In this document: one piece after another, positions 1 to 64,000 of the stretch
How the letters are laid out: each line of letters opens with the position of its first letter
Numbering within the stretch: position 1 is the first letter of the stretch
Made by a program: the position numbers and the translations under genes
Source: Rothia aeria
GTDB lineage: Bacteria > Actinomycetota > Actinomycetes > Actinomycetales > Micrococcaceae
Assembly (NCBI GenBank): GCA_002355935.1
Contig: AP017895.1
Coordinates: 620,001 to 684,000, forward strand
Reading direction: 5' to 3'
Length of the DNA: 64,000 nt
Notes under the pieces: model-generated
The model's database searches: none
What the model was told of the DNA's origin: nothing
Seen by the model: the letters and a program-made list of their open reading frames with translations, nothing else

Positions 1-1
1 A

Positions 2-208
2 CGTGTTAAAAACTTGAAGAAACGCGATTGGGATGCACTTGCTCACTGCGCAGGAATCCCCGAAAAGATGCAGCGGTCTCTGCACAAAACCGCTCTGAAA
101 GCGGCAGCTGGAGTGTTGTGGGACCGGCTACCGTTTACCGGCTCACAACGGTATGGGGTGGAACGGGAATTGAGCCATCGTCGGTGGGAACTTGAGAAGT
201 ATCTATGA
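2..208 (+). CDS. C-terminal fragment of an unidentified protein, possibly HipA-like
   Basis: The frame is open from the window edge and ends at TAG-free sequence closing with TGA after ...WELEKYL, so only about 68 C-terminal residues are visible. The stretch KKRDWDALAHCAGIPEKM resembles the helical end of HipA-type kinases, where a tryptophan/aspartate helix precedes a short 'GIPEK' turn, but the similarity is weak and no catalytic motif is included. No transmembrane segment or cysteine motif is visible. It is separated by about 180 bases from the next gene and is probably not co-transcribed with it. Treat the family name as a guess. Confidence 0.45.
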   Translation, partial: RVKNLKKRDWDALAHCAGIPEKMQRSLHKTALKAAAGVLWDRLPFTGSQRYGVERELSHRRWELEKYL

Positions 209-389
209 TGCCTCGGGCGTGCGCTCAATAGGCTAACCTGTGAGCAGATAAGATTTTCCTACCCCGAGTTCAGTTTTCTTGCTCACCATTGTTAGGGGAG
301 CGGGGCGTGTTGTTGCTTCCTGAGAAAAACACGCTCGCCGTGAAACTGTTGGCACCAGCACCGCCGCAACCAGCGGCGGCAACTACACT

Positions 390-1532
390 GTGCATATGAG
401 TGAGAACAGCATCCAAGACCTGTTGAACCCCGAGGCAGTCACCAAAATTGTAGGCACCCTAGCACCCGCCGGGCCGCGCATCGCCCCCGACAAGATGCGG
501 CAGGCGGTAGAATCTATCCGCGCCGCAGCCGAAGTGTCCGTCGATCACGTGCATCGCATCACCGGGCTTGAAGCTGCTCACAACCTACGCGACTCGCAGG
601 TGCTCGTGACCGACCGCAGCACCTGGGCGAAAGCTAACGCGCAGGCGTTCTCGGTCATGCTCGAACCCGTCTTACGTGCCCCGCTGGAAAAAATAAGGCA
701 GAAAAACCCTGCCGCGCTCAGCATCACCAGGTACGGTATCGCCACCGAAGTCGGCAGTATCCTTGCGTACCTTTCAACCCGCGTGCTCGGACAGTACGAG
801 CCGTATGCGGCACTCGCCGGGTATGGTGCTGCGGGCGGGCGTCTGATGCTGGTGGCACCGAATATTCTGGCGGTTGAAAAAGAGCTCAATGTTGAGCCCG
901 AAGATTTCCGTCTGTGGGTGTGCCTGCACGAGCAGACGCACCGGGTGCAGTTCGCCGCCGCGCCGTGGCTGCGTGACTACTTCCTGAACAAGATCGCGCA
1001 GCTTGGTGATAGCGTGAGCACAGGCTTGAGCATTAAAGACGCGCTCGTCGCCTCCAAAGGCGCCCGCACCGATGAGGCTGATAACGAGCCGCAAATTGGT
1101 GAGCAGCTTGCCGCCCTGGCAAAAACACCCGCCCGTGCCAAACAGATCGCCAGCGAGATCACTGCCGTCATGAGCCTCCTGGAGGGGCACGCGAACGTGA
1201 TCATGGATGCCGTTGACGCCGAGATAGTGCCGACCGTCAAAACAATTCGCCGCCGGTTCAACCGGCGCTCCGAGACGCAGAAACTCGTAACCCGCCTCAT
1301 TTCGCGCCTGCTTGGGCTGCACCGCAAAGCCGCGCAGTACCGCGATGGGCAGAAGTTCGTGCAGCATATTGTGGATGCGGTCGGCATGGAACGCTTCAAC
1401 GTCGTGTGGGAGCGGCCCGAGAACCTGCCGACCGAGCGGGAGATTCACAACCCGGACGCCTGGATGAAGCGCGTGCTGGATGAGGGGTCAGAGGTGACCA
1501 GTGCGGTTAAACATGGAGAAACCACCGAGTAG
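390..1532 (+). CDS. Zincin-like metalloprotease (F420-biosynthesis-associated protein family)
   Basis: A 380-residue protein of the actinobacterial zincin_2 type, often annotated as coenzyme F420 biosynthesis-associated or putative hydrolase. The zinc site is visible as LHEQTHRVQF at residues 179-188 (H180-E181-x-x-H184), in the middle of a helix-rich protein without signal peptide, so it should be cytosolic. It lies directly upstream of tilS and hpt, the usual neighbourhood of this family in Actinobacteria. The start could be GTG 390 or ATG 396; neither has a clear ribosome-binding site. Substrate is unknown; the name reflects family membership only. Confidence 0.8.
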   Translation: MHMSENSIQDLLNPEAVTKIVGTLAPAGPRIAPDKMRQAVESIRAAAEVSVDHVHRITGLEAAHNLRDSQVLVTDRSTWAKANAQAFSVMLEPVLRAPLEKIRQKNPAALSITRYGIATEVGSILAYLSTRVLGQYEPYAALAGYGAAGGRLMLVAPNILAVEKELNVEPEDFRLWVCLHEQTHRVQFAAAPWLRDYFLNKIAQLGDSVSTGLSIKDALVASKGARTDEADNEPQIGEQLAALAKTPARAKQIASEITAVMSLLEGHANVIMDAVDAEIVPTVKTIRRRFNRRSETQKLVTRLISRLLGLHRKAAQYRDGQKFVQHIVDAVGMERFNVVWERPENLPTEREIHNPDAWMKRVLDEGSEVTSAVKHGETTE

Positions 1533-1685
1533 TCCCAGGGCGGGTTATGCGACAAAACCGCGCGACATCTCAATATACCGGCGTGCTTGATAATGCGTAA
1601 TTCGCTGCTGCGTCTGCCGCGAGGATCAAAGGGATTTGCGAATAGATTTTGTCGTAGCGGCATGTACAACAGAGAAGGACAACAC

Positions 1686-2887
1686 ATGCAACATGGACGG
1701 CAGGGGCGGCTGCATCCGGGGTGGGGAAGGCTCGCCGGGAACTGGCTCGCGCGCTGACGAACCTGCTGGGTGAAGGCACCATCAAGGGGACCGGGCGTGC
1801 GCGGCGAGACTCGACCGTATCGCAGCAGGGCGCAGAAACCGAGAAACCCCTCGTGCTGGTTGCATGCAGCGGTGGGCCAGATTCGCTCGCGCTCGCCTGC
1901 ATTGCTGCGCATTTTGCGCGTCGTTCCGATGTGCGTGTGGGCGCCGTCGTGGTCGATCACGGACTGCAAGCCGACTCCGCCGAGGTTGCCGCATCCACCG
2001 CAGAAACCCTCACGAACCTAGGGCTGCACCCTGTGCTCACGGAGCGCGTGCAGGTTCCGCAGGGCACCATGGGCCCCGAAATGGCGGCGCGAACCGCCCG
2101 GTACGGCGCCTTAGAACGCGCGGTGCATAATACCGGCGCACGGGCTGTTCTGCTGGGTCACACCCTTGACGACCAGGCGGAAACCGTGCTCCTGGGGCTT
2201 GGGCGCGGTTCGGGCACACGCTCCCTCGCAGGAATGCCGCCCGTGCGCATCGAAAACGGGGTCACTTACCTGCGCCCCTTCCTCGCGCTGCGCCGCGCCG
2301 ACATGCTGAATGTTTGCGAAGCCGAAGGTGCCGCCCCCTGGAACGACCCCACCAACACCGACCAGACGCTCATGCGCGCGCGTATTCGGCACACTATCCT
2401 GCCGTTCCTGCAAGAGCATCTTGGCGGGGATGTGGCACTCTCCCTGGCGCGAACCGCTGCAGTTGCCGGGCCTGATGCCGAATATTTGGATGCGCTCGCC
2501 GCGGCCGAGTACGCCCGCCTGAAGCTGCCCAACGGGGTTCATCTGTCGGATATTCCCGGGGCTGATACGGTGCCCGGCGACCACTCCACGGAGGCTGTCT
2601 CTGAGAAACCTGCTCCCACAGTTATTGCCCTGAACCGTGCGGAAACGGCAGCACTGCACCCTGCCCTTCGGATGCGCGTGCTCGCCCTGGCGACCCGCGC
2701 CGCGCAGGGGGAGAACCCCGGGTTTGAGCGGCTGCAGGCGCTTGACCAGTTCGTCGCCGAGCACGCCACCGCCGGTCCAGTGCAGCTGCCCGGGCATGTG
2801 AGTGCCTACCGCCGCCGTAGGGTACAAGACCCCCGCACCGGCACCCGCGTGGATGCGCTCGTGCTTCTGGGGCGAAGCGCCTTGTGA
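1686..2887 (+). CDS. tilS: tRNA(Ile)-lysidine synthetase
   Basis: TilS converts C34 of the CAU-anticodon tRNA-Ile into lysidine using ATP and lysine. The N-terminal PP-loop is clear: CSGGPDSLAL, then VVDHGLQ and GHTLDDQAETVL, with a helical C-terminal region typical of the shorter actinobacterial enzymes. The conventional frame opens only at GTG 1721, but ATG 1686 follows a good ribosome-binding site (agaagga, 1673-1679) and reaches the TilS frame if the G run at 1718-1721 is one base longer. I therefore place the start at 1686 and regard the shift as a homopolymer error. The gene is followed by hpt, a conserved tilS-hpt-ftsH order. Confidence 0.9.
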
Positions 2888-3153
2888 GTGGCTCATCGGC
2901 CCCGCCCAGGTAAGGCTTTTCGCTGCGGAGGTTGGGGAATTTGTACACCCTGAAGATCATGAGTGGTTATACCTTACACTTTGCTGACGGTGGCCCTACC
3001 AGCCAAGCCCTGGTACTTGGCGTGTTTGGCGAGGTGTGCTTAACCAGTAGGGTTTAAGTAATACTTAAAGCGAACCAAGAAAATATACCCACCTTGGGGT
3101 GCAACCTCCGGGCGGGTGCGGCGTGAAGACGCCCCGGCGAGAAAGAAGAATCC

Positions 3154-3705
3154 GTGCAGGCTCAAGACGTGCAGGACGATCTGAAGAACGTACTCTTCAC
3201 CAAGGAAGAGATTAATGCGAAAGTTGCCGAGTTGGCGGCGCGCATCGACGAAGATTACGAAGGCAAAGACGTGCTCCTTGTGGGGGTTCTCAAGGGTGCC
3301 ATTATGGTGATGGCAGACCTGTCCCGCGCGCTCAAGGGGCACTACACGATGGACTGGATGGCGGTTTCCTCGTATGGGTCCGGCACGAAATCCTCAGGTG
3401 TGGTTCGTATCCTCAAAGACCTTGATACCGATCTGACCGGTCGGAACGTGCTGATTGTTGAAGACATTATTGATTCCGGGCTGACGCTGGCGTGGCTGCA
3501 GCAGAACCTGATGTCCCGCGGCGCCGCATCCGTTGAAATCTGCGCCCTGCTGCGCAAGCCGAAGGCGGTTAAGACCGACGTAGAGGTCAAATATGTGGGC
3601 TGGGATATCGACCCCGAATTCGTGGTTGGTTACGGGCTTGATTTCGCTGAGAAGTACCGCAACCTGGACTGCGTGGCGACCCTGCACCCGCACGTATACT
3701 CCTAA
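3154..3705 (+). CDS. hpt: Hypoxanthine phosphoribosyltransferase
   Basis: A 183-residue purine-salvage enzyme that joins hypoxanthine or guanine to PRPP. The PRPP-binding signature VLIVEDIIDSGLTL lies at residues 99-112, and the N-terminal 'LKGAIMVMADLSRAL' and C-terminal 'YVGWDIDPEFVVGYGLDFAEKYR' blocks match the family at normal length. The start is GTG 3154, preceded by gagaaagaag. It sits between tilS and ftsH, as in most Gram-positive bacteria, and is followed by a strong hairpin at 3743-3782. Confidence 0.95.
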   Translation: MQAQDVQDDLKNVLFTKEEINAKVAELAARIDEDYEGKDVLLVGVLKGAIMVMADLSRALKGHYTMDWMAVSSYGSGTKSSGVVRILKDLDTDLTGRNVLIVEDIIDSGLTLAWLQQNLMSRGAASVEICALLRKPKAVKTDVEVKYVGWDIDPEFVVGYGLDFAEKYRNLDCVATLHPHVYS

Positions 3706-3742
3706 ACCCTGATCGTGTGCGGCGTGCGCACAAGAGCTTTTG

Positions 3743-3782
3743 GTGCCCGCGCATCCTAATGAAATTCTGGATGCGCGGGCAC
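3743..3782 (+). terminator. Strong hairpin after hpt
   Basis: Fourteen-base arms (gtgcccgcgcatcc / ggatgcgcgggcac) surround a 12-nt loop. There is no T tract, so it may slow or stop transcription without being a textbook terminator. The rest of the 3706-4101 gap holds no gene I can support; it ends with the ftsH promoter region and a taagga ribosome-binding site before TTG 4102. Confidence 0.7.
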
Positions 3783-4101
3783 GCTTATGTCTGCACGCAG
3801 AGCTTCTTGAAACTGTGCGTCACCGCTTAGCCAATCCGCAGCCAGGGGTAAAGGTCTCCCTTGATGAGCTATGAGTTAGAGTTCGACCCGCGTGCTCTTC
3901 AAGAATGGCGGAAATTAGATTTCGTGTTTGTGCGCATACCCCATCCCCGAGCCCTTTTAGCCTTGAGGGGAACTGCCGCTGATGCGGGCGTTCCTTGACG
4001 GGGGTACGGTACATTTAAAGTTGCATCTTTTTACCGTCACGGAATGCTCCGGTATGCTGTGGCGCGTACACGGCAGCCCTAGCACATGTAAGGATTAAGC
4101 G

Positions 4102-6365
4102 TTGGCGCAAAAACCCAATAATTCCCCTGAGAATCGGGACGGCTGGCTTAATAAGCTGATCTTCACCCCATGGTTGTGGGTGATTGTTGGTGCCCTCATT
4201 CTTGTCGCGATTTTCGCGCCGTCAACCTTCGGCTCGGGGAGCCGGCAGGTTGATACGAACGTGGGTATTCAGCTGTTAAACGAGCACAAGGTCAAAAGCG
4301 CAAAAATTTATGATGGCGACCAGCGCGTAGACCTGCAGCTGCATGAGGACTACAAGCAGGGCAGGGATAACTACGGTAAAACCGTCAAGTTCTACTATGT
4401 GCAACCGCGCGCCCATGACGTAGTGAACGCCATGAACGGTGCCGGGCTGGAAAGCTACACGGACCAGCCGGTGGAGAGTAATTTCTTCGGTTCTCTCCTC
4501 TCCCTGTTCGCGCCTCTGCTGATTTTTGGTTTATTCTTCTGGTTCATGGCTGGGCGCATTGGCGGCGGCTCATCGGTGCTGTCGTTCTCAAAGTCGCGCG
4601 CGAAAAAGTTCAACAAAGACAACCCGACCGTGCGTTTCTCCGATGTTGCCGGTGTTGATGAGGCACTGGCCGAGCTTGAAGAGGTGCGCGAGTTCCTTGC
4701 AGAACCCGAAAAGTTCACCCGGCTAGGCGCTAAGATCCCTAAGGGTGTGCTGCTGTACGGCCCTCCCGGCACCGGTAAAACCCTGCTCGCGAAAGCTGTT
4801 GCGGGCGAGGCCGGGGTGCCGTTCTACTCGATTTCCGGTTCTGACTTTGTGGAGATGTTCGTGGGTGTGGGTGCATCCCGTGTGCGTGACCTGTTCAAGG
4901 AAGCGAAGTCTAACCCCGCTGCGATCGTCTTCGTGGACGAGATCGACGCTGTCGGTCGCCGCCGCGGCGTCGGCATGGGCGGCGGCAACGACGAGCGAGA
5001 GCAGACCCTTAACCAGCTGCTTGTTGAGATGGACGGCTTCGACGGCAACTCCAGCGTGATTGTGATTGCCGCGACTAACCGCCCGGATGTGCTCGACCCC
5101 GCCCTGCTGCGTCCGGGGCGTTTCGATCGCCAGATCGGTGTGGATGCGCCCGATATGAAGGGCCGCCAGCGCATCCTTGAGGTGCACGCCGCCGGTAAGC
5201 CGATCGACCGTCGCGTCGATTTGGGGCAGGTCGCTAAACGTACCCCCGGTTTCACGGGTGCAGATTTGGCGAATGTGATGAACGAGGCGGCCCTGCTGAC
5301 CGCCCGCGATAACGGCAACGTGATTGATGACCGCGCTATTGATGAGGCTATCGACCGTGTGATGGCGGGCCCGCAGCGTGCTTCGCGCATCATGAATGAG
5401 CACGAGCGTAAGGTGACTGCGTACCATGAGGGCGGTCACGCACTTGTGGCTGCCGCCCTGCGCAACTCCGCGCCGGTTACCAAGATTACGATTCTGCCGC
5501 GTGGCCGTGCACTGGGTTACACGATGGTAATGCCGCAGGATGATAAGTACTCGACCACACGCCACGAGCTGCTGGACCAGATGGCCTATGCGATGGGTGG
5601 CCGTGCGGCTGAGGAAATCGTATTCCACGATCCTTCCACGGGGGCTGCGAACGATATTCAGAAGGCGAGCGATACCGCGCGCAAGATGGTGACCGACTAC
5701 GGTATGAGCGCCCTGCTGGGGTCGGTGAAGCTCGGCAGCGACGACACCGAACCGTTCATGGGCGGCGACCCTTCGGCGGCACGTAACTACTCTGACGCGA
5801 CCGCCTACAAGATCGACACCGAGGTGCGTAAACTTCTGGAAGAAGCTCATGATGAGGCTTTCCAGATTCTCGTGGAAAACCGCGATGTGCTTGACCGCCT
5901 GGCGTTCGCCCTGCTGGAGAAAGAGACCCTGCTGGAGAACGAGATCGCGGAGATTTTCAAGGATGTGCGTAAGCGCCCTGAACGCGAGCACTGGTACTCC
6001 AAGGAAGGCCGCGAACGCACCGACATTCCGCCGGTGAAAGCCCCGAGCGAGCTCAAAGCCCAAGCGGAAGCACAGCAGAAGCAGCAGGAACTTACCGGCT
6101 CTGCCCAGGAGCCTCCCACCGCCCCCACCAAACAGGCGGCAGCAGGCGACACGCCGGTGACTTCAACCGCGCCAGCAGACACCCCCGGGCCGGATAGCTC
6201 ACCGGAAGAAGACCCGACCGTGGCCATCCCCCGCAGCGTGGACAGGGCCGGGGCGGGGTGTCTCAGCAGCCCCCGTACCGCAGCCCGTACAACCCGCAGA
6301 ACCGCCCCGGACAGAACGGTCCGAACCGGCAGAACCCCCACGGAGGCTCAGATGAGCGAGGCTAA
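4102..6365 (+). CDS. ftsH: ATP-dependent zinc metalloprotease FtsH
   Basis: Membrane-anchored AAA+ protease that degrades membrane and regulatory proteins. Two N-terminal membrane segments (about residues 20-40 and 132-152) bracket a small extracytoplasmic domain. Walker A GPPGTGKT is at 220-227, Walker B VFVDEID follows, the SRH motif is present, and the zinc site HEGGH is at 442-446. TTG start with taagga upstream. As read, the frame runs on into folE, but inserting one C in the run at 6228-6232 gives a Pro/Gln-rich tail (...[18 protein letters not shown]...) ending at TAA 6365. The tail then overlaps folE by 14 nt and contains the motif DPTVAIPP, also found in other proteins of this window. 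The apparent FtsH-FolE fusion is therefore an artefact. Confidence 0.93.
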
Positions 6366-6938
6366 CGGCTCGGCTGTGGATAAGCCGCGCATTGAGGCGG
6401 CGGTGCGGGAAATCCTGCTGGCAATTGGTGAAGACCCGGATCGTGACGGTTTGCAGGACACCCCGGCGAGAGTGGCTCGCGCCTACGAGGAGTTTTTCTC
6501 GGGTCTGCACGCCGACCCGGCCGATGTGCTGGGTACGACCTTCGATATTGCCCATTCCGAGATGGTGCTGGTGAAGGATATCCCGTTCTATTCCACGTGT
6601 GAGCATCACTTGGTGCCTTTCCACGGGGTGGCGCATGTTGGGTATATTCCTGGGGCTGACGGCAAGGTGACGGGGCTGAGCAAGCTGGCGCGGGTGCTTG
6701 AGGTGTATGCGCGTCGCCCCAGGTGCAGGAGCGGCTGACTACGCAGGTGGTGGAGGCGCTGGAGGAGCACTTAAACCCGCGCGGTGCGATCGTTGTGGTT
6801 GAGGCCGAGCATATGTGCATGTCGATGCGCGGTGTGCGCAAACCCGGTGCGAAAACCGTCACGAGTGCGGTGCGCGGGCAGCTTAAGAACGCGGCAACTC
6901 GTGCCGAGGCGATGAGCCTGATCTTCTCGAAGCAGTAG
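6352..6938 (+). CDS. folE: GTP cyclohydrolase I
   Basis: First enzyme of folate (tetrahydropterin) synthesis, converting GTP to dihydroneopterin triphosphate. Zinc ligands and active-site blocks are visible: [10 protein letters not shown], then [13 protein letters not shown] near the end. The start ATG 6352 lies inside the last codons of ftsH, implying translational coupling. The reading frame breaks in the CCCC run at 6717-6720; one more C joins EVYARRPQVQERL to the remainder and gives a normal-length protein ending SLIFSKQ. The folP-folB-folK genes that should follow immediately are 5.5 kb away, separated by an accessory island. Confidence 0.92.
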
Positions 6939-6963
6939 CTTTCGACCCAGCTGCTTCGCTCAT

Positions 6964-7017
6964 ACGCGGGCAGGTGAGGTGCTCCGAGCCTTTCGGACAC
7001 ACCTTACCTGCCCGCGT
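6964..7017 (+). terminator. Hairpin at the end of the ftsH-folE operon
   Basis: Arms acgcgggcaggtgaggtg and its near-perfect complement enclose a short loop 25 bases after the folE stop. It is followed by caaactttgg, not a clean T tract. It separates folE from the Cas12 gene. Confidence 0.6.
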
Positions 7018-7170
7018 CAAACTTTGGTGGGTTGGTAATCCCAGCTGTGTCGGAATATAAAACATGGGTGGGCATCTTCGGAGTATGTGACGATGTGGAG
7101 GGCACACACCCTAAAATCCTTTACTATTAGGGAGTGAGTTCTGAGGTATGGTCTGAGGAAGGAGGAACTT

Positions 7171-8808
7171 ATGGCTACTACTGATAAGAAGGATAAGGAT
7201 AGAGAAAAACTTCGAGCGTATAAGTTCCGTCTTGACCCAAATCAAGCTCAGACTACCGCTCTCTATCAGGCAGTCGGTGCGGCTCGGTATACATACAATA
7301 TGCTCACCGCATATAACTCAGAAGTGAATAGACTTCGTGATGATTATTGGAAGAAACGCCATGACGAGGGTATCTCCGACGCAGATATTAAAAAAGAACT
7401 TAAAGCGCTTGCCAAAGAAGATAAACGCTATAAGCAGTTAAAATATGGAGCGTTTAGCACCCAGTACTTAACACCTGAAAGAGATCGTCATAAAGATGCT
7501 GCTCTCCGTATCAAAAATGGCGAAGATCCGTCAGTTGTGTGGAACCAAGAGACGGAGCGATCGGCTAATCCGTGGCTTCACACCGTAAATCGCAGGGTGC
7601 TGGTGAGCGGTCTGCAAAATGCGAGTGATGCTTGGGACAATTTCTGGGATTCCCGTATGGGTAAACGCGCTGGGCGTTTGGTGGGTACACCGCGTTTCAA
7701 GAAGAAAGGTGTTTCGCGGGATTCTTTTACGGTTCCAGCAGCGAAGGAAAAGGAAAAGATGGGCGCTTACGGCGCCGCGTATCTGCGAGGGGAACCTGCC
7801 TACAAGCAGGGGCGACGTAAGATTACAGACTATCGTCATGTGCGGTTATCTTATCTAGGTACTATACGCACCTTTAACTCGACCAAGCCACTAGTGAAAG
7901 CGGTTGCAGCTGGCGCTAAGATTCGTAGCTATACGGTCTCCCGTAATGCTGACCGCTGGTATGTATCTTTCTTAGTGAAGTTTTCGGAGCCTATACGTCG
8001 TTCTGCAACAAAGCGTGCTCGTGCTGCTGGTTCTGTAGGTGTTGATTTGGGAGTTAAGTACCTGGCGTCACTTTCAGATTCTGAGGCTCCACAACGTTTC
8101 CCGAATCTAAAATTTGTCGAAGGACTGCCTAGCCTTGAGAACCCGCGCTGGAGTGGGACAAGCTCGCGACGGCTGCGTAAGCTACAGCGTGCTCTAGCAC
8201 GTTCTCAGAAAGGGTCGAATCGACGTTCCCGTTTAGTGAAGCAGATAGCTCGGTTGCACCATATGACGGCGTTGCGTCGTGAGTCGAATCTGCATCAGCT
8301 GACGAAAAAACTTGCTACCGGGTATACCCTGGTAGGGTTTGAAGATTTGAATGTTTCCGGTATGACCGCCTCTGCGAAGGGGACGGTTGAGAATCCGGGG
8401 AAGAATGTTGCCCAAAAGTCTGGTTTGAACCGGGTAGTTTTGGATGCGGCATTCGGCGTGTTCCGTAACCAGTTGGAGTATAAGGCTGTCTGGTATGGTT
8501 CTGCGTTTGAGAAGGTTAACCGTTATTTTGCTTCGTCGCAGACGTGTTCGGAGTGCGGGAGGAAAGCGAAAACCAAGCTGACTCTGCGCGACCGTGTCTT
8601 CGACTGTGTGTACTGTGGGAATATGATGGATCGTGATTTTAATGCGGCCGTCAATATTTGCCGTGAGGCGCAGAGGCTTTTTGACGAAAAACTCGCCTCA
8701 GAAGATGGGGAGAGTCTAAACGGACGTGGAAGTCGAGGCGCTCTTCGGGGTGCTAAGACTGTAGAAGCGTCAAGACCACCTGCGAGTCATCGTAGAGGGT
8801 CACCGTAG
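7171..8808 (+). CDS. TnpB-like Cas12 effector, candidate type V-U4 (Cas12n/c2c9)
   Basis: A 545-residue RNA-guided-nuclease-type protein. The C-terminal half has all three RuvC motifs: GVDLGVKYLASL (D292), VGFEDLNVSGM (E391) and DRDFNAAVNI (D489). A four-cysteine zinc finger lies between the last two (C459, C462, C479, C482). The N-terminal OrfB-type helix region starts KLRAYKFRLDPNQAQTTALYQ. All catalytic residues are intact, so it should be an active DNase. It is longer than most TnpB proteins (about 400) and is followed after 88 bases by a CRISPR array. No TnpA-like transposase or inverted repeats are visible. A CRISPR-linked TnpB relative of this type from Rothia was, as I recall, the reference for subtype V-U4 (c2c9), later named Cas12n; the assignment needs a search. 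ATG 7171 follows a strong aaggagg. Base composition is visibly more AT-rich than its neighbours, suggesting acquisition. Confidence 0.8.
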   Translation: MATTDKKDKDREKLRAYKFRLDPNQAQTTALYQAVGAARYTYNMLTAYNSEVNRLRDDYWKKRHDEGISDADIKKELKALAKEDKRYKQLKYGAFSTQYLTPERDRHKDAALRIKNGEDPSVVWNQETERSANPWLHTVNRRVLVSGLQNASDAWDNFWDSRMGKRAGRLVGTPRFKKKGVSRDSFTVPAAKEKEKMGAYGAAYLRGEPAYKQGRRKITDYRHVRLSYLGTIRTFNSTKPLVKAVAAGAKIRSYTVSRNADRWYVSFLVKFSEPIRRSATKRARAAGSVGVDLGVKYLASLSDSEAPQRFPNLKFVEGLPSLENPRWSGTSSRRLRKLQRALARSQKGSNRRSRLVKQIARLHHMTALRRESNLHQLTKKLATGYTLVGFEDLNVSGMTASAKGTVENPGKNVAQKSGLNRVVLDAAFGVFRNQLEYKAVWYGSAFEKVNRYFASSQTCSECGRKAKTKLTLRDRVFDCVYCGNMMDRDFNAAVNICREAQRLFDEKLASEDGESLNGRGSRGALRGAKTVEASRPPASHRRGSP

Positions 8809-8896
8809 ATGAGTAATCGTCTACCCATCCATTGCATTATGCACGCAACTGAATAGAGTTTTGCAGACATGCGGACGTTATACCTAGTCAGCAAGC
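8809..8896 (+). promoter_or_regulatory. CRISPR leader and possible scaffold/tracrRNA segment
   Basis: The 88 bases between effector stop and first repeat contain no ORF. Three short segments match the reverse complement of the CRISPR repeat in the same order as in the repeat: acccat at 8823-8828, tgcacgc at 8840-8846 (one 2-nt gap relative to the repeat) and gcagac at 8863-8868. A possible promoter, TTGCAT (8833-8838) and TAGAGT 16 nt later (8855-8860), could drive the array. Function is inferred from position and pairing only. Confidence 0.4.
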
Positions 8897-9410
8897 GTCT
8901 GCCCCGCGTGTGCATGGGTGGTTCCATAAAGCCCGCTTGGGATTTGGCGCTCAATGCGTCTGCCCCGCGTGTGCATGGGTGGTTCCTCATCAACGGCCAG
9001 CAACCAGGGCGCTTCGGAGTCTGCCCCGCGTGTGCATGGGTGGTTCCTAGAGGCTAAGGTTCCTGGGGGCCGGGCGGCGTCTGCCCCGCGTGTGCATGGG
9101 TGGTTCCGGTCGCCGCTGCCGCCAAAACTATAGCAATTTGTCTGCCCGCGTGTGCATGGGTGGTTCCTTCCAGACCGCAGGCACCAACTACGAGGCTGCG
9201 TCTGCCCCGCGTGTGCATGGGTGGTTCCCCTCTCATCAGTGACCATCTCAGGAATTTTGAGTCTGCCCCGCGTGTGCATGGGTGGTTCCGAATTCACGGC
9301 CTGCTTTCCACAGGTCAGAGTGTCTGCCCGCGTGTGCATGGGTGGTTCCATCTACGTTATCCGCGGAACACGTCAGCAACGGTCTGCCCCGCGTGTGCAT
9401 GGGTGGTTCC
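8897..9410 (+). CRISPR. CRISPR array, 9 repeats and 8 spacers
   Basis: Repeats start at 8897, 8958, 9019, 9079, 9140, 9200, 9261, 9322 and 9382. Each is 29 nt and begins gtctgccccgcgtg and ends gggtggttcc; the fifth and eighth are 28 nt because the CCCC run reads CCC, matching the homopolymer contraction seen elsewhere. Seven spacers are 32 nt, one (9048-9078) is 31, and all differ. The repeat design (29/32, central G/C palindrome) is like type I-E arrays of Actinobacteria, yet no Cascade, cas3, cas1 or cas2 gene lies in the window. All repeats are otherwise identical, so no degenerate end shows orientation; the I-E-like polarity puts the leader on the effector side. A further 32 bases after the last repeat could be a terminal spacer lacking its repeat. 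Confidence 0.97.
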
Positions 9411-9549
9411 AAGCCGCACGATCATCCGGGCGGTTTCGCGTTTGTCCTTCGACATCCGACCCTCACCCCCCTTCCCGCTATAAACCCCTCACGCGACTAA
9501 ACAATAGGAACGTGAGATGCGGGGTATTTATGGTGTACAGCGGCTAAGG

Positions 9550-9628
9550 GTGCAGGTGTGCGGGCAGCTCACGAACGTAACAACCCGCGCATCCAGGCGA
9601 TGCGCCTAATCTTCTCCCTGAGCTTTCG
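9550..9628 (+). repeat. Decayed second copy of the folE 3' end (partner 6865-6944)
   Basis: About 79 bases align with the last codons and first downstream bases of folE at roughly three quarters identity, including shared blocks gcgggcagct, aggcgatg, atcttctc and agctttcg. Translated with one frame correction it reads GQLTNVTTRA-QAMRLIFS against [18 protein letters not shown] in folE. The two copies are direct repeats flanking the Cas12 gene and CRISPR array. Confidence 0.75.
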
Positions 9629-9671
9629 CGTAAAATGAGGTAGGTAGAAGATAGGTGTTGGGGGAGTGCTG

Positions 9672-9926
9672 ATGTCTCAGAGCGATATGTTTGATCTTGA
9701 TAAGCGGTGGCCTGATCTTTTTGACAGGCTTGACCCCGCGCAGCGCCGCTCAGTAATACAAACCTTGGCGAGTTCCTGGCTTGAAGGTCGTAGGCCAGAT
9801 CGTCAAGAGGTCGAAAATTTAGTGGATGAAGCATGCGGTGCCATCAGTGAGGAAGAATACCTCCGGCGAGCACTGGAAAAAGCGCGTGGCCTTGAACCCG
9901 AGAATAAAGTAGAGAAATTGTCGTGA
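9672..9926 (+). CDS. VbhA-like antitoxin of a Fic toxin
   Basis: An 84-residue acidic protein just upstream of a fic gene. It carries the Fic-inhibitory motif S-x-x-x-E-G as SSWLEG (S34, E38, G39 counted from ATG 9672), in which the glutamate blocks ATP gamma-phosphate binding in the Fic active site. That makes it a class I (separate antitoxin) inhibitor. Start ATG 9672 follows gggggag; an in-frame GTG at 9666 lies within this ribosome-binding site and is unlikely. The stop overlaps the start of fic by 4 nt, so the two are translated together. Confidence 0.85.
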   Translation: MSQSDMFDLDKRWPDLFDRLDPAQRRSVIQTLASSWLEGRRPDRQEVENLVDEACGAISEEEYLRRALEKARGLEPENKVEKLS

Positions 9927-10744
9927 CAGTCTTTGACAGCTGGGAATCCTACTTCTACCCACCACCCAATAATGAGACGTTAAGGAATCTTAAGGGGATT
10001 CTGAACCCGCGTGATTTAGCAGCCTATGAGTACGCGGCTACAGATTTACGTAATCGACAGCTGAAAACTGACCCCTCCCTCATTGAGCACACCTATGATG
10101 CTGACCATGTGCGCGCTATCCATAGGTACCTTTTTCAGGATGTGTATGAGTGGGCTGGGGATTACCGCACACAGAACATGTTTAAGGGTGGGCGGTTTGT
10201 CCCGTTCGCAAGCGTGAACGGGGGAGAAATAGACCGGTATCTCAACACAACGCACCACATTGTTACCACAACTGACTGGGCCCAGCTAGATCGTGACGAG
10301 TTCAGCCACGCAGCCGCCGCAGTTTTTGCGAACCTGAACCAGGCGCACCCTTTTCGGGAGGGAAACGGCCGAACGTCACGGGTTTTTATGGACCATGTGG
10401 CGCAGAACTCTAAGTTCGATTTGGACTATTCGCGTGTGAGCCCTAAAGACTGGAATATGGCGTCTATGTTGAGCGGCCCCGACTTGGGTAAGTATGAGGT
10501 GGTGCCGGGATCACTGGTTCCTGTTTTTCAGGCGATAGCTACTAGGCGCGAGCCGGAGGTTTCCGCACCGTCCGAGACGAGCACCGTAATGCGGCAGATG
10601 CGCTCGAAAATAGGTGAGGTGAAGAAAGGGTATGCCCCATCACCTCAGGGCCAACCGCAGAAAAACCAGCAGCGCCAGACCCCGCAGCAGCCGTACCGGC
10701 CTAAACGCGGGTATGGTGATCGGCGTCCAGGGATGGGGCTATAG
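9923..10744 (+). CDS. fic: Fic-domain toxin (AMP-transferase)
   Basis: A 273-residue Fic protein whose catalytic loop HPFREGNGR (142-150) matches HPFx[D/E]GNGR exactly, predicting active AMPylation (or other NMP transfer) of a target protein; in VbhT-type toxins the targets are GyrB and ParE. The upstream helical part includes YDADHVRAIHRYLFQDVYEWAGDYR, standard for the family. After the Fic domain comes a Pro/Gln-rich tail without recognisable domain, so the BID secretion domain of VbhT is absent. GTG start overlaps the antitoxin gene (9923-9926). The pair sits in the accessory island beside the CRISPR locus. Confidence 0.92.
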   Translation: MTVFDSWESYFYPPPNNETLRNLKGILNPRDLAAYEYAATDLRNRQLKTDPSLIEHTYDADHVRAIHRYLFQDVYEWAGDYRTQNMFKGGRFVPFASVNGGEIDRYLNTTHHIVTTTDWAQLDRDEFSHAAAAVFANLNQAHPFREGNGRTSRVFMDHVAQNSKFDLDYSRVSPKDWNMASMLSGPDLGKYEVVPGSLVPVFQAIATRREPEVSAPSETSTVMRQMRSKIGEVKKGYAPSPQGQPQKNQQRQTPQQPYRPKRGYGDRRPGMGL

Positions 10745-10814
10745 GAAATAGGGGCCTAGGGGTCGAATAAAGGGCACTTTAGAGGTGTTTTAGGCACGCG
10801 ATCAAGGAGGTCTT

Positions 10815-10994
10815 ATGAATCAGAAGCTAGATGAGCTGTACGGTTATATTCAGGTGTCAGCTCCTGAGGTGTTTCACGAGCTGTTCCGTGCTGAAGAAAA
10901 TCCTGAGAAACGGGAATTCTATTTGGCGTTGTTCAACTATAGTTTGCAGTCGCGTCAGCGGCGGATTATTGCTGAAGAAAAGTTTGTAATATAG
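10815..10994 (+). CDS. Small protein, probable antitoxin partner of the zeta-toxin remnant
   Basis: A 59-residue, highly charged helical protein (MNQKLDELYGYIQ...) with a good ribosome-binding site, caaggagg, just ahead of ATG 10815. It lies immediately before a zeta-toxin-type P-loop gene, the position of the antitoxin in zeta modules. No DNA-binding motif is visible and I do not recognise the family. The function is inferred from context alone. Confidence 0.5.
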   Translation: MNQKLDELYGYIQVSAPEVFHELFRAEENPEKREFYLALFNYSLQSRQRRIIAEEKFVI

Positions 10995-11301
10995 TACGGT
11001 AAGCCCACAGTATATTATTGTTGCTGGCGTTAATGGAGCTGGTAAGAGTTCTCTATATCGTGTGTACCCTCACCTGTTTTATCAAACCCGTCGCATAAAT
11101 GCTGATGAGCAGCTACAAGCTAACAATGGCGATTGGCACAACCCTGCAGATGTCGCAAAAGCTATGCGCGATACTCTTCAGGATTTGCAGCGATCTCTCG
11201 CAGATAGAGAATCTATCCACCAAGAGACCACCTTGGCAGGCTCGGCAAAATCGCTGGAAATAATCGGCGATATAGCCACAGTGAGCAAGTTACGCCAATA
11301 A
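10990..11301 (+). pseudogene. Zeta-toxin (PezT-like) remnant
   Basis: The frame reads SPQYIIVAGVNGAGKSSLYR, a P-loop typical of zeta toxins, then RINADEQLQ..., and a HQETTLAG block, the conserved substrate region of these UDP-N-acetylglucosamine kinases. It lacks a usable start codon: the frame opens after TAA 10987-10989 with only ACG available before the P-loop, and GTG 11062 lies after it. It ends after about 100 residues where the family has about 200, so the C-terminal half is missing. No homopolymer explains these losses, unlike other broken frames in this window. I read it as a decayed toxin. Confidence 0.7.
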
Positions 11302-11314
11302 GGGCGGGCACAGC

Positions 11315-11911
11315 TTAGAGGCAGATAGCCATTTCCTGCTCATGTAGCTCCGGCCCAAAGGACCGGTCTACCTTTGTTTCACCCGTTAGCTGCCAGCCCT
11401 GCCGCTCGTAGAAGCTGCTGGCGCGGGAATTTCCCTCTAAAACCCAGAGATGCGCGCGCTTGCATCCCCACGCGGTAAAGGTGCTGAGCGCATGGTTCAT
11501 GAGGGCGTGTCCAATACCCTGGCCGAGGGCATCCGGACCCACATAAAGCGAGTGGAGTCTTCCGACCATCTCCCCGCCCGGAGTAGTCCTTCCGGGGCGG
11601 TCAGCATTGTTGGGTGCCGCACTGAAATGGCAGAACCCTAGCACCGCATCGTCGCGTACCGCGAGCATAAACGACCGTTTTTCACCGTCGTTCGGTCCCT
11701 GCACGGACGCTATATTATTGGGCGGCAAGTTTTGGGGAAGCTGACTGAGGTACCCGCACATCCGCTCGGTGTCTTCCGCGACGTTGAGCGAATCAAGGTA
11801 ACCCTGCGGTACCAAACCCTGATAAGCGAACCGCCACCCCAGAACACGGATGCGCGCTACTTCTTGCGCATCGTTAGGGGCGGCGGGTCGAATTGTGAAG
11901 GCATCCGGCAT
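11315..11911 (-). CDS. GNAT-family N-acetyltransferase
   Basis: A 198-residue acetyltransferase. The N-terminus IRPAAPNDAQEVARIRVLGWRFAY and the acetyl-CoA loop LYVGPDALGQGIGHALMNHAL (motif A, Q/R-x-x-G-x-G/A) are clear, and ASSFYERQGWQ matches motif B. Substrate is unknown. It is convergent with the zeta remnant and is the last strand-reversed gene before the folate cluster resumes. Confidence 0.88.
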   Translation of the reverse strand: MPDAFTIRPAAPNDAQEVARIRVLGWRFAYQGLVPQGYLDSLNVAEDTERMCGYLSQLPQNLPPNNIASVQGPNDGEKRSFMLAVRDDAVLGFCHFSAAPNNADRPGRTTPGGEMVGRLHSLYVGPDALGQGIGHALMNHALSTFTAWGCKRAHLWVLEGNSRASSFYERQGWQLTGETKVDRSFGPELHEQEMAICL

Positions 11912-12155
11912 GGCTTAATCCTAACGGATGTGAAGATCCGCCTTCCCAAGCTGCCATAAAATGAAAGGCCCCAAGATGCCGAATAAATCACCGTGCCCGG
12001 GGCCGTCATCAGTGCTTAATAATTGCATGATTTATACGGATTTAGTTTTGTTGTTTCTGCGGTGAGAGTATGCTGGGATTATTCGCGCCCGGCGCGGGTT
12101 TTCCGCTAACCGCGCCGGGGTGCGCATCACATGTGTACGTACAAGGGAGAATGCT

Positions 12156-12350
12156 GTGACTATGAAGACCGGCGCCTGGGTTTTAGCTCTATTCGCTATT
12201 GCGGGGCTGATCGCTGTTGTGCTCATTGACGGGCCGCTACGCTGGCTTGCGTTCGGGGAAACCCTCATGACCGGGTTTATTGCCCTGGGGCTGGTAGTGG
12301 TTTTGGCGCTCGGCTGGGGCGAGAATAAGCCCGCAGAAATCAACGATTAA
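12156..12350 (+). CDS. Small two-segment membrane protein
   Basis: A protein of about 64 residues with two hydrophobic helices (AWVLALFAIAGLIAVVLI and TLMTGFIALGLVVVLAL) joined by a short charged turn and ending NKPAEIND. GTG 12156 is spaced correctly from agggag (12144-12149); ATG 12162 is the alternative. No family recognised. It lies just before the folP region and may mark the right edge of the inserted island. Confidence 0.55.
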   Translation: MTMKTGAWVLALFAIAGLIAVVLIDGPLRWLAFGETLMTGFIALGLVVVLALGWGENKPAEIND

Positions 12351-12365
12351 GCGCTTGTTTAGGCC

Positions 12366-12428
12366 GCGAGAGGCGGATATTATGCCGATAGAGGTGGTCG
12401 GCTGCATCCGCTTCTCGCATGATAGCTG
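12366..12428 (+). promoter_or_regulatory. Nested hairpin ahead of folP
   Basis: Outer arms gcgagaggcggat / atccgcttctcgc (one G-T pair) enclose an inner gccga...tcggc stem. It stands 35-40 bases upstream of the folP start and lacks a T tract. It could be the terminator of the small membrane gene or a 5' leader element of folP. Confidence 0.45.
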
Positions 12429-12462
12429 AAAGCGGGGGGCGGTTGGTGCGCATCCGTTAGGA

Positions 12463-13417
12463 TTGAATCATGCACGCAATGATGAGCCCGCAGCCCCCGC
12501 ACACCTGCCCTGCGACGCCGCAGCCGCAGAGCGAACCCTGGTGATGGGAATCCTGAATGTCACCCCCGATTCTTTCAGCGACGGCGGTGAACACTACACC
12601 GCGAACGACGCTCTCGCCCACGCGCAGCGCATGATCGCCCAGGGCGCAGACATTATTGATGTGGGCGGCGAATCCACCCGGCCCGGTGCGGTGCGCATCA
12701 GTGTTGAGGAGGAACTTCGGCGTATTCTGCCCGTGATCGAGGGGCTTGCCGAAACCGGTATCACCATCAGCGTAGACACCATGAACGCAGCGACCGCCCG
12801 CGCCGCCGTAGCCGCCGGGGCGCACATCATTAACGACGTTTCAGGCATGAGCGTGAGCGATGAGATGATACAGACCGTCGCCGAGCTGGGCGTACCCTAT
12901 ATTCTGATGCACGCGCGCGGCACCTCAACCACAATGGATGCGCTCGCCGCCTACCCGCGCGGTACCGTCACCGAGGTGCTGGACGAGCTTGCCGCCCTGC
13001 GTGATCGCCTAGTTGCCGCCGGTGTTCATGGCGAGAACATTATTCTTGACCCCGGGCTGGGGTTTGCGAAGGGCGGTATGCAGGATTGGGAACTGCTCGC
13101 CGCCCTTGGGCAGCTGCACGCGCTGGGGCACCGGGTACTAATCGCCGGTTCACGTAAACGTTTTCTGGCGAATGCGCTGAACGCGGCGGATGCGGCGCGC
13201 ACCAAAACCCAGAACCCCGCCGCGGGCGCGAACACCGCGCCCGACCAAATGCCGCCAGCACGCGCCCCCGAAGACCGTGATGCCGCATCCGCCGCTCTCT
13301 CTGCACTCGTGGCGGCCCAGGGAGTGTGGGGGTTCGGGTGCACAATGTGCCCCCACGGTGGATGCCGTGACCGTAGCGAATACTTTACGCACTGTTATCC
13401 GCACCAAACAGACCTAA
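12463..13417 (+). CDS. folP: Dihydropteroate synthase
   Basis: Condenses p-aminobenzoate with dihydropterin pyrophosphate; target of sulfonamides. Signatures are GILNVTPDSFSDGG, DVGGESTRPGA, the D-x-N block HIINDVSG, ILDPGLGFAKG and GSRKRF. The C-terminal region is disrupted twice: one G added in 13328-13332 and one C in 13350-13354 give GVWGVRVHNVPPTVDAV and a normal end at TAA 13417. At the 5' end, TTG 12463 opens the frame directly; ATG 12470 with a ttagga site would be a better start if the C run 12494-12498 is also one base short. An insert of about 30 residues rich in Ala/Pro precedes the last helix. Confidence 0.9.
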
Positions 13418-13454
13418 AATTATGTACCAGTATTCACATCAGCTAAGGAACACC

Positions 13455-13889
13455 ATGCCAAACCAAGCCCACGCTTATGCCTCCTGCGACCGTATTACCC
13501 TGACCGGTGTTGCCGCCGTGGGGTTTCATGGAGCGCTTGATTTTGAGAAACGTGAAGGTCAGCCCTTCATCGTAGATACGGTTTTATACACCGACTTCAC
13601 GCAGGCTGCCGCAACCGATGACCTCGCCCAAACCACGAACTATGCGGAAGTTGCCGAGATTATCCGCACGCATATTGTGGGGGAGTCCCTCGATCTGATT
13701 GAGACTCTTGCCGTGCGTATCGCCCAGAACGTTCTGGACGAATGCGCATATGTGCATGCGCTTGAGGTGACCGTCAACAAACCGAAGGCCCCGATTGAGG
13801 TGACCTTCGGGAACGTGGCAGTGACCGTATTCCGGGAGCGCGAAGGCACGCAGTCTCAGGGCGGAAAGGGTGCAGGCGCGCGTGGGTAA
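13455..13889 (+). CDS. folB: Dihydroneopterin aldolase
   Basis: A 144-residue enzyme converting dihydroneopterin to 6-hydroxymethyl-dihydropterin. The family pattern is clear: DRITLTGVAAVGFHGALDFEKREGQPFIVD near the start, TTNYAEVAEII in the middle and VTVNKPKAPI toward the end. ATG 13455 follows aagga; earlier in-frame starts lack a site. It follows folP by about 40 bases and overlaps folK by 20, consistent with one operon. Confidence 0.93.
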   Translation: MPNQAHAYASCDRITLTGVAAVGFHGALDFEKREGQPFIVDTVLYTDFTQAAATDDLAQTTNYAEVAEIIRTHIVGESLDLIETLAVRIAQNVLDECAYVHALEVTVNKPKAPIEVTFGNVAVTVFREREGTQSQGGKGAGARG

Positions 13890-14496
13890 TGTACCGAACA
13901 CGAACCAATCGCACCACGCGCCCGGCATGGACGCGTTAGCGCATACGGCGGTGCTGGCCCTGGGGTCAAACCTGGGCGAGAGCGAAACCACCCTAGAGCA
14001 GGCCGCCGCCGACCTCGTGCATCTTAGCGGGGGTGCAGTGCGGCTAGTAGGCGCCTCCGGGCTGTATGTGACGGAACCGGTAGGCGGTCCCGCCGACCAG
14101 CCGGACTATATCAACGCCATCCTTGAAGTGCGCACAAGCCTTGACCCCTACGCGCTGTTAGTGCTGTGCCAGCAGGTGGAGGCGCATCATCACCGGGTGC
14201 GGCTTGTGCGATGGGGCCCGCGCACTCTCGATATTGACGTTATTACCTATGACGACCTCGTCAGCGACGACCCGGTTCTGACGCTGCCGCATCCACGTGC
14301 GCATGAGCGTGCTTTCGTGCTGGTTCCGTGGGAGCAGGCAAACCCGCAGGCGCAGCTGATGGTGCGCACCGCATCCGGCTGGGCTAATAGGGCGGTTGCG
14401 GAGCTGGCGCGTGAGGTGAGTGCGGCTGACTCGCACGCCAACGTTAATGCTGTCAAACTGCTGCGGCCCATGAATTTTATGCCGGAGGAAGCCTGA
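13870..14496 (+). CDS. folK: 6-hydroxymethyl-7,8-dihydropterin pyrophosphokinase
   Basis: Pyrophosphorylates hydroxymethyldihydropterin to make the FolP substrate. Conserved blocks: LALGSNLGE, QPDYINAILEV, RWGPRTLDIDVITYDD (the DxD metal ligands) and LPHPRAHERAFVLVPW. GTG 13870 lies within folB; GTG 13882 is an alternative, so the true overlap is uncertain. With folE, folP and folB this completes the middle of the folate pathway. Confidence 0.93.
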   Translation: MQARVGNVPNTNQSHHAPGMDALAHTAVLALGSNLGESETTLEQAAADLVHLSGGAVRLVGASGLYVTEPVGGPADQPDYINAILEVRTSLDPYALLVLCQQVEAHHHRVRLVRWGPRTLDIDVITYDDLVSDDPVLTLPHPRAHERAFVLVPWEQANPQAQLMVRTASGWANRAVAELAREVSAADSHANVNAVKLLRPMNFMPEEA

Positions 14497-14559
14497 ACCC
14501 CTCAGACGGGCTACCCTTAACTAAGGAGAGTCGCCGCCTAGAGATGAAAGTGAGGGTCT

Positions 14560-15093
14560 ATGAAGCCTATCCCTCTGCGGATTATTCTGCTGTGCGCGGC
14601 GCTGGGAGTGATAGCTGCCGTTGCTGTGAACAGCATGCTTGTGAGCTCCGGCGGCGGTGAGATTGTGATGTCGCCGGTGGTGATCGTGGTGTGCCTGTGC
14701 ATGGGCGGCGGCGCCCTGTGGCTGGGGTTTCAGGTGGCCCGCTGGCGCAATATTGAAACCCGCGCGAAAGCGAAAAACATGAACCCGGTGGCGGCTGCCC
14801 GGGTGCTGGCGTACGCGCAGGGCTCAATTCTCACGGGTGCCTCTCTCACCGGGTGGATGCTGGGGCTTCTCATCTATCAGCTTTCGCTGGTGAGTGCGCG
14901 CGGGGTGACGGGCGTTTTGTGGGTGACGGGCGCGAACCTTGTGGGCGCCGCAGCGCTTTTAGCGATGGGTATTTGGGCGCAGTACCTGTGCCGTATTCCG
15001 CCGGATGATCCGGACGGTAATTCGTCTTCGGGCGGGTCGAATTCGGGTAAGCTTGCCGCCGACGGGTACTCCCGGGTGAGCGATCAGCAGTAG
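14560..15093 (+). CDS. DUF3180 membrane protein
   Basis: A 177-residue protein with four predicted membrane helices (IILLCAALGVIAAVAVNSML, VIVVCLCMGGGALWLGFQV, GSILTGASLTGWMLGLLIYQ, GANLVGAAALLAMGIWAQY) and a Ser/Gly-rich cytosolic tail. DUF3180 proteins follow folK in many Actinobacteria, which fits here. Function unknown. ATG 14560 follows gtgaggg. Confidence 0.75.
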   Translation: MKPIPLRIILLCAALGVIAAVAVNSMLVSSGGGEIVMSPVVIVVCLCMGGGALWLGFQVARWRNIETRAKAKNMNPVAAARVLAYAQGSILTGASLTGWMLGLLIYQLSLVSARGVTGVLWVTGANLVGAAALLAMGIWAQYLCRIPPDDPDGNSSSGGSNSGKLAADGYSRVSDQQ

Positions 15094-15102
15094 AGGGTAT
15101 GT

Positions 15103-15183
15103 ATGGCGCAGCTTCCGCACTTTGAGAGCGATTCTTCCACGCACGAGGGCGAAGGAATGGTGACCGCGACCGAGGGCGAGTAG
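15103..15183 (+). CDS. Very short ORF after the DUF3180 gene
   Basis: Encodes 26 residues (MAQLPHFESDSSTHEGEG...), acidic, starting 10 bases after the previous stop with a weak gagggt site. It might be a real small protein or the start of a larger gene truncated by an indel. I see no family. Confidence 0.25.
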   Translation: MAQLPHFESDSSTHEGEGMVTATEGE

Positions 15184-15313
15184 GCTGGTGCGTCTGACGA
15201 TCTGCACCGCCGGGGTGGCCGCCTCCTCAGCGCCTTTGAGCCGCCAATAATGTGTGTTTAGGAATATCACTGGCACACCGTAAAAATCAGTGAATATACT
15301 TGATAGTGTGACC

Positions 15314-16267
15314 ATGAACCATCTCAAACCCGCACGCTTGGGTATCGGTATTGTCAGTGCCGGCAAAGTTGGTGCGGTGCTCGGTGCTGCCCTGCGCTCG
15401 GCGGGGCACGCCATTGTCGGTGTGCGCGCCGAGTCTGATGCGTCGGCTGAGCGCGCCGAGAACCTGCTGCCGGGCATACCCGTGCTGCCTACTGAGCAGA
15501 TTATTGAACGAAGCGAACTTGTGCTTCTGGCTGTTCCTGATGATGCGCTCCAACCTGTTATTGAGGGTATCGCCACGGGGGGCATGGTCAGCCCCGGGCA
15601 GCTGTTTGTGCACACCTCCGGGCGGCACGGTGCCGGAGTGTTTAAGCCACTCACTGAGCAGGGGACTATTGGTCTTGCCGTGCACCCAGCCATGACGTTC
15701 ACGGGGCTTTCCCTCGATGTGCAGCGCCTCAACGGGGCCAGTTTTGCGGTGACCGGCCCGGCTCCTTTTATCCCTATCGCCCAGGCGCTCGTCGTTGAGA
15801 TGGGCGGTGAACCCGTGCATATTGCCGAGGCTGACCGTGCCCTCTACCACGCCGCTTTAGCGCACGCCGCAAACCACCTGGTGACCATTATGGGGCAGTC
15901 CCAGCAGGCGCTGGCATCTATCGGTGTTGAAGACCCATCCCACTATTTGGGGCCGCTGGTGCGTGCCGCCCTTGATAATGCGCTCGCGGCGGGTGAAACT
16001 GCGCTCACCGGGCCTGTTATTCGGGGCGACTCGGGGACCGTTACCGAACATTTGCGGGCCCTGCGGGAGTACGCTGAACAAGAAAATACGCGAGATATAG
16101 CTGACTCTTACGCGGAATTGGTAAAATCGACCGCAAAAAGGGCGCATAATAGAGGTTTGTTAAACGATGAACAACTGGGGCGGGTTGAAAGCACCTTGAC
16201 TGAGCATACCTCGTTCATGGATACCACCGACCCCGCCCCTCAGACAAGGAGTTCTCGTCATGACTGA
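15314..16267 (+). CDS. Rossmann-fold dehydrogenase with DUF2520 domain
   Basis: About 317 residues. The N-terminal dinucleotide fold has IGIVSAGKVGAVLGAAL (GxGxxG variant) and ELVLLAVPDDAL; the C-terminal DUF2520 helical domain contains HPAMTFTG and ALYHAALAHAANHLVT. Such proteins resemble ketopantoate reductases and lie beside panC, so a role in pantothenate supply (as in PanG-type enzymes) is plausible but not shown. The stop overlaps the panC start by 8 nt. ATG 15314 chosen; GTG 15308 or 15290 are possible. Confidence 0.82.
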   Translation: MNHLKPARLGIGIVSAGKVGAVLGAALRSAGHAIVGVRAESDASAERAENLLPGIPVLPTEQIIERSELVLLAVPDDALQPVIEGIATGGMVSPGQLFVHTSGRHGAGVFKPLTEQGTIGLAVHPAMTFTGLSLDVQRLNGASFAVTGPAPFIPIAQALVVEMGGEPVHIAEADRALYHAALAHAANHLVTIMGQSQQALASIGVEDPSHYLGPLVRAALDNALAAGETALTGPVIRGDSGTVTEHLRALREYAEQENTRDIADSYAELVKSTAKRAHNRGLLNDEQLGRVESTLTEHTSFMDTTDPAPQTRSSRHD

Positions 16268-17207
16268 GATAACGAAACCCCTGGTAGTGAAGACCATTGC
16301 AGAGTTTCGCGCCGCTATTGCTGAGGCGCTGGTTGCTGCGCAAGAGAAGCTGGATGCGCAGGCGCGGGCCGCGGCCGCCGAAAATGGTACTGTGGTTGAG
16401 TACACGGATGCGTCGCTGGGCTATGTGCCGACCATGGGTGCCCTCCACCACGGCCATGCTAATCTGATGCGCCGTGCCCGCGAACAGAACGAGGTGGTCG
16501 CCATCTCCGTATTCGTGAACCCACTCCAGTTTGGCCCGGACGAAGACTACGAGAAGTACCCGCGAACCCTGGAAGCTGATGTTGAGCTTGCTGCTCGTGT
16601 AGGCGTCGATATTGTGTTCGCCCCTGAGGTTGAAGAAATGTACCCGGATGGTGAGCCGCTGGTTCGTATTTCGAGCGGCGAGCTGGGGTCACGGTTTGAG
16701 GGCGCGACCCGCCCCGGCCACTTTGATGGTGTGCTGACTGTGGTTAATAAGTTCTTCAATATTATTGGTTCAGCGACCGGCGGCCACAGAGTGAACGCCT
16801 ACTTTGGTCAGAAGGATGCGCAGCAGTTCTTGCTGGTTCAGCGTATGGTGCGCGATTTTAACCATGATGTGACCCTGCGGGCGGTCGCTATCGTGCGTGA
16901 GGATAATGGTTTGGCACTGTCCTCCCGGAATGAGTTCCTCTCGGATGATGAGCGTGAGGCGGCCCTGGTGATTTCCCGTACCTTGGCACTGCTGCGTGAG
17001 CACTCGCTCAACCGCGGGTTTGAGGGTATTGACCTTGACGGTGCCCGGGAACGCATTAACGCGACCCCCGGGGTGCGGCTGGATTATTTGGAGCTGGTGG
17101 ATCCGAATAACTTTAACGCCCCCACCAGCGAGTCTGAGCGGGTGCTGGCCCTAGTTGCCGCATATGTTGGACAGACTCGCCTTATCGATAATATGGATTT
17201 ACGGTAG
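16260..17207 (+). CDS. panC: Pantothenate synthetase
   Basis: Joins pantoate and beta-alanine with ATP in coenzyme A synthesis. Key motifs: VPTMGALHHGHANLMRRA (the HxGH-type nucleotide site), FVNPLQFGPDEDYEKYPR, RPGHFDGVLTVVNKFFNI and YFGQKDAQQFLLVQRMV, then the KMS-like SSRNEFLS. 315 residues, with an N-terminal extension of about 40 residues relative to E. coli PanC. It overlaps the dehydrogenase gene, so the two are probably translated together. Confidence 0.94.
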   Translation: MTEITKPLVVKTIAEFRAAIAEALVAAQEKLDAQARAAAAENGTVVEYTDASLGYVPTMGALHHGHANLMRRAREQNEVVAISVFVNPLQFGPDEDYEKYPRTLEADVELAARVGVDIVFAPEVEEMYPDGEPLVRISSGELGSRFEGATRPGHFDGVLTVVNKFFNIIGSATGGHRVNAYFGQKDAQQFLLVQRMVRDFNHDVTLRAVAIVREDNGLALSSRNEFLSDDEREAALVISRTLALLREHSLNRGFEGIDLDGARERINATPGVRLDYLELVDPNNFNAPTSESERVLALVAAYVGQTRLIDNMDLR

Positions 17208-17304
17208 TTCAGTTTTTACCGCATCAGCCCACACAGCCCGTGTGGGCGCTTCGCGGTTTAAGACGCAATATTTTCAGCAGAGATACAACAGGTAGGTATT
17301 CCCC

Positions 17305-18888
17305 TTGAGTAACGAGCAGAACGCCGCACCGGCGATCGCAGATATGTCAGACCAGATGCAGATTCGCCTTGAGAAGCGCGCTAAGCTGCTCGAATCCGGG
17401 CGCCAGGCGTACCCTGTGGGCCTGTTGGATGCTCAGGGCGGGCGTATCGCACCGGACCATATTGCGGATGTGCGCGCCGAGTACGACCCGAAATTAGAAG
17501 CCGGCGAGCTCACCGCAGGGGACGAGACCGACCACGTAATGAACGTTGCGGGCCGTGTGGTGTTCGTGCGCAATACCGGTAAGCTCTGCTTCGCGTCCCT
17601 GCAGGCGGGTACGAATGGTGACCGCATTCAGGCGATGCTCTCGCTCAATGAGGTTGGTGAACAGTCGCTTGCCGACTGGAAATCCCTGGTGGATTTGGGC
17701 GATCACGTGTATGTGACCGGTCGTGTGGTGGTCTCTCGCCGCGGCGAACTGTCGATTATGGTGCGTGAGTGGAGGATGGCCGCGAAGTCGATTCGCCCCA
17801 TGCCCGTGCTGCACAAGGATTTGAACGAGGAAACTCGGGTGCGCCGCCGCTACCTGGACCTGATGGTTCGTCCCGAGGCACGTGAGCTGGTGAAGAAGCG
17901 CGCCCTGATTACCCGCACCGTGCGCCGCGTACTGGAAGATCACGGCTATATTGAGCTGGAAACCCCGGTGCTGCAGCTGGTGCACGGCGGCGCGACGGCT
18001 CGCCCGTTCCGCACCCACCTGAATGCCTTCGACCAGCCTATGACGATGCGCATCGCCACCGAACTTCCGCTCAAGCGTGCCGTGGTGGGCGGTATTGAGC
18101 GCGTCTACGAAATTGGTCGCGTATTCCGCAACGAGGGCGTGGATTCAACGCACAGCCCCGAATTTACAACCCTGGAATGCTACGAAGCCTACGCCGATCA
18201 GTACGTGATGGCCGAGCGTATGCAGGAGATTATCGTTGCGTGTGCACAGGAGCTTGGGGTTACCGCGATTGAGACTGAGGACGGCACGATCGACTTGGGC
18301 GGCGAGTGGGCGTGGCTGAGTGTCTACCCCGGACTGTCTGAGGCCGTGGGTGTTGAGATCACCCCGGATACTCCTGCTGAGACGCTGCGCGAGATCGCCG
18401 CCAAGCATGATGTTGAGGTGAATCCCGCCTGGGATGCAGAGAAGCTTGTGATTGAGCTTTTCGGCGAAATCGTGGAGCCGACCCTGCTGAACCCGACCTT
18501 CGTGTATAACTACCCGCCAAGCGCCCAGCCTTTGGCGCGGCCAAACCGCGATGGTTCCCGCACGATTGAGGCGTGGGATCTGATTATTGGCGGTATGGAG
18601 CGCGGTACCGCGTTCTCAGAGCTGATCGACCCTGTGATTCAGCGCGAGCGTTTGACCGAGCAGTCCCATAAGGCCGCTGCGGGCGATGACGAGGCGATGG
18701 AACTTGATGAGGACTTCTTACGCGCCCTAGAGCACGGTGCACCGCCGATGGGCGGTCTCGGGCTGGGTGTTGACCGTCTGATTATGCTTTTGGCCGGTGA
18801 ACAGGACCCTGAACGCCCTGGAACCGTGGTGCGTCAGCCGGGTATTCGTGAAACTATTCTGTTCCCGCTCATGAAGCCCGAAGCTTAA
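17305..18888 (+). CDS. lysS: Lysyl-tRNA synthetase, class II
   Basis: A 527-residue class II synthetase. An OB-fold anticodon domain (NVAGRVVFVRNTGKLCFASL) precedes the catalytic core with motif 2, RVFRNEGVDSTHSPEFTTLE, and motif 3, GLGLGVDRLIMLL. TTG 17305 is the likely start. It follows panC by about 100 bases and ends in a strong terminator. A cognate tRNA-Lys (TTT) is found at 39690. Confidence 0.95.
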   Translation: MSNEQNAAPAIADMSDQMQIRLEKRAKLLESGRQAYPVGLLDAQGGRIAPDHIADVRAEYDPKLEAGELTAGDETDHVMNVAGRVVFVRNTGKLCFASLQAGTNGDRIQAMLSLNEVGEQSLADWKSLVDLGDHVYVTGRVVVSRRGELSIMVREWRMAAKSIRPMPVLHKDLNEETRVRRRYLDLMVRPEARELVKKRALITRTVRRVLEDHGYIELETPVLQLVHGGATARPFRTHLNAFDQPMTMRIATELPLKRAVVGGIERVYEIGRVFRNEGVDSTHSPEFTTLECYEAYADQYVMAERMQEIIVACAQELGVTAIETEDGTIDLGGEWAWLSVYPGLSEAVGVEITPDTPAETLREIAAKHDVEVNPAWDAEKLVIELFGEIVEPTLLNPTFVYNYPPSAQPLARPNRDGSRTIEAWDLIIGGMERGTAFSELIDPVIQRERLTEQSHKAAAGDDEAMELDEDFLRALEHGAPPMGGLGLGVDRLIMLLAGEQDPERPGTVVRQPGIRETILFPLMKPEA

Positions 18889-18963
18889 ATTATAACTTTA
18901 GGTTTAATATTTGATTGAGCTCACATTCAGGGCGGCATTAATCCTGGAATGAGCGTTCTTAAA

Positions 18964-19004
18964 CCGCCCGCACGAAATTTTGAAGACGTGCGGGCGGCTT
19001 TTTC
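18964..19004 (+). terminator. Rho-independent terminator after lysS
   Basis: Eleven-base arms (ccgcccgcacg / cgtgcgggcgg) with a 12-nt loop, followed by ctttttc. Confidence 0.92.
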
Positions 19005-19057
19005 TTGTGTGTGCGGGTATTCTGGACTCTAGAAAGCCAGATGAAGGGAGAGGAAAT

Positions 19058-19251
19058 ATGGATATTTTGATTGCGTTGGTTCCCCGATTTTCGCCGGGAT
19101 TGCCCTGTATTTTATATTGCGGTGGATTAATCGTGCGGACCGTTCGGAGCGCGCAGCGCAGCGTGAGGCCGAAAAAGATGCCCAGCTTTGGTATGAGCAG
19201 GTAAAAAGTTCACGGGGGTCTGTTAACCCATTTACTGATGATAAACCGTAG
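19058..19251 (+). CDS. Small single-pass membrane protein
   Basis: ATG 19058 follows agggagagg. The frame as read loses sense after ALVP; with one more C in the run 19082-19085 it becomes ALVPPIFAGIALYFILRWINRADRSE, a membrane helix followed by a charged, helical tail ending VNPFTDDKP. About 65 residues. It resembles small actinobacterial proteins often encoded near lysS and lsr2, but I do not know its function. Confidence 0.65.
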
Positions 19252-19416
19252 TTGTATAAAATATTTCCCGCGAAAGTATTAAAATATATTTCGGAACCTT
19301 TATCTTTAGCGTTAAAGTCTGTTACTATGTATGTGCGATAGAAAATGTTTCATATAGAATTCTTTATATTTGAGTTTTCTCTAGCGCGTTCACATAACTA
19401 CTAAGGAGATAACTAC

Positions 19417-19779
19417 ATGGCACAGAAAGTGCGCATCATTCTTGAAGACGATCTCGACGGCGGCCCCGCAGACGAGACCGTACGATTTGGCCTTGATGGT
19501 GGCCAGTATGAGATTGATTTGTCGAATGCTAATGCCGCTCGCTTGCGTGATGCTATCCGCCCGTTCGCGTCGAAGGCTCGCCGCGTACAGAACACTTCGG
19601 GGTCCGGCCGTGCAGGTCGTGGCTCGCGTGGCGCAGCAACTGCTGTGAAGCGCAACCCCGAGACCGCTGCTATCCGTAAGTGGGCTAAGGAAAACGGTCA
19701 TGAGGTTTCCGACCGCGGCCGTATTCACCAGGAGATTCAGGATGCGTACTACGCAGCACTGAAAAAGGAACAGGCATAA
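19417..19779 (+). CDS. lsr2: Lsr2-family nucleoid-associated protein
   Basis: A 120-residue H-NS-like protein that bridges DNA and silences AT-rich, foreign genes in Actinobacteria. The N-terminal oligomerisation domain starts MAQKVRIILEDDLDGG; the C-terminal DNA-binding domain reads IRKWAKENGHEVSDRGRI, with the RGR minor-groove hook. A clear aaggag site precedes ATG 19417, and its upstream region (19252-19416) is itself AT-rich, consistent with autoregulation. It probably affects the AT-rich islands in this window. Confidence 0.96.
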   Translation: MAQKVRIILEDDLDGGPADETVRFGLDGGQYEIDLSNANAARLRDAIRPFASKARRVQNTSGSGRAGRGSRGAATAVKRNPETAAIRKWAKENGHEVSDRGRIHQEIQDAYYAALKKEQA

Positions 19780-19791
19780 GCTACGTTTCTT

Positions 19792-19836
19792 AAATAAAAG
19801 ACGGGAAGGCTTTTGAGCCTTCCCGTCTTTTATTTA
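19792..19836. terminator. Bidirectional terminator after lsr2
   Basis: Symmetric structure: aaataaaag, arms gacgggaaggct / agccttcccgtc around ttttg, then ttttattt. A- and T-rich flanks allow function on both strands. Confidence 0.92.
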
Positions 19837-19839
19837 TGT

Positions 19840-20582
19840 CATTTTTCTGTCAAAGTGAATCTTGCCAGGTTGATTTGTGTATTGTGGTGGGCGGAGCGAT
19901 AGGGTGAGGCTCTAAAGTGTGGTGGTGAACCCCCGTAAATTTGGTGTGACGAGGTGGTCTCCAGGGTGCATATATTGGTCTGTCCACATCAACTGTGGAA
20001 TGTACGGCACATGTTAGTTGTGTAGGTTAATCTCACGGTCATAATCGGTTGTTGTGAAGATGTCGAGAAAATATCCGCGATACCCCATCTCTATTTGGTA
20101 TATTTCATGCATATTTTGATAGTTGCATTTTTGGAAAATTGTTTGAAGTGTTTTATTTCCTGCCCTTTGAAATGGATAGTACAGGGCGGGCTATTGGGTG
20201 GCGTAAGGAATAATTTCGGTGTGCCGAAAACATGCATATGGTTACCACTTAGAGAGAATTCATTCTATATTTTCCTGGTAAATAGTTGCAGTTTCTATAA
20301 AATAAATCAAGCCCTTGAGGTTTATTGTCGGGATTAAACGAAAGTTAAACTTTATTTAAGTCTCGTATATACATAAGGGTTACCGAAAGGTAAGCATTAG
20401 GTTTTCATAATCCCTCAGAATCCTCGTGCCACCGAGCTCGCTGCGGCAGATGATGCGCACGTGACCCCAGCTGCGGGCCGGTGCGACCTTCGTCTCGCTA
20501 GTTCTTTCGATGGCGAACAGTCCCCACGCGAGGGGTAATACCGCGTAGTCTTGTATCAAGTAGAAAATCCTAGGAGTACGCA
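19840..20582. other. Long AT-rich intergenic region upstream of clpC
   Basis: About 740 bases with no ORF I believe; the open frame at 20095-20337 has no ribosome-binding site and no protein-like composition. The first 500 bases are strongly AT-rich, a typical Lsr2 target. The last 200 bases regain high G+C and should hold the clpC promoter and leader. I found no certain ClgR or CtsR site. Confidence 0.5.
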
Positions 20583-23153
20583 ATGTTTGAACGCTTTACC
20601 GACCGAGCTCGGCGCGTAGTGGTGCTTGCCCAAGAGGAAGCACGCATGCTCAACCACAATTACATCGGTACTGAGCACCTACTGCTCGGCCTAGTTCACG
20701 AGGGGGAGGGCATTGCGGCCCGAGCCTTGGAGTCGCTGGGTATTACGCTCAACAGCGTACGTGAACAGGTGCAAGACATTATTGGCCCGGGGGCAAACGC
20801 ACCCAGCGGGCATATTCCCTTTACCCCGCGCGCGAAGAAAGTGCTGGAGCTTTCGATGCGCGAGGCTATTCAACTTAACCACGGTTACATCGGCACCGAA
20901 CATATCCTGCTGGGTATGGTGCGCGCGAACGAGGGCGTGGCAAACCAGGTGCTGGCCAAACTCGGTGTGGAACCGGCTGCCGTGCGCCAAGCCGTAATGG
21001 ACCTTATCTCTGGGTACCCCGGTAATGGCGACTCGAAAGAAACAGCCGGTGTTGGCGCGGGCAACTCCCGCGAGGGCACCCCGGCGGGCTCGACGATTCT
21101 CGACCAGTTCGGGCGTAACCTCACCGCCGCTGCACGCGAAGGTCAGCTTGACCCGGTGATTGGCCGTCACCACGAGATGGAGCGTGTGATGCAGGTGCTC
21201 TCACGCCGCACCAAGAACAACCCCGTGCTTATCGGTGAACCCGGTGTCGGTAAAACCGCCGTTGTTGAGGGCTTGGCGCAGGCCATCGTACACGGCGATG
21301 TTCCCGAAACTCTTAAAGATAAGCACCTGTACACCCTGGATTTGGGTTCGCTGGTTGCGGGCTCCCGGTACCGCGGTGACTTTGAGGAACGCCTCAAGAA
21401 GGTGCTCAAGGAGATTCGCACCCGTGGCGACATTATCCTGTTTATCGACGAGATTCACACCCTTGTCGGGGCCGGTGCCGCAGAGGGCGCTATCGATGCG
21501 GCTTCTATTCTGAAGCCGATGCTGGCTCGCGGTGAGCTGCAGACCATCGGTGCCACCACCTTGGATGAGTACCGCAAGCACATTGAGAAGGACGCCGCCT
21601 TGGAGCGCCGCTTCCAGCCGATTCAGGTGGACGAGCCTTCACAGGAGCTCGCTGTGCAGATTCTTAAGGGTGTGCGCGATAAGTACGAGGCTCACCACCG
21701 CGTGACTATCTCGGATGAAGCAATTGAAACTGCCGTAAACTTGGCGGCGCGCTATATCTCTGATCGTTTCCTGCCCGATAAGGCTGTTGACCTGATTGAC
21801 GAGGCGGGCGCACGCCTGCGTATTAAGCGGATGACCGCCCCGCCCGAGATTAAGGTGCTGGAAGAGAAGGCAGGTAAGCTCAAGCGCGCGAAAGAAGACG
21901 CTATTCGGGAGCAGGACTACGAGAAAGCTGCCGGTCTGCGGGACGAGGAACAGAAGGTTCTTCAGGAGAAAGACCAGAAAGAGAAGGCATGGCGTGAAAA
22001 CGGTGACGCCTTCGGTGAGGTGACCCCCGAGGTTATTTCAGAGGTTCTGGCGTCTTCAACCGGCGTTCCGGTGTACAAGATTACCGAAGAAGAGTCCTCG
22101 CGTCTGCTCAAGATGGAGGACGAGCTGCACAAGCGTGTGATCGGGCAGGAGCACGCTATTAAGGCGTTGGCCCGCTCGATTCGCCGTACCCGTGCCGGGC
22201 TGAAAGATCCGAACCGTCCGGGCGGCTCGTTCATTTTCGCTGGTCCGACCGGCGTCGGTAAGACCGAGCTTGCGAAGGCTTTGGCAGAGTTCCTCTTCGG
22301 CGATCAGGATGCACTGATTACTCTGGATATGTCGGAGTACCAGGAGAAGCACACCGTTTCACGCCTGTTCGGTGCCCCTCCCGGGTACGTGGGCTATGAA
22401 GAAGGCGGTCAGCTGACCGAGAAGGTACGCCGTAAGCCGTTCTCGGTGGTGCTGTTCGACGAGGTTGAGAAGGCGCACGCCGACCTGTTCAACTCGCTGC
22501 TGCAGATTCTTGAAGATGGCCGCCTGACCGATTCGCAGGGTCGTGTGGTGGACTTCAAGAACACCGTGATCATTATGACCACGAACCTTGGCTCACGCGA
22601 TGTGAACCGCCGGGTTCCTGTGGGCTTCCAGGCAATGGACGATAACGCCGCTGACTACGAGCGTATGCAGGCCCGCGTCATGGAGAACCTCAAGGAGCAC
22701 TTCCGCCCCGAGTTCCTGAACCGTGTGGACGATATTATTGTGTTCCCGCAGCTCTCCGAGACCGAGATTCTGCAGATTGTGGACCTGTTTGTTGGTCGTT
22801 TGGCAAAGCGTCTGGCGGATCAGGATATGTCGATCGAGCTGACGAATGCGGCGAAGGTTCTCATGGCTTCGAAGGGCTATGACCCGGCGATGGGCGCCCG
22901 TCCGCTGCGCCGCGAGATGCAGCGCAATATTGAGGACGCCTTGTCGGAGAAGATCCTCTTCGGCGAAATTAAGCCCGGTGAAAAGATTACCGTGGACGCT
23001 GAGGGTGAAGGGGATGACGCGAAGTTCACCTTCTCCTCCCAGCCGATGAAGGAATTATCCAGCGAGTACCTGAAGGATCTGGATTCGCAGTCGGTCGCTG
23101 AGGAAGAAGCGGTTGAAGAAGCCGAGCAGATCACCAATAACGCTGCCGAGTAG
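20583..23153 (+). CDS. clpC: ATP-dependent Clp protease ATPase subunit ClpC
   Basis: An 856-residue AAA+ unfoldase that feeds ClpP. It begins with the double Clp-N repeat ([20 protein letters not shown]; second repeat near residue 80). The first AAA module has Walker A GEPGVGKT (218-225), then a UVR-type coiled coil around 410-450, and the second module has GPTGVGKT (554-561) and a C-terminal D2-small domain. The acidic tail is usual in Actinobacteria. ATG 20583 follows taggag. It is monocistronic, with a hairpin after the stop. Confidence 0.96.
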
Positions 23154-23195
23154 CTTTCAGCCTCGGTTAGTGATCAGGCTCAAATGAGCGCAGAG

Positions 23196-23236
23196 CACCC
23201 CCAGTCTCCCGTATGGGAGGAGCTGGGGTGTTTCTT
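23196..23236 (+). terminator. Terminator after clpC
   Basis: A cacccccagtctccc-type left arm pairs with gggaggagctggggtg, followed by tttcttt. Confidence 0.8.
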
Positions 23237-23319
23237 TATGGCCTGTGCCCTGCATGTTTGCCTGGAAGGGGCGCGCTGGTGTCGGGCGGGATGCGGCGGA
23301 GGGATAGTATGCTTAGTAC

Positions 23320-23815
23320 ATGCCCGCATCATCGAAAAAACTCAGTCTTCATTGTCTCGTTCACGACCGGAACGGGGGCAGGACGCCTACCGTGCCGAGG
23401 TTCAGGCGCGGCTGGGGTTTTCCATTAAACGTGCCGAGCAGGCGATGATGGTGGCAAAATCTAAAGCTTTGCGGGAGTACGATCTGAGCGTCGCACAGTA
23501 TGCCGCCATGCTTTCGCTCTACTATGCTCCCGGACAGTCAGCGGCGCAGCTGGCACGCGCTGCGGCGGTGACCCCGCAGACAATGGCTACTGTTCTTGCG
23601 CGTCTGGAGGCAAAAAACTGATTACCCGCGTGCCTTCAGAAATCCATAGTCGCGTGAATGTGGTGACCCTAACCCCGGCGGGGGAGGAGCTGGGGCTGAA
23701 AGCTGATGAGAAGGCGCGTGCCGTTGAGGACCTTATGAGCAGTGAATTCACCCCGCAGGAGCAGGAACAATTACGCGATTTGCTGGGCCGACTCGTTGAG
23801 GTTCTTGAGGGGTAG
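23320..23815 (+). CDS. MarR-family transcriptional regulator
   Basis: A winged-helix regulator: AEQAMMVAKSKALREYDLSVAQYAAML, then AAQLARAAAVTPQTMATVLARLE (recognition helix) and the wing RVPSEIHSRVNVVTLTPAGEEL. Two A runs appear one base short: 23335-23340, which would join ATG 23320 (MPASSKKTQSS...) to the frame, and 23612-23617, which joins LEAK to KLITRVPS. The corrected protein is about 165 residues. It lies directly upstream of the zinc-type oxidoreductase gene and probably controls it; MarR proteins often answer to phenolic or quinone ligands. The start is tentative because no well-placed ribosome-binding site is seen. Confidence 0.8.
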
Positions 23816-23944
23816 ATTCTGCCCCGTTGACGTGCGGGTGTTTATAGGCGCCCGCAAATAATCCGCTGCCTGAGGCCCGGGAATAACACTACCCTTAATA
23901 GCAGATGTCTGTTATAGTTCAGTGTGCGACTATAATTAAGGAGT

Positions 23945-24934
23945 ATGATGATGAAGGCTGTCCAGATTACCAGCTACGACGGGCCCCTTGGCACCTTAGA
24001 ATACGGTGAAACATCCGACCCAACCCCGGCTGCCGGACAGATCGCTATTAACGTTCACTACGCAGGCGCTAGCTACGTGGAAGCACTGTTTGCAGGCGGA
24101 TTCGTACCGACTATCCCTGTGCCCTGGGTGCCGGGGCTTGAGGCATCCGGCACGGTTCGAGCCCATGGCGAAGGGGTCACGGAGCACGACGGCCTTGAGA
24201 TTGGCACTCCTGTTGCCGCCTTTACGGTCACTGACAGCGGAGGGTACGGGCAGATCGCGGTCACTAACGCCCACCTGGTTGCGCCAATACCAGAGGGGCT
24301 AGATGCTGCCACCGCAGCCGCTGTACCCGCAAACACTACGGCTGCGCTCATAGCCCTGGAACGGCTGGCTCAGGTGCAGTCGGGGCAGAGCGTGCTGGTT
24401 CAGGCCGCCGCAGGTGGCCTTGGGTCTCAGCTTGGGCAGGTGGCACGGTATCTGGGTGCTTCCCGCGTGGTGGGCGTTGTTGGTTCTGAACAGAAGCGGC
24501 ACGCGGCATTAGAACTGGGGTATGACGAAGTAATCTTACGCGATGATCTAGCAGAGCAAGAGCCCGACCAATTCGATATTATTGTCGACCCGGTGGGCGG
24601 CCCAACACGCGCTCGGTGCGTGGACCTGCTCCGTGTAGGTGGTCGCCTGCTTGTAGTAGGCGACGCTGCTCAGGCGGGGGATCAACTCATAAGCAGCAAT
24701 GACCTGTGGCTCGGCGGTAAAAGCGTCATGGGATTCAACCTAGGGGCTTTAACGGCAGCACAGCCTGAGCTTGTGGGAACATACCTCCGGCGCGCGCTGC
24801 AGCTGGTCGCCGATGGGGAAGTGAAGGTGCAGGTGACGGACGTCGTGCCTATTACCCAGGCCCCCAGCGTCCTGGCGAGGCTGCGGGCCGGAAGCACCGT
24901 CGGTAAAACCGTCCTTAAACACGAAGCGCTATAG
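23945..24934 (+). CDS. Zinc-binding-dehydrogenase/quinone oxidoreductase family protein
   Basis: A 329-residue MDR-superfamily NADPH oxidoreductase. The N-terminal GroES-like part reads VPWVPGLEASGTVRAHGEGV; the cofactor loop is VLVQAAAGGLGSQLGQVARYLGA (AxxGxxG). Structural zinc cysteines are absent, as in quinone reductases. A TATAAT element (23931-23936) and aagga site precede ATG 23945 (ATG 23951 is equally possible). Together with the upstream MarR gene this suggests an inducible detoxification pair. Confidence 0.88.
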   Translation: MMMKAVQITSYDGPLGTLEYGETSDPTPAAGQIAINVHYAGASYVEALFAGGFVPTIPVPWVPGLEASGTVRAHGEGVTEHDGLEIGTPVAAFTVTDSGGYGQIAVTNAHLVAPIPEGLDAATAAAVPANTTAALIALERLAQVQSGQSVLVQAAAGGLGSQLGQVARYLGASRVVGVVGSEQKRHAALELGYDEVILRDDLAEQEPDQFDIIVDPVGGPTRARCVDLLRVGGRLLVVGDAAQAGDQLISSNDLWLGGKSVMGFNLGALTAAQPELVGTYLRRALQLVADGEVKVQVTDVVPITQAPSVLARLRAGSTVGKTVLKHEAL

Positions 24935-24956
24935 CGACGCGCTAATAGTGAGACCC

Positions 24957-24987
24957 TCCCTCCCGGCTGATTAAGGGCCGGGAGGGA
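24957..24987. terminator. Terminator between convergent genes
   Basis: Arms tccctcccggc / gccgggaggga around a 9-nt loop, placed between the oxidoreductase and the convergent NAD-binding protein gene. Confidence 0.75.
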
Positions 24988-25012
24988 AGGAAAGCCGGGT
25001 GATAGATGGGGC

Positions 25013-25780
25013 TTATTCAGTGGTTAGCCAGTCATTGAGTGTGGTGGGGTCGGTACGGTCTGCTGGGTCAGGGATTAACCCGCCTTTAGCGATAGCCGAA
25101 CCAAGGTATGGCAGCTGCCACACCAGCTTGGGGTGTTTGCCGCCGATTTCACCGCGCGCCGCGAGGATACGCTTCACAAACTCGGCTGCCGTCCCTTCTT
25201 CGGCGCCGCGAATCGAAATAACGCCTGAATCGGGGATATTCATCTGCCCCTCAGCAATATCGCAGGCTAGCTGAGCCACCGGCGCAGCCGGTAATGGCGA
25301 CATCTTCATAGTGGGCAGCACCGATACGGGCCCAAAAGTGACCTGCTTTACGAGGGTGGGCAGAATCTCGAACCACTGCGCGGAGTGAATAATCACAGTT
25401 TCCACCGGTGAGGCCTTATAAGTGTTTTCCTGCACGGCCTTGCCGCTGTAGTAGCCGTATCCGCGGCATACTGCCGCATCCTGCACACCGGCAATCGAAA
25501 TGCACACAATGCGCTTCACCTGGTTCTCTGCCGCTGCCTGCGCAATATTGCTGGCGGTGAGCTTAAAGAGTTCCTCGGCCTTGCGACGATTCATGACCGT
25601 GTGGTTCAAGGCATCAATGACCACATCCACCCCGGCGAGAGCTGGGGTGAGGCTCTCAAGCACTGAGGCATCTACCCCGGTGGAGCGGCTCAACGGCACC
25701 ACCTGGTGCCCTCGCTTCTCAAGTTCGGTGCAAATTTTCGTGCCAATGGTTCCGGTTGCCCCTGCAACTGCTATTTTCAT
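25013..25780 (-). CDS. NAD(P)-binding NmrA/SDR-like protein
   Basis: 255 residues with an N-terminal Rossmann motif, MKIAVAGATGTIGTKICTEL (GxxGxxG), followed by VDVVIDALNH and an atypical extended SDR core (RGYGYYSGKAVQE supplies a YxxxK). Such proteins act as atypical short-chain reductases or NADPH sensors. The substrate is unknown. It runs convergent to the quinone-oxidoreductase-like gene and has an AT-rich upstream region (25781-25936). Confidence 0.82.
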   Translation of the reverse strand: MKIAVAGATGTIGTKICTELEKRGHQVVPLSRSTGVDASVLESLTPALAGVDVVIDALNHTVMNRRKAEELFKLTASNIAQAAAENQVKRIVCISIAGVQDAAVCRGYGYYSGKAVQENTYKASPVETVIIHSAQWFEILPTLVKQVTFGPVSVLPTMKMSPLPAAPVAQLACDIAEGQMNIPDSGVISIRGAEEGTAAEFVKRILAARGEIGGKHPKLVWQLPYLGSAIAKGGLIPDPADRTDPTTLNDWLTTE

Positions 25781-25936
25781 GAGTATCCCTCTTGAGTGAA
25801 TAGTTGGTATTTCAAATACGTATTTTCTATTCTTCCAAAAGTTGGAAGCGAAAACAATAAGTTTCTGAATAAAGTATCTAAAAAATTTATATACTAAATT
25901 GTTATAAAAGCATAAAATATGTCTAATACTTATGCG

Positions 25937-26923
25937 CTATAGTGAAACTAAATCATCTTTTTCACTCGCCAGACCGTCAGCAAGTAGTCCCTCATAGCAG
26001 CGTTGGATCTGCTCTTGAGAAGAGCCTAGCGTACGCAGCGACTTCACCACTGTTGACAAGTTTTTGGGTGCCACAATATCGGGGGAGAAGTTGGTAATAA
26101 GTTCCTTAGGGATGGGGTGGTGGGCTTCTCGAAGAACCGCCATCATTGCCCCGCGTAACTGCCGGTCTGTGCCATGCCAGCTTTGACCCTGAGGGGTGTA
26201 CTCAGCCTCTGGTTTACCAGCAGCAACCCAGGCACATAAATGCCTAATTGGGCATATACTGCAGGTTGGAGATTTTGCGGTGCACACCAGTGCCCCAAGC
26301 TCCATTGTGGCGGCATTCCATAGGCAGCTAGCCTGCTCATCGGTGGGCATCAGCGCCTCGGCGAGGCGAGTTTCAGCCGCATTAAGCGACTTGTTCGGCA
26401 ACCCTTTGCCGCTGATGGCACGCGCGTGTACCCTGCGAATATTTGTATCTATTACAGTTGCACGCCGCCCAAATGCGAAGGAAGTAATCGCTGCTGCAGT
26501 GTAAGAGCCAACCCCCGGTAAGGCCAGCAGCTGCTCATAAGTGCCGGGAACATCACCATGATGCTCTAACACAATAGCCTGCGCCGCCGCATGAAGGCGC
26601 TGCGCCCGACGCGGATACCCCAACCTGCCCCAAGCACGCACCGCCTCGGCGGACTCTTCAGCTGCTAAGTCTTTGGGGGTCGGCCAGCGGCGCATCCATT
26701 CTTCCCACACTGGAAGAACACGTTTAACCGGAGTCTGCTGAAGCATAAACTCGCTCACCATCACACCCCACGCGGAGCACTCTGCGCGGCGCCACGGCAG
26801 ATCGCGAGCATTGGCGATAAACCAGTCACCCACCAGCTGGTGCAGCTGCTCTGTCTGTGCACAAGATACATGGGGTGCTGTAGAAACGGCCCTTGGGTGG
26901 GGAGTGCGTGGTGAAGAGGTCAT
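25937..26923 (-). CDS. mutY: A/G-specific adenine glycosylase
   Basis: Removes adenine mispaired with 8-oxoguanine. Visible features: GVMVSEFMLQQTPVKRVLP with catalytic Glu/helix, the helix-hairpin-helix LLALPGVGSYTAAAI followed by the conserved Asp in VIDTNIRRVHAR, and the 4Fe-4S loop C-x6-C-x2-C-x5-C (CTAKSPTCSICPIRHLC). I start at ATG 26923 (MTSSPRTPH); an in-frame ATG at 26974 would add an improbable hydrophobic leader. The C-terminal 8-oxoG recognition domain is short, as in many Actinobacteria. disA and radA lie close by. Confidence 0.92.
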   Translation of the reverse strand: MTSSPRTPHPRAVSTAPHVSCAQTEQLHQLVGDWFIANARDLPWRRAECSAWGVMVSEFMLQQTPVKRVLPVWEEWMRRWPTPKDLAAEESAEAVRAWGRLGYPRRAQRLHAAAQAIVLEHHGDVPGTYEQLLALPGVGSYTAAAITSFAFGRRATVIDTNIRRVHARAISGKGLPNKSLNAAETRLAEALMPTDEQASCLWNAATMELGALVCTAKSPTCSICPIRHLCAWVAAGKPEAEYTPQGQSWHGTDRQLRGAMMAVLREAHHPIPKELITNFSPDIVAPKNLSTVVKSLRTLGSSQEQIQRCYEGLLADGLASEKDDLVSL

Positions 26924-27013
26924 TGAACTAGGGTAAAACACCCGCAATATATTCCAAAAATAATATATATGCATAATTCCCGTTAAGGAATAAAACGCTG
27001 TATTCTTATATGT

Positions 27014-27706
27014 ATGTCAGAAGATATGGATTTGCCCCCTGAAGTATATCGCCGTCGACGCATTATTGCGGCAGTTGCGGCAATTATTATTTTGATACTT
27101 CTTATAGTAGGTATTACCTGGGCTGTTAATACCATTCAAAACCGTAATACGAATGAAGCAGTCCCCAGTGCTACAGCAACAGCAGAGGCATTCCAAAACT
27201 TCAGCGCCCGAGCGGATGTGACCGCCTCACCCACCGGCTCGGCAAGCGCCAACCCCTCACAAGCAGCCGACCCCAGTAAAAGCCCCGACCCGAGCGCATC
27301 CACCACCTCGGCTGCTGTAGCTGCCTGCTCCGCACAGAACCTTAAAGTGACCGTAGCTCCCTCCAAAAAGCAGTATGCTGCGGGGGAGGCACCTTCTTTT
27401 ACCGTCACCTACACCAACACCTCTAAAACCCCCTGCGCCATCGGCGGAGATAAAGCAGAAAACGGCATAGAGCTGAACATTACCTCCGGTGCGGCACAAA
27501 CCTACTCAAAGAACAAGTGCGCCCCTGCGCCGTTGAAAAAAGCTGAGCTTGAGCCGGGGAAAGAAGCCACCGGTGAGATAGCCTGGGACCGCAAATCCAA
27601 TGCGTCAGGGTGCGAAAAAACGAAAGACGCCGAGAAGGGCACTTATTCGGTGGTTGCAAGCGTGAACGGTGTTGCCTCACAGGCGGTAAACTTTACCCTC
27701 GCCTGA
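27014..27706 (+). CDS. Membrane-anchored protein with an extracellular beta-sandwich-like domain
   Basis: 230 residues. A short cytosolic start (MSEDMDLPPEVYRRRR) is followed by one membrane helix (AAVAAIIILILLIVGITWAV) and a Ser/Ala/Pro-rich linker. The outer domain of about 120 residues begins ACSAQNLKVTVAPSKKQY, with four cysteines that could form disulphides, and resembles DUF4232/BsuPI-type domains. It is divergent from mutY; the promoter lies in the 90-base gap. Function unknown. Confidence 0.75.
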   Translation: MSEDMDLPPEVYRRRRIIAAVAAIIILILLIVGITWAVNTIQNRNTNEAVPSATATAEAFQNFSARADVTASPTGSASANPSQAADPSKSPDPSASTTSAAVAACSAQNLKVTVAPSKKQYAAGEAPSFTVTYTNTSKTPCAIGGDKAENGIELNITSGAAQTYSKNKCAPAPLKKAELEPGKEATGEIAWDRKSNASGCEKTKDAEKGTYSVVASVNGVASQAVNFTLA

Positions 27707-27741
27707 TAGTAACTATCGCGGCATCTGCGGTGCTGCCCTGC

Positions 27742-27770
27742 GGGAGGGGGCTATAAGCCCGCTCCCTCCC
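27742..27770. terminator. Hairpin between convergent genes
   Basis: gggaggg / ccctccc arms with a 15-nt interior, between the exported-domain protein and disA. No T tract. Confidence 0.5.
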
Positions 27771-27843
27771 GGCCGGGGGAGGCCGGTAGTTTCCCGTACG
27801 TGAAGCCGCCTCCAACAATGCTTTGTGCAGGCTGGTGCGTGGC

Positions 27844-28917
27844 TTACAGGTACTTTTCGAGGGTGCTCTCAGCCATGCGGGAGAGCGACTCACGCAGGGT
27901 GCGGGCGCGGTTGCCGCCGACCCCCTCCACGGCCCGCAAATCCTCAAGGGTGGCCGCCATAAGCGCCTGTAAAGTGCCGAAACGTTCCACTAGGCGCGAA
28001 GAGATAATATGCGGGATGCTTTGAATACCATCCAGCAGACGGTATCCGCGCGGCTGAAGCGGAGTGTCTAGATCATACCCCTCAAAGCCGACCACCTGCG
28101 CAATAACCTTCAAATCGACAATGTTCATATCGTCCAGGTTCTCCAGAGCCTCAACAGCATCCCCAATGTTCCTCGGGTTGGGGTTGGGCAGGTAGTCGAA
28201 GAGAATAATCTCGCTGCCGGGCATGTCGGGACTGCGCAGTTCCTCAAGCTGAAGCGCCACCAGGCGGCCATGCACACCCAGCTCAAGCACATAGTGGCTA
28301 ACCTCGGAAATAATACGACGCACCATCTCCATGCGCTGAAGGGTGGCGGCCACATCTCCCAGGGTCACGTGCGACTCAATTTCTAGAGTCGAGAGCGTCC
28401 CCAGCACTTTACGCAGACGCTTCTTGTAGCTTTCAAGAGTCTGGATGGCCTGGTTAGCGCGGCTCATGAGGTACTGGGTGTCCTGCACCGTGTAGCGGGT
28501 GCCATCCACATACACCGAAATCACAGACATAGAGGCGCTGACCGAAATCACCGGAAAACCAGTCTGGATAGCGATACGTTCGGCGGTGCGGTGGCGGGTA
28601 CCGGATTCATTCGTCTCAATGAACGGATCAGGCATGAGCTGCACAGCGGCTTTGAGGAGCCGGGTGGCATCCCTATCGCAGATAATAGCGCCATCCATTT
28701 TGGCAAGTTCGCGCAAACGGGTGGCCGAGAATTCCGTATCAATATCGAACCCGCCGGAAGAGAGCGCGGCAACGGTGCGGTCTGAACCGAGCACAATGAG
28801 TGCGCCGGTACGTCCGCGCAGGATGCGCTCCAGCCCCTCCCGCAGTTCGGTACCGGGGGCGATGCGAGCGATCGTTTTGAGAAGGAGTTCGCTATAGTCT
28901 GTTTGCACGTGCTCCAT
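27844..28917 (-). CDS. disA: DNA integrity scanning protein DisA (diadenylate cyclase)
   Basis: Makes c-di-AMP and scans DNA for branched structures. The DAC domain shows MDGAIICDRDATRLL (DGA motif) and NESGTRHRTAERIAIQTG (RHR motif); a helical linker follows and the C-terminal helix-hairpin-helix domain contains VEGVGGNRARTLRESL. 357 residues, full length. It is divergent from radA, whose product is known to influence DisA in Gram-positive bacteria; the genes are about 210 bases apart and may share regulation. Confidence 0.96.
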   Translation of the reverse strand: MEHVQTDYSELLLKTIARIAPGTELREGLERILRGRTGALIVLGSDRTVAALSSGGFDIDTEFSATRLRELAKMDGAIICDRDATRLLKAAVQLMPDPFIETNESGTRHRTAERIAIQTGFPVISVSASMSVISVYVDGTRYTVQDTQYLMSRANQAIQTLESYKKRLRKVLGTLSTLEIESHVTLGDVAATLQRMEMVRRIISEVSHYVLELGVHGRLVALQLEELRSPDMPGSEIILFDYLPNPNPRNIGDAVEALENLDDMNIVDLKVIAQVVGFEGYDLDTPLQPRGYRLLDGIQSIPHIISSRLVERFGTLQALMAATLEDLRAVEGVGGNRARTLRESLSRMAESTLEKYL

Positions 28918-29128
28918 TGTAGCCTGTTTATAGTGTTATTTCGCCTTTGAGGGTTGAGCGCAGGGGGCGCGTAGTTACACGGAAAAATGCATAAATAAAG
29001 AGTATTCGTTCTGTTTTAAGCGGTGGTTTGCCGCCAGCGTACGCCCTGACCGGGGTGCATCGTCGGTATGGTGCCTTATGGGCAGCTGCAGGTCTTAAAC
29101 CGTCAGGGTCGCCCGTACAATAAAAACC

Positions 29129-30555
29129 ATGGCTGCACGCACAAAAACCACTAAAGGAACCCCCGCCTACCGCTGTACCGAATGCGGCTGGACTACCGCC
29201 AAATGGGTGGGTCGATGCGGTGAGTGCCAAACCTGGGGGTCTGTTGAGGAATCCGCCGGGGTACCGTGGCGCGCACCCGTACCGCATCCAGCGTGCAGAA
29301 ACCGGCGCAGGTGATCGGCGAGGTAGACTCGACCGTCGCCGCCTATATGAGCACCGGCAACCCCGAATTCGACCGGGTACTTGGCGGGGGACTGGTGCCT
29401 GGTGCCGTGATTCTGATGGCTGGCGAACCCGGTGTGGGCAAATCTACCCTGCTGCTGGATGTTGCCGCCACCTTCGCGCGCGGATACACCCCGCGAACCC
29501 CCGCCGCTGAGCGTGCCCGCGCGAAAACCCGCGACGTGCTGTATGTGACCGGTGAGGAATCCGCCGCGCAGGTTAAGCTGCGTGCGGACCGCATCCACGC
29601 CGTTGCCGACACCCTGTACTTAACGAGCGAAACCGACCTGGGGACCGCGCTGGCGCATATTGAGCAGGTAGACCCGGCGTTGTTGGTGATCGACTCGGTG
29701 CAGACCCTTGCGTCCGCAGATGTTGAGGGCAGCGCCGGGGGTGTTACGCAGGTGAGGGAGGTTGCCGCATCGCTGATTGCCGCCGCGAAAGCACGCAATA
29801 TGTGCACCCTGCTGGTGGGGCATGTGACCAAAGAAGGCACGATCGCCGGGCCGCGACTGCTGGAACACCTGGTCGATGTGGTGTGCCAGTTCGAGGGCGA
29901 TAAACACTCCAATATTCGTATGCTGCGCGCTATCAAAAACCGGTACGGGCCCACCGACGAGGTCGGTTGCTTCGATATGCACGAGGACGGGATTGCGCCC
30001 GTGCTCGACCCGTCCGGCATGTTTGTTTCGCGCACGCCGCATCCGGTGGCGGGAACCTGCGTGACCGTGACGATGGAGGGGCGCCGCCCGCTCCTTGCCG
30101 AAGTTCAGGCGCTCTTGGATCAGGCGGTGGCACCCGCGCCCAGGCGCACGGTGGCGGGGTTGGATTCGGCGCGCATCCAGATGCTTTTGGCGGTTTTGCA
30201 GCGCCGTGCCGGGCTGAACGTGGGCAAACTCGACTGCTATGTTTCCACAGTGGGAGGCGCTAAAATCGCCGAGCCTGCCGCCGATCTGGCGTGCGTGATG
30301 GCGCTGGCATCGGCCGCGCAGAATAAGCCTCTGCCGCGTAAACTCGCGGTGTTTGGCGAGGTCGGCCTGGCCGGGGAGGTGCGTGCCGTGCCGGGTATTC
30401 GCCAGCGTATTGCCGAGGTTGGCAGGCTGGGGTTCACGCATGTGCTGGTGCCCGCATCCCCAACGGGCGTGGGGCAGGTGCCCGATGGGGTGACCGTGCG
30501 CGAGGTCGCCACCTTAGGCGAGGCGCTGAACCTGCTCTTCCCGCAGGATAAATAA
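29129..30555 (+). CDS. radA: DNA repair protein RadA
   Basis: RecA-like branch-migration ATPase. The N-terminal zinc finger is [20 protein letters not shown] (C-x2-C...C-x2-C). Next come Walker [13 protein letters not shown], the RadA-specific KNRYG motif ([15 protein letters not shown]), and the Lon-like C-terminal domain. The frame breaks in the G run 29258-29261; one more G gives [16 protein letters not shown] and joins the finger to the ATPase. It is transcribed away from disA, and ends in a 27-bp stem-loop. Confidence 0.94.
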
Positions 30556-30584
30556 CTGCCGCACATCGTGACGTGAACCGCGAG

Positions 30585-30643
30585 CAGATAATATTTCGGC
30601 GAGCAGACAGCAATTCGTTGTCTGCTCGCCGAAATATTATCTG
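30585..30643. terminator. Very long stem-loop between radA and the efflux gene
   Basis: Arms of 27 bases (30585-30611 and 30617-30643) match except for one G-T pair, with a 5-nt loop aattc. It lies exactly between two convergent genes, so a bidirectional terminator is the simplest reading. The stem is unusually long for that purpose. Confidence 0.8.
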
Positions 30644-30661
30644 TTCGCGCAGACTAGGCAG

Positions 30662-32079
30662 TTAGCTCTGCACTTTCTCCTCCGCACGCACACGCACATG
30701 CTTGGGGAGGAAAAAGGCAGCAAAAGTTCCCAGCATCATTACTGCCGCACCGGTCAAAATGGCTGGGGAAGCTGCCTCCGTAAACCCTGTGGGCGTAAGG
30801 GTGCCGTCAAGGGCCGTAAAAATTGCGGTGAGAGTGGCAATCCCCAGCGCGATTCCTATTTGCCGCACGGTCATATTAGTTCCCGAGGCGGTTGCCCTGT
30901 CTTCAGGTGCCATGCCTTGCAGGGTTGCGGTGGCGATGGGAGCAAAAACCATGCCCATACCCACACCGGCAGCCATGAAGGGAGGCACAAAATGGATGTA
31001 TTCAACACTGGGATCGAGGATTGCACCGCTCCAGAACAGCCCAATACTCATGAGTGCCATGCCGACCGCAATCACCGGGCGCGTGCCGATCCTGGATGTC
31101 AGCAGTCCTGTAAGCGGTGAAACAACGAGGGGCGCAAGAGTCCATGGCATGGTCATCAGCCCGGCTTCAAGTGGGCTTGCCCCTTGGACCACCTGCAAGA
31201 ACTGAATCAAGATAAAAACAACCCCAAAGATACCGAAGAAAAAGAGGAACCCCACAATATTCGCCATACTAAAACTTCGGTTGCTAAAGAGACGCAGCGG
31301 AAGCAGCGGTGCGGCGGCGCGTGATTCCCACCAGATGAAAGAGACTAGGATGAGTACTCCACCGATTAGGGCGGTGAGGACTTCTAGGCTAGTCCATCCG
31401 GCATCATTGCCGCGCACGATGCCGTAAGTTATGCCGAACAGCCCTATCCCCACGAGGGCCAGCCCAGGAAAATCAAGCGGTTCGGGGCGACCGCGGGATT
31501 CCGGGATCGTGGTCCATACCAGGGGATACAGAGCAACCCGAATGGTACGTTAATCCAGAAAATTGCGTGCCAGTTCATGCCTTCTACTACGGCACCACCG
31601 ATAAGGGGGCCGAGTGCTACACCGAGTCCAGCGACTCCTCCCCAAATACCAATAGCAGTAGCACGTAGCCGCTCGGGTACGGAAGTGCTCAGCAATGCAA
31701 GGGAAAGAGGCATAACGGCAGAGCCGCCGATTCCTTGAAGAGTACGGGCCGTGATGAGGGCGCCGATATTATCGCTGATACCGCACCACGCAGAGGAGGC
31801 AGTAAATATAAAGACTCCAAGTAGGAAGACGCTGCGGCGTCCAAACCGGTCGGCCAGTGCCGAGGACATGAGAATGCAGGATGCAAAGGTCAGGGTGTAG
31901 GCGTTTACTGTCCAGGTGAGCTCTTCCAGTGTGGCTCCCAGATCTGCCCGAATGACTGGAAGAGCATTGGTGACGACGAGGTTATCGAGGGAAGCCATAA
32001 ACATAGGAATGGACAGCGAGATGATGATGAGCCATGCGGGATGGGTGCGGGGTTTTTCTGCCTGTTGGGTCTGTTTCAT
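30662..32079 (-). CDS. MFS drug-efflux transporter, DHA2 (EmrB/QacA) family
   Basis: A 14-segment proton-driven exporter of about 470 residues. Motif A is visible as ALADRFGRRSVFLLG, motif C as GGVAGLGVALGPLIGG, and the start SIPMFMASLDNLVVTNALP is typical of DHA2 pumps. The frame breaks in the run 31522-31525; one more base restores LLCIPLVWTTIPESRGRPEPLDF-type sequence and unites the two halves. It is divergent from a TetR gene with a large palindrome between them, the standard layout of a repressor-controlled pump. Substrate unknown. Confidence 0.9.
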
Positions 32080-32096
32080 GGGAAGGTCCGTTTCGT

Positions 32097-32148
32097 CTAG
32101 CTTTAAGTAATCAATTGATTACTTAAAGCTAGGTTATCGGGTGATAAC
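32097..32148. promoter_or_regulatory. 36-bp perfect palindrome plus second inverted repeat (TetR operator)
   Basis: 32097-32132 is a perfect palindrome centred on caattg, with half-site ctagctttaagtaatcaa. A second inverted repeat, gttatc-gggt-gataac, follows at 32133-32148. Both lie in the 77-base gap between the divergent pump and TetR genes, so they are likely the operator and overlap both promoters. Confidence 0.85.
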
Positions 32149-32156
32149 ATGTCAAT

Positions 32157-32804
32157 ATGGCTGAGAAAAAACCTGCACCTGGGCAACGACTCCCCGCCGC
32201 CGAGCGTCGTGAACAGATGCTAAACGCAGCCAGTATTGTTTTTGGTGAGCGCGGCTACACCGGAGCTACCACAGATGCCGTTGCCAAAGCGGCTGGAGTA
32301 AGCCAAGCGTATATTGTGCGCACCTTCGGCTCTAAAGAAAATCTTTTCGCAGAAACAGCCAGCCGTGCTGTTGATAAAACTATTGACGTGTTTCGCACAG
32401 TCGCTCAAGGCGTAGAAAGCCCTCAGGAACTCTTGAGGGAGATGGGGCATGCCTACGTAAAACTTGTAGCTGACCGGGGAATTCTGCTGACCATGATGCA
32501 TCTCTTCACGATGGGGCATCATGAGCGGTTTGGTCAGCTCGCTCGCGACGAATTTATGCGTATATACCGAGTACTGCACCACGAAGTAGGGATGAGCCCT
32601 AAAGCAACCGAAAAGTTCTTGGCAAAAGGTATGCTCATCAACACAGTTTTAGGGATGCGATTAACCGATGTCATGAAGACCGACCCCGATATACAAGGAT
32701 TCTTGGCATGCACATTCACGCAGGAGGAAGCCGAAAGCCTGGCGGAACTCGCCAAACACCACACACCGCTGCCTCCTGCGGCACGGGGACGCACATCATC
32801 CTAG
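32157..32804 (+). CDS. TetR-family repressor of the adjacent efflux pump
   Basis: 215 residues. The HTH region RREQMLNAASIVFGERGYTGATTDAVAKAAGVSQAYIVRTFGSKENLF is classic TetR; the C-terminal ligand domain is helical with MMHLFTMGHH. ATG 32157 lies only 9 bases after the second operator inverted repeat, and I see no ribosome-binding site, so the mRNA may be leaderless. Its position and the palindrome imply that it represses both itself and the pump. Confidence 0.92.
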   Translation: MAEKKPAPGQRLPAAERREQMLNAASIVFGERGYTGATTDAVAKAAGVSQAYIVRTFGSKENLFAETASRAVDKTIDVFRTVAQGVESPQELLREMGHAYVKLVADRGILLTMMHLFTMGHHERFGQLARDEFMRIYRVLHHEVGMSPKATEKFLAKGMLINTVLGMRLTDVMKTDPDIQGFLACTFTQEEAESLAELAKHHTPLPPAARGRTSS

Positions 32805-32843
32805 CGATGCGCGCAGCCGCCGCCTGATTGTCTTCCGGTGAGG

Positions 32844-34112
32844 CTACTCGGGGTGCTTCTCAAGCTCCTGATCATGCAAGATAATGTTGATCGTGCGGCT
32901 CCGCAAATCTTCCTGCTCATCTTGGTTGCTATTAGCCTGCACGATTGGAATTTCGGAGGTGCGCGGTGCGTGCTCCGTGACGGCTTCACCCAGCTTCACC
33001 AGTGCTGCGGATGCCTGCTCGTGCCCCAGGCCGGTGGCTTCAAGCATATCCACCGTCATCAAGCGCAGCATGAGCACCAGCGACTCACCCTCAAATGAGG
33101 CCACACCCATCTGCCTCGGCTCCAAGGTGCCAGCGAGATCCACCAGACGTTCACGCGCAACCTGCATATAATGCGCCCGCTCCTGCTCGGTACCCGAATA
33201 CATGCCCAACCCCACGCTCTGGGTGGCAAGCGCCAACGACTCCAAGGCCGCCGCTAACGACTCCAGGGCGGCTGGGCGCAGCTGCACGTGTGCAATCGTT
33301 GAGGCCATACGCCGGTTAAACACGCGGTCGTTACGGATCGCTAAATCAACGGCGTTGAGGGTCTGCGCCAGCCGGTCAAGTTCAGCCCGGCTCTTCTTAC
33401 CCACCCACGAGAGCTGAGCCATGCCACGCGCCGTCACCAGGTCGTTGCGGCACGCATCGTAGAGCGGCTGCAGCTGGCGGGCGTCCCGTAAACTCTGGTA
33501 CGCCTTCTCGTAGTTATACTCGCGGATCGCGCTTGCAGACAGAAAAAACACGTCAGAAAACGCGCCCATGAGCGCTTCGGCACGCTCCCGGGGGCTATTG
33601 CGGGGGTCCTTAGGCATGAGGAACATCATCAGAAACGCCGCCACGCCGCCCACCACGCCATCCAGGCTGCGGGTAAACGGCAGATCGGAGGTTGGCGGCA
33701 GCAAAATCACCAGGCACGACTGGGCGCTCATCTGAATCGTAAAAATAATGCCGTTATCAATAAAGCGGGCCAGAAGCACCGACAGGAACAGCGCCACCGC
33801 CGCCTGCCACGGCCCGCGACCCAACGCCATCAGCAGCAGTTCGCCCACCAGAATGCCGCACGTGACCCCCAGCGACACCTCCAAAATACGGCGGGAATGG
33901 GTGGACCCGCTCACATACCCCAGGGACACAATGGCGGCTGTCGCAGCGAAAATGGGTTCCTGATGTCCCAGCACATAGAACGAGAAAAAGTACGCACCAA
34001 TCCCCGAGATCGTAATCTGCAGGGACTGAAAAAACCCCGTGCGCACACGGCGGGCACCCTCACTCAAATAGCTGCGGGTGTGCTTTCTCGCTGAGGTATA
34101 CATGCCGGCCAT
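32844..34112 (-). CDS. FUSC/aromatic-acid-exporter-type membrane protein
   Basis: About 422 residues. The N-terminal half has five or six membrane helices, including IFAATAAIVSLGYVSGSTHSRR, the conserved FUSC/ArAE loop (xxG-x4-R at a helix end). The C-terminal half is a long soluble helical domain. It resembles FUSC-family proteins that export aromatic acids or lie in envelope biogenesis loci. ATG 34112 (MAGMYTSARKH) is preferred to the upstream ATG 34172. Confidence 0.78.
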   Translation of the reverse strand: MAGMYTSARKHTRSYLSEGARRVRTGFFQSLQITISGIGAYFFSFYVLGHQEPIFAATAAIVSLGYVSGSTHSRRILEVSLGVTCGILVGELLLMALGRGPWQAAVALFLSVLLARFIDNGIIFTIQMSAQSCLVILLPPTSDLPFTRSLDGVVGGVAAFLMMFLMPKDPRNSPRERAEALMGAFSDVFFLSASAIREYNYEKAYQSLRDARQLQPLYDACRNDLVTARGMAQLSWVGKKSRAELDRLAQTLNAVDLAIRNDRVFNRRMASTIAHVQLRPAALESLAAALESLALATQSVGLGMYSGTEQERAHYMQVARERLVDLAGTLEPRQMGVASFEGESLVLMLRLMTVDMLEATGLGHEQASAALVKLGEAVTEHAPRTSEIPIVQANSNQDEQEDLRSRTINIILHDQELEKHPE

Positions 34113-34199
34113 ATGTTTAGTGTACCGGCGTGCGGCCTGCTGTACAGGCCCACAAGGGGGTGGGTGTCTCATTCTGCACCCACCCTCGGCCGGGCTAAC

Positions 34200-35752
34200 C
34201 TACCTGCGCAGGATACGCTTCAGCAGAGACCCCTGATACTCAGCCAGCTTACGCTCGGCAGCCTCAGCGCGCTCACGCAGCCCGGCTATCTCGCGGTCTT
34301 TCTCCTCAATCTCGCGGCGGCGGGCGTCCTCCCACGAGTGCATACGATCTGATAAGGCCCACTCATTTCCGGCCTCTAAAGAGGTGCGCCTCAGCAGCCG
34401 CCGCGCCGCACGGTTCACCCCGCGAAGCGGCTCGTTCAGCGCCTCCACCTGGTGCACCTTCGGCAGGTTCTGCGGCTCGCGTGCCTCGTCGTTGCCGCTA
34501 ATACGCTCCCACACGTACTGGCGCCACTCGGCCAAAGCGCCCAGCACCTCGGCCCGGCGCGGTGCCTGCAGCTCGGTGAAGGTGGCCCCCAGCTCGGGGT
34601 CGTTCAGCTGCACCGCCGCATCCAGCAGCAGGGAAGGGATGGCGGTGCCGAGCATTTCCAGCGGGGTGATGAACTCACCCACACCGTAATGTTTCATCAC
34701 ACCGGTGAGCCGCATTTCGGTGAACGCATCCGGTACCAATGCCACCACGGGCACCCCCACTGCCAGGCCGAAAACTGCCGGGTGGTAGCGGCTGGTGAGC
34801 GTTAGCGCAGCCCCCGGTGGATGCGCACGGCGGCGTCTGCGTGCGTGATTGGTACTAGGGTCGCGGGGGTGTGCATCTGTTCGGCGATGCGCGCATGCAC
34901 CTCATAGTCCCCGCGCTCACCCGCAACGGCTGCCTGGGCGGGGTTGCCCATGTGGCTGAGGAACACGGTGCTCAGGCCGTGCTCCTGGTAGGTGTACTCC
35001 AGCAGCTCCGCGAGGTTCTGGGCCTGCTCGTCGTCAGCATCATTAATGGTGACGCACACGTACCGTTGGGGCAGCTCAGGCACAGTCACTGACTCGGGGT
35101 ATTCCAGCGTAAGTTCGGGGGAGTGCGGGGCGTAGTCGGTTGCGTCGTCGGCGCCAGCTAAGGCCTCAATGCCGCGTTCGGTGCACCAGGCGTATGAGCC
35201 GCGCTCACGTACCGCCACCGCCACCGCGCTGCGGAGCATACGTTCAAGCACCTCGGCATCGGTGTTCGAAAGTACCGGCCCAAGCGACTGGCCCGAAATA
35301 AACAGCGGAATCTTACGGTATTCGGCGACGAGGGCGATAGCCGCCCGCTCGTACAGCAGCCACCCATACCGCGAGTTGAGGTTGCCGCCGCCGGAGATCA
35401 CCACAGCATCTACCGCGCAGACCCCCTCAACGAAAGCCCGTATTTTCGTGGCATCCGGGGCGAACTCGGGCAGTGTGGGCATTACGCTGCTGCGCAGGTA
35501 CTCTTCCAGTAACTCTAGGGTCTGCTCCCGCTGCGCCGGTGCCCACGGAAACAGCAGGTACGGCAGGTACTCGTACTCTTCACCCGCCGTCCCAGCGCCA
35601 ATGAGCTGACGAGAATGCTCCTCATCGCGGGTTGCCAGGACGATGCGCGCCCCGCGTCCGGCAAAAAATGTGGCGGACGCTACCGTCATTGCTTCGTCGC
35701 CCACATGGTAGACCGGCTGGCCAATATCGCCAGCCACCAGAACCTTAGTCAT
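34200..35752 (-). CDS. Polysaccharide pyruvyl transferase family protein
   Basis: An enzyme family that adds pyruvate ketals to cell-wall or capsular sugars (CsaB/WcaK-like). The N-terminus MTKVLVAGDIGQPVYHVGDE and the block VVISGGGNLNSRYGWLL are typical, as is the late TSRYHPAVFGLAVGVPVVAL, which is complete only if the C/G run 34811-34815 is one base longer. The corrected protein is about 517 residues with a C-terminal coiled coil (REIEEKDREIAGLRERAEAA). It is 27 bases from the glycosyltransferase gene upstream, so both belong to one surface-glycan operon. Confidence 0.85.
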
Positions 35753-35779
35753 TATGCACTTACCTTATTGTTGGTGTTT

Positions 35780-36775
35780 TTAACCGCGCTTAAAATATTT
35801 GGTGATGCGTTCGGCCCGTTCCCGCCACGATAAGGCCCGCTCGACCCGCAGCAGCCGCTCGTTCTGCTCCTGCTGGGCGGCCTCAATACGTTTCAGCTGT
35901 TCGCCCTGTTCCCGCTGGGTTGTCTCGATACGGCCTAGTGTTGCCAGCACGTCCCGGAGCAGGTTGTGGTTTTCAAGAATACGCCCGTCTAGTTCGTTCG
36001 CCAGGTGCGCCTGGTACAGGTAAGGGCCAGCCGAGGAGCCGGAGGCAATATCCTTACGGATCTCTTCGGCGCGCACCTTCGAATCGTAGTAGCGGTGCTC
36101 AGCTTCACGGCTCACACTATTGGCGGCGGCGCCAGTGGCTTCGGGGCGCTGGCACCAGTACGCCAGCGGTTCGTCAATCGTGATGATTTCGCCTTCTGCG
36201 GCGGCGCGCATATTAAATTCCCAGTCGCCTACCACGGCCAGATCGTCCCGGTAGCCACCAAGCCGGGTGTGCAGGTCGCGGCGGTAGATCACGCCAATGG
36301 GTACGGCACGGTTGGTGCGGTATAAAAACTGCAGCCCAACAATGGGCAGCCCCTCATGGAAGATACGTTCGTTGAGCACCTGGAACCCGTTGTCGGTTTC
36401 ACGTTCGAACCGTTCAACAATGCGCACGGTGCACATATTCGCCCCGGTCGAATCGAGGGCGGCGACGGTGTGTTTAAGAAATTTGGGGGCCCACAAGTCG
36501 TCGTCATCGTGCACGGTCACGTAGGTTGATTCGCTTTCACGAACCCCCAGGTTGGAAGCGGCTTCCATGCCGATGCCGTCGGTGTGCAGGAGCGTGGTTT
36601 TATCGGCCACCGGGCTTGCGGTAACAATGCGTTCCGCCTCGGCCCTGTCACCACCGTCGTTGACCACGTACACGGCGTAGTCCTGGTAGGTTTGCTCCGC
36701 AATATTGGCTAGGGCGCGGGTCAGAAATTGTGGTCGGTTTTTGGTGCGCACAATAATGGCGACAGTGGGCGTCAT
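35780..36775 (-). CDS. Family 2 glycosyltransferase with coiled-coil tail
   Basis: A 331-residue GT-A enzyme. VAIIVRTKNRPQFLTRALAN is the nucleotide-sugar start, VVNDGGD and VTVHDDDDLWAPKFLK hold the acidic metal ligands, and VVGDWEFNMRAAAEGE is the acceptor region. The last 60 residues form a heptad-like coiled coil (IETTQREQGEQLKRIEAAQQ) that is not usual in GT2 enzymes and could pair with the coiled coil of the neighbouring pyruvyl transferase. ATG 36775 (MTPTVAIIV) is chosen over an upstream ATG. Confidence 0.87.
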   Translation of the reverse strand: MTPTVAIIVRTKNRPQFLTRALANIAEQTYQDYAVYVVNDGGDRAEAERIVTASPVADKTTLLHTDGIGMEAASNLGVRESESTYVTVHDDDDLWAPKFLKHTVAALDSTGANMCTVRIVERFERETDNGFQVLNERIFHEGLPIVGLQFLYRTNRAVPIGVIYRRDLHTRLGGYRDDLAVVGDWEFNMRAAAEGEIITIDEPLAYWCQRPEATGAAANSVSREAEHRYYDSKVRAEEIRKDIASGSSAGPYLYQAHLANELDGRILENHNLLRDVLATLGRIETTQREQGEQLKRIEAAQQEQNERLLRVERALSWRERAERITKYFKRG

Positions 36776-36913
36776 TATTCTCCCATTCTCCCGGAAAGTG
36801 AGGCCGTAAGGCGCACATGCGCACGGCATGGTTGAGGCGTACCTAATTATTGTACGGGCTTTTTGCTACGCACAGTTTTAAAGCTGTTGGTTGGGCGGCA
36901 AATCCGCTGGTTT

Positions 36914-37945
36914 TCACTCGAAGAATAATCCGGTGACGCTCATCAGAGCCACCGCCAGCAGGAAACAGGCGGGAAAAGTAATCACCCAGGTGAGCAGGAT
37001 TTGCCGCACCACGCGGGCGCTGACGGATGCGTGCCGCTGGTTCACCCCCGCTCCGAGTGCTGAGGCGACCGCCAGATGCGAGGAAGAGAACGGCAGCTGC
37101 AGCACGAACTGCCCTGCCGCGAGCACCGCTGCGGTTGTTCCCTGGGCGATAGCCCCGCGGAGCGGGTCAAGGCGCACCATACGGTGGGTGAAGGTATACC
37201 CGATTCGCCACCCGCCGGTCAGGGTACCCGCCGCGAGAATGGCAGCTACCAAGACGGCGCATACGATCATGAGAGTTGCCGGGGCTTTATCGAAACTGAC
37301 TGCGGATGTGAACGGGGCGAGCACCCCGGAAAGCAGCAGAAGCAGCAGGTAGCGCTGGCCGACCTGCAGCCCGTGTAATAGCGAGATGCCAGCAGTTGAG
37401 ACGGCGAGAACTTCGCGGGAGGTACTATTGACCCGGTGCGGTGCGGTGCGTAACGCCAGCCGGTAGAACGGGAATACGAGCACCCAGGAGAGCAGGAACG
37501 TCAGCGGCGGCAGCAGCAGTAGCGGGGCAAGGGCGGTGGTGAAGATGGTGTGCACAAACCCGTAGTTTTCGAACCCGTCGGTGTGGGCGTACCAGGCCAC
37601 CCCGGCGAGCGCACCAATGAGCGCGTGGGTTGCGGAGGAGGGCATGCGCATCGCCCAAGTGATAGTGCCCCACGCCGCTGTGGTGGTTAGGGCGCACACG
37701 ATACCAAGGAGGGTGGGTGTTCCTCCTGGGACAACAAGCCACGACGCCTCATATTCTTTTATCAGCATATACGCGAGGATGACCCCAGCACCGTTAAAAA
37801 GCGCACTCACCACCAGCGCCGCCACGGGTGTCATGGCACGGGTACGTACCGGCACCGCGATCGCATTCGAGGCATTATGCACACCGGTGACAAAGATCGC
37901 GGCACAAAACGCCGCCACGCACAGCAGATACAGCAGGGTAGGCAC
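36914..37945 (-). CDS. pit: Inorganic phosphate transporter, PiT family
   Basis: 343 residues, about ten membrane helices. The duplicated PiT signature is visible as FVTGVHNASNAIAVPVRT in the first half, PSSATHALIGALAG next, and LPFSSSHLAVASALGAGV in the second. It imports phosphate with protons or sodium. The gene begins 3 bases after the stop of a DUF47 gene, the usual partner, and both are transcribed from the strand's upstream region near 38600. Confidence 0.9.
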   Translation of the reverse strand: MPTLLYLLCVAAFCAAIFVTGVHNASNAIAVPVRTRAMTPVAALVVSALFNGAGVILAYMLIKEYEASWLVVPGGTPTLLGIVCALTTTAAWGTITWAMRMPSSATHALIGALAGVAWYAHTDGFENYGFVHTIFTTALAPLLLLPPLTFLLSWVLVFPFYRLALRTAPHRVNSTSREVLAVSTAGISLLHGLQVGQRYLLLLLLSGVLAPFTSAVSFDKAPATLMIVCAVLVAAILAAGTLTGGWRIGYTFTHRMVRLDPLRGAIAQGTTAAVLAAGQFVLQLPFSSSHLAVASALGAGVNQRHASVSARVVRQILLTWVITFPACFLLAVALMSVTGLFFE

Positions 37946-37948
37946 GAG

Positions 37949-38565
37949 CTAGGACTCCTGCACAATAATGCGCCCAATTTCGGCTGAGACGTCGCGCATA
38001 GCGTTCGCGGCGGCGCTGAGGCGCGTAATGAACTTGGTGTAGCGGCGGTACCGTTCCATAGGGTAGCGGGCGGCCAGCTGCGCGTCGTACTCTTCGGCGG
38101 TGCGCACCGCTTGGCGGGATATGCGCAGCATGTCCATCCAGTAGGTGTCCAGCCCCTGACGTCAATAAGTTTAGGGATCACCGCTTCGGTGAGTACCGCC
38201 TGCCGCTGAATAATGTCGAGAATGGCGGTGCTGTGCGTGGCGAACCCGTCAATACGGTGTAGATAGAGGATGTGCGCGGCACTGGTGAGCTCCTCCACCG
38301 CACTGGTGAGTTTACGGGCGAGCGTGTACAGGTCTTCACGCGGTAAAGGGGTGGCGAACGAGCTGCGCACAGAGGTGAGGGTCATAAAAAATAGTTCGGT
38401 GCAGCTGGCCTCGTGGGCGAGCATCCGCTCGAATAGGTCAGGGTAGTCGCTGGTGGGGGTGCCGACCATTTCCGAAAGGAGCGCCGCCGCGCCCGCAACC
38501 TGCGCCGAAATCTGCGCCAGTGACTGCAATGAACTGTTTTCTTGCGGGAAGAGGCGTTGAAGCAT
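37949..38565 (-). CDS. DUF47 (PhoU-like) regulator of the PiT transporter
   Basis: About 205 residues, all helical, PhoU-like. Starts MLQRLFPQENSSLQSLAQIS. The frame breaks in the run 38153-38156; an extra base gives LIDVRGLDTYWMDMLRISRQAVRTAEE and a normal end at GRIIVQES. Without correction the protein would run into the pit gene. DUF47 proteins bind and modulate PiT transporters. Confidence 0.88.
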
Positions 38566-38611
38566 ATACCGATTCTATCTCTGTTGTGAACTTCGGTGGC
38601 TGGGTGTGGGT

Positions 38612-38750
38612 GCAAAAGAAGAGGCCAACGAATCCGCTGACCTCTTCGATACGTATGGGATGTCGGGTTGGGAGCGCCTCTCGGCGGAAGGCCGCTCGAA
38701 GCGGCAAATGATTTGGAGCCCGGGGCTACCTATTAGCAACCCGACATCTT
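38612..38750 (-). ncRNA. Candidate structured small RNA, unassigned
   Basis: Between the DUF47 start and the next gene, the minus strand carries a complete transcription unit. Twelve-base arms (38737-38748 and 38659-38670, gatgtcgggttg / caacccgacatc) close a 90-nt structure with three inner hairpins (agcccc-gggct; gccgct-tcg-agcggc; cgcc-gaga-ggcg). It is followed by a terminator, 13-bp stem at 38618-38647 then tttt. I recognise no 4.5S, 6S, tmRNA, RNase P or common riboswitch pattern. It may be a stand-alone sRNA or an attenuator for DUF47-pit, 47 bases further on. The rest of the 38566-38873 gap has no ORF I trust. Confidence 0.6.
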
Positions 38751-38756
38751 GTAATC

Positions 38757-38785
38757 ATTATCCCGCCCGTGCGGGGGCCTGTCAA
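38757..38785 (-). promoter_or_regulatory. Consensus sigma-70-type promoter for the candidate small RNA
   Basis: On the minus strand, TTGACA (38780-38785) and GATAAT (38757-38762) are separated by exactly 17 bases, with the closing stem of the structured RNA beginning about 8 bases after the -10. This is the best promoter match I saw in the window. Confidence 0.75.
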
Positions 38786-38873
38786 TGCCCAACACCGGTT
38801 TGCGGCGCATCGGGAAGTCTTACCTTTTTATGCTGCTAGCACCGAAAAATCAGCGTGCACGACCCGAAAAATA

Positions 38874-39575
38874 TTAAAATCCTTCAAGTCCCCCATGTTG
38901 ACGCCACAGCAGGGCCACAGCTTCTAAATCTTCAGCGATTTGCCCCAGCCTGCGCACTCGTTCGGGGATGCTTAACATGCGGTTCACGCCCTCGCGGCGC
39001 ACCTCATGGCTGGGGGCGAGCGGCACATGCACTCCGGCGGCACGGGCTATGTCACCTGCGGCGTACTCGGCCTGTAAACCGAGCGCCACCACCCGCGCGA
39101 ACGCGGCGAAACGCTCCAGGGCTATATCAACCTCACCTTCGTACACCCCCGCTAGGATACTGTCTGCTGTGGCCACTACCTCCCAGGCGCTGGGCGGGTC
39201 GGGCACGCCCGCGAGCACGTGTGAACGGTAGTCGTCCTCGAGCCCTTTGGCGAAGGCGCGGCTAACCGCTGGTGCGTCACGGTGCACCGCATCCCGTAGC
39301 GAGTACATGCGCCACAGCGCCCCCGGCAATGACTGGGCGGGGGCTGAGGCCCACATGAGCGCTAACGTTTCAAGGCCGTACTCGTCGGTGAAGTCCACGA
39401 GGCGTTGGGCCACCTGCGGGTCTGTGTTGGCGCGCCCACGGGCCAGTAAGACGCGCGCTGAGGCGTACGCCGCCTCATGCTGGGCGGCAGGGTTTTCACC
39501 ACCGGCCTGGCGCTCAAAAATTTCGTGAGAAGCCAATACGGGCCGATGATAGCTGCGGGGTGTTGAAGGAACCAT
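38874..39575 (-). CDS. Conserved helical protein of unknown function
   Basis: 233 residues, starting MVPSTPRSYHRPVLASHEIFERQAG-type sequence. Predominantly alpha-helical, alanine-rich, without signal peptide, membrane segment or cofactor motif. I recall similar Micrococcaceae proteins annotated, without justification, as RNA polymerase beta-subunit homologues. It lies just downstream (on the opposite strand) of tRNA-Lys. I cannot assign a role. Confidence 0.75.
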   Translation of the reverse strand: MVPSTPRSYHRPVLASHEIFERQAGGENPAAQHEAAYASARVLLARGRANTDPQVAQRLVDFTDEYGLETLALMWASAPAQSLPGALWRMYSLRDAVHRDAPAVSRAFAKGLEDDYRSHVLAGVPDPPSAWEVVATADSILAGVYEGEVDIALERFAAFARVVALGLQAEYAAGDIARAAGVHVPLAPSHEVRREGVNRMLSIPERVRRLGQIAEDLEAVALLWRQHGGLEGF

Positions 39576-39689
39576 AGGTTCCTCAGTCTAACGCCGCAGC
39601 CACCGTGCGAACAGGGTCTTCGCTGACTGAAAACCTCACCCGGGGCCGTGTTTAGGGTTCGTCTGTGTGTAGTGTATAGTTGTACTGGA

Positions 39690-39762
39690 GCGCCTTTAGC
39701 TCAGTTGGTAGAGCTACGGACTTTTAATCCGCAGGTCGTGGGTTCGAGCCCCACAGGGCGCA
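39690..39762 (+). tRNA. tRNA-Lys (TTT)
   Basis: Full cloverleaf: acceptor gcgcctt / agggcgc with discriminator A, D arm agctcagttggtagagct, anticodon loop ctTTTaa (anticodon 39723-39725), T arm gtgggttcgagccccac. No encoded CCA. Confidence 0.97.
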
Positions 39763-39787
39763 CTCTTCACCAGAGATAGTCTGGCAG

Positions 39788-39828
39788 GTCGCCCCTTTCG
39801 GTATGAAACTGATAGGGGCGACTTTTTT
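39788..39828 (+). terminator. Terminator after tRNA-Lys
   Basis: Arms gtcgcccct / aggggcgac with a 17-nt loop, followed by tttttt. Confidence 0.92.
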
Positions 39829-40597
39829 CTTGTTCTTTCCTCCAACATAGGAGGGAGTAGGCGGCTTCATGCTGGCAATAGCCGTTGCCCGCAGGCTCAC
39901 CCAACACACAGTTGATAATGTCCTCGGTCTTTCTGTCATGTTCATAGACTTGCGCCATAGCGAGGAACCTTTGACAAAATGTGCATGCGAACACTACGGT
40001 TACAGAACAGATAAAACGTCGCGATAGGTACCAGAGCAGATCATCCGGTTGGGTGCACGAATGGAGAAGCCGCTCGGGCGGGCCTCAGGACTAATGGCTA
40101 TTGCCAGTTCTGAGGCATCTTTTTATTTATGTGTTTAGTAATACAGCTAGTGCCAAACCTAGACGAGTTCTTTTTAGGGGGCGGCAAAAACTTTTTTGCT
40201 GTTTTTGTTGCGTTTTTCGCCTCCAAAAGCGGATTACTTATGAGACCCCCATCAGGGGTATTCACAACATTCTCCGAAAATCCCGCGGGTGGGGCAGACA
40301 CACTCGCGCCTCCCCACCCGTCTAAAAACAGGTAGAAAGGAAAATTTTTGTGATGCTCAACCTCCACATACGGCAACCTTCACGCAGCGAGAAGAACTGC
40401 AAGTTCCTGTTACTGAAGTTTTCCGGCTTGAAGCAGATAGCCCCTACGGAAAACTTCAAAAACGCTTGGGAAAGGCACTGTTGCTTGAACGCATATTTTT
40501 CTCGCTCTTCTTGTAAGCGTGAGTGTTGAATTTTGTTCAGCTGCCCCCAACACACTACAAGCTACTAGATCTTTTGAAAGGCCGGAAAGGAACTCTA
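39829..40597. other. Gene-poor region with a G/C hairpin
   Basis: No convincing gene in about 770 bases. Overlapping short frames on both strands lack ribosome-binding sites. A hairpin gggtgggg / ccccaccc lies near 40288-40318 followed by taaaaa. The frame around 40385-40516 (...VPVTEVFRLEADSPYGKLQK...) has some protein-like character and may be a remnant, but I cannot name it. Confidence 0.4.
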
Positions 40598-40696
40598 ATG
40601 GAAAAATATTCCGCAGGCCGAACCACAGATACTGCTGGGGAAACTTCCTCGCACTCCCGAAAACTTTTTAGCGCAAAATATGGTGGGAAGGGCTAG
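40598..40696 (+). CDS. Short ORF of 32 residues
   Basis: MEKYSAGRTTDTAGETSSHS..., with a good ggaaagga site 8 bases upstream of ATG 40598. Polar, no known motif. It is followed by another short ORF 6 bases later, so the two could form a small operon. Confidence 0.35.
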   Translation: MEKYSAGRTTDTAGETSSHSRKLFSAKYGGKG

Positions 40697-40702
40697 AAAC
40701 CA

Positions 40703-40819
40703 ATGGAAATCTTAAATCTTGTGTGGTCAGACCCCAGGTTGATTTTGTGCGTTGGTATTATCGCCTTTTTATGGCGGCCCATCGGGAAGGAACTTCGCTG
40801 TTGTGCGGCTGTTGTGTGA
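40703..40819 (+). CDS. Short hydrophobic ORF of 38 residues
   Basis: MEILNLVWSDPRLILCVGII...: one possible membrane helix (LILCVGIIAFLW) followed by basic residues. The spacing to the preceding ORF supports translation, but a homopolymer error may have shortened it. Function unknown. Confidence 0.3.
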   Translation: MEILNLVWSDPRLILCVGIIAFLWRPIGKELRCCAAVV

Positions 40820-40917
40820 ATGCGTAGGGTGTATGTGTAGAGCGCAGATCTTGCCATTCAGGTTCTTTATAATGGCTTCAGCCCTACCCGACTACGACGC
40901 ACCGGCAGGAGAGCCTT

Positions 40918-41424
40918 GTGAGCAGCATCAGAAACCCCGAAAAAGTGACTATTCTGGCCACTGGCGGCACGATCGATAAATTTTATTCAGTTGCGGGTAC
41001 CCTCGATATTGGTGCACCGGCGGCCCAGGACCTTCTGGATCGGGTGATTACTGATATTAAGTTCGAGATCCGCCCGCTTATCGGTAAAGACAGCCTGGAT
41101 ATGACGGACGCAGACCGCGCGGAACTTGCCGCCGCCCTCAACGCGGTCCGTGGTGAGCAGGTGATCATTACCCACGGCACCGACACGATGAGCGAAACCG
41201 CCCGTTACCTTGCGGAGCATGCGGATGTGGGGCAGAAAACCGTGGTGCTTACCGGGGCTATGCAGCCAGCCGTTATGGCCCGTTCGGATGCCGGTTTTAA
41301 CCTGGGTGCGGCACTGTCTGCCGTGAACCTGCTGCCGCCTGGCGTGTACATTAGTATGAGCGGACGTATTTTTCCCGCCGCGAGTGTGCGCAAAGACCGG
41401 GCCCGCGGAATTTTTGAGGGTTAA
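40918..41424 (+). CDS. Single-domain asparaginase-like protein
   Basis: 168 residues that correspond only to the N-terminal domain of L-asparaginases. Both catalytic threonine motifs are present: TILATGGTIDK and ITHGTDTMSET. The usual C-terminal domain is absent, and the protein ends naturally at RARGIFEG with a stop, without sign of a frameshift. Short asparaginase-domain proteins like this are found in Actinobacteria and other bacteria; the activity is unproven. GTG 40918 overlaps aggagagccttGTG, a good start. Confidence 0.8.
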   Translation: MSSIRNPEKVTILATGGTIDKFYSVAGTLDIGAPAAQDLLDRVITDIKFEIRPLIGKDSLDMTDADRAELAAALNAVRGEQVIITHGTDTMSETARYLAEHADVGQKTVVLTGAMQPAVMARSDAGFNLGAALSAVNLLPPGVYISMSGRIFPAASVRKDRARGIFEG

Positions 41425-41459
41425 ACCGCCGCACCGATGAGGCACCGGTAGGGAGGACC

Positions 41460-41935
41460 ATGGCTGAGAACCCGCCAAGAATAACCCGCCACAGGGAAAC
41501 CCCGGGCGTACCTCACTTGATGAGGGGCTGTACGTGTTCCGGGTGGTACTGTTAGCTGGCCCGGCCCTAATCATGGCGTGGCAGGCCATCCGTTTGGCTG
41601 TGCCCATTATTGCTGCTATTCCGTTAGCGTACCTGGTGGGTCAAAGCTGGTGTGCGTGGGCGTACCATAAGGGGCGTTCGCCCAAGATCATTATGGTGGC
41701 GAACTATTTTAGTATTATTGCCGCTCTTGTCCCCATGGCTCCGGTGGGGGCTCTGCTGCTGTCTCCTTCCGCCACGCAGGTTGTTCTTAACTACCTGTGG
41801 AGTTCGCCGCTGCTGGTGCCTTTGACAGTGGTGTGGATTCTTATAGAGCTGCCTATTGAGACCGTCTTTTCGTTATTTTATGCCCGCCGCAGCGGGCGCA
41901 GGCTGAGCATTATGGCTGAAGCGTCGGCTGCGTAG
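41460..41935 (+). CDS. Small membrane protein with three or four helices
   Basis: ATG 41460 follows agggaggacc. The opening frame stops early; adding one A near 41469-41470 gives MAEKPAKNNPPQGNPGR and then the hydrophobic body VVLLAGPALIMAWQAIRLAV, NYFSIIAALVPMAPVGALLL and LLVPLTVVWILIELPIETVF. About 158 residues. No family recognised. Confidence 0.65.
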
Positions 41936-42094
41936 ATTCGGTTGTTCAGGGGACGTGAACTCGGGGCTGTGCCGCGCCTCAAAGGTTGCTGTGTGTGGCC
42001 GCAATAGTGCCACGTTAAGGATACTGCCCGTGGTAGGGTAATGAGCATACGACGGCCTAGCGCCGTGTGAGGATGCTATACGAAAGGGGCGAGG

Positions 42095-43298
42095 GTGAGC
42101 GAAAACCCGCATTCCCATAATGATGAGGTTCAGGACTCCTCAGCCTCCGCCCCTGTGCATTCTACTGAGTATTCCCACGATGAGCAGACCGATGCGACCG
42201 TGCCGTTAACCCCCGAGTATGCTGCTGAGCTTCGGGAACCTAACGTCCCGGCCGATGCGGACGCTGCCGAGGTGACGGTCCCATGGGGCACCCACCCAAG
42301 CGCCGACACCGCCGAGCGTAAGGGGACGAGGAGCCGGGCAGTGAATCCGCTGAGCTGGATGCAACCCGCCCGATGCCTCCGCTGCTGGATGATCCGCAGT
42401 CTGGTGAACGTGACGAGCTGGAACCTACCCGTGTTCTTCCCGCCGATACGAGCCTTGAGGACGTTGAGGCTGAGGCAACCCGGGTGCTTCCTGCGGACGG
42501 TACCCAGCCCCGACGGACGCCACGAGGCCGCTGCCGCCGCACGGGCACCCTGACAGCACGGTAAACGGTGAGCTGGAGGGGCCTGCCGTAACGGGGGATC
42601 AGAATCAGGCACCTACCCGCTATCAGGCGCCGGTGCGTCTGACGACCCCGCCACCGTTGCCGCAGCTGCCAGCGCCGATCCCGCCGCACCAGGCGCCGCC
42701 GCCACAGCAACCGTATGTGCAGCATCCAGGGCCGCCGCAGTATATTCCGATGGTGCCGGTCATACCGGTGGTGCCCGTTATGCCTGTGGCGCAGTACCCT
42801 GCGGCGCTGCCGAACGTGTCCCCGCAGGCGCTTGCCCGCGGGCAGCGGGGGTTACGGAACACCCTGTGTGTGCGCCTGCTGGTGCTGGCCGTGATCGCCC
42901 TGATTGAAACCTCAATTATTGCCCAGTACACGCGTGAGATGGCAATGGCCTTTGGGGTGCTTGCCGTGCTTTATGCCGTGGTGCAGGTATGGCCCCTGAT
43001 ACGCCCGCCCCGCAATAACTCTGATGCCTCCGTATATATTGCGTGGGGTGTTTTCTCAATGATTAGTTTTGTGGGGGTGGGGCTGCTGCTGGCGCCCATT
43101 ACGCTGATGCTTTTAGTGCTTGACTGGAGGGGTATTTCGCTGGGAATGGACCCCATGCTGATACTGTGTGTCTTGGCCGTGCTGTGGCTTCTTGAGGTGA
43201 TCCTGTTATCGGTAACCCTCTACCGTTTCGGGAGCCTGCGCATGATGCTCACCCAGCAGGCGCCGCTCATGGACTACCTTAATACACACGGGCGGTAG
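42095..43298 (+). CDS. Membrane protein with acidic, threonine-motif N-terminal tail
   Basis: About 401 residues after two corrections: one G in 42322-42325 and one C in 42508-42511. The long cytosolic tail is acidic and repeats a [DE]-x-T-[VR]-x-x-P pattern: TDATVPLTPEY, LDATRPMP, LEPTRVLPADT and EATRVLPADG. A proline-rich linker (PPPLPQLPAPIPPHQAPPPQ) and four membrane helices follow (LLVLAVIALIETSIIAQ to LEVILLSVTLYRF). GTG 42095. It resembles its downstream neighbours in layout. Function unknown; the threonine motifs suggest Ser/Thr-kinase control. Confidence 0.7.
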
Positions 43299-43527
43299 AT
43301 GCGTGCTCGGGAATCTCTCAAGTTATATAGTATTGAACACAACATAGTGCATGAATCCGTATTTTCGGATGTCTCTTGTTCTGTAGCCGCACTCTGTTAG
43401 AGTGAAAAGGTAATCATCTATAGGATGTGAGACGTATTCTGTACTCTATAAGAACCACGTCGGGATCGGACAGATCCCACACACCGCGAAAAGCACCGAG
43501 AAACCGGGGCTAAGGAGAACAACACCG

Positions 43528-46065
43528 ATGAGCGAACAGTACGGCCAGGGCTCTGGCTCCCAGCAGTATGGGAACCGGGGCCAGTATGGGCAGCAACCAT
43601 CTCAGTATGGGAGCCAGCCCCAGTACCAGCAGCAACAGCAGCAGGGGAACCAGGGCGCAAATAGTGGGTACTCCCCGTACGCCGACCAGCCGACAGTGCC
43701 GCTAAGTTCCTTCATGTCGCAGGGGAACCAGGGGCAGCAGCCCCAGCCGGGTTCTGGCCAGCCCCAACAGCAGGGCCAGGGGTATAACGCGTACGCATCC
43801 GGTGCGGGCGCCAATAACACTAATAAGCCGTACCAGCAGTCTCAGCCTTCGTATGCGGGGAACCAGCAGCAGGGCTACCAGCAGTCTCAGCAGGGGTCTG
43901 GGCAGCAGCAGAACCAGCAGGGCCAGTTCGCAGCCTCAGCTTACAATGCTTCTCCCGGCGCTTCGGCTTCCCCGACGGCACCGCCGCCGTCAATGCCCGG
44001 CAGCGTGAAAATGGCACGCACGTTTGGGTTTGTTGCGGCTGCCCTGGTGCTGGTAGACATTATTTTGGGTGTTGTGCTCAATACGATGTCTGCTTCATCA
44101 ATGTTCATTGTTTCGCTCCTTCTGAATATTGTGGCTTTGGGCGGCCTCGTTGCTATGGCCGTGATGCTCCGTACCGCTAACCCGCTGATTCGGATCGGGT
44201 TGAGCGTGCTCTCGGGTATTATCGCGGGCGGGAGCTTGGTGAGCCTCATCATGGCGTTCATGAAGATCGGTGAGGTCAGCAACGCCTCGAATGAGGGGTT
44301 GCTCCCTGATGGTTATATGGCCGTGGCATACGGCAGCCTGGGTGTTGCGGTGCTCATTGTTTTGGCGAACATCGCGGTAATTGCGATGCTGTGGGTTTCT
44401 GGTTCTAGCGAGTTCTTCGCCCAGGGCGCGGCACAGAAGGCCCAGGCCCAAAACGCTGCGCAAGCTCAGAACGCGGCACAGCCTCAGCCGGGTTACCCCA
44501 ACCAGCCGGGTGCCCAGTACGGTCAGCAGGGCCAGGCTTCTTCGCCGCAGGGCGCGCAGGGGCAAAACCAAAATGCGGGTGCACAGAGCCAACAGAGTTC
44601 CGCTCAGCAGCAAGGTTTTGCTGCTCAGCAGGGCACCGCGCAGCAGCAGTATGGCCAGTCGGGTGCAGCGTCGTCGGCGCAGCAGTCTAACCAGGCTTCA
44701 CAGCAGTACGGTCAGCAGCAGAACCGCTACCAGGCACCTTCTCAGGGGGCCCAGCAGTACGGTCAGCAGTCATCATCTTCCCAGTCTTCGCAGGGGCAGT
44801 ACCAGCCGCAGGGTCAGGGTGCTCAGTCGTCCCAGTCTTCTTCGCAGAGCGGGTACGCTGGCGGTTATGGGCAGGGTTCCTCCGGGCAGTCTCAGAATGC
44901 TCAGAGTTCCTCTTCTCAAAACACCCAGTCGCAGGGGTACGCTTCCCAGGCGCAGTCCCAGCAGCAGTATGGCCAGCAGGGACAGTACTCGGGGTACCAG
45001 AAGCCGCAGACTTCTTACCAGCAGTATCAGGCTCAGCAGGCGCAGTCAGCTTCGTCCTCACCCGCCGCTTCAGCCCAGTCAGCTGCCGCTCAGGACGATC
45101 CGGACGCGACCGTCCCGCTGAGCCAGAAATCGTATGAGGCGTACACCTCTCCTCAGCAGTCGTCCTCTTCGTCCCAGCCGCAGGATAAGAACCCGTCCAA
45201 GCCGCAGGCTGCTGCCGAGTCGTCTTCCTCCTCATCGGCGCAGCAGAGCCAGGGTGAGGATCAGCCGTTGGATCCGGAGCCGGAGACTTCTCAGGTGCCG
45301 CTGCTCTCCCAGGGCTCCTCATCTTCGCAGAGCTCTGAGTCTTCCCAGAGTTCTTCGCAGTCGCAGCAGTCCCAGCCGCAGCAGCCACAGAAGGACTCAG
45401 TATCTGCTCTGGATGCTGACTCGGATGCGACCGTACCGCTGAGCCAGAGCTCCTATGACGCTTATAACTCCATTACCCAGCCGCACGCCGCTCCCCGGCA
45501 GTCAGCGGGTTCTTCGCAGGGACAGTACCAGCCGCAGGCTCAGAACCAGGGTTCGGCCCAGCCGTCGCAGAACGCTCAGAGCCAGAGTTCGCAGCCTCAA
45601 GCTGCTCAGGGGCAGTCTTCTCAAGGGCAGCCGCAGCAGCCTTCGCAGAGCGGCTATCCTGCCGGTTACCAGCAGCAGGGGTACGCTGCTGCACAGCCTC
45701 AGCAGAATATGCAGGGCTACCCGGCGGGTCAGCAGGGTGCGCAGCATCAGCAAGGCTATGCTTCGGCGGCACAGCCCCAGCAGCAGTATGGCCAGCAGGG
45801 GCAGTACCAAGGGTATCAGCAGCCGCAGCAGTACCAGCAGCAGGCCCAGGCGCAGGCTGGTTACTACCAGCAGCCGTACCAGTACCAGGCACGCCCTCAA
45901 CAGGGTCAGTTCCAAGGGTACGGCTACCAGCAGCCGCAGAATCCGCAGCAGCCCGGTTCCCAACAGGAGCAGAAGAGCGGTGACACCAACCAGTCACAGC
46001 CCCAGCAGCCTGGGCAGACCTCTGCGCAGAACAACCAGTCGCAGGGTAAGCCTGAGAACGGCTAG
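43528..46065 (+). CDS. Large Q/S-rich repetitive membrane protein
   Basis: 845 residues. An N-terminal tail of about 150 residues rich in QQYGQQ-like repeats precedes four membrane helices (residues about 165-290, from FGFVAAALVLVDIILGVVL to IVLANIAVIAMLWVSG). Then come about 540 residues of low-complexity Q/S/G/Y/A sequence with repeated QQYGQQGQY and SSQSSSQS blocks. Three threonine motifs are embedded: QPTVPLSSF, DATVPLSQKSYEAY and DATVPLSQSSYDAY. ATG 43528 follows aaggag. The frame is uninterrupted. Prion-like composition suggests a scaffold or condensate-forming tail on the cytosolic side, which is speculative. Confidence 0.75.
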   Translation: MSEQYGQGSGSQQYGNRGQYGQQPSQYGSQPQYQQQQQQGNQGANSGYSPYADQPTVPLSSFMSQGNQGQQPQPGSGQPQQQGQGYNAYASGAGANNTNKPYQQSQPSYAGNQQQGYQQSQQGSGQQQNQQGQFAASAYNASPGASASPTAPPPSMPGSVKMARTFGFVAAALVLVDIILGVVLNTMSASSMFIVSLLLNIVALGGLVAMAVMLRTANPLIRIGLSVLSGIIAGGSLVSLIMAFMKIGEVSNASNEGLLPDGYMAVAYGSLGVAVLIVLANIAVIAMLWVSGSSEFFAQGAAQKAQAQNAAQAQNAAQPQPGYPNQPGAQYGQQGQASSPQGAQGQNQNAGAQSQQSSAQQQGFAAQQGTAQQQYGQSGAASSAQQSNQASQQYGQQQNRYQAPSQGAQQYGQQSSSSQSSQGQYQPQGQGAQSSQSSSQSGYAGGYGQGSSGQSQNAQSSSSQNTQSQGYASQAQSQQQYGQQGQYSGYQKPQTSYQQYQAQQAQSASSSPAASAQSAAAQDDPDATVPLSQKSYEAYTSPQQSSSSSQPQDKNPSKPQAAAESSSSSSAQQSQGEDQPLDPEPETSQVPLLSQGSSSSQSSESSQSSSQSQQSQPQQPQKDSVSALDADSDATVPLSQSSYDAYNSITQPHAAPRQSAGSSQGQYQPQAQNQGSAQPSQNAQSQSSQPQAAQGQSSQGQPQQPSQSGYPAGYQQQGYAAAQPQQNMQGYPAGQQGAQHQQGYASAAQPQQQYGQQGQYQGYQQPQQYQQQAQAQAGYYQQPYQYQARPQQGQFQGYGYQQPQNPQQPGSQQEQKSGDTNQSQPQQPGQTSAQNNQSQGKPENG

Positions 46066-46092
46066 TATGCGCGAAATAGCGTAGCGTCTTAC

Positions 46093-46128
46093 TTTCCCCG
46101 CCCGTCGGATAACCGATGGGCGGGGAAA
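46093..46128 (+). terminator. Terminator after the Q/S-rich gene
   Basis: Arms tttccccgcccgtcgg / ccgatgggcggggaaa with a 4-nt loop ataa, followed by tttcg. Confidence 0.85.
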
Positions 46129-46224
46129 TTTCGTGTTGTTAGGCAATAAAAGTATCGATAGTAGACATCGAATTGGTACCCTAACTAACAGTCAGGGTAT
46201 ACAGAAACCTTAAGGAGTGGAGCG

Positions 46225-46905
46225 GTGCCGAATACGCAACCGGCTCAGCAGCCGGTGAACCCCAGCGGTGGAGGTCTTGAACGAGTCTACGCTTTACTTC
46301 CCGCGCAGCGCCCGGCACCGCTGATCCCCGTGTACCTTGCTGCAGCACTCATCGCCTGCCAGGTGGTGATGTGGCAGGTGCTGGCCTGCAATATTCTTTT
46401 CACAGTGCAGTACCCCATTAATGCTCTCTCCGAGAGTCAGGCGAAGGCCATGGAGCAGATCCAGCAGTATTACCCGGCACTGGTGACCGGGCTGGGCATT
46501 ATGTTTATCACGGGCATGCACATGTTTCTTCTGCTGAAGTACCTGCAGGGTCACCGCTGGGCTGCTCTGGTGCTTACGGTTCTTGAGCTGCTCGGTATGC
46601 TGTGTGCCCTGTCGATGGTGCTCATCGTGGGTGTGCTCATGTCTCAGCTTAACGGTGCCTCGTCTGAGCAGGTGGATTATTTGCTGGGGTCTTCGTCCCC
46701 GCTGTACCTGCCCGTGTACGCCGGGATGCCGTACCTGGTGATGAGCGTTATCGCGCTTGCGCTGCTGTGGAGCAGGGCCAGCCGCGCTTACACCGATGCC
46801 CGTAGTGCCTGGCGGCTGCGTCACCGGCTGCGTGAGCTGGAGGAACAGTGCGACCTTCTGATGCAGGCGCAGGCTGCTCAAGCTGAGATAGCTAAAGATA
46901 CGTAA
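46225..46905 (+). CDS. Four-helix membrane protein
   Basis: 226 residues. A short tail (PNTQPAQQPVNPSGGG) is followed by four membrane helices (YLAAALIACQVVMWQVLACN, VTGLGIMFITGMHMFLLL, VLTVLELLGMLCALSMVL, YLVMSVIALALLW) and a charged helix ending RELEEQCDLLMQAQAAQ. GTG 46225 after aaggagtgg. It shares layout with the next four genes, though the C-terminal W-x-W-R-x-Y signature is reduced to SAWRLRHRL. Confidence 0.7.
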   Translation: MPNTQPAQQPVNPSGGGLERVYALLPAQRPAPLIPVYLAAALIACQVVMWQVLACNILFTVQYPINALSESQAKAMEQIQQYYPALVTGLGIMFITGMHMFLLLKYLQGHRWAALVLTVLELLGMLCALSMVLIVGVLMSQLNGASSEQVDYLLGSSSPLYLPVYAGMPYLVMSVIALALLWSRASRAYTDARSAWRLRHRLRELEEQCDLLMQAQAAQAEIAKDT

Positions 46906-47032
46906 AGATTTAAAACTATTTCAAACAATAACGTTAATATTCATGTGTTTAGAATCTCTCTGGTGGTAAAGTAAAGAAGAACGTACCGCCCGTTGTGACT
47001 TTGTGCGGTATGCCCAACCAAGGAGAAAATAC

Positions 47033-47694
47033 ATGAGCGATCAATACGGGAACTTCCAGGGGTGCCGCAGACCCCGGCACCCGCACCCTACCACAAACCA
47101 CCGCACGGCAGACTGGATCAAGGCTACCCTGCAGCTGCGCAGAAGCCGCGTCCTGGTATTACCGTTATGCTGGCTCTTGCGGCCATACTGATCTTGGTTG
47201 CGCTGCGAATTGTGGACTTCTTCCTTGCTGCGTCTATAGATTCTCTTGACGCATCAAGCTGGCGCTCTCTTCTATTCACAATTTTTTACATAGCATGCGG
47301 TTGCCAGGTGTATCTGGGGAGGCGTTCGGGCTCTATTGTCCAGACAATATTATCGGCGCTTGCAATCGCCGTGAATTTAGCCTACCTGCCTGATGCGATA
47401 AAGGCTAAAGAAGCGATAGACATGCTCGCTCCCAAATATTCCGGCACGGTAAATATGGTTATTCTGCTGACGATTGTTTCTACGGTGTTCAGCGTTATTG
47501 CCATTGTTTTGCTGTGGCTTCCGGGTACCCTTCAGTACTATAAAGAGACTGCTTTGTACCGCCAGGCCCAAGCTGGGCAAGCAGCCCCGCAGTTTCCTGT
47601 GCAGCCGCAGCAGCCAATGCCTCCGCAGCAGGGGTATATCCAGCAGTACGGGCAGCAGCACCCGAACCAGCCGCTTCAGTATCCTCAGCAATAA
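47033..47694 (+). CDS. Four-helix membrane protein with Pro/Gln tails
   Basis: About 220 residues. ATG 47033 (MSDQYGNFQG) joins the main frame when the G run 47059-47062 gains one base, giving VPQTPAPAPYHKPPHGRLDQG and then four helices, from ITVMLALAAILILVALRIVDF to VFSVIAIVLLWLPG. The tail is PVQPQQPMPPQQGYIQQYGQ-like, echoing the repeats of the large Q/S-rich protein. Member of the local paralogous set. Confidence 0.68.
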
Positions 47695-47721
47695 TCTCAC
47701 TATACAGGTGTGTAATATGCT

Positions 47722-47763
47722 CACACGTGGGCGCCGCCCTCATGCACAGGGCGCCCACGTGTG
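47722..47763. terminator. Hairpin after the 47033 gene
   Basis: 14-base arms cacacgtgggcgcc / ggcgcccacgtgtg around a 14-nt loop. No T tract. Confidence 0.6.
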
Positions 47764-47869
47764 GGGCTATGGCGGTGTGCACAAGCATAGGGTGATATGC
47801 AGGGGTGCAGCTGACATAATGAGAAGAGAATCCCCTGCTGCCGTTGTGCACGAGTGAAAAGGAAAACTT

Positions 47870-48553
47870 TTGGAACAGCACCCTCCCCAGCCATCGGAAT
47901 ATCAACAGTACGCGCCGCAGAATGTTTACGGGTACCAGCAGGTGGTGACCGAAAAACCGGAGCGCAATAAGACCGTTAATATTGGGCTGATGCTCCTGTA
48001 CATCTACATAGGGATAACAGTTCTAAGCACCGCTCTTGAGGTAGTTATCTCGTTCGCCACCAACAGGTATGAGCATCTGGCTGAGCTTCAGAACTATGAC
48101 AGTTATAGCAGCGGCGTCACCATTGATACTGGCACCTATACAGCTATGGTAATTACTATAACCATCATTATGCTGGTCGTTAAGGTCAGCCTGATGGTTC
48201 TGTTCACTCTCATGTACCGTGCTGGGCGCACATGGGCGCGCATATTGAGCGCTGTCCTTGCGATTCTTGCCGCATTGCAAAGCTTGTGGGGGTTAATCTC
48301 TATCCCATTTCTTGCCGCTGTTGACCCCGGCATTGTACCGGACTACATGCATTCTGCGGTGGTGGCGGCTAGGGACACTGCTATTTTCACTTTTGCTTTC
48401 AATGCTGTGGGCGGTGCCAACGCAGTCGCAATCGCCATTTTCCTGCTGAAGAAAGAAGCCTCTGAGTACACCGCACAGTACGCAGCATGGCGCACCTACC
48501 GCAGGAGCGCCACCGAGCGCGCTATCTACGGGTCGCAGCAGATGCGGTACTAG
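47870..48553 (+). CDS. Four-helix membrane protein, local paralogue
   Basis: 227 residues. N-terminal tail EQHPPQPSEYQQYAPQNVYG, then NKTVNIGLMLLYIYIGITVL, a block nearly shared with the 49645 gene. Four helices in all, and the C-terminal signature AAWRTYRRS. TTG 47870 follows aaaagga. The frame is intact. No domain of known function. Confidence 0.72.
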   Translation: MEQHPPQPSEYQQYAPQNVYGYQQVVTEKPERNKTVNIGLMLLYIYIGITVLSTALEVVISFATNRYEHLAELQNYDSYSSGVTIDTGTYTAMVITITIIMLVVKVSLMVLFTLMYRAGRTWARILSAVLAILAALQSLWGLISIPFLAAVDPGIVPDYMHSAVVAARDTAIFTFAFNAVGGANAVAIAIFLLKKEASEYTAQYAAWRTYRRSATERAIYGSQQMRY

Positions 48554-48735
48554 CAAGCGCCGAGTCTTCTGCCGGTAACCGGCGGAAGGAGCTTCGCAGC
48601 TTTTTCGGTGCTTAAGAGAAGCACTGCGGATGCTGGCTGCGCACATCTTGGCGGCAGGTACCTGCCTGGCCCAAGAGGCAGGGTTTGGTACGGTGGTAGG
48701 GAGAGAACCTGTAGCACGTTCATAAGGAGAGAGTC

Positions 48736-49481
48736 ATGAGCCACGACTTTCCCAACCCGCAGAATCCTCACCCCAGGCTCAGCACCACAGGGGCGCAGCG
48801 CCCCACGGTGCTGCCGATTTAAGTGCTCTAGGCCCGCACGGGACACCGGAACATTACGAGACGCATCAGGTTTATGAGCACCTGCCCACTGAGCCTTCGC
48901 GGCCTTCCGCCCAGGTGCGGCTGGGCATAAAACTCATCTATGCGCATGCTGTACTCATAGTGGTGCACGGCGTGGTGAGTTTCTACCGTGACACGATCCC
49001 CACCAGCACTACAGTGTACGCCCAGCACGGCGCCGCAGCCATGGACGTCACGATTGGGAAGATTGCCGTTTTGTACGCGGTCATCACCCTCGTGCTGGTG
49101 GCCACCAATATTCTGGTGGGAGTGTTCTACTCGCGGGGGTACACGTGGGCGCGTATTACTGCGGCGGTGCTGGCCATACTTGGTGCCATGAATAACCTCC
49201 TCCTTGGCCTGCTGACCCTCATTGGCGTGTTCGAGCTTTTTGCGGCGCTTTCGCGGGCGTCAGATTCGGCAGACCCCGGGTACATTGAAGCGTACCGTTA
49301 CGCCACCATTTTTGTGGTGGCTTCGGCGGTACTGTACTTGGTGGGGCTGCTGCTGTGCATCATTATCGCCGTGTACATGTTCAAGCCGCAGGCGGCGGCA
49401 TTTACTACGAACTGGGGCATGTGGCGTGCCTACCAGAAGAACCCCAGCATGTACGTTCAAATACCGCCAGCGCACTTCTAA
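48736..49481 (+). CDS. Four-helix membrane protein, local paralogue
   Basis: About 248 residues when one C is added in 48771-48774, which extends MSHDFPNPQNPHPQ... into the frame of AQVRLGIKLIYAHAVLIVVH. Four helices follow, and GMWRAYQKN closes the conserved part. aaggaga precedes ATG 48736. The RLGIKLIYAH block corresponds to NFGVRLIYIYVG and NIGLMLLYIYIG in its neighbours, supporting common descent. Confidence 0.7.
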
Positions 49482-49644
49482 TACCTGGCGGGGCGGCAGC
49501 TAGGTGGGGTGTCTTCGACCCTGCTCTCACGGTGGCTGCGGTATCTGGTTTATGCATATGGGGCGTTATTTCCCCTTAGCGCGGCGGTATTTTTGGTAGG
49601 GTGGAGACGACAGTCACTACATTTACCCCGTGAAGGAATACACC

Positions 49645-50461
49645 ATGAGCCAGTACCCGCCGCCTTCCGGTCAGCCTCAACAGCAGCTGCCGAGTTATGC
49701 TCAGCCCCCGGGTCTTCCGGGTATTATGGGGCACCGATCGGGCAGCAGCAGTTTCACATGCCTGTGCCGGATGAACCGCCGCAGAGCAATAAGAAGGTGA
49801 ACTTCGGTGTGCGCCTTATCTATATCTATGTCGGGTGTCTGGTAGTGGGCCTGATCGTGGATTTTCTGCCCGGCTACCAAAACGATGGTGACCGGGTGGG
49901 GGAAGTAATATCACGCGGGGCGCCGCTCGTCGTTAATATGCTGATAACTGCGGTGTCGATTACAGTGGCGATTGTGGTCGCCACGTTCTATAAGAAAGGG
50001 TATACGGCGGCGCGGATCACAGCCGGAGTGCTCGCTATTGTGCAGGGGCTTTTCCTGCTTATGCAGGTAGCATTGGCTACAGTGGCGATTCTTGTGGCGT
50101 GGACGCTCATCTCTGACGCAGATAAAGACAATGTATTTAGGGTAGCATCCGAGAACCCCTGGCTGTTGCTGCCTTCATAGCAGCGGTACTGCTGATGCTG
50201 ATAAAACTGGTGCTGTGCATCATGATTACCTGCAGCGTGTTCAAATCTGAGCCCAGCAAATTCACTGCCGACTGGGGCGCATGGCGTAACTACCAGAACA
50301 GTGTGGCGCTCACCCAGCAGGTTCAGGCATACGCTCCGCAGCAGCCCACCGCACCCGGGTTTTCTGCCCCTGCTGCGGCAGCGCCTAACCACTATGAGGC
50401 GTACAGCCAGCAGAACAGCCGTCATGAGAGTGACAAGAACGAGGGCCCTAAGCTCAACTAG
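49645..50461 (+). CDS. Four-helix membrane protein, local paralogue
   Basis: About 272 residues after adding one C in each of 49705-49709 and 50156-50159. The tail MSQYPPPSGQPQQQLPSYAQ precedes NKKVNFGVRLIYIYVGCLVV, then helices up to AVLLMLIKLVLCIMITC and the signature GAWRNYQNS, followed by a Pro/Ala/Gln-rich end. ATG 49645 follows tgaagga. The stop overlaps the convergent gene by 4 bases. Confidence 0.7.
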
Positions 50462-50787
50462 TGCTTGTACGCCTGCGGGTTATCGCAGGTGAGGTGTACC
50501 GCCTCCACACCCGCAACCGCTGAGTGGCTGGAAAAGGCATCAAAAAGGTGGCCTATATCGCCGGTGAGCACCCACTGACGGCCCAGATGACCGCACAGTT
50601 TAAGAAGCCCATACACGTGGTGCTCCCAGCTGTGTATGGGTTGCTGAATTTCAAAAATATTCTTATCCCGCGCGGTGACAGTCAGGTTCAGCTCCGTGAG
50701 TTCTCGCCGTACCCTATTCAGCACGCGTTCGGCGGCCGCATCGGATGTGGCCGCTAGGAAGAACGTCAGCCGGGTAGTCGCTATCAT
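50458..50787 (-). CDS. Small protein of unknown function
   Basis: 109 residues, MIATTRLTFFLAATSDAAAE..., with a regular alternation compatible with an alpha/beta fold and a WEHHVYGLLKLCGHLGRQW block. No signal or membrane segment. Convergent with the membrane-protein cluster. I do not recognise the family; coding is supported by normal composition and the absence of a better frame. Confidence 0.55.
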   Translation of the reverse strand: MIATTRLTFFLAATSDAAAERVLNRVRRELTELNLTVTARDKNIFEIQQPIHSWEHHVYGLLKLCGHLGRQWVLTGDIGHLFDAFSSHSAVAGVEAVHLTCDNPQAYKH

Positions 50788-50881
50788 CAGTGGCCTTACA
50801 TCTGCGCGCGGCCCCCCACTGAGGAAATAACGAGAAAGTAATTCCCAATAGGGACCGCCGCAAGTACAGCAGCAGCGAAAA

Positions 50882-51543
50882 CTATTCGCTCAGAGCCTTC
50901 TGCTCTTTCTTACGGCCACGTATGTACTCAATAGCCACCGGAACCACCGAGACCAGCACAATAATCACGGCCAGAAGCTCAATGTTCTTGTGCACAAACT
51001 CGATACCGCCCAGCAGCACCCCAGCGGTCCCGATCAAGCCGATCCACAGTACCGCACCCAGAATATTCCACAGATTAAACTTACGGCGCGGGTACGAAGA
51101 AATACCGGCCGCCAGCGACACGAACGTGCGCACAATCGGCACGAAACGCCCCAACACCAGCGCCACCCCGCCGCGCTTAGCGAAAAACTCCTCAGCCGCG
51201 TGCAGGTTCTTAGTGCTCAAAAACTTCGCGTCATCCTTGAACAGGTTACGTCCGTAACGGGCGCCCAACTGGTACCCACCTCGCCGCCAGCGACGGCGGC
51301 AACAATCAGCACCGGGAACGCCAGCCACAGCGAAAGCCCCATACGGTCATGCAGCATGCCGAGAGCAAAAATAAGCGAATCACCCGGCAAAACCGGGAAC
51401 AGCACGCCGGACTCAATAAACACGATGATCGCCGAGACCACCAGCACCCACGGGCCGGTGCTAATAAGAATATCCTCAAGATTAAAACCGAGAAGCGCCA
51501 CGGGCATATGCGCAACCAGCGCAGAGGCGAGAAGAGACATCAC
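50882..51543 (-). CDS. DedA-family membrane protein
   Basis: About 220 residues. The SNARE-associated/DedA core shows ESGVLFPVLPGDSLIFALG (with the conserved FLPGD-type acidic motif), then GxxxGYxLGARYGR once the C run 51275-51277 is extended by one base, and GGVALVLGRFVPIVRTFVSLAAG, the conserved R-F-x-P-x-x-R motif. These proteins are lipid scramblases or transporters recycling undecaprenyl phosphate. The C-terminal tail is basic (IRGRKKEQKAL). Confidence 0.9.
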
Positions 51544-51930
51544 AATCCTGAAACGTAAATAGGTCTATAAAAGTCAGTGTGCGCGGTGCGCAATAGCAAC
51601 AGCCTAACCCCGCACCTGAGGAACGGGTAACGGCACACTATGCGGAAGCTGTGTAACACTGTGCCCAATTCTACCTGTAGCGAGCAGGAAAACACATAAC
51701 CAGTGTCCTGCCGCCACCGTGATACGCACCGCCTCAGACACAGCCAACCAGCTGACCCCGAGCGGTAAAGACTGGTGGTGCTGGAAGCAGAACCCCGCAC
51801 CAGCACCAGCCCATCAGCAAGATGCTGCCCTGCGCCCAGCAGACAGTACCGGGCACCAATACCACTACAATAGAAGCCTTTTCTGACATGATGGAAAGAC
51901 AACCGTGAACCCGCACCCCAAGAAGGCACC
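51544..51930. other. Intergenic region upstream of dedA and recQ
   Basis: 387 bases between divergent genes. I see no gene here; open frames are shadows without ribosome-binding sites. It should contain both promoters. Confidence 0.5.
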
Positions 51931-54127
51931 GTGAACAGTAACCACCTTGCGAGCCCACAGGCGCAGCCTCTGCCCACGCGCGCCCGCACCCTCCTAGCTG
52001 CGCTCACCAACAACCCACACGCCGCCTTCCATACCGGGCAGTACCAGGCGATCGAAGCGCTCGTGGCACACCGCCGCCGCGTGCTCGTCGTCCAACGCAC
52101 CGGGTGGGGAAAATCCGCCGTCTACTTCATCGCCGCCCTGCTGCTGCGAGAACAAGGGGCCGGGCCAGCACTCATTATCTCCCCGCTGCTCGCCCTCATG
52201 CGCGACCAAGTAGCCGCCGCAGAACGCGCCGGGGTGCGCGCCGCCATGCTTAACTCCTCCAACGTGACCGACTGGGACGACATCCACACCCGCCTAGAAT
52301 CCGACCAGATCGATGTGCTCCTCATCAGCCCCGAAAGGCTCAACAACCCCGCCTTCCGCGACGAATGGCTGCCGCAACTCGCCCCCGCCTCGGGCTGCTC
52401 GTAGTGGACGAGGCGCACTGCATCTCAGACTGGGGGCACGACTTCCGCCCCGACTACCGGCGCATCGGTCGGCTCATTGACGACCTGCCGCCGCGCATAC
52501 CCGTGCTCGCCACCACCGCAACCGCCAATGAGCGCGTGGGCGCAGACATCGCAGAGCAGCTTGCCGCGCATCCGCCAACCGGTCGCACCCCAGACCCAGA
52601 CAGCTCCGAACCGCAAAAAGTACTCACCCTACGCGGCCCCCTCACCCGCGACTCCCTCCGGCTGGGGGTGCTGCACCTGAAGGAGCCCGCAGAACGCATC
52701 GGTTGGCTCATCGCGCACCTGAATACCCTGCCCGGCTCCGGCATTATCTACACCCTCACCGTATCGGCGGCGCAAGACACCGCCCGCGCACTGGCTCACG
52801 CCGGGTACCGGGTTTTGCCCTACACCGGCGGTATGGACGCTGAAGAACGCATTACCGCCGAAGAAGCACTCAAAAACAACCAGGTGAAAGCCCTCGTGGC
52901 GACCAGCGCCCTCGGCATGGGGTTCGACAAACCCGATTTGGGGTTCGTGGTGCACCTGGGGGCGCCCTCCTCCGCGGTCAGCTACTACCAGCAGGTAGGG
53001 CGCGCCGGCCGCGGGGCCATTAACGCCGACGTGCTGCTGCTGCCCGGCCCCGAAGACACCGCCATCTGGGAATACTTCGCCACCGCCTCAATGCCGGACG
53101 AAGCCAACGCCCACGCCGTGCTCACCGCCCTCGCTGAAGAACCTGAGGGGCTCTCAATCCCCGCCCTGGAATCCCGCGTGCAGCTGCGCCGCACCACCCT
53201 GGAGCTGCTGCTTAAAGTGCTCAGTGTTGAAGGGGCCGTACACAAAAATAAGTCGCGGTGGGCCAGCACCGGTACGTCCTGGGCGTACGATGCAGCCCGC
53301 TACGAGGCGGTGGCACGCGCCCGAGTGGCCGAGCAGAAAGCCATGCTCGCCTACGAAAACACCACCACCTGCCGTATGGTGTTTCTCGCCCGTGAGCTTG
53401 ACGATAACACCGCAGAACCCTGCGGCACCTGCGATACCTGCACCGAACCCTGGTATCCGCGCACCGTCCCGCAGGAGGCGCTCACCGCCGCCACCGGCTC
53501 CCTCACCGCAGCAGGGGTAGAGATCACTCCGCGTAAACAGTGGGCTTCTGGGCTGAGTAAGCTGGTGGGGGATACCGCACCCGCCGGAACCCGCATCCCC
53601 GCCGATGAGCAGGCAAACACAGGGTATGCGCTGGCCCGCCTGAGCGATCTGGGGTACGGGGCGCAGCTGCGTGAACTGTTCACAACCGACGCCCAGGGCA
53701 CCCCGCATGATGCCCCACACCCGCGCCCCTCGGTAAGGCGTGCGTGAATGTGCTCGCCGCCTGGGACTGGGGCGACACGGGCCGCCCCGTCGCTGTGCTG
53801 ACCGTGCCCTCACCGGTGCGCCCGCAGCTTGTGCGTTCACTGGGGGAAGGACTGGCAGGTGTGGGGAAACTAGCCTACCTGGGAGAGGCCGTGCTCACCG
53901 ATGCTCCACGGTTTTTCGGCGGCAATAGTGCGTTTCGGTGCGCGGATGCCCTGCGCTGTTACACGCTGCCAGACCGGGTGCGTGACTACCTGCATGAGCA
54001 TCAGGTGCCGGTGCTGCTGGTGAGCGAGCTGGTGGATTCGCGCTGGACCTCCACGGTGCTTGCCCGCGAACTGCGGCGTGCGGGCGCGAGCGCGGTGTAC
54101 CCGTTTGCGCTCGCCTACAACGGGTAA
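51931..54127 (+). CDS. recQ: RecQ-family DNA helicase with phosphoribosyltransferase-like C-terminal domain
   Basis: About 732 residues after adding one C in 52382-52386 and one in 53726-53729. Helicase motifs: QRTGWGKSAVYF (motif I), LALMRDQ (Ia), VVDEAHCISDWGHDFRPDYR (motif II), LATTATAN (III), LATSALGMGFDKPDLGFV and YYQQVGRAGRG (V-VI). A zinc-type cluster CRMVFLAREL...CGTCDTC follows. The last 130 residues (WDWGDTGRPVAVLTVPSP to VLLVSELVDSRWTSTVLARE) resemble a PRTase fold; in related actinobacterial proteins they are fused to RecQ. GTG start. Read without correction this locus looks like three separate genes. Confidence 0.88.
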
Positions 54128-54157
54128 AGCCTATCGGATAGGGGAGTATGAGCTGTT

Positions 54158-54676
54158 ATGGATGATGAAGAGTACGCGGTAGATGCCGGTGATTCCGCTG
54201 TTCTTAGCGATGCCCCGGCCCTGCCGGAGCATCAGCGGTGGATGCACCTGGCCCTGGATGAGGCCCGCGCCGCAGCCGGTGAGGGTGAGGTGCCGATTGG
54301 GGCGGTAGTTATTGACCCTGCCGGGCGTGTTATTGGTTCGGGGCATAATATGCGTGAGCGGCACCATGACCCCAGCGCGCATGCTGAGGTGCTTGCTATT
54401 CGTGCTGCCGCCCAGCAGCTGGGCACGTGGCGGCTGCAGGGGTGCACCCTGGTGGTGACTGTGGAGCCGTGCCTCATGTGTGCTGGGGCGGTGCTCATGG
54501 CGCGTATCCCCACCGTGGTTTTTGGGGCTTGGGAGACGAAGACGGGCGCGGTGGGGAGCCGGTATGATGTGCTGCGTGATGCTCGATGTGCGCCGCCGGT
54601 GCGGGTGTATGCGGGGGTGCTGCGGCAGGATTGTGCGCGTGTCATGAGTGGTTTCTTTGCCCGTAAACGTGACTAG
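54158..54676 (+). CDS. tadA: tRNA-specific adenosine deaminase
   Basis: Makes inosine at position 34 of tRNA-Arg(ACG). Zinc and proton-shuttle residues are visible as HAE (75-77) and PCLMC (C105, C108). The core starts near MHLALDEARAAAGEGEVPIGAV; the 28 residues before it are an extension, so ATG 54242 is an alternative start, but ATG 54158 has aggggag upstream. It follows recQ by 30 bases on the same strand. Confidence 0.93.
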   Translation: MDDEEYAVDAGDSAVLSDAPALPEHQRWMHLALDEARAAAGEGEVPIGAVVIDPAGRVIGSGHNMRERHHDPSAHAEVLAIRAAAQQLGTWRLQGCTLVVTVEPCLMCAGAVLMARIPTVVFGAWETKTGAVGSRYDVLRDARCAPPVRVYAGVLRQDCARVMSGFFARKRD

Positions 54677-54813
54677 TGCGCGGGGCGGCTGGGGGAGCGG
54701 GCCTCACGGTGGGGCTGCTGCGGTTCGTGTGTGGGCTTTGAAGCAGTTAGCCCCCACGGTAGCAGTCTAATAGTATAGAGGTAATAGTACTCACAGGAGG
54801 GGAGGGCTTAGCG

Positions 54814-55431
54814 TTGCAGCGTCCCGTTGCCGAGGCCGCGACTCGTCGCCCCGGCCGCACCAGCAAAACCCAGCTGAAGCTTTTTAACGCGGCCATGGAA
54901 ATCATGGGACAGCGGGGGCCAGAGTTTGCAACCGTTGAAGAGGTTGCGCAGCTTGCTGGCGTTTCGAAGGGCACCGTCTACTACAATTTCGGGTCGAAGA
55001 AAACGATGATCGACCAGCTTTTGCAGTACGGAACCGACCTGCTACTGCGCCAGATGGAGGCCGCCGCTCAGATGCATAGCGACCCCCGTGAGGCGCTGAG
55101 GGCCAGCATCTACACGGCACTGAAATACCTTGAGGACCGACCGGGGTACGCCCGGCTGTGGATCGCTGAGGTGTGGAAGAGCATGAACGACTGGTCGGAG
55201 AGCATGATTGATAGCCGTCAGAGCCTGCTGGACTTCATCGAGGCCAGGGTGGCTGCCCTGAGCAAACGGTACATGATTGACAGGGCCCAGGATGTGCGTT
55301 CCACCTCGGTCGCTATTTTTGGTGCCGCCTATATGCTGTCAATGGACCGGGTGATTCACAGTTCGCCCCGCACCGCTGAAGACGCCACGCGCGCGGTCAT
55401 GCAGGTGGTGGACGGGTACATCCGCCGGTAG
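54814..55431 (+). CDS. TetR-family regulator
   Basis: 205 residues. The HTH is TSKTQLKLFNAAMEIMGQRG...EEVAQLAGVSKGTVYYNFGSKKTMIDQLLQ; the ligand domain is helical and includes GYARLWIAEVWKSMNDWS. TTG 54814 follows aggaggggagg. Direct repeats taatagtat / taatagtac at about 54768-54790 could be an autoregulatory site. The next protein-coding gene is far, so its target is not obvious. Confidence 0.85.
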   Translation: MQRPVAEAATRRPGRTSKTQLKLFNAAMEIMGQRGPEFATVEEVAQLAGVSKGTVYYNFGSKKTMIDQLLQYGTDLLLRQMEAAAQMHSDPREALRASIYTALKYLEDRPGYARLWIAEVWKSMNDWSESMIDSRQSLLDFIEARVAALSKRYMIDRAQDVRSTSVAIFGAAYMLSMDRVIHSSPRTAEDATRAVMQVVDGYIRR

Positions 55432-55572
55432 CCAGAGAGCCGCCCACTCGCAGGCGCAGCAGGGACGAAAAACAGACCGCTATAGCGCGGCCAGCCCCAT
55501 AGGCCCTGGCAGCTGTGGGGGTCTGAGGGGTTTTGCGATGCCCCAGACGGTGCGTTAGAATAGCTTAAAGCT

Positions 55573-55659
55573 GGTGGTGTGTCCGAGCGGCCGAAGGTGC
55601 ATCACTCGAAATGATGTTTGGTGTAAAAGCCAACGGGGGTTCAAATCCCTCCACCACCG
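55573..55659 (+). tRNA. tRNA-Ser (CGA)
   Basis: Class II tRNA of 87 nt: acceptor ggtggtg / caccacc with discriminator G, anticodon loop ctCGAaa (55607-55609), long variable arm, T arm with ggttcaaatcc. No encoded CCA. Confidence 0.95.
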
Positions 55660-55665
55660 CTTCTG

Positions 55666-55710
55666 AACCCGCCGGGTGTCTCGCACTTATGCGAACCCCG
55701 GCGGGTTTCT
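55666..55710 (+). terminator. Terminator after tRNA-Ser
   Basis: Arms aacccgccggg / cccggcgggtt, then tttcttg. The 55711-55995 stretch that follows is increasingly AT-rich, with only an 18-residue ORF (MFQINLDTEQFKPLKEWP, 55949-56005) that may be a broken immunity-type gene. Confidence 0.88.
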
Positions 55711-55995
55711 TGTACAGAGTGTCCTCCCGGGAAGTTTGGTGGGCACCGTGTTTCTACACATGCCTTTGTGGCAGCAGAAGACATGATTTTAATACCTGAA
55801 AAATTTGTTTGCATGGGTGAATCAAGGCTTATTGGAGAGAATGTAACAGTCTCTCCCCCCCGTCTCTGCGCCACACGATGTATGCGCCCTGAAGGGTCCC
55901 TCTTAGTTTGGTAAATTGATACGAGTGGCTTAGATGATGATGTGAAGTATGTTCCAAATAAATCTGGATACAGAACAATTTAAGCCTCTAAAAGA

Positions 55996-56312
55996 ATGGC
56001 CTTAGAAAGATATAAGCAGGCCTTTGAACTTCTAAGACGTAAGCCCACAAAAACGGATTCAATAATGCTCAGTGATTATGATAAAAAATTATTATCAGGA
56101 ATAATAAAAATCAGGAAACATCTCTATTGGAGATTAAGGAGTATCTAATTAATCTGCAAAATAAGAATGTATCCCAAGATGAATTATATTCATTTCTAGA
56201 AGAACTTCGCTCCGATGCAAAAACAGAAAGCGAAGAAGACCGCATTTTAGAAATAATGGATTTAGTATGCGGATGGTGTTCTTGGGGTTTACAAATTTAT
56301 CCGCAAAAATGA
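55996..56312 (+). CDS. AT-rich small gene, immunity-like, frame broken
   Basis: MALERYKQAFELLRRKPTKT... joins, if one base is added near 56098-56102, to a second frame ending EEDRILEIMDLVCGWCSWGLQIYPQK, giving about 105 residues. The composition is AT-rich, unlike the chromosome, and it stands beside a SMI1/KNR4-type immunity gene. I do not recognise the family; 'immunity-like' is contextual. If the shift is real the gene is dead. Confidence 0.45.
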
Positions 56313-56452
56313 TTGAGTTGAAAATTTGGAGGCTCTGGTTCGCAAAATAACCCAGGAATACCTGGCGTATGCTCAAACTGGCATATTAATATACAATAGT
56401 TCTGGACTCAGATGCTATAAAATATTGACCACACACATACCTGGAGGCTTCT

Positions 56453-56903
56453 ATGGATTTATCTCAAATAATTAAACACTATAGAAACTGTTTGTCCGCA
56501 CTGCCTGACGCCCCTTTATATGGAAATATTCCTCAAGGGGCTGATAAAGTGAGTGGGCAATTAGACTCTTTTTTGACGTTGGAACATAAACAGTTTTTAT
56601 TATTGTGCAACGGAGGGTCTTTTGGGGATATAGAGTTGTGGAGCGTGGAAGAAATATTGGATAAACAATACAGGGTGCCAAAAATTTACAAGATTCTATG
56701 TATGAAGCGGGACAAGTTTTATATGAACCAATTTTTTAAATAGAATCAATAACCAGGTAACATTTAATATTGATGGCGAAAAAAGCGTCCCTTTCTCTTC
56801 GTTCATTGAGGAATACGTGTTTGGGGAAAAATATAAATATATATTTGATGATGCTGATATAGATGATATGTGGTACTTCTTCCTGCAAGGCAACCCTATT
56901 TAG
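56453..56903 (+). CDS. SMI1/KNR4 (SUKH) family immunity protein
   Basis: About 150 residues when one A is added in 56680-56684 and one T in 56732-56737: LTLEHKQFLLLCNGGSFGDIELWSVEEIL, then SMYEAGQVLYEPIFLNRINNQVTFNIDGE and SSFIEEYVFGEKYKYIFDD. The 'FLLLCNGG...D..LW' block is the SUKH signature. Such proteins neutralise polymorphic or contact-dependent toxins; no cognate toxin is present. Strongly AT-rich, so acquired. ATG 56453 follows ggaggc. Confidence 0.75.
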
Positions 56904-57219
56904 AATCTAATCGCTCAAGCCATAGTCCTCATCCCAAAAAGGCAGTGCGTGCGGAACACACGCACATGGTTTCCTGCTTTTCAGGCGGCTTCCCTCCCTC
57001 TATGGGCCTCTGAAACCGAAACAAAAGACGATTTCCGACATGCTGAATGGGCGAGCAGTAAGGCGAGGAGCGAGACGCCGTGTCATAAACCGACACAAAC
57101 GACACATTGCTACGCGCACTTGGCACGCCCCTGCCTGCTGGCACAGTATAGGGTTGAGTACCTCTGTTCCTCGACCTTGGCGCATCATTCGGCTGCGCTA
57201 AGCCAACCAGGAGTCATGC
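56904..57219 (+). promoter_or_regulatory. Upstream region of metY with short hairpins
   Basis: 316 bases without a gene. Two adjacent small stems, ggcg...cgcc and gtgtc...gacac, lie at about 57061-57095. No match to SAM-I, SAM-II or SAM-IV patterns that I can recognise, though a methionine-pathway leader would be a natural place for one. A caggag site precedes ATG 57220. Confidence 0.35.
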
Positions 57220-58697
57220 ATGGCTGAACATACTTTCGGATTCCGCACCCGCGCCCTGCACGCGGGCGGCACCCCGGACGCTGAACACGGCGCCCGCGCG
57301 GTTCCTATCTATCAGACCACCTCGTTCGTTTTCAAAGACACCGACGATGCGGCCAATCTCTTCTCACTGCAGAAGTACGGCAACGTCTACTCGCGCCTAT
57401 CGAACCCGACCGTTGCCGCGCTGGAGGAGCGCATCGCATCCCTAGAGGGCGGTATTGGGGCGGTGGCGACCGCATCCGGCATGGCCGCCGAGTTCATCAC
57501 CTTCGCCGCGCTCTGCCAGGCGGGCGACCATATTGTGGCATCTTCCCAGCTGTACGGCGGAACAGTCACCCAGCTGGATGTCTCCCTGCGCCGGTTCGGC
57601 ATCGAAACAACCTTCGTGGAAGGCACCGACCCCGCAGATTACAAGGCGGCGCTGACCGAGAACACCAAGGCAATCTACACGGAGGTTGTCGCCAACCCCT
57701 CCGGCGAGATCGCAGACCTTGAAGGGCTCGCCGCTGTAGCCCATGAGGCGGGAGTCCCCTCGTTGTGGATGCCACGATCTCAACCCCGTACCTGATTCGC
57801 CCGCTGGAACACGGGGCTGACATTGTGATTCACTCCGCCACCAAATTCCTGGGCGGGCACGGAACCACCCTCGGCGGCGTGGTTGTTGAGAGCGGACGGT
57901 TCAATTGGGCGAACGGCAACTTCCCGCTCATGACCGAGCCGGTGCCTTCGTACAATAACGTCTCGTGGTGGGGGAACTTCGGCGAATACGGGTTCCTCAC
58001 AAAACTGCGCTCCGAGCAGCTGCGCGACTTCGGTCCCGCACTCTCACCGCAGTCGGCATTCAACCTGCTTCAGGGCGTCGAAACCCTGCCGCAGCGCATG
58101 GATGCGCACCTCGCCAACGCGAAAAAGGTCGTGGACTGGCTGGTTGAGGATGCGCGCATCGCCTACGTGAACTACGCAGGCTTGCCGGGGCATGCGCACC
58201 ACGAACGCGCGAAAAAACTGTTGCCGCTGGGCGTTGGGTCTGTATTCTCCTTCGGGGTGAAGGGCACCGAGAAGGCGAGCGGCCGCGTGGTTGGCGGCGA
58301 GTTCATTAGCGCGCTCGTGCTGGCATCGCATCTGGCGAATATTGGCGACTCGCGCACCCTGGTGCTGCATCCGGGTTCGACCACGCATCAGCAGCTTTCC
58401 AGCGAGCAGCTTGCTGCTGCGGGCGTGGGCGAAGACCTGATCCGTATTTCGGTTGGGCTTGAGGATGTTGAAGACATTATCTGGGACCTTGACCAGGCAC
58501 TCACCCACGCGACTGGCCTGAACCACGCGGGTGAGCGTGTGGGTGAATCCAGTGCCGATAAGCTCGTTGCGGCGCAAGAGGCTCTCGCCGCCGAAGAGGC
58601 TGACCCGCAGCAGGGCGCCGCCTGCGCACTGCCGAAGAGCACCGCAGCTTCGGGCGCCTCAGAGTCCAAGGATGCACCCGCGAAGGAGGGCAACTAA
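57220..58697 (+). CDS. metY: O-acetylhomoserine aminocarboxypropyltransferase
   Basis: PLP enzyme making homocysteine from O-acetylhomoserine and sulfide. FGFRTRALHAGGTPDAEHGARAVPIYQTTSFVF is the typical start; SRLSNPTVAALEERIASLEGG follows, and the PLP lysine is in IHSATKFLGGHGTTLGG. The frame breaks in 57756-57759; one extra C restores AGVPLVVDATISTPYLIRPL. About 492 residues, with a C-terminal Ala/Ser-rich extension. The stop overlaps the next start by one base. Confidence 0.93.
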
Positions 58698-59200
58698 TGA
58701 CTGAGAAACGTACCTGGGTAGGCCCGAGCGCCCCCGAGCGGCTGAACATTCTGCGCAATACCCGCACTATCGCGATTGTGGGGATGAGCGATAAGATTTC
58801 GCGCGCCTCAAACTTTGTGGCAACTTACCTGCTGTCTTCGTCGCCGTATACGGTGTATTTTGTGAACCCGATTCTTGCGGCGAAAGGTAAGACCGTGCTG
58901 GGGCAGCCGGTGTACGCCTCGCTTCAGGATCTACCAGAAGTGCCCGATCTCGTCGAGATTTTCCGCCGCAATGAAGACCTCCCGGGTGTGGTTCAGGAGG
59001 CGGTTGATCTGGGCGCGAAGACCGTGTGGATGCAGCTGGGCTCGTGGAATGAGGAAGCTGCCGCTATCGGTGAGGCAGCTGGGCTGAACGTGGTTATGGA
59101 CCGATGCGTGAAGATCGAGCACGCACGCTTCCATGGTGGACTTCACCTTGCGGGCTTCAATACTGGTGTGATTTCCTCGAAACGCCAAGTCACGGCGTAA
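58697..59200 (+). CDS. CoA-binding domain protein (YccU-like)
   Basis: 167 residues with a Rossmann fold: RTIAIVGMSDKISRASNFVATYLL, VYFVNPILAAKGKTVLGQPVY, KTVWMQLGSWNEEAAAIGE and VVMDRCVKIEHARF. Members bind CoA but have no settled function. It is co-transcribed with metY (1-nt overlap), a common pairing that hints at a link to sulfur or acetyl metabolism. Confidence 0.88.
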   Translation: MTEKRTWVGPSAPERLNILRNTRTIAIVGMSDKISRASNFVATYLLSSSPYTVYFVNPILAAKGKTVLGQPVYASLQDLPEVPDLVEIFRRNEDLPGVVQEAVDLGAKTVWMQLGSWNEEAAAIGEAAGLNVVMDRCVKIEHARFHGGLHLAGFNTGVISSKRQVTA

Positions 59201-59230
59201 CTCGGCGACTGTCACAGGCCTAATCTTCAC

Positions 59231-59275
59231 AGCGGCGGCTGTTTGGGAGTAATAAGCTTCCGAACGGCCGCCGCT
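59231..59275 (+). terminator. Hairpin after the CoA-binding gene
   Basis: Arms agcggcggctgtttggga and ttccgaacggccgccgct pair over most of their length around a 9-nt loop. No T tract. Confidence 0.65.
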
Positions 59276-59352
59276 CTCGTGTGATAAGGTGCGCATCTTC
59301 CTGCCCTACAGAAATGGGGGCGGTATGTTCCGCATCTGGGGTGCTTGGCTGG

Positions 59353-59533
59353 TCATCATCACAACATCTTCACAGCATCATTACAAAAAGTTGTGATGAT
59401 ACTGGGATGACCGAACAGCCGCAAAAACCTTGAAATATCAGGGGTTTTGTCTTTTAAGAGGCAGCGAAAACAAGCGTCATAACAACATCTTCACAAAAAG
59501 TTGTGATGATATTGAGAAGATATTGTGATGATG
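59353..59533. repeat. Cluster of atcatcacaa repeats
   Basis: The decamer ttgtgatgat occurs at 59391-59400, 59501-59510 and 59523-59532, and inverted at 59355-59364. The first two form an 11-bp inverted repeat (59355-59365 / 59390-59400). The phrase caacatcttcaca followed by caaaaagttgtgatgat occurs twice (about 59362-59400 and 59484-59510). It lies in a 650-base region (59201-59852) without a gene I can support; a terminator-like hairpin at 59727-59767 closes that region. Confidence 0.7.
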
Positions 59534-59726
59534 CTGTCCCTCTGCCAGCGGAAGAAGGCTGGATAGGTCAGGAGGGCAGAAAATAGGGCTGGTTGGGGTG
59601 TTTTAGTACGGTCGTATCGCTGCCGCAGCGGAGCCTATCCTTAGAAAATGGTGGGCATACGGGGTATGCTAATACGAGTACCTTGCGGCTAAAGGATTTC
59701 GCGGCGGTCGCAGGGTACTTCTGTGG

Positions 59727-59767
59727 CGGCGGGGCGTTTGGCACACATGAACACCCCGCCGTCTTTT
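59727..59767 (+). terminator. Hairpin with T tract in the intergenic region
   Basis: cggcggggcgtt / aacaccccgccg (one mismatch) with an 11-nt loop, then tctttt. No clear upstream gene, which hints at a short untranslated transcript from the repeat cluster. Confidence 0.6.
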
Positions 59768-59852
59768 AGTTTTCGGGGCTTAATATGACGGTGTGCCTCT
59801 TCACGGCGTAAAGGTTTACGGTTTACCGCCGGGGCTTTGAGCGGATCGGTGG

Positions 59853-60656
59853 CTAGTCGCCGCGTTGTTCCCGTTCACGGTGCAGCTGCTCGCGGTACGC
59901 CTGAATCTGGTCCTCTGTAATCACATCCAGCTGGTTTGTGAGCGGCGTGCCCGGCGCCCAGCCTTCGTTCTCAAGATGTTCGTGGTCGCGGCGGAATACA
60001 TCCAGCAGGCGCGGGCGCTGAACCTTCAGCGTGGTAGGCATCGGCAGCCGCCAGTCGCGCCACCGCGCCACAATCCCCAACACCGTGCAGGTGAGCACAG
60101 ACACTGCGACCGCCACGTTAGGGCGTTCCAGTATCTTGAAACAGATCGCGGTCTCGGCGGCACCCACGAACGCCACCGTGGCGTAGAGCGAGTTCCCGCC
60201 GAAGATCGCCGGGATGCGGTTGACCATAATGTCACGGATCACCCCGCCGCCAACCGCCGTGGTCACACCCAGCGCAATAGCCGGGAGCCAGTGCAGCCCC
60301 AGGGTAAGGGACTTGATGGTGCCGGTAGCCGCCCAGCAGCCCATGCCCAGAAAGTCCACGACCACTAGGGCGCGGGTGGCCCAGTTCGAGCTCAGATCCA
60401 GCACATACGCCAAAGCCGCCGAGGTGATGGCACCCACCCAGTACCAGCCGTCGGTGAGCGCTATCGGAAGCCCCGCGTTCAGCAGCACGTCACGGATCAT
60501 GCCGCCGCCCATGCTGCAGACGACCGCCAGCAGCAAGAAGCCGACCATGTCAAACCGCAGGGCGCGCGCCACCGCGCCGCCGAGCAGGCCGTTGGCCACC
60601 ACGGCTGCAATATCTACGACGCGGAACAGCGTCTCGGGCTCGATGGTGCTGAGCAC
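59853..60656 (-). CDS. TRIC-type cation channel (UPF0126) family protein
   Basis: About 267 residues with seven membrane helices and two repeated glycine-rich motifs, VVCSMGGGMIRDVLL and VTTAVGGGVIRDIMV, the hallmark of prokaryotic TRIC channels. It should pass K+ or other cations. The C-terminal 70 residues are cytosolic and charged. GTG 60656 follows gaaaggag; an upstream ATG at 60737 would add an unlikely leader. Confidence 0.9.
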   Translation of the reverse strand: MLSTIEPETLFRVVDIAAVVANGLLGGAVARALRFDMVGFLLLAVVCSMGGGMIRDVLLNAGLPIALTDGWYWVGAITSAALAYVLDLSSNWATRALVVVDFLGMGCWAATGTIKSLTLGLHWLPAIALGVTTAVGGGVIRDIMVNRIPAIFGGNSLYATVAFVGAAETAICFKILERPNVAVAVSVLTCTVLGIVARWRDWRLPMPTTLKVQRPRLLDVFRRDHEHLENEGWAPGTPLTNQLDVITEDQIQAYREQLHREREQRGD

Positions 60657-60864
60657 GGTCTGACTCCTTTCGGGGTGAGGTACGGGGAATAATATAGGTC
60701 GCATAAGGACGGATACGGCCCGCAGTTTTAGGCGCAACGTCTGCTATCTTACCGCGTGTGCTGCCGCTACGATACCCGCAGGTTTGTGGCGTGCCGCATA
60801 CACCAGAGCCGTGCGAGACAATGGAAGAAAGTAAACGCAGGTTGAAAGTGCTGAGAGGAACGCA

Positions 60865-61482
60865 ATGGCGGTTTCACGTGAGCAGGTTTTTGAGGTTCTT
60901 CAGCGGGTGCATCAGGCACTAGAGCATGGTCTGCCTGGCTGGTCGGTGCGCCCAAATATTACGGGAACCGGCGCGGTGGGACTGTATCTTGACGGCCCCG
61001 AGCTGCCGCTGATGGGCGTGAATCTGGCGGGCGAGCCCGTGGCACGGCATCTGTGCGGGACGGTTCAGAGTGCCGATCGTGGGCTTCCCGGCGAGCTGGA
61101 TCAGGTGCGGTATCAGTACATTTTGGGCGTGAGCGTGACCGAGCGTGACGAGGAATATCCCGAATTGACCGACCTGCCCAAGACGGGGGAGCCCAGCTGG
61201 GTTGATGCTCTGCGGGTGTTGGAACGGCAAGTCATCGCAGAAGCCCGGGACGAGTTTTTCATCAGCCGCGGCGGGTATGTGCCTGGTCGTCGGGCTTTGG
61301 GGAAACGCCGGGTGGCGCTGCGGCGCGAGTTCTTCCCCGGCAAACCCTGGCTGGGCTTGGGCACGATTGACTGGTGCGCGGGTGTGCGGTCCACTCCTGT
61401 CTACGCCGGTGAGCTGGATGCGCTCGCCACCGCCGCGGTTCGCCTCGCCTCCACCTGGGATGCGGCGCTCCGGTCGGCCTAA
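60865..61482 (+). CDS. Conserved protein of unknown function
   Basis: 205 residues (MAVSREQVFEVLQRVHQALE...). Mixed alpha/beta, no membrane segment or metal motif. Ends in an Ala-rich helix. ATG 60865 follows gagagga. It is divergent from the TRIC gene. The even composition and good start support coding; I do not know its role. Confidence 0.7.
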   Translation: MAVSREQVFEVLQRVHQALEHGLPGWSVRPNITGTGAVGLYLDGPELPLMGVNLAGEPVARHLCGTVQSADRGLPGELDQVRYQYILGVSVTERDEEYPELTDLPKTGEPSWVDALRVLERQVIAEARDEFFISRGGYVPGRRALGKRRVALRREFFPGKPWLGLGTIDWCAGVRSTPVYAGELDALATAAVRLASTWDAALRSA

Positions 61483-61721
61483 AATGCACCTGACAAGAGG
61501 TTTTATACGTGACATGCTCACGTTATACATAAGATTCACGAATTAGGCATATTGCCCACAGAGGGCAGCGGGCGAGTCTTCCGCACTCAACGCCCACAGT
61601 TTTCACCTGTGTGGATAACCGATAACCCCTAAAGCGCTCTTAGTCCCTTCCCGTTCTGCGGCGTGTGCTAGTTTCTAAAACACATACTTCGCGAGGGTCA
61701 CATATCCTACGCCCGCGCACT

Positions 61722-61784
61722 AAAAGGCTCTTCTCCCATTAGCTTGCGTCAAAGACGCCGGTTGGTTCGGGAGAAGAGCCTTTT
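61722..61784. terminator. Two-level bidirectional terminator
   Basis: Outer arms of 16 bases, aaaaggctcttctccc / gggagaagagcctttt, hold an inner gcgtc-aaa-gacgc hairpin. It ends the ahpC-ahpD operon on one side and the 60865 gene on the other. The 61483-61828 gap has no gene otherwise. Confidence 0.88.
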
Positions 61785-61828
61785 AGACGAGATATCTGCG
61801 CTGTGAGGCCTGTGGGGGACCTGTGTGC

Positions 61829-62359
61829 TTAGCCCAGCGCTTCAGCCAGCTGGATACCCTGCGCCACGCCGCCCAAGGTTGCCGCAATGCGGATCAGGTC
61901 ATTAACCTGCTCCTTGGAGGCGCCCTCCTCGCGGATGGTGTGCTCGTGGGCAGCCACGCAGTGCGAACAACCGTTCACGGCAGAAACTGCGAGCGCCAGC
62001 ATCTCAAAGTCGAGCTTGTCGATACCGCCATTTTTACCGATGATCTGCATGCGCAGGTTTGCGCGCTGATCGTCGTAGGCGCCGTCGAGGAAGCCACGGG
62101 TGCGGTAGAAGATGTTGTTCATCCCCATGATGGTTGCCGCGCCGAGTGCCGCATCGAAGGCGGTGTCGCTCAGGTGCTCTTTCGCTTCTGCTGCGATCTC
62201 AACGATAACGGAATCAACCTTGGTTGCCGCCGCGGTGGCCAGGATTGCGCCCCAGAGCTGCTGCTCGGTGAGCGAGGTGATGCGCGGCAGCGAAGACAGG
62301 TTCAGGTTCATGTCCTTCGCGTAGGAAGGCAGCGCGTTACGCAGGTTCTCGATGCTCAT
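61829..62359 (-). CDS. ahpD: Alkyl hydroperoxide reductase AhpD
   Basis: 176 residues. The active-site CSHC (C131, C134) with H138 and the preceding acidic helix match mycobacterial AhpD, which recycles AhpC through lipoamide. Starts MSIENLRNALPSYAKDMNLN. ATG 62359 overlaps the ahpC stop by one base (taATG), so the pair is translationally coupled. Confidence 0.96.
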   Translation of the reverse strand: MSIENLRNALPSYAKDMNLNLSSLPRITSLTEQQLWGAILATAAATKVDSVIVEIAAEAKEHLSDTAFDAALGAATIMGMNNIFYRTRGFLDGAYDDQRANLRMQIIGKNGGIDKLDFEMLALAVSAVNGCSHCVAAHEHTIREEGASKEQVNDLIRIAATLGGVAQGIQLAEALG

Positions 62360-62940
62360 TACTTCATCTCCTTGAAGGCGTCGATGGTTTCTGCACCCTT
62401 CTTCCAGTTGCAGGCGCACAGTTCGTCGGACTGGAGCGCATCCAGCTGGCGGAGCACTTCGTCGGTGTTGCGGCCGACGGAATCTGCGGTAATGGACACC
62501 GACTGGATGGTGTTGTGCGGGTCGATGATGAAGGTTGCGCGGTCTGCCACGCCGTCCTTGTTGAGGATGCCCAGGGCGCTGGTGAGCTCGCGCTTGAGGT
62601 CGGATGCCATGACGATGGGCAGATCTACGAGCTCTTCGTGGGAGCGGCGCCATGCGTAGTGGGTGTATTCGTTATCCACGGATACGCCGATAACCTGGCA
62701 GTCGCGTGCCTCGAATTCGTCGGCGAGCTTGCCGAATGCGGCGATTTCGGTGGGGCAGACGAAGGTGAAGTCCTTGGGCCAGAAGAATACGACGCGCCAG
62801 GTGTCTTCGTCCAGACCCTCGGAGGAAACGGTGGTGAAGTAATCTTCGGGCTTGTTTGCCTCAATCTCGGCGAGCTTGCCGGGAACAACGCCGGTCAGCT
62901 CGTAAGCGGGGAACTGGTCGCCAATGGATAGTACAGCCAT
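62359..62940 (-). CDS. ahpC: Alkyl hydroperoxide reductase AhpC (peroxiredoxin)
   Basis: 193 residues. Peroxidatic C62 lies in DFTFVCPTEI and the resolving cysteines are C175 and C177 in DELCACNWKKG, the mycobacterial-type arrangement that works with AhpD. It reduces peroxides and peroxynitrite. The gene heads the ahpC-ahpD operon; an inverted repeat lies upstream at 63042-63060. Confidence 0.96.
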   Translation of the reverse strand: MAVLSIGDQFPAYELTGVVPGKLAEIEANKPEDYFTTVSSEGLDEDTWRVVFFWPKDFTFVCPTEIAAFGKLADEFEARDCQVIGVSVDNEYTHYAWRRSHEELVDLPIVMASDLKRELTSALGILNKDGVADRATFIIDPHNTIQSVSITADSVGRNTDEVLRQLDALQSDELCACNWKKGAETIDAFKEMK

Positions 62941-63041
62941 TTATGCCCTTTCAGGTTGTGGTGTGAAGCTCCCGAACGATAGTGTGCGGTCTTTCGGAAA
63001 CTGTATTTTTGGTGCCCTCGAAGGGGAAGTAACTCCATATT

Positions 63042-63060
63042 ATTATGAGTAATTCATAAT
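63042..63060. promoter_or_regulatory. Inverted repeat upstream of ahpC
   Basis: attatga-gtaat-tcataat, about 100 bases before the ahpC start and 65 before the GNAT gene. It could be a redox-regulator site (OxyR or similar), but the match to any consensus is not convincing. Confidence 0.35.
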
Positions 63061-63126
63061 TACAAGGTGGCAAGGGCCTCTGAGTATGTGTTTTGTATCA
63101 CTCTATGGTGTGTGTATACTCGTGCC

Positions 63127-63710
63127 ATGAAAATTCCTGAACTCATCACCGAAAAATTCACCCTCAGGCCCCTGCGTGAAGCTGACCTCGACGAACTGGT
63201 GCAGATCTGCACCGACCCCGAAACCGTGCGCTGGACCACCGTCCCCTGAACTACACGCGCGACGACGCGCAAACCTTCCTCACCTTCACCCAGCGCGCCG
63301 CAGCCGCCGGGCGTGAACTCACCTGGGCCATTGATGACAGCGGGGTGCTCGCAGGGGCTATCTCCCTGCGCCTGCCCGAAGGCTCCGCAAACGCGCCCGG
63401 AACATATGCAGACTTAGGGTTTTATACGGCTGCCCAGATGCGCGGGCGCGGCATTATGACCGATGCGGTACGCACCGTCCTCGGCTTCAGCTTCGACCCG
63501 CTCGGGCTGGGACTAGACACTATCGGATGGGCGGCACTGGTGGGAAACGCAGCATCCGAACGGGTGGCGGTAAAAGCCGGGTTTACGAATATTACCGACG
63601 AAACCAGCACCAGCGCGGCCCGCCCCGATAAGTACGGCAACCGGAAGGCTGTCGCCGTGCGGCAAGCAACCATGACCCGCGCCCAATTCGCCGAAATCTG
63701 GCGTGATTAG
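63127..63710 (+). CDS. GNAT acetyltransferase, RimJ/RimL type
   Basis: About 194 residues after adding one C in 63243-63246, which joins DPETVRWTTVP to LNYTRDDAQTFLTF. The start ITEKFTLRPLREADLDELVQ is the RimJ/RimL opening; the acetyl-CoA loop is MRGRGIMTDAVRTVLGF and NAASERVAVKAGFTN closes the fold. Substrate unknown (perhaps a ribosomal protein or an antibiotic). ATG 63127. Confidence 0.88.
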
Positions 63711-63759
63711 GCGTTGGGTGTACGTATCCTGGCCTCTCTCGCCGTTTCCGCCGCGTAAA

Positions 63760-63817
63760 AAGGCTCTTTATGTGAATAAAGCGGAGTTTCTAATGCTTTA
63801 TTCACATAAAGAGCCTT
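63760..63817. terminator. Perfect 23-bp stem-loop between convergent genes
   Basis: Arms aaggctctttatgtgaataa... and its exact complement (63760-63782, 63795-63817) with a 12-nt loop. The aaggctctt end is shared with the 61722 terminator. It serves the GNAT gene and the convergent gene at the window edge. Confidence 0.88.
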
Positions 63818-63821
63818 CTTA

Positions 63822-64000
63822 TCATTGTCTACTTTCAGCAGGGCGGCGTAGGAGCACCGCCCACAGCACAACCAACACCACGAGCGCCAATGCTGGAATT
63901 GAGGTCACAAACATAACCGGCTGCTCATCCGCCGCCCGCAGAAGCAGGGTATGCGCATCCATCCCCGGATACCTGCCGGTAAATGGGTAAAAATCGACAC
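63822..64000 (-). CDS. C-terminal part of a membrane protein
   Basis: The frame runs off the window edge and ends at 63822. The visible 58 residues, ...PFTGRYPGMDAHTLLLRAAD..., include a single terminal helix (IPALALVVLVVLWAVLL) followed by basic residues RRPAESRQ, as in a tail-anchored or C-terminally anchored surface protein. Too little is seen to name it. Confidence 0.5.
   Translation of the reverse strand, partial: VDFYPFTGRYPGMDAHTLLLRAADEQPVMFVTSIPALALVVLVVLWAVLLRRPAESRQ

Follow-up and report, generated by a model that had tools for sequence, protein, structure and literature searches.

We identified, on the minus strand of the window (the whole 64,000-nucleotide stretch of Rothia aeria DNA analysed here), the gene of a predicted RNA that we regard as a new family within a known kind, the stand-alone structured bacterial RNA; its identity with scr2952, a small RNA (sRNA) of Streptomyces coelicolor, was compared by position only. 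The proposal of the initial annotation, a stand-alone structured RNA without a known family, is well supported by strong covariation among homologues, by a -10-like element within a narrow zone upstream of the RNA in relatives, by the lack of an Rfam match and by a spread over the class.

Promoter, fold and terminator-like stem

The structured element that had been described at positions 38612-38785 is real. The features that we distinguish there are, in order of transcription:

38780..38785, minus strand: -35 hexamer TTGACA (sequence match)
38757..38762, minus strand: -10 hexamer GATAAT, spacer 17 (TAnnnT in the corresponding zone of relatives)
38737..38748, minus strand: 5' arm of the outer helix P1, GATGTCGGGTTG (from the fold; 12 of 12 pairs change on both sides)
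38726..38730, minus strand: 5' side of the inner extension of P1, GG(U)AG, in which A and G form pairs with the U and C that immediately follow P4
38706..38725, minus strand: joining strand J1/3, which starts CCCCGGGCUCCA (CCCCGGG in 122 of 123 distinct sequences)
38691..38705, minus strand: hairpin P3, GCCGC-UUCGA-GCGGC (one pair C-G to U-A in some diverse sequences)
38675..38686, minus strand: hairpin P4, CGCC-GAGA-GGCG (100% paired, one-sided changes only), directly abutting P1
38671..38674, minus strand: 3' side of the inner extension of P1, CUCC (comparison of the inner pairs)
38659..38670, minus strand: 3' arm of the outer helix P1, CAACCCGACATC (fold and comparison)
38614..38647, minus strand: terminator-like 13-bp stem (38647-38618) followed by TTTT (from the fold; not typical of the family)

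The consensus promoter reported for this strand is present, TTGACA-17-GATAAT agreeing with 11 of 12 consensus positions in the promoter scan of the minus strand, and two promoter-like sites were present in 2 kb, where shuffled sequence gave 0.4 on average. The 12-bp stem (38748-38737 with 38670-38659) starts 8 bases past the -10 hexamer and closes, as had been stated, a fold of about 90 nt, with three inner hairpins in the energy model. The minimum-energy fold (-65.3 kcal/mol, shuffled mean -42.6, z = -5.7) was equalled by none of 200 shuffles. The terminator stem with its T tract was also found again, and it is absent from the output of the terminator scan, which asked for 5 T in 8. From the expected start to this terminator the RNA would measure about 137 nt, and the DUF47-pit genes follow at the distance given in the initial annotation, the DUF47 start (38565) lying 47 bases past 38612.

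In relatives, we looked for TAnnnT starting 45-20 nt before the CCCC of the RNA and recovered it in 91 of 127 distinct loci, with a sharp peak at -33 to -26; a stretch of equal length further upstream had it in 2 of 127. This contrast is somewhat overstated, since coding, GC-rich sequence is frequent upstream. The zone held no TAnnnT in the other 36 loci. Promoters of S. lividans share the same -10 consensus, according to the part of that study available to us (PMC8079986). Intrinsic terminators were weakly enriched (33 of 127 loci, compared with 13-23 in five shuffles) and a clear one was lacking in 94 of 127. Judging from these loci, the terminator stem of the window is not a trait of the family.

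Structure conserved among homologues

Comparative analysis showed the supported structure to be a three-way junction of the predicted helices P1, P3 and P4, in which P1 is contiguous with P4 and J1/3 is near-invariant. Covariance, which the initial annotation had suggested as a check, proved strong in relatives. Among 80 sequences found by a motif pattern, 15 of 24 pairs changed on both sides, a number reached by 1 of 500 shuffles; the covariation score of 0.371 was matched by none of 500, and paired cells amounted to 96.1% against 32-45% in slid controls, the alignment having been fitted to a covariance model, R1 (built from 32 sequences), so that these values favour the P1 pairs which R1 models. 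Support for the innermost P1 pair is independent of R1, since this pair lies outside the model: it was standard in 77 of 78 sequences (G-C 45, A-U 29, C-G 2, U-A 1, other 1). The second inner pair gave A-U 71, G-C 2, U-A 1, G-U 1 and three mismatches in the same number of sequences. In a set of 40 diverse sequences, the two inner pairs were standard in 36 and 34, respectively.

The three inner hairpins of the initial annotation fared unequally. All are in the energy fold, and P3 and P4 are conserved; the first, P2, was unsupported by comparison and we rejected it, as 32 of 79 sequences have a non-standard closing pair and the hairpin covaries less than shuffled columns. P3 was invariant in the 80-sequence set because the scan pattern required it; in the 40 diverse sequences one of its pairs changed from C-G to U-A five times, with pairing kept. 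The strand between P3 and P4 is short, mostly 4-5 nt, and J1/3 starts exactly with CCCCGGGYYCCA in 112 of the 123 distinct sequences. Over these 123, mutual information reached a z of 5 only in P1 (by construction for its nine outer pairs, which were aligned by pairing), in the inner P1 pairs, in one P3 pair and in columns 10/85 and 12/84, which adjoin P1; it revealed no further clear contact of J1/3. A coding function of the stretch was rejected, as the linkers between the conserved blocks vary by single bases.

Distribution and neighbouring genes

A BLAST-type search recovered the RNA in all 59 genomes examined from genus to order, the genome of the window included, and in all of their 24 genera. 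R1 (E<=0.01) detected it in 225 of the 394 class genomes searched, representing 73 of 137 genera; counting good-quality genomes only, the figure was 203 of 360. A broader model, R2 (E<=0.001), was applied to 396 genomes sampled across the phylum and matched 32, of which 31 are members of the class; the sole match outside it (G735) was marginal at 33 bits. By these searches the RNA is not universal in the class, because 169 of the 394 genomes contained no R1 copy under strict filters and one genus (g36) was mixed, with four genomes with a match and five without among those listed.

Scanning a collection of 84,980 species with the motif pattern returned at least 119 stretches, pattern-selected by design; the 80 listed were all from Actinomycetota by their record titles and were all R1 hits as well. 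The carriers named among these matches include Cellulomonas, Brevibacterium, Microbacterium, Bifidobacterium, Nocardioides, Tessaracoccus, Modestobacter, Jiangella, Actinomyces, Arcanobacterium, Rothia and others; Streptomyces is probably also a carrier.

The genome of the window contains a single match, even at E<=10. Elsewhere, we observed two tandem copies 82 bp apart with different P1 sequences (L103, 2384-2483 and 2566-2665). Second, weaker matches of 34-44 bits in three genomes of the group f37/g51 (G113, G167 and G188) may be diverged paralogues, as may the matches in G150, both of which are likewise weak (34-44 bits).

We compared the surroundings of 135 loci, 131 of them distinct as four places were duplicated. 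The most frequent neighbour was an orphan protein gene, which lies upstream of the RNA in the window:

38874..39575, minus strand: up233, the orphan protein gene

It neighbours the RNA in 90 of the 131 distinct loci, mostly upstream of it and in the same orientation (77 of 135 rows). This gene was present in 114 of the 394 class genomes, and 112 of these also carry the RNA, a co-occurrence for which shared ancestry inflates any test; 113 genomes with the RNA showed no up233. The two lie less than 500 bp apart in 88 of the 114 genomes and less than 6 kb apart in 102, in several orientations; in the remaining genomes up233 was on another contig (seven), far away (two), or the RNA was absent or its place not listed (three). 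This proximity, persisting in several orientations, suggests that the linkage was kept through rearrangements.

The up233 proteins form an actinobacterial family of roughly 195-270 aa, nearly confined to genomes with the RNA. Pfam contained no family for 37 of them, and NCBIfam yielded two single weak matches only. A profile search of the PDB retrieved chains of GlnRS (E 0.035 and 0.24). The AlphaFold model (pLDDT 87.8) has an all-helical predicted fold and no PDB match at E<=0.001; its best Z of 7.7 may, for a helical protein, mean only a common arrangement.

Other neighbours differ between lineages. By eye, Streptomyces-like loci have a HelD-like gene and, downstream, a malic enzyme gene, and Mycobacterium-like loci a WhiB-like gene and, downstream on the opposite strand, an acyl-CoA carboxylase-like gene. 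One locus (L106, 2887-3077, minus strand) contains a match to RF02471, the actinobacterial sRNA Ms_IGR-5, about 250 bp from the RNA copy. Because of these differences between lineages, the RNA appears not to be tied to one downstream gene.

The initial annotation had raised the possibility that the RNA is a cis-acting, phosphate-linked riboswitch or attenuator of DUF47-pit, which follows it on the same strand in the window. Among the 121 distinct loci that extend at least 1 kb past the RNA, 33 also have DUF47 following in the same orientation, but 88 do not, and different genes follow in other lineages. A consistent leader position was thus not found, and we rejected attenuation of DUF47-pit as the general function. 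By sequence comparison, genes for phosphate uptake are indeed neighbours in a looser sense: Pit, DUF47, PstA or PstB occurred within 4.5 kb in 57 of the 131 distinct loci. Of the rows in which none of these was found, 47 covered at least 2.5 kb downstream and 28 covered a shorter stretch. Between the RNA and DUF47 we noted a further element:

38572..38591, minus strand: promoter-like motif GTTCAC-8-TAGAAT before DUF47-pit, with similar motifs in DUF47-type rows

We take this motif to resemble a PHO-box half site with a -10 element. When searched as GTT(A/C)A(C) followed after 6-12 nt by a loose -10, it was found in 14 of 33 DUF47-type rows, the window included, and on none of the 33 reverse strands; some of the 14 are loose, the match of one locus (L063) falls in the terminator region of that locus, and three places among the rows are duplicated, all without the motif. 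It is a possible conserved phosphate-type promoter of DUF47-pit. These genes may well have their own promoter, which argues against an attenuator in the window as well, and we consider the cis-acting reading highly improbable. Some read-through from the RNA into DUF47-pit may nevertheless occur there.

The DUF47 gene itself (38565-37952, minus strand) has a frame change at window positions 38152-38158, residues 1-138 and 137-205 of a relative aligning in two frames with 82-84% identity. A sequencing error, a pseudogene or a frameshift could each account for it.

With a -10-like element upstream and a downstream gene that varies by lineage, the RNA is most likely a stand-alone transcript and not a riboswitch of DUF47-pit.

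Known RNA families, candidate functions and significance

The Rfam scan suggested in the initial annotation returned no family for the window or for the homologues compared: at the gathering cut-off of Rfam 15, nothing matched the window RNA or 33 further loci (one place counted twice), and searches at E<=10 or E<=1 gave sub-threshold matches only. McaS (21.9 bits for a cut-off of 42) and ctRNA_p42d (19.8 for 50) were among the latter; they cover largely the terminator stem and were taken as chance.

Several known RNAs share some properties with that of the window. The 6C RNA (RF01066) is also a small actinobacterial RNA with cytosine-rich letters, but it consists of two stem-loops with at least six C each instead of a three-way junction, according to the text available for PMC8388888. 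We found no RF01066 match at the locus of the window or in its genome, with a control search that was positive in only 1 of 14 genomes. Ms1 (scr3559, MTS2823) is likewise a widespread stand-alone RNA of Actinobacteria; it differs by its length of about 300 nt, by an HAD-hydrolase neighbour in most species and by its binding to the RNA polymerase core, as described in the available parts of PMC9130861 and PMC11077062. We rejected this identity, the RNA of the window having an expected length of about 137 nt and being flanked by up233 and DUF47-pit. The small SRP RNA (RF00169) is also short and has a single match in the genome of the window, but it lies elsewhere (C1:779532-779628, outside the window).

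A positional candidate is scr2952, whose number is the one expected for an RNA located, like the Streptomyces-like homologue, beside a HelD-like gene. This homologue (L097) lies, by eye, between a malic enzyme gene and a HelD-like gene, the same arrangement as SCO2951 (malic enzyme) and SCO2952 (HelD). It may be the scr2952 named in the available text of PMC8388888, because its neighbours resemble these two genes. However, scr2952 is said there to be in Rfam, and no Rfam family matches the homologue; RNA 2952 is also missing from the Rfam table of S. lividans in the accessible part of PMC8079986. Two Rfam entries considered for it, RF02829 and RF02834, turned out to be Scr4115 and VqmR. For 6C, one genome (G397) has a candidate just below the cut-off (C1:4864659, 45.9 for 47 bits) away from its copy of our RNA (C1:3404958). 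Set beside the length and synteny of Ms1, these differences make it improbable that the RNA is a divergent representative of some described family or was already detected as 6C, Ms1 or scr2952. If scr2952 is the Streptomyces-like homologue, its expression in S. coelicolor has already been reported.

A literature search with motif strings of the RNA retrieved only a paper on a Yersinia plasmid, judged unrelated from its listing, and no description of a class-wide family was found in the literature searched, which lacked most subscription journals. A metatranscriptome study names Rothia RNAs, and the candidates in the part available are others (PMC7160235). Studies of Streptomyces report many conserved intergenic RNAs (PMC3765725, PMC11678152, both available in part), mostly without Rfam names according to the latter, and the family of the window RNA may be among them.

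As to function, we favour, tentatively and with a little less than even confidence, an independently transcribed, trans-acting noncoding RNA that would be bound by protein. Transcribed from a housekeeping promoter, it would have its 5' end close to the foot of P1 and measure about 90 nt plus, in the window, the terminator stem. A protein would then read the junction, and the RNA would work as a ribonucleoprotein (RNP), being a scaffold, sponge or guide; this is the least sure step. It is proposed because the letters of J1/3 are conserved, as are those on either side of the P3 and P4 stems, whereas plain antisense action would require only pairing; such conservation favours protein recognition or tight tertiary packing. 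The up233 protein may take part in the same process, although it cannot be the sole partner since half of the genomes with the RNA show no up233. RNA polymerase is an unlikely partner in S. coelicolor, as sequencing of the RNAs pulled down with it (RIP-seq) reported two others, scr3559 and scr0792, in the available text of PMC11077062.

The main rival to the RNP reading is a base-pairing sRNA whose junction presents a pyrimidine-rich seed (CCCC, YYCC) to G-rich sites in mRNAs, such as Shine-Dalgarno sequences. J1/3, being without supported pairing, is usable as a seed, and the four letters past GGG are all pyrimidines in 117 of 123 sequences (CUCC 84, UCCC 25, CCCC 4, CCUC 4), each tetramer being complementary to a purine-rich core like that of Shine-Dalgarno sequences. 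The consensus in S. lividans is A/GGGAGn (PMC8079986, in part), and C-rich loops occur in highly expressed sRNAs of Streptomyces (PMC3765725, in part). This seed is, however, fused to CCCCGGG, which hardly varies, and the letters conserved in P3 and P4 would be needless for pairing with mRNA; we therefore consider the antisense explanation unlikely.

It is more improbable still that the RNA senses a small molecule or acts as a ribozyme, the three-way junction serving as pocket and the RNA being released as a short transcript. The conserved letters do cluster at the junction and the capped stems, as in aptamers, and the letter conservation of P3 and P4 could result from tertiary packing that serves catalysis or the binding of a ligand, but there is no consistent downstream gene and Rfam gave sub-threshold matches only.

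The RNP reading can be extended to an undescribed housekeeping RNA of Actinomycetes with a reach like that of 6S RNA or tmRNA, which would form an RNP with a conserved actinobacterial protein in a central process, up233 being a lineage-specific accessory. We consider this extension doubtful.

Few RNAs are conserved across a bacterial class with almost no change of letters, and several of those that are (6S RNA, tmRNA, SRP RNA, RNase P) have central roles in the cell. The RNA described here was found in every genome examined between the levels of genus and order and in over half of those examined across the class, which include gut, oral and soil groups, and annotation based on Rfam misses it because no Rfam family matches. 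The alignment, the structure and the single gene in the genome of the window make this RNA directly open to genetic and biochemical work.
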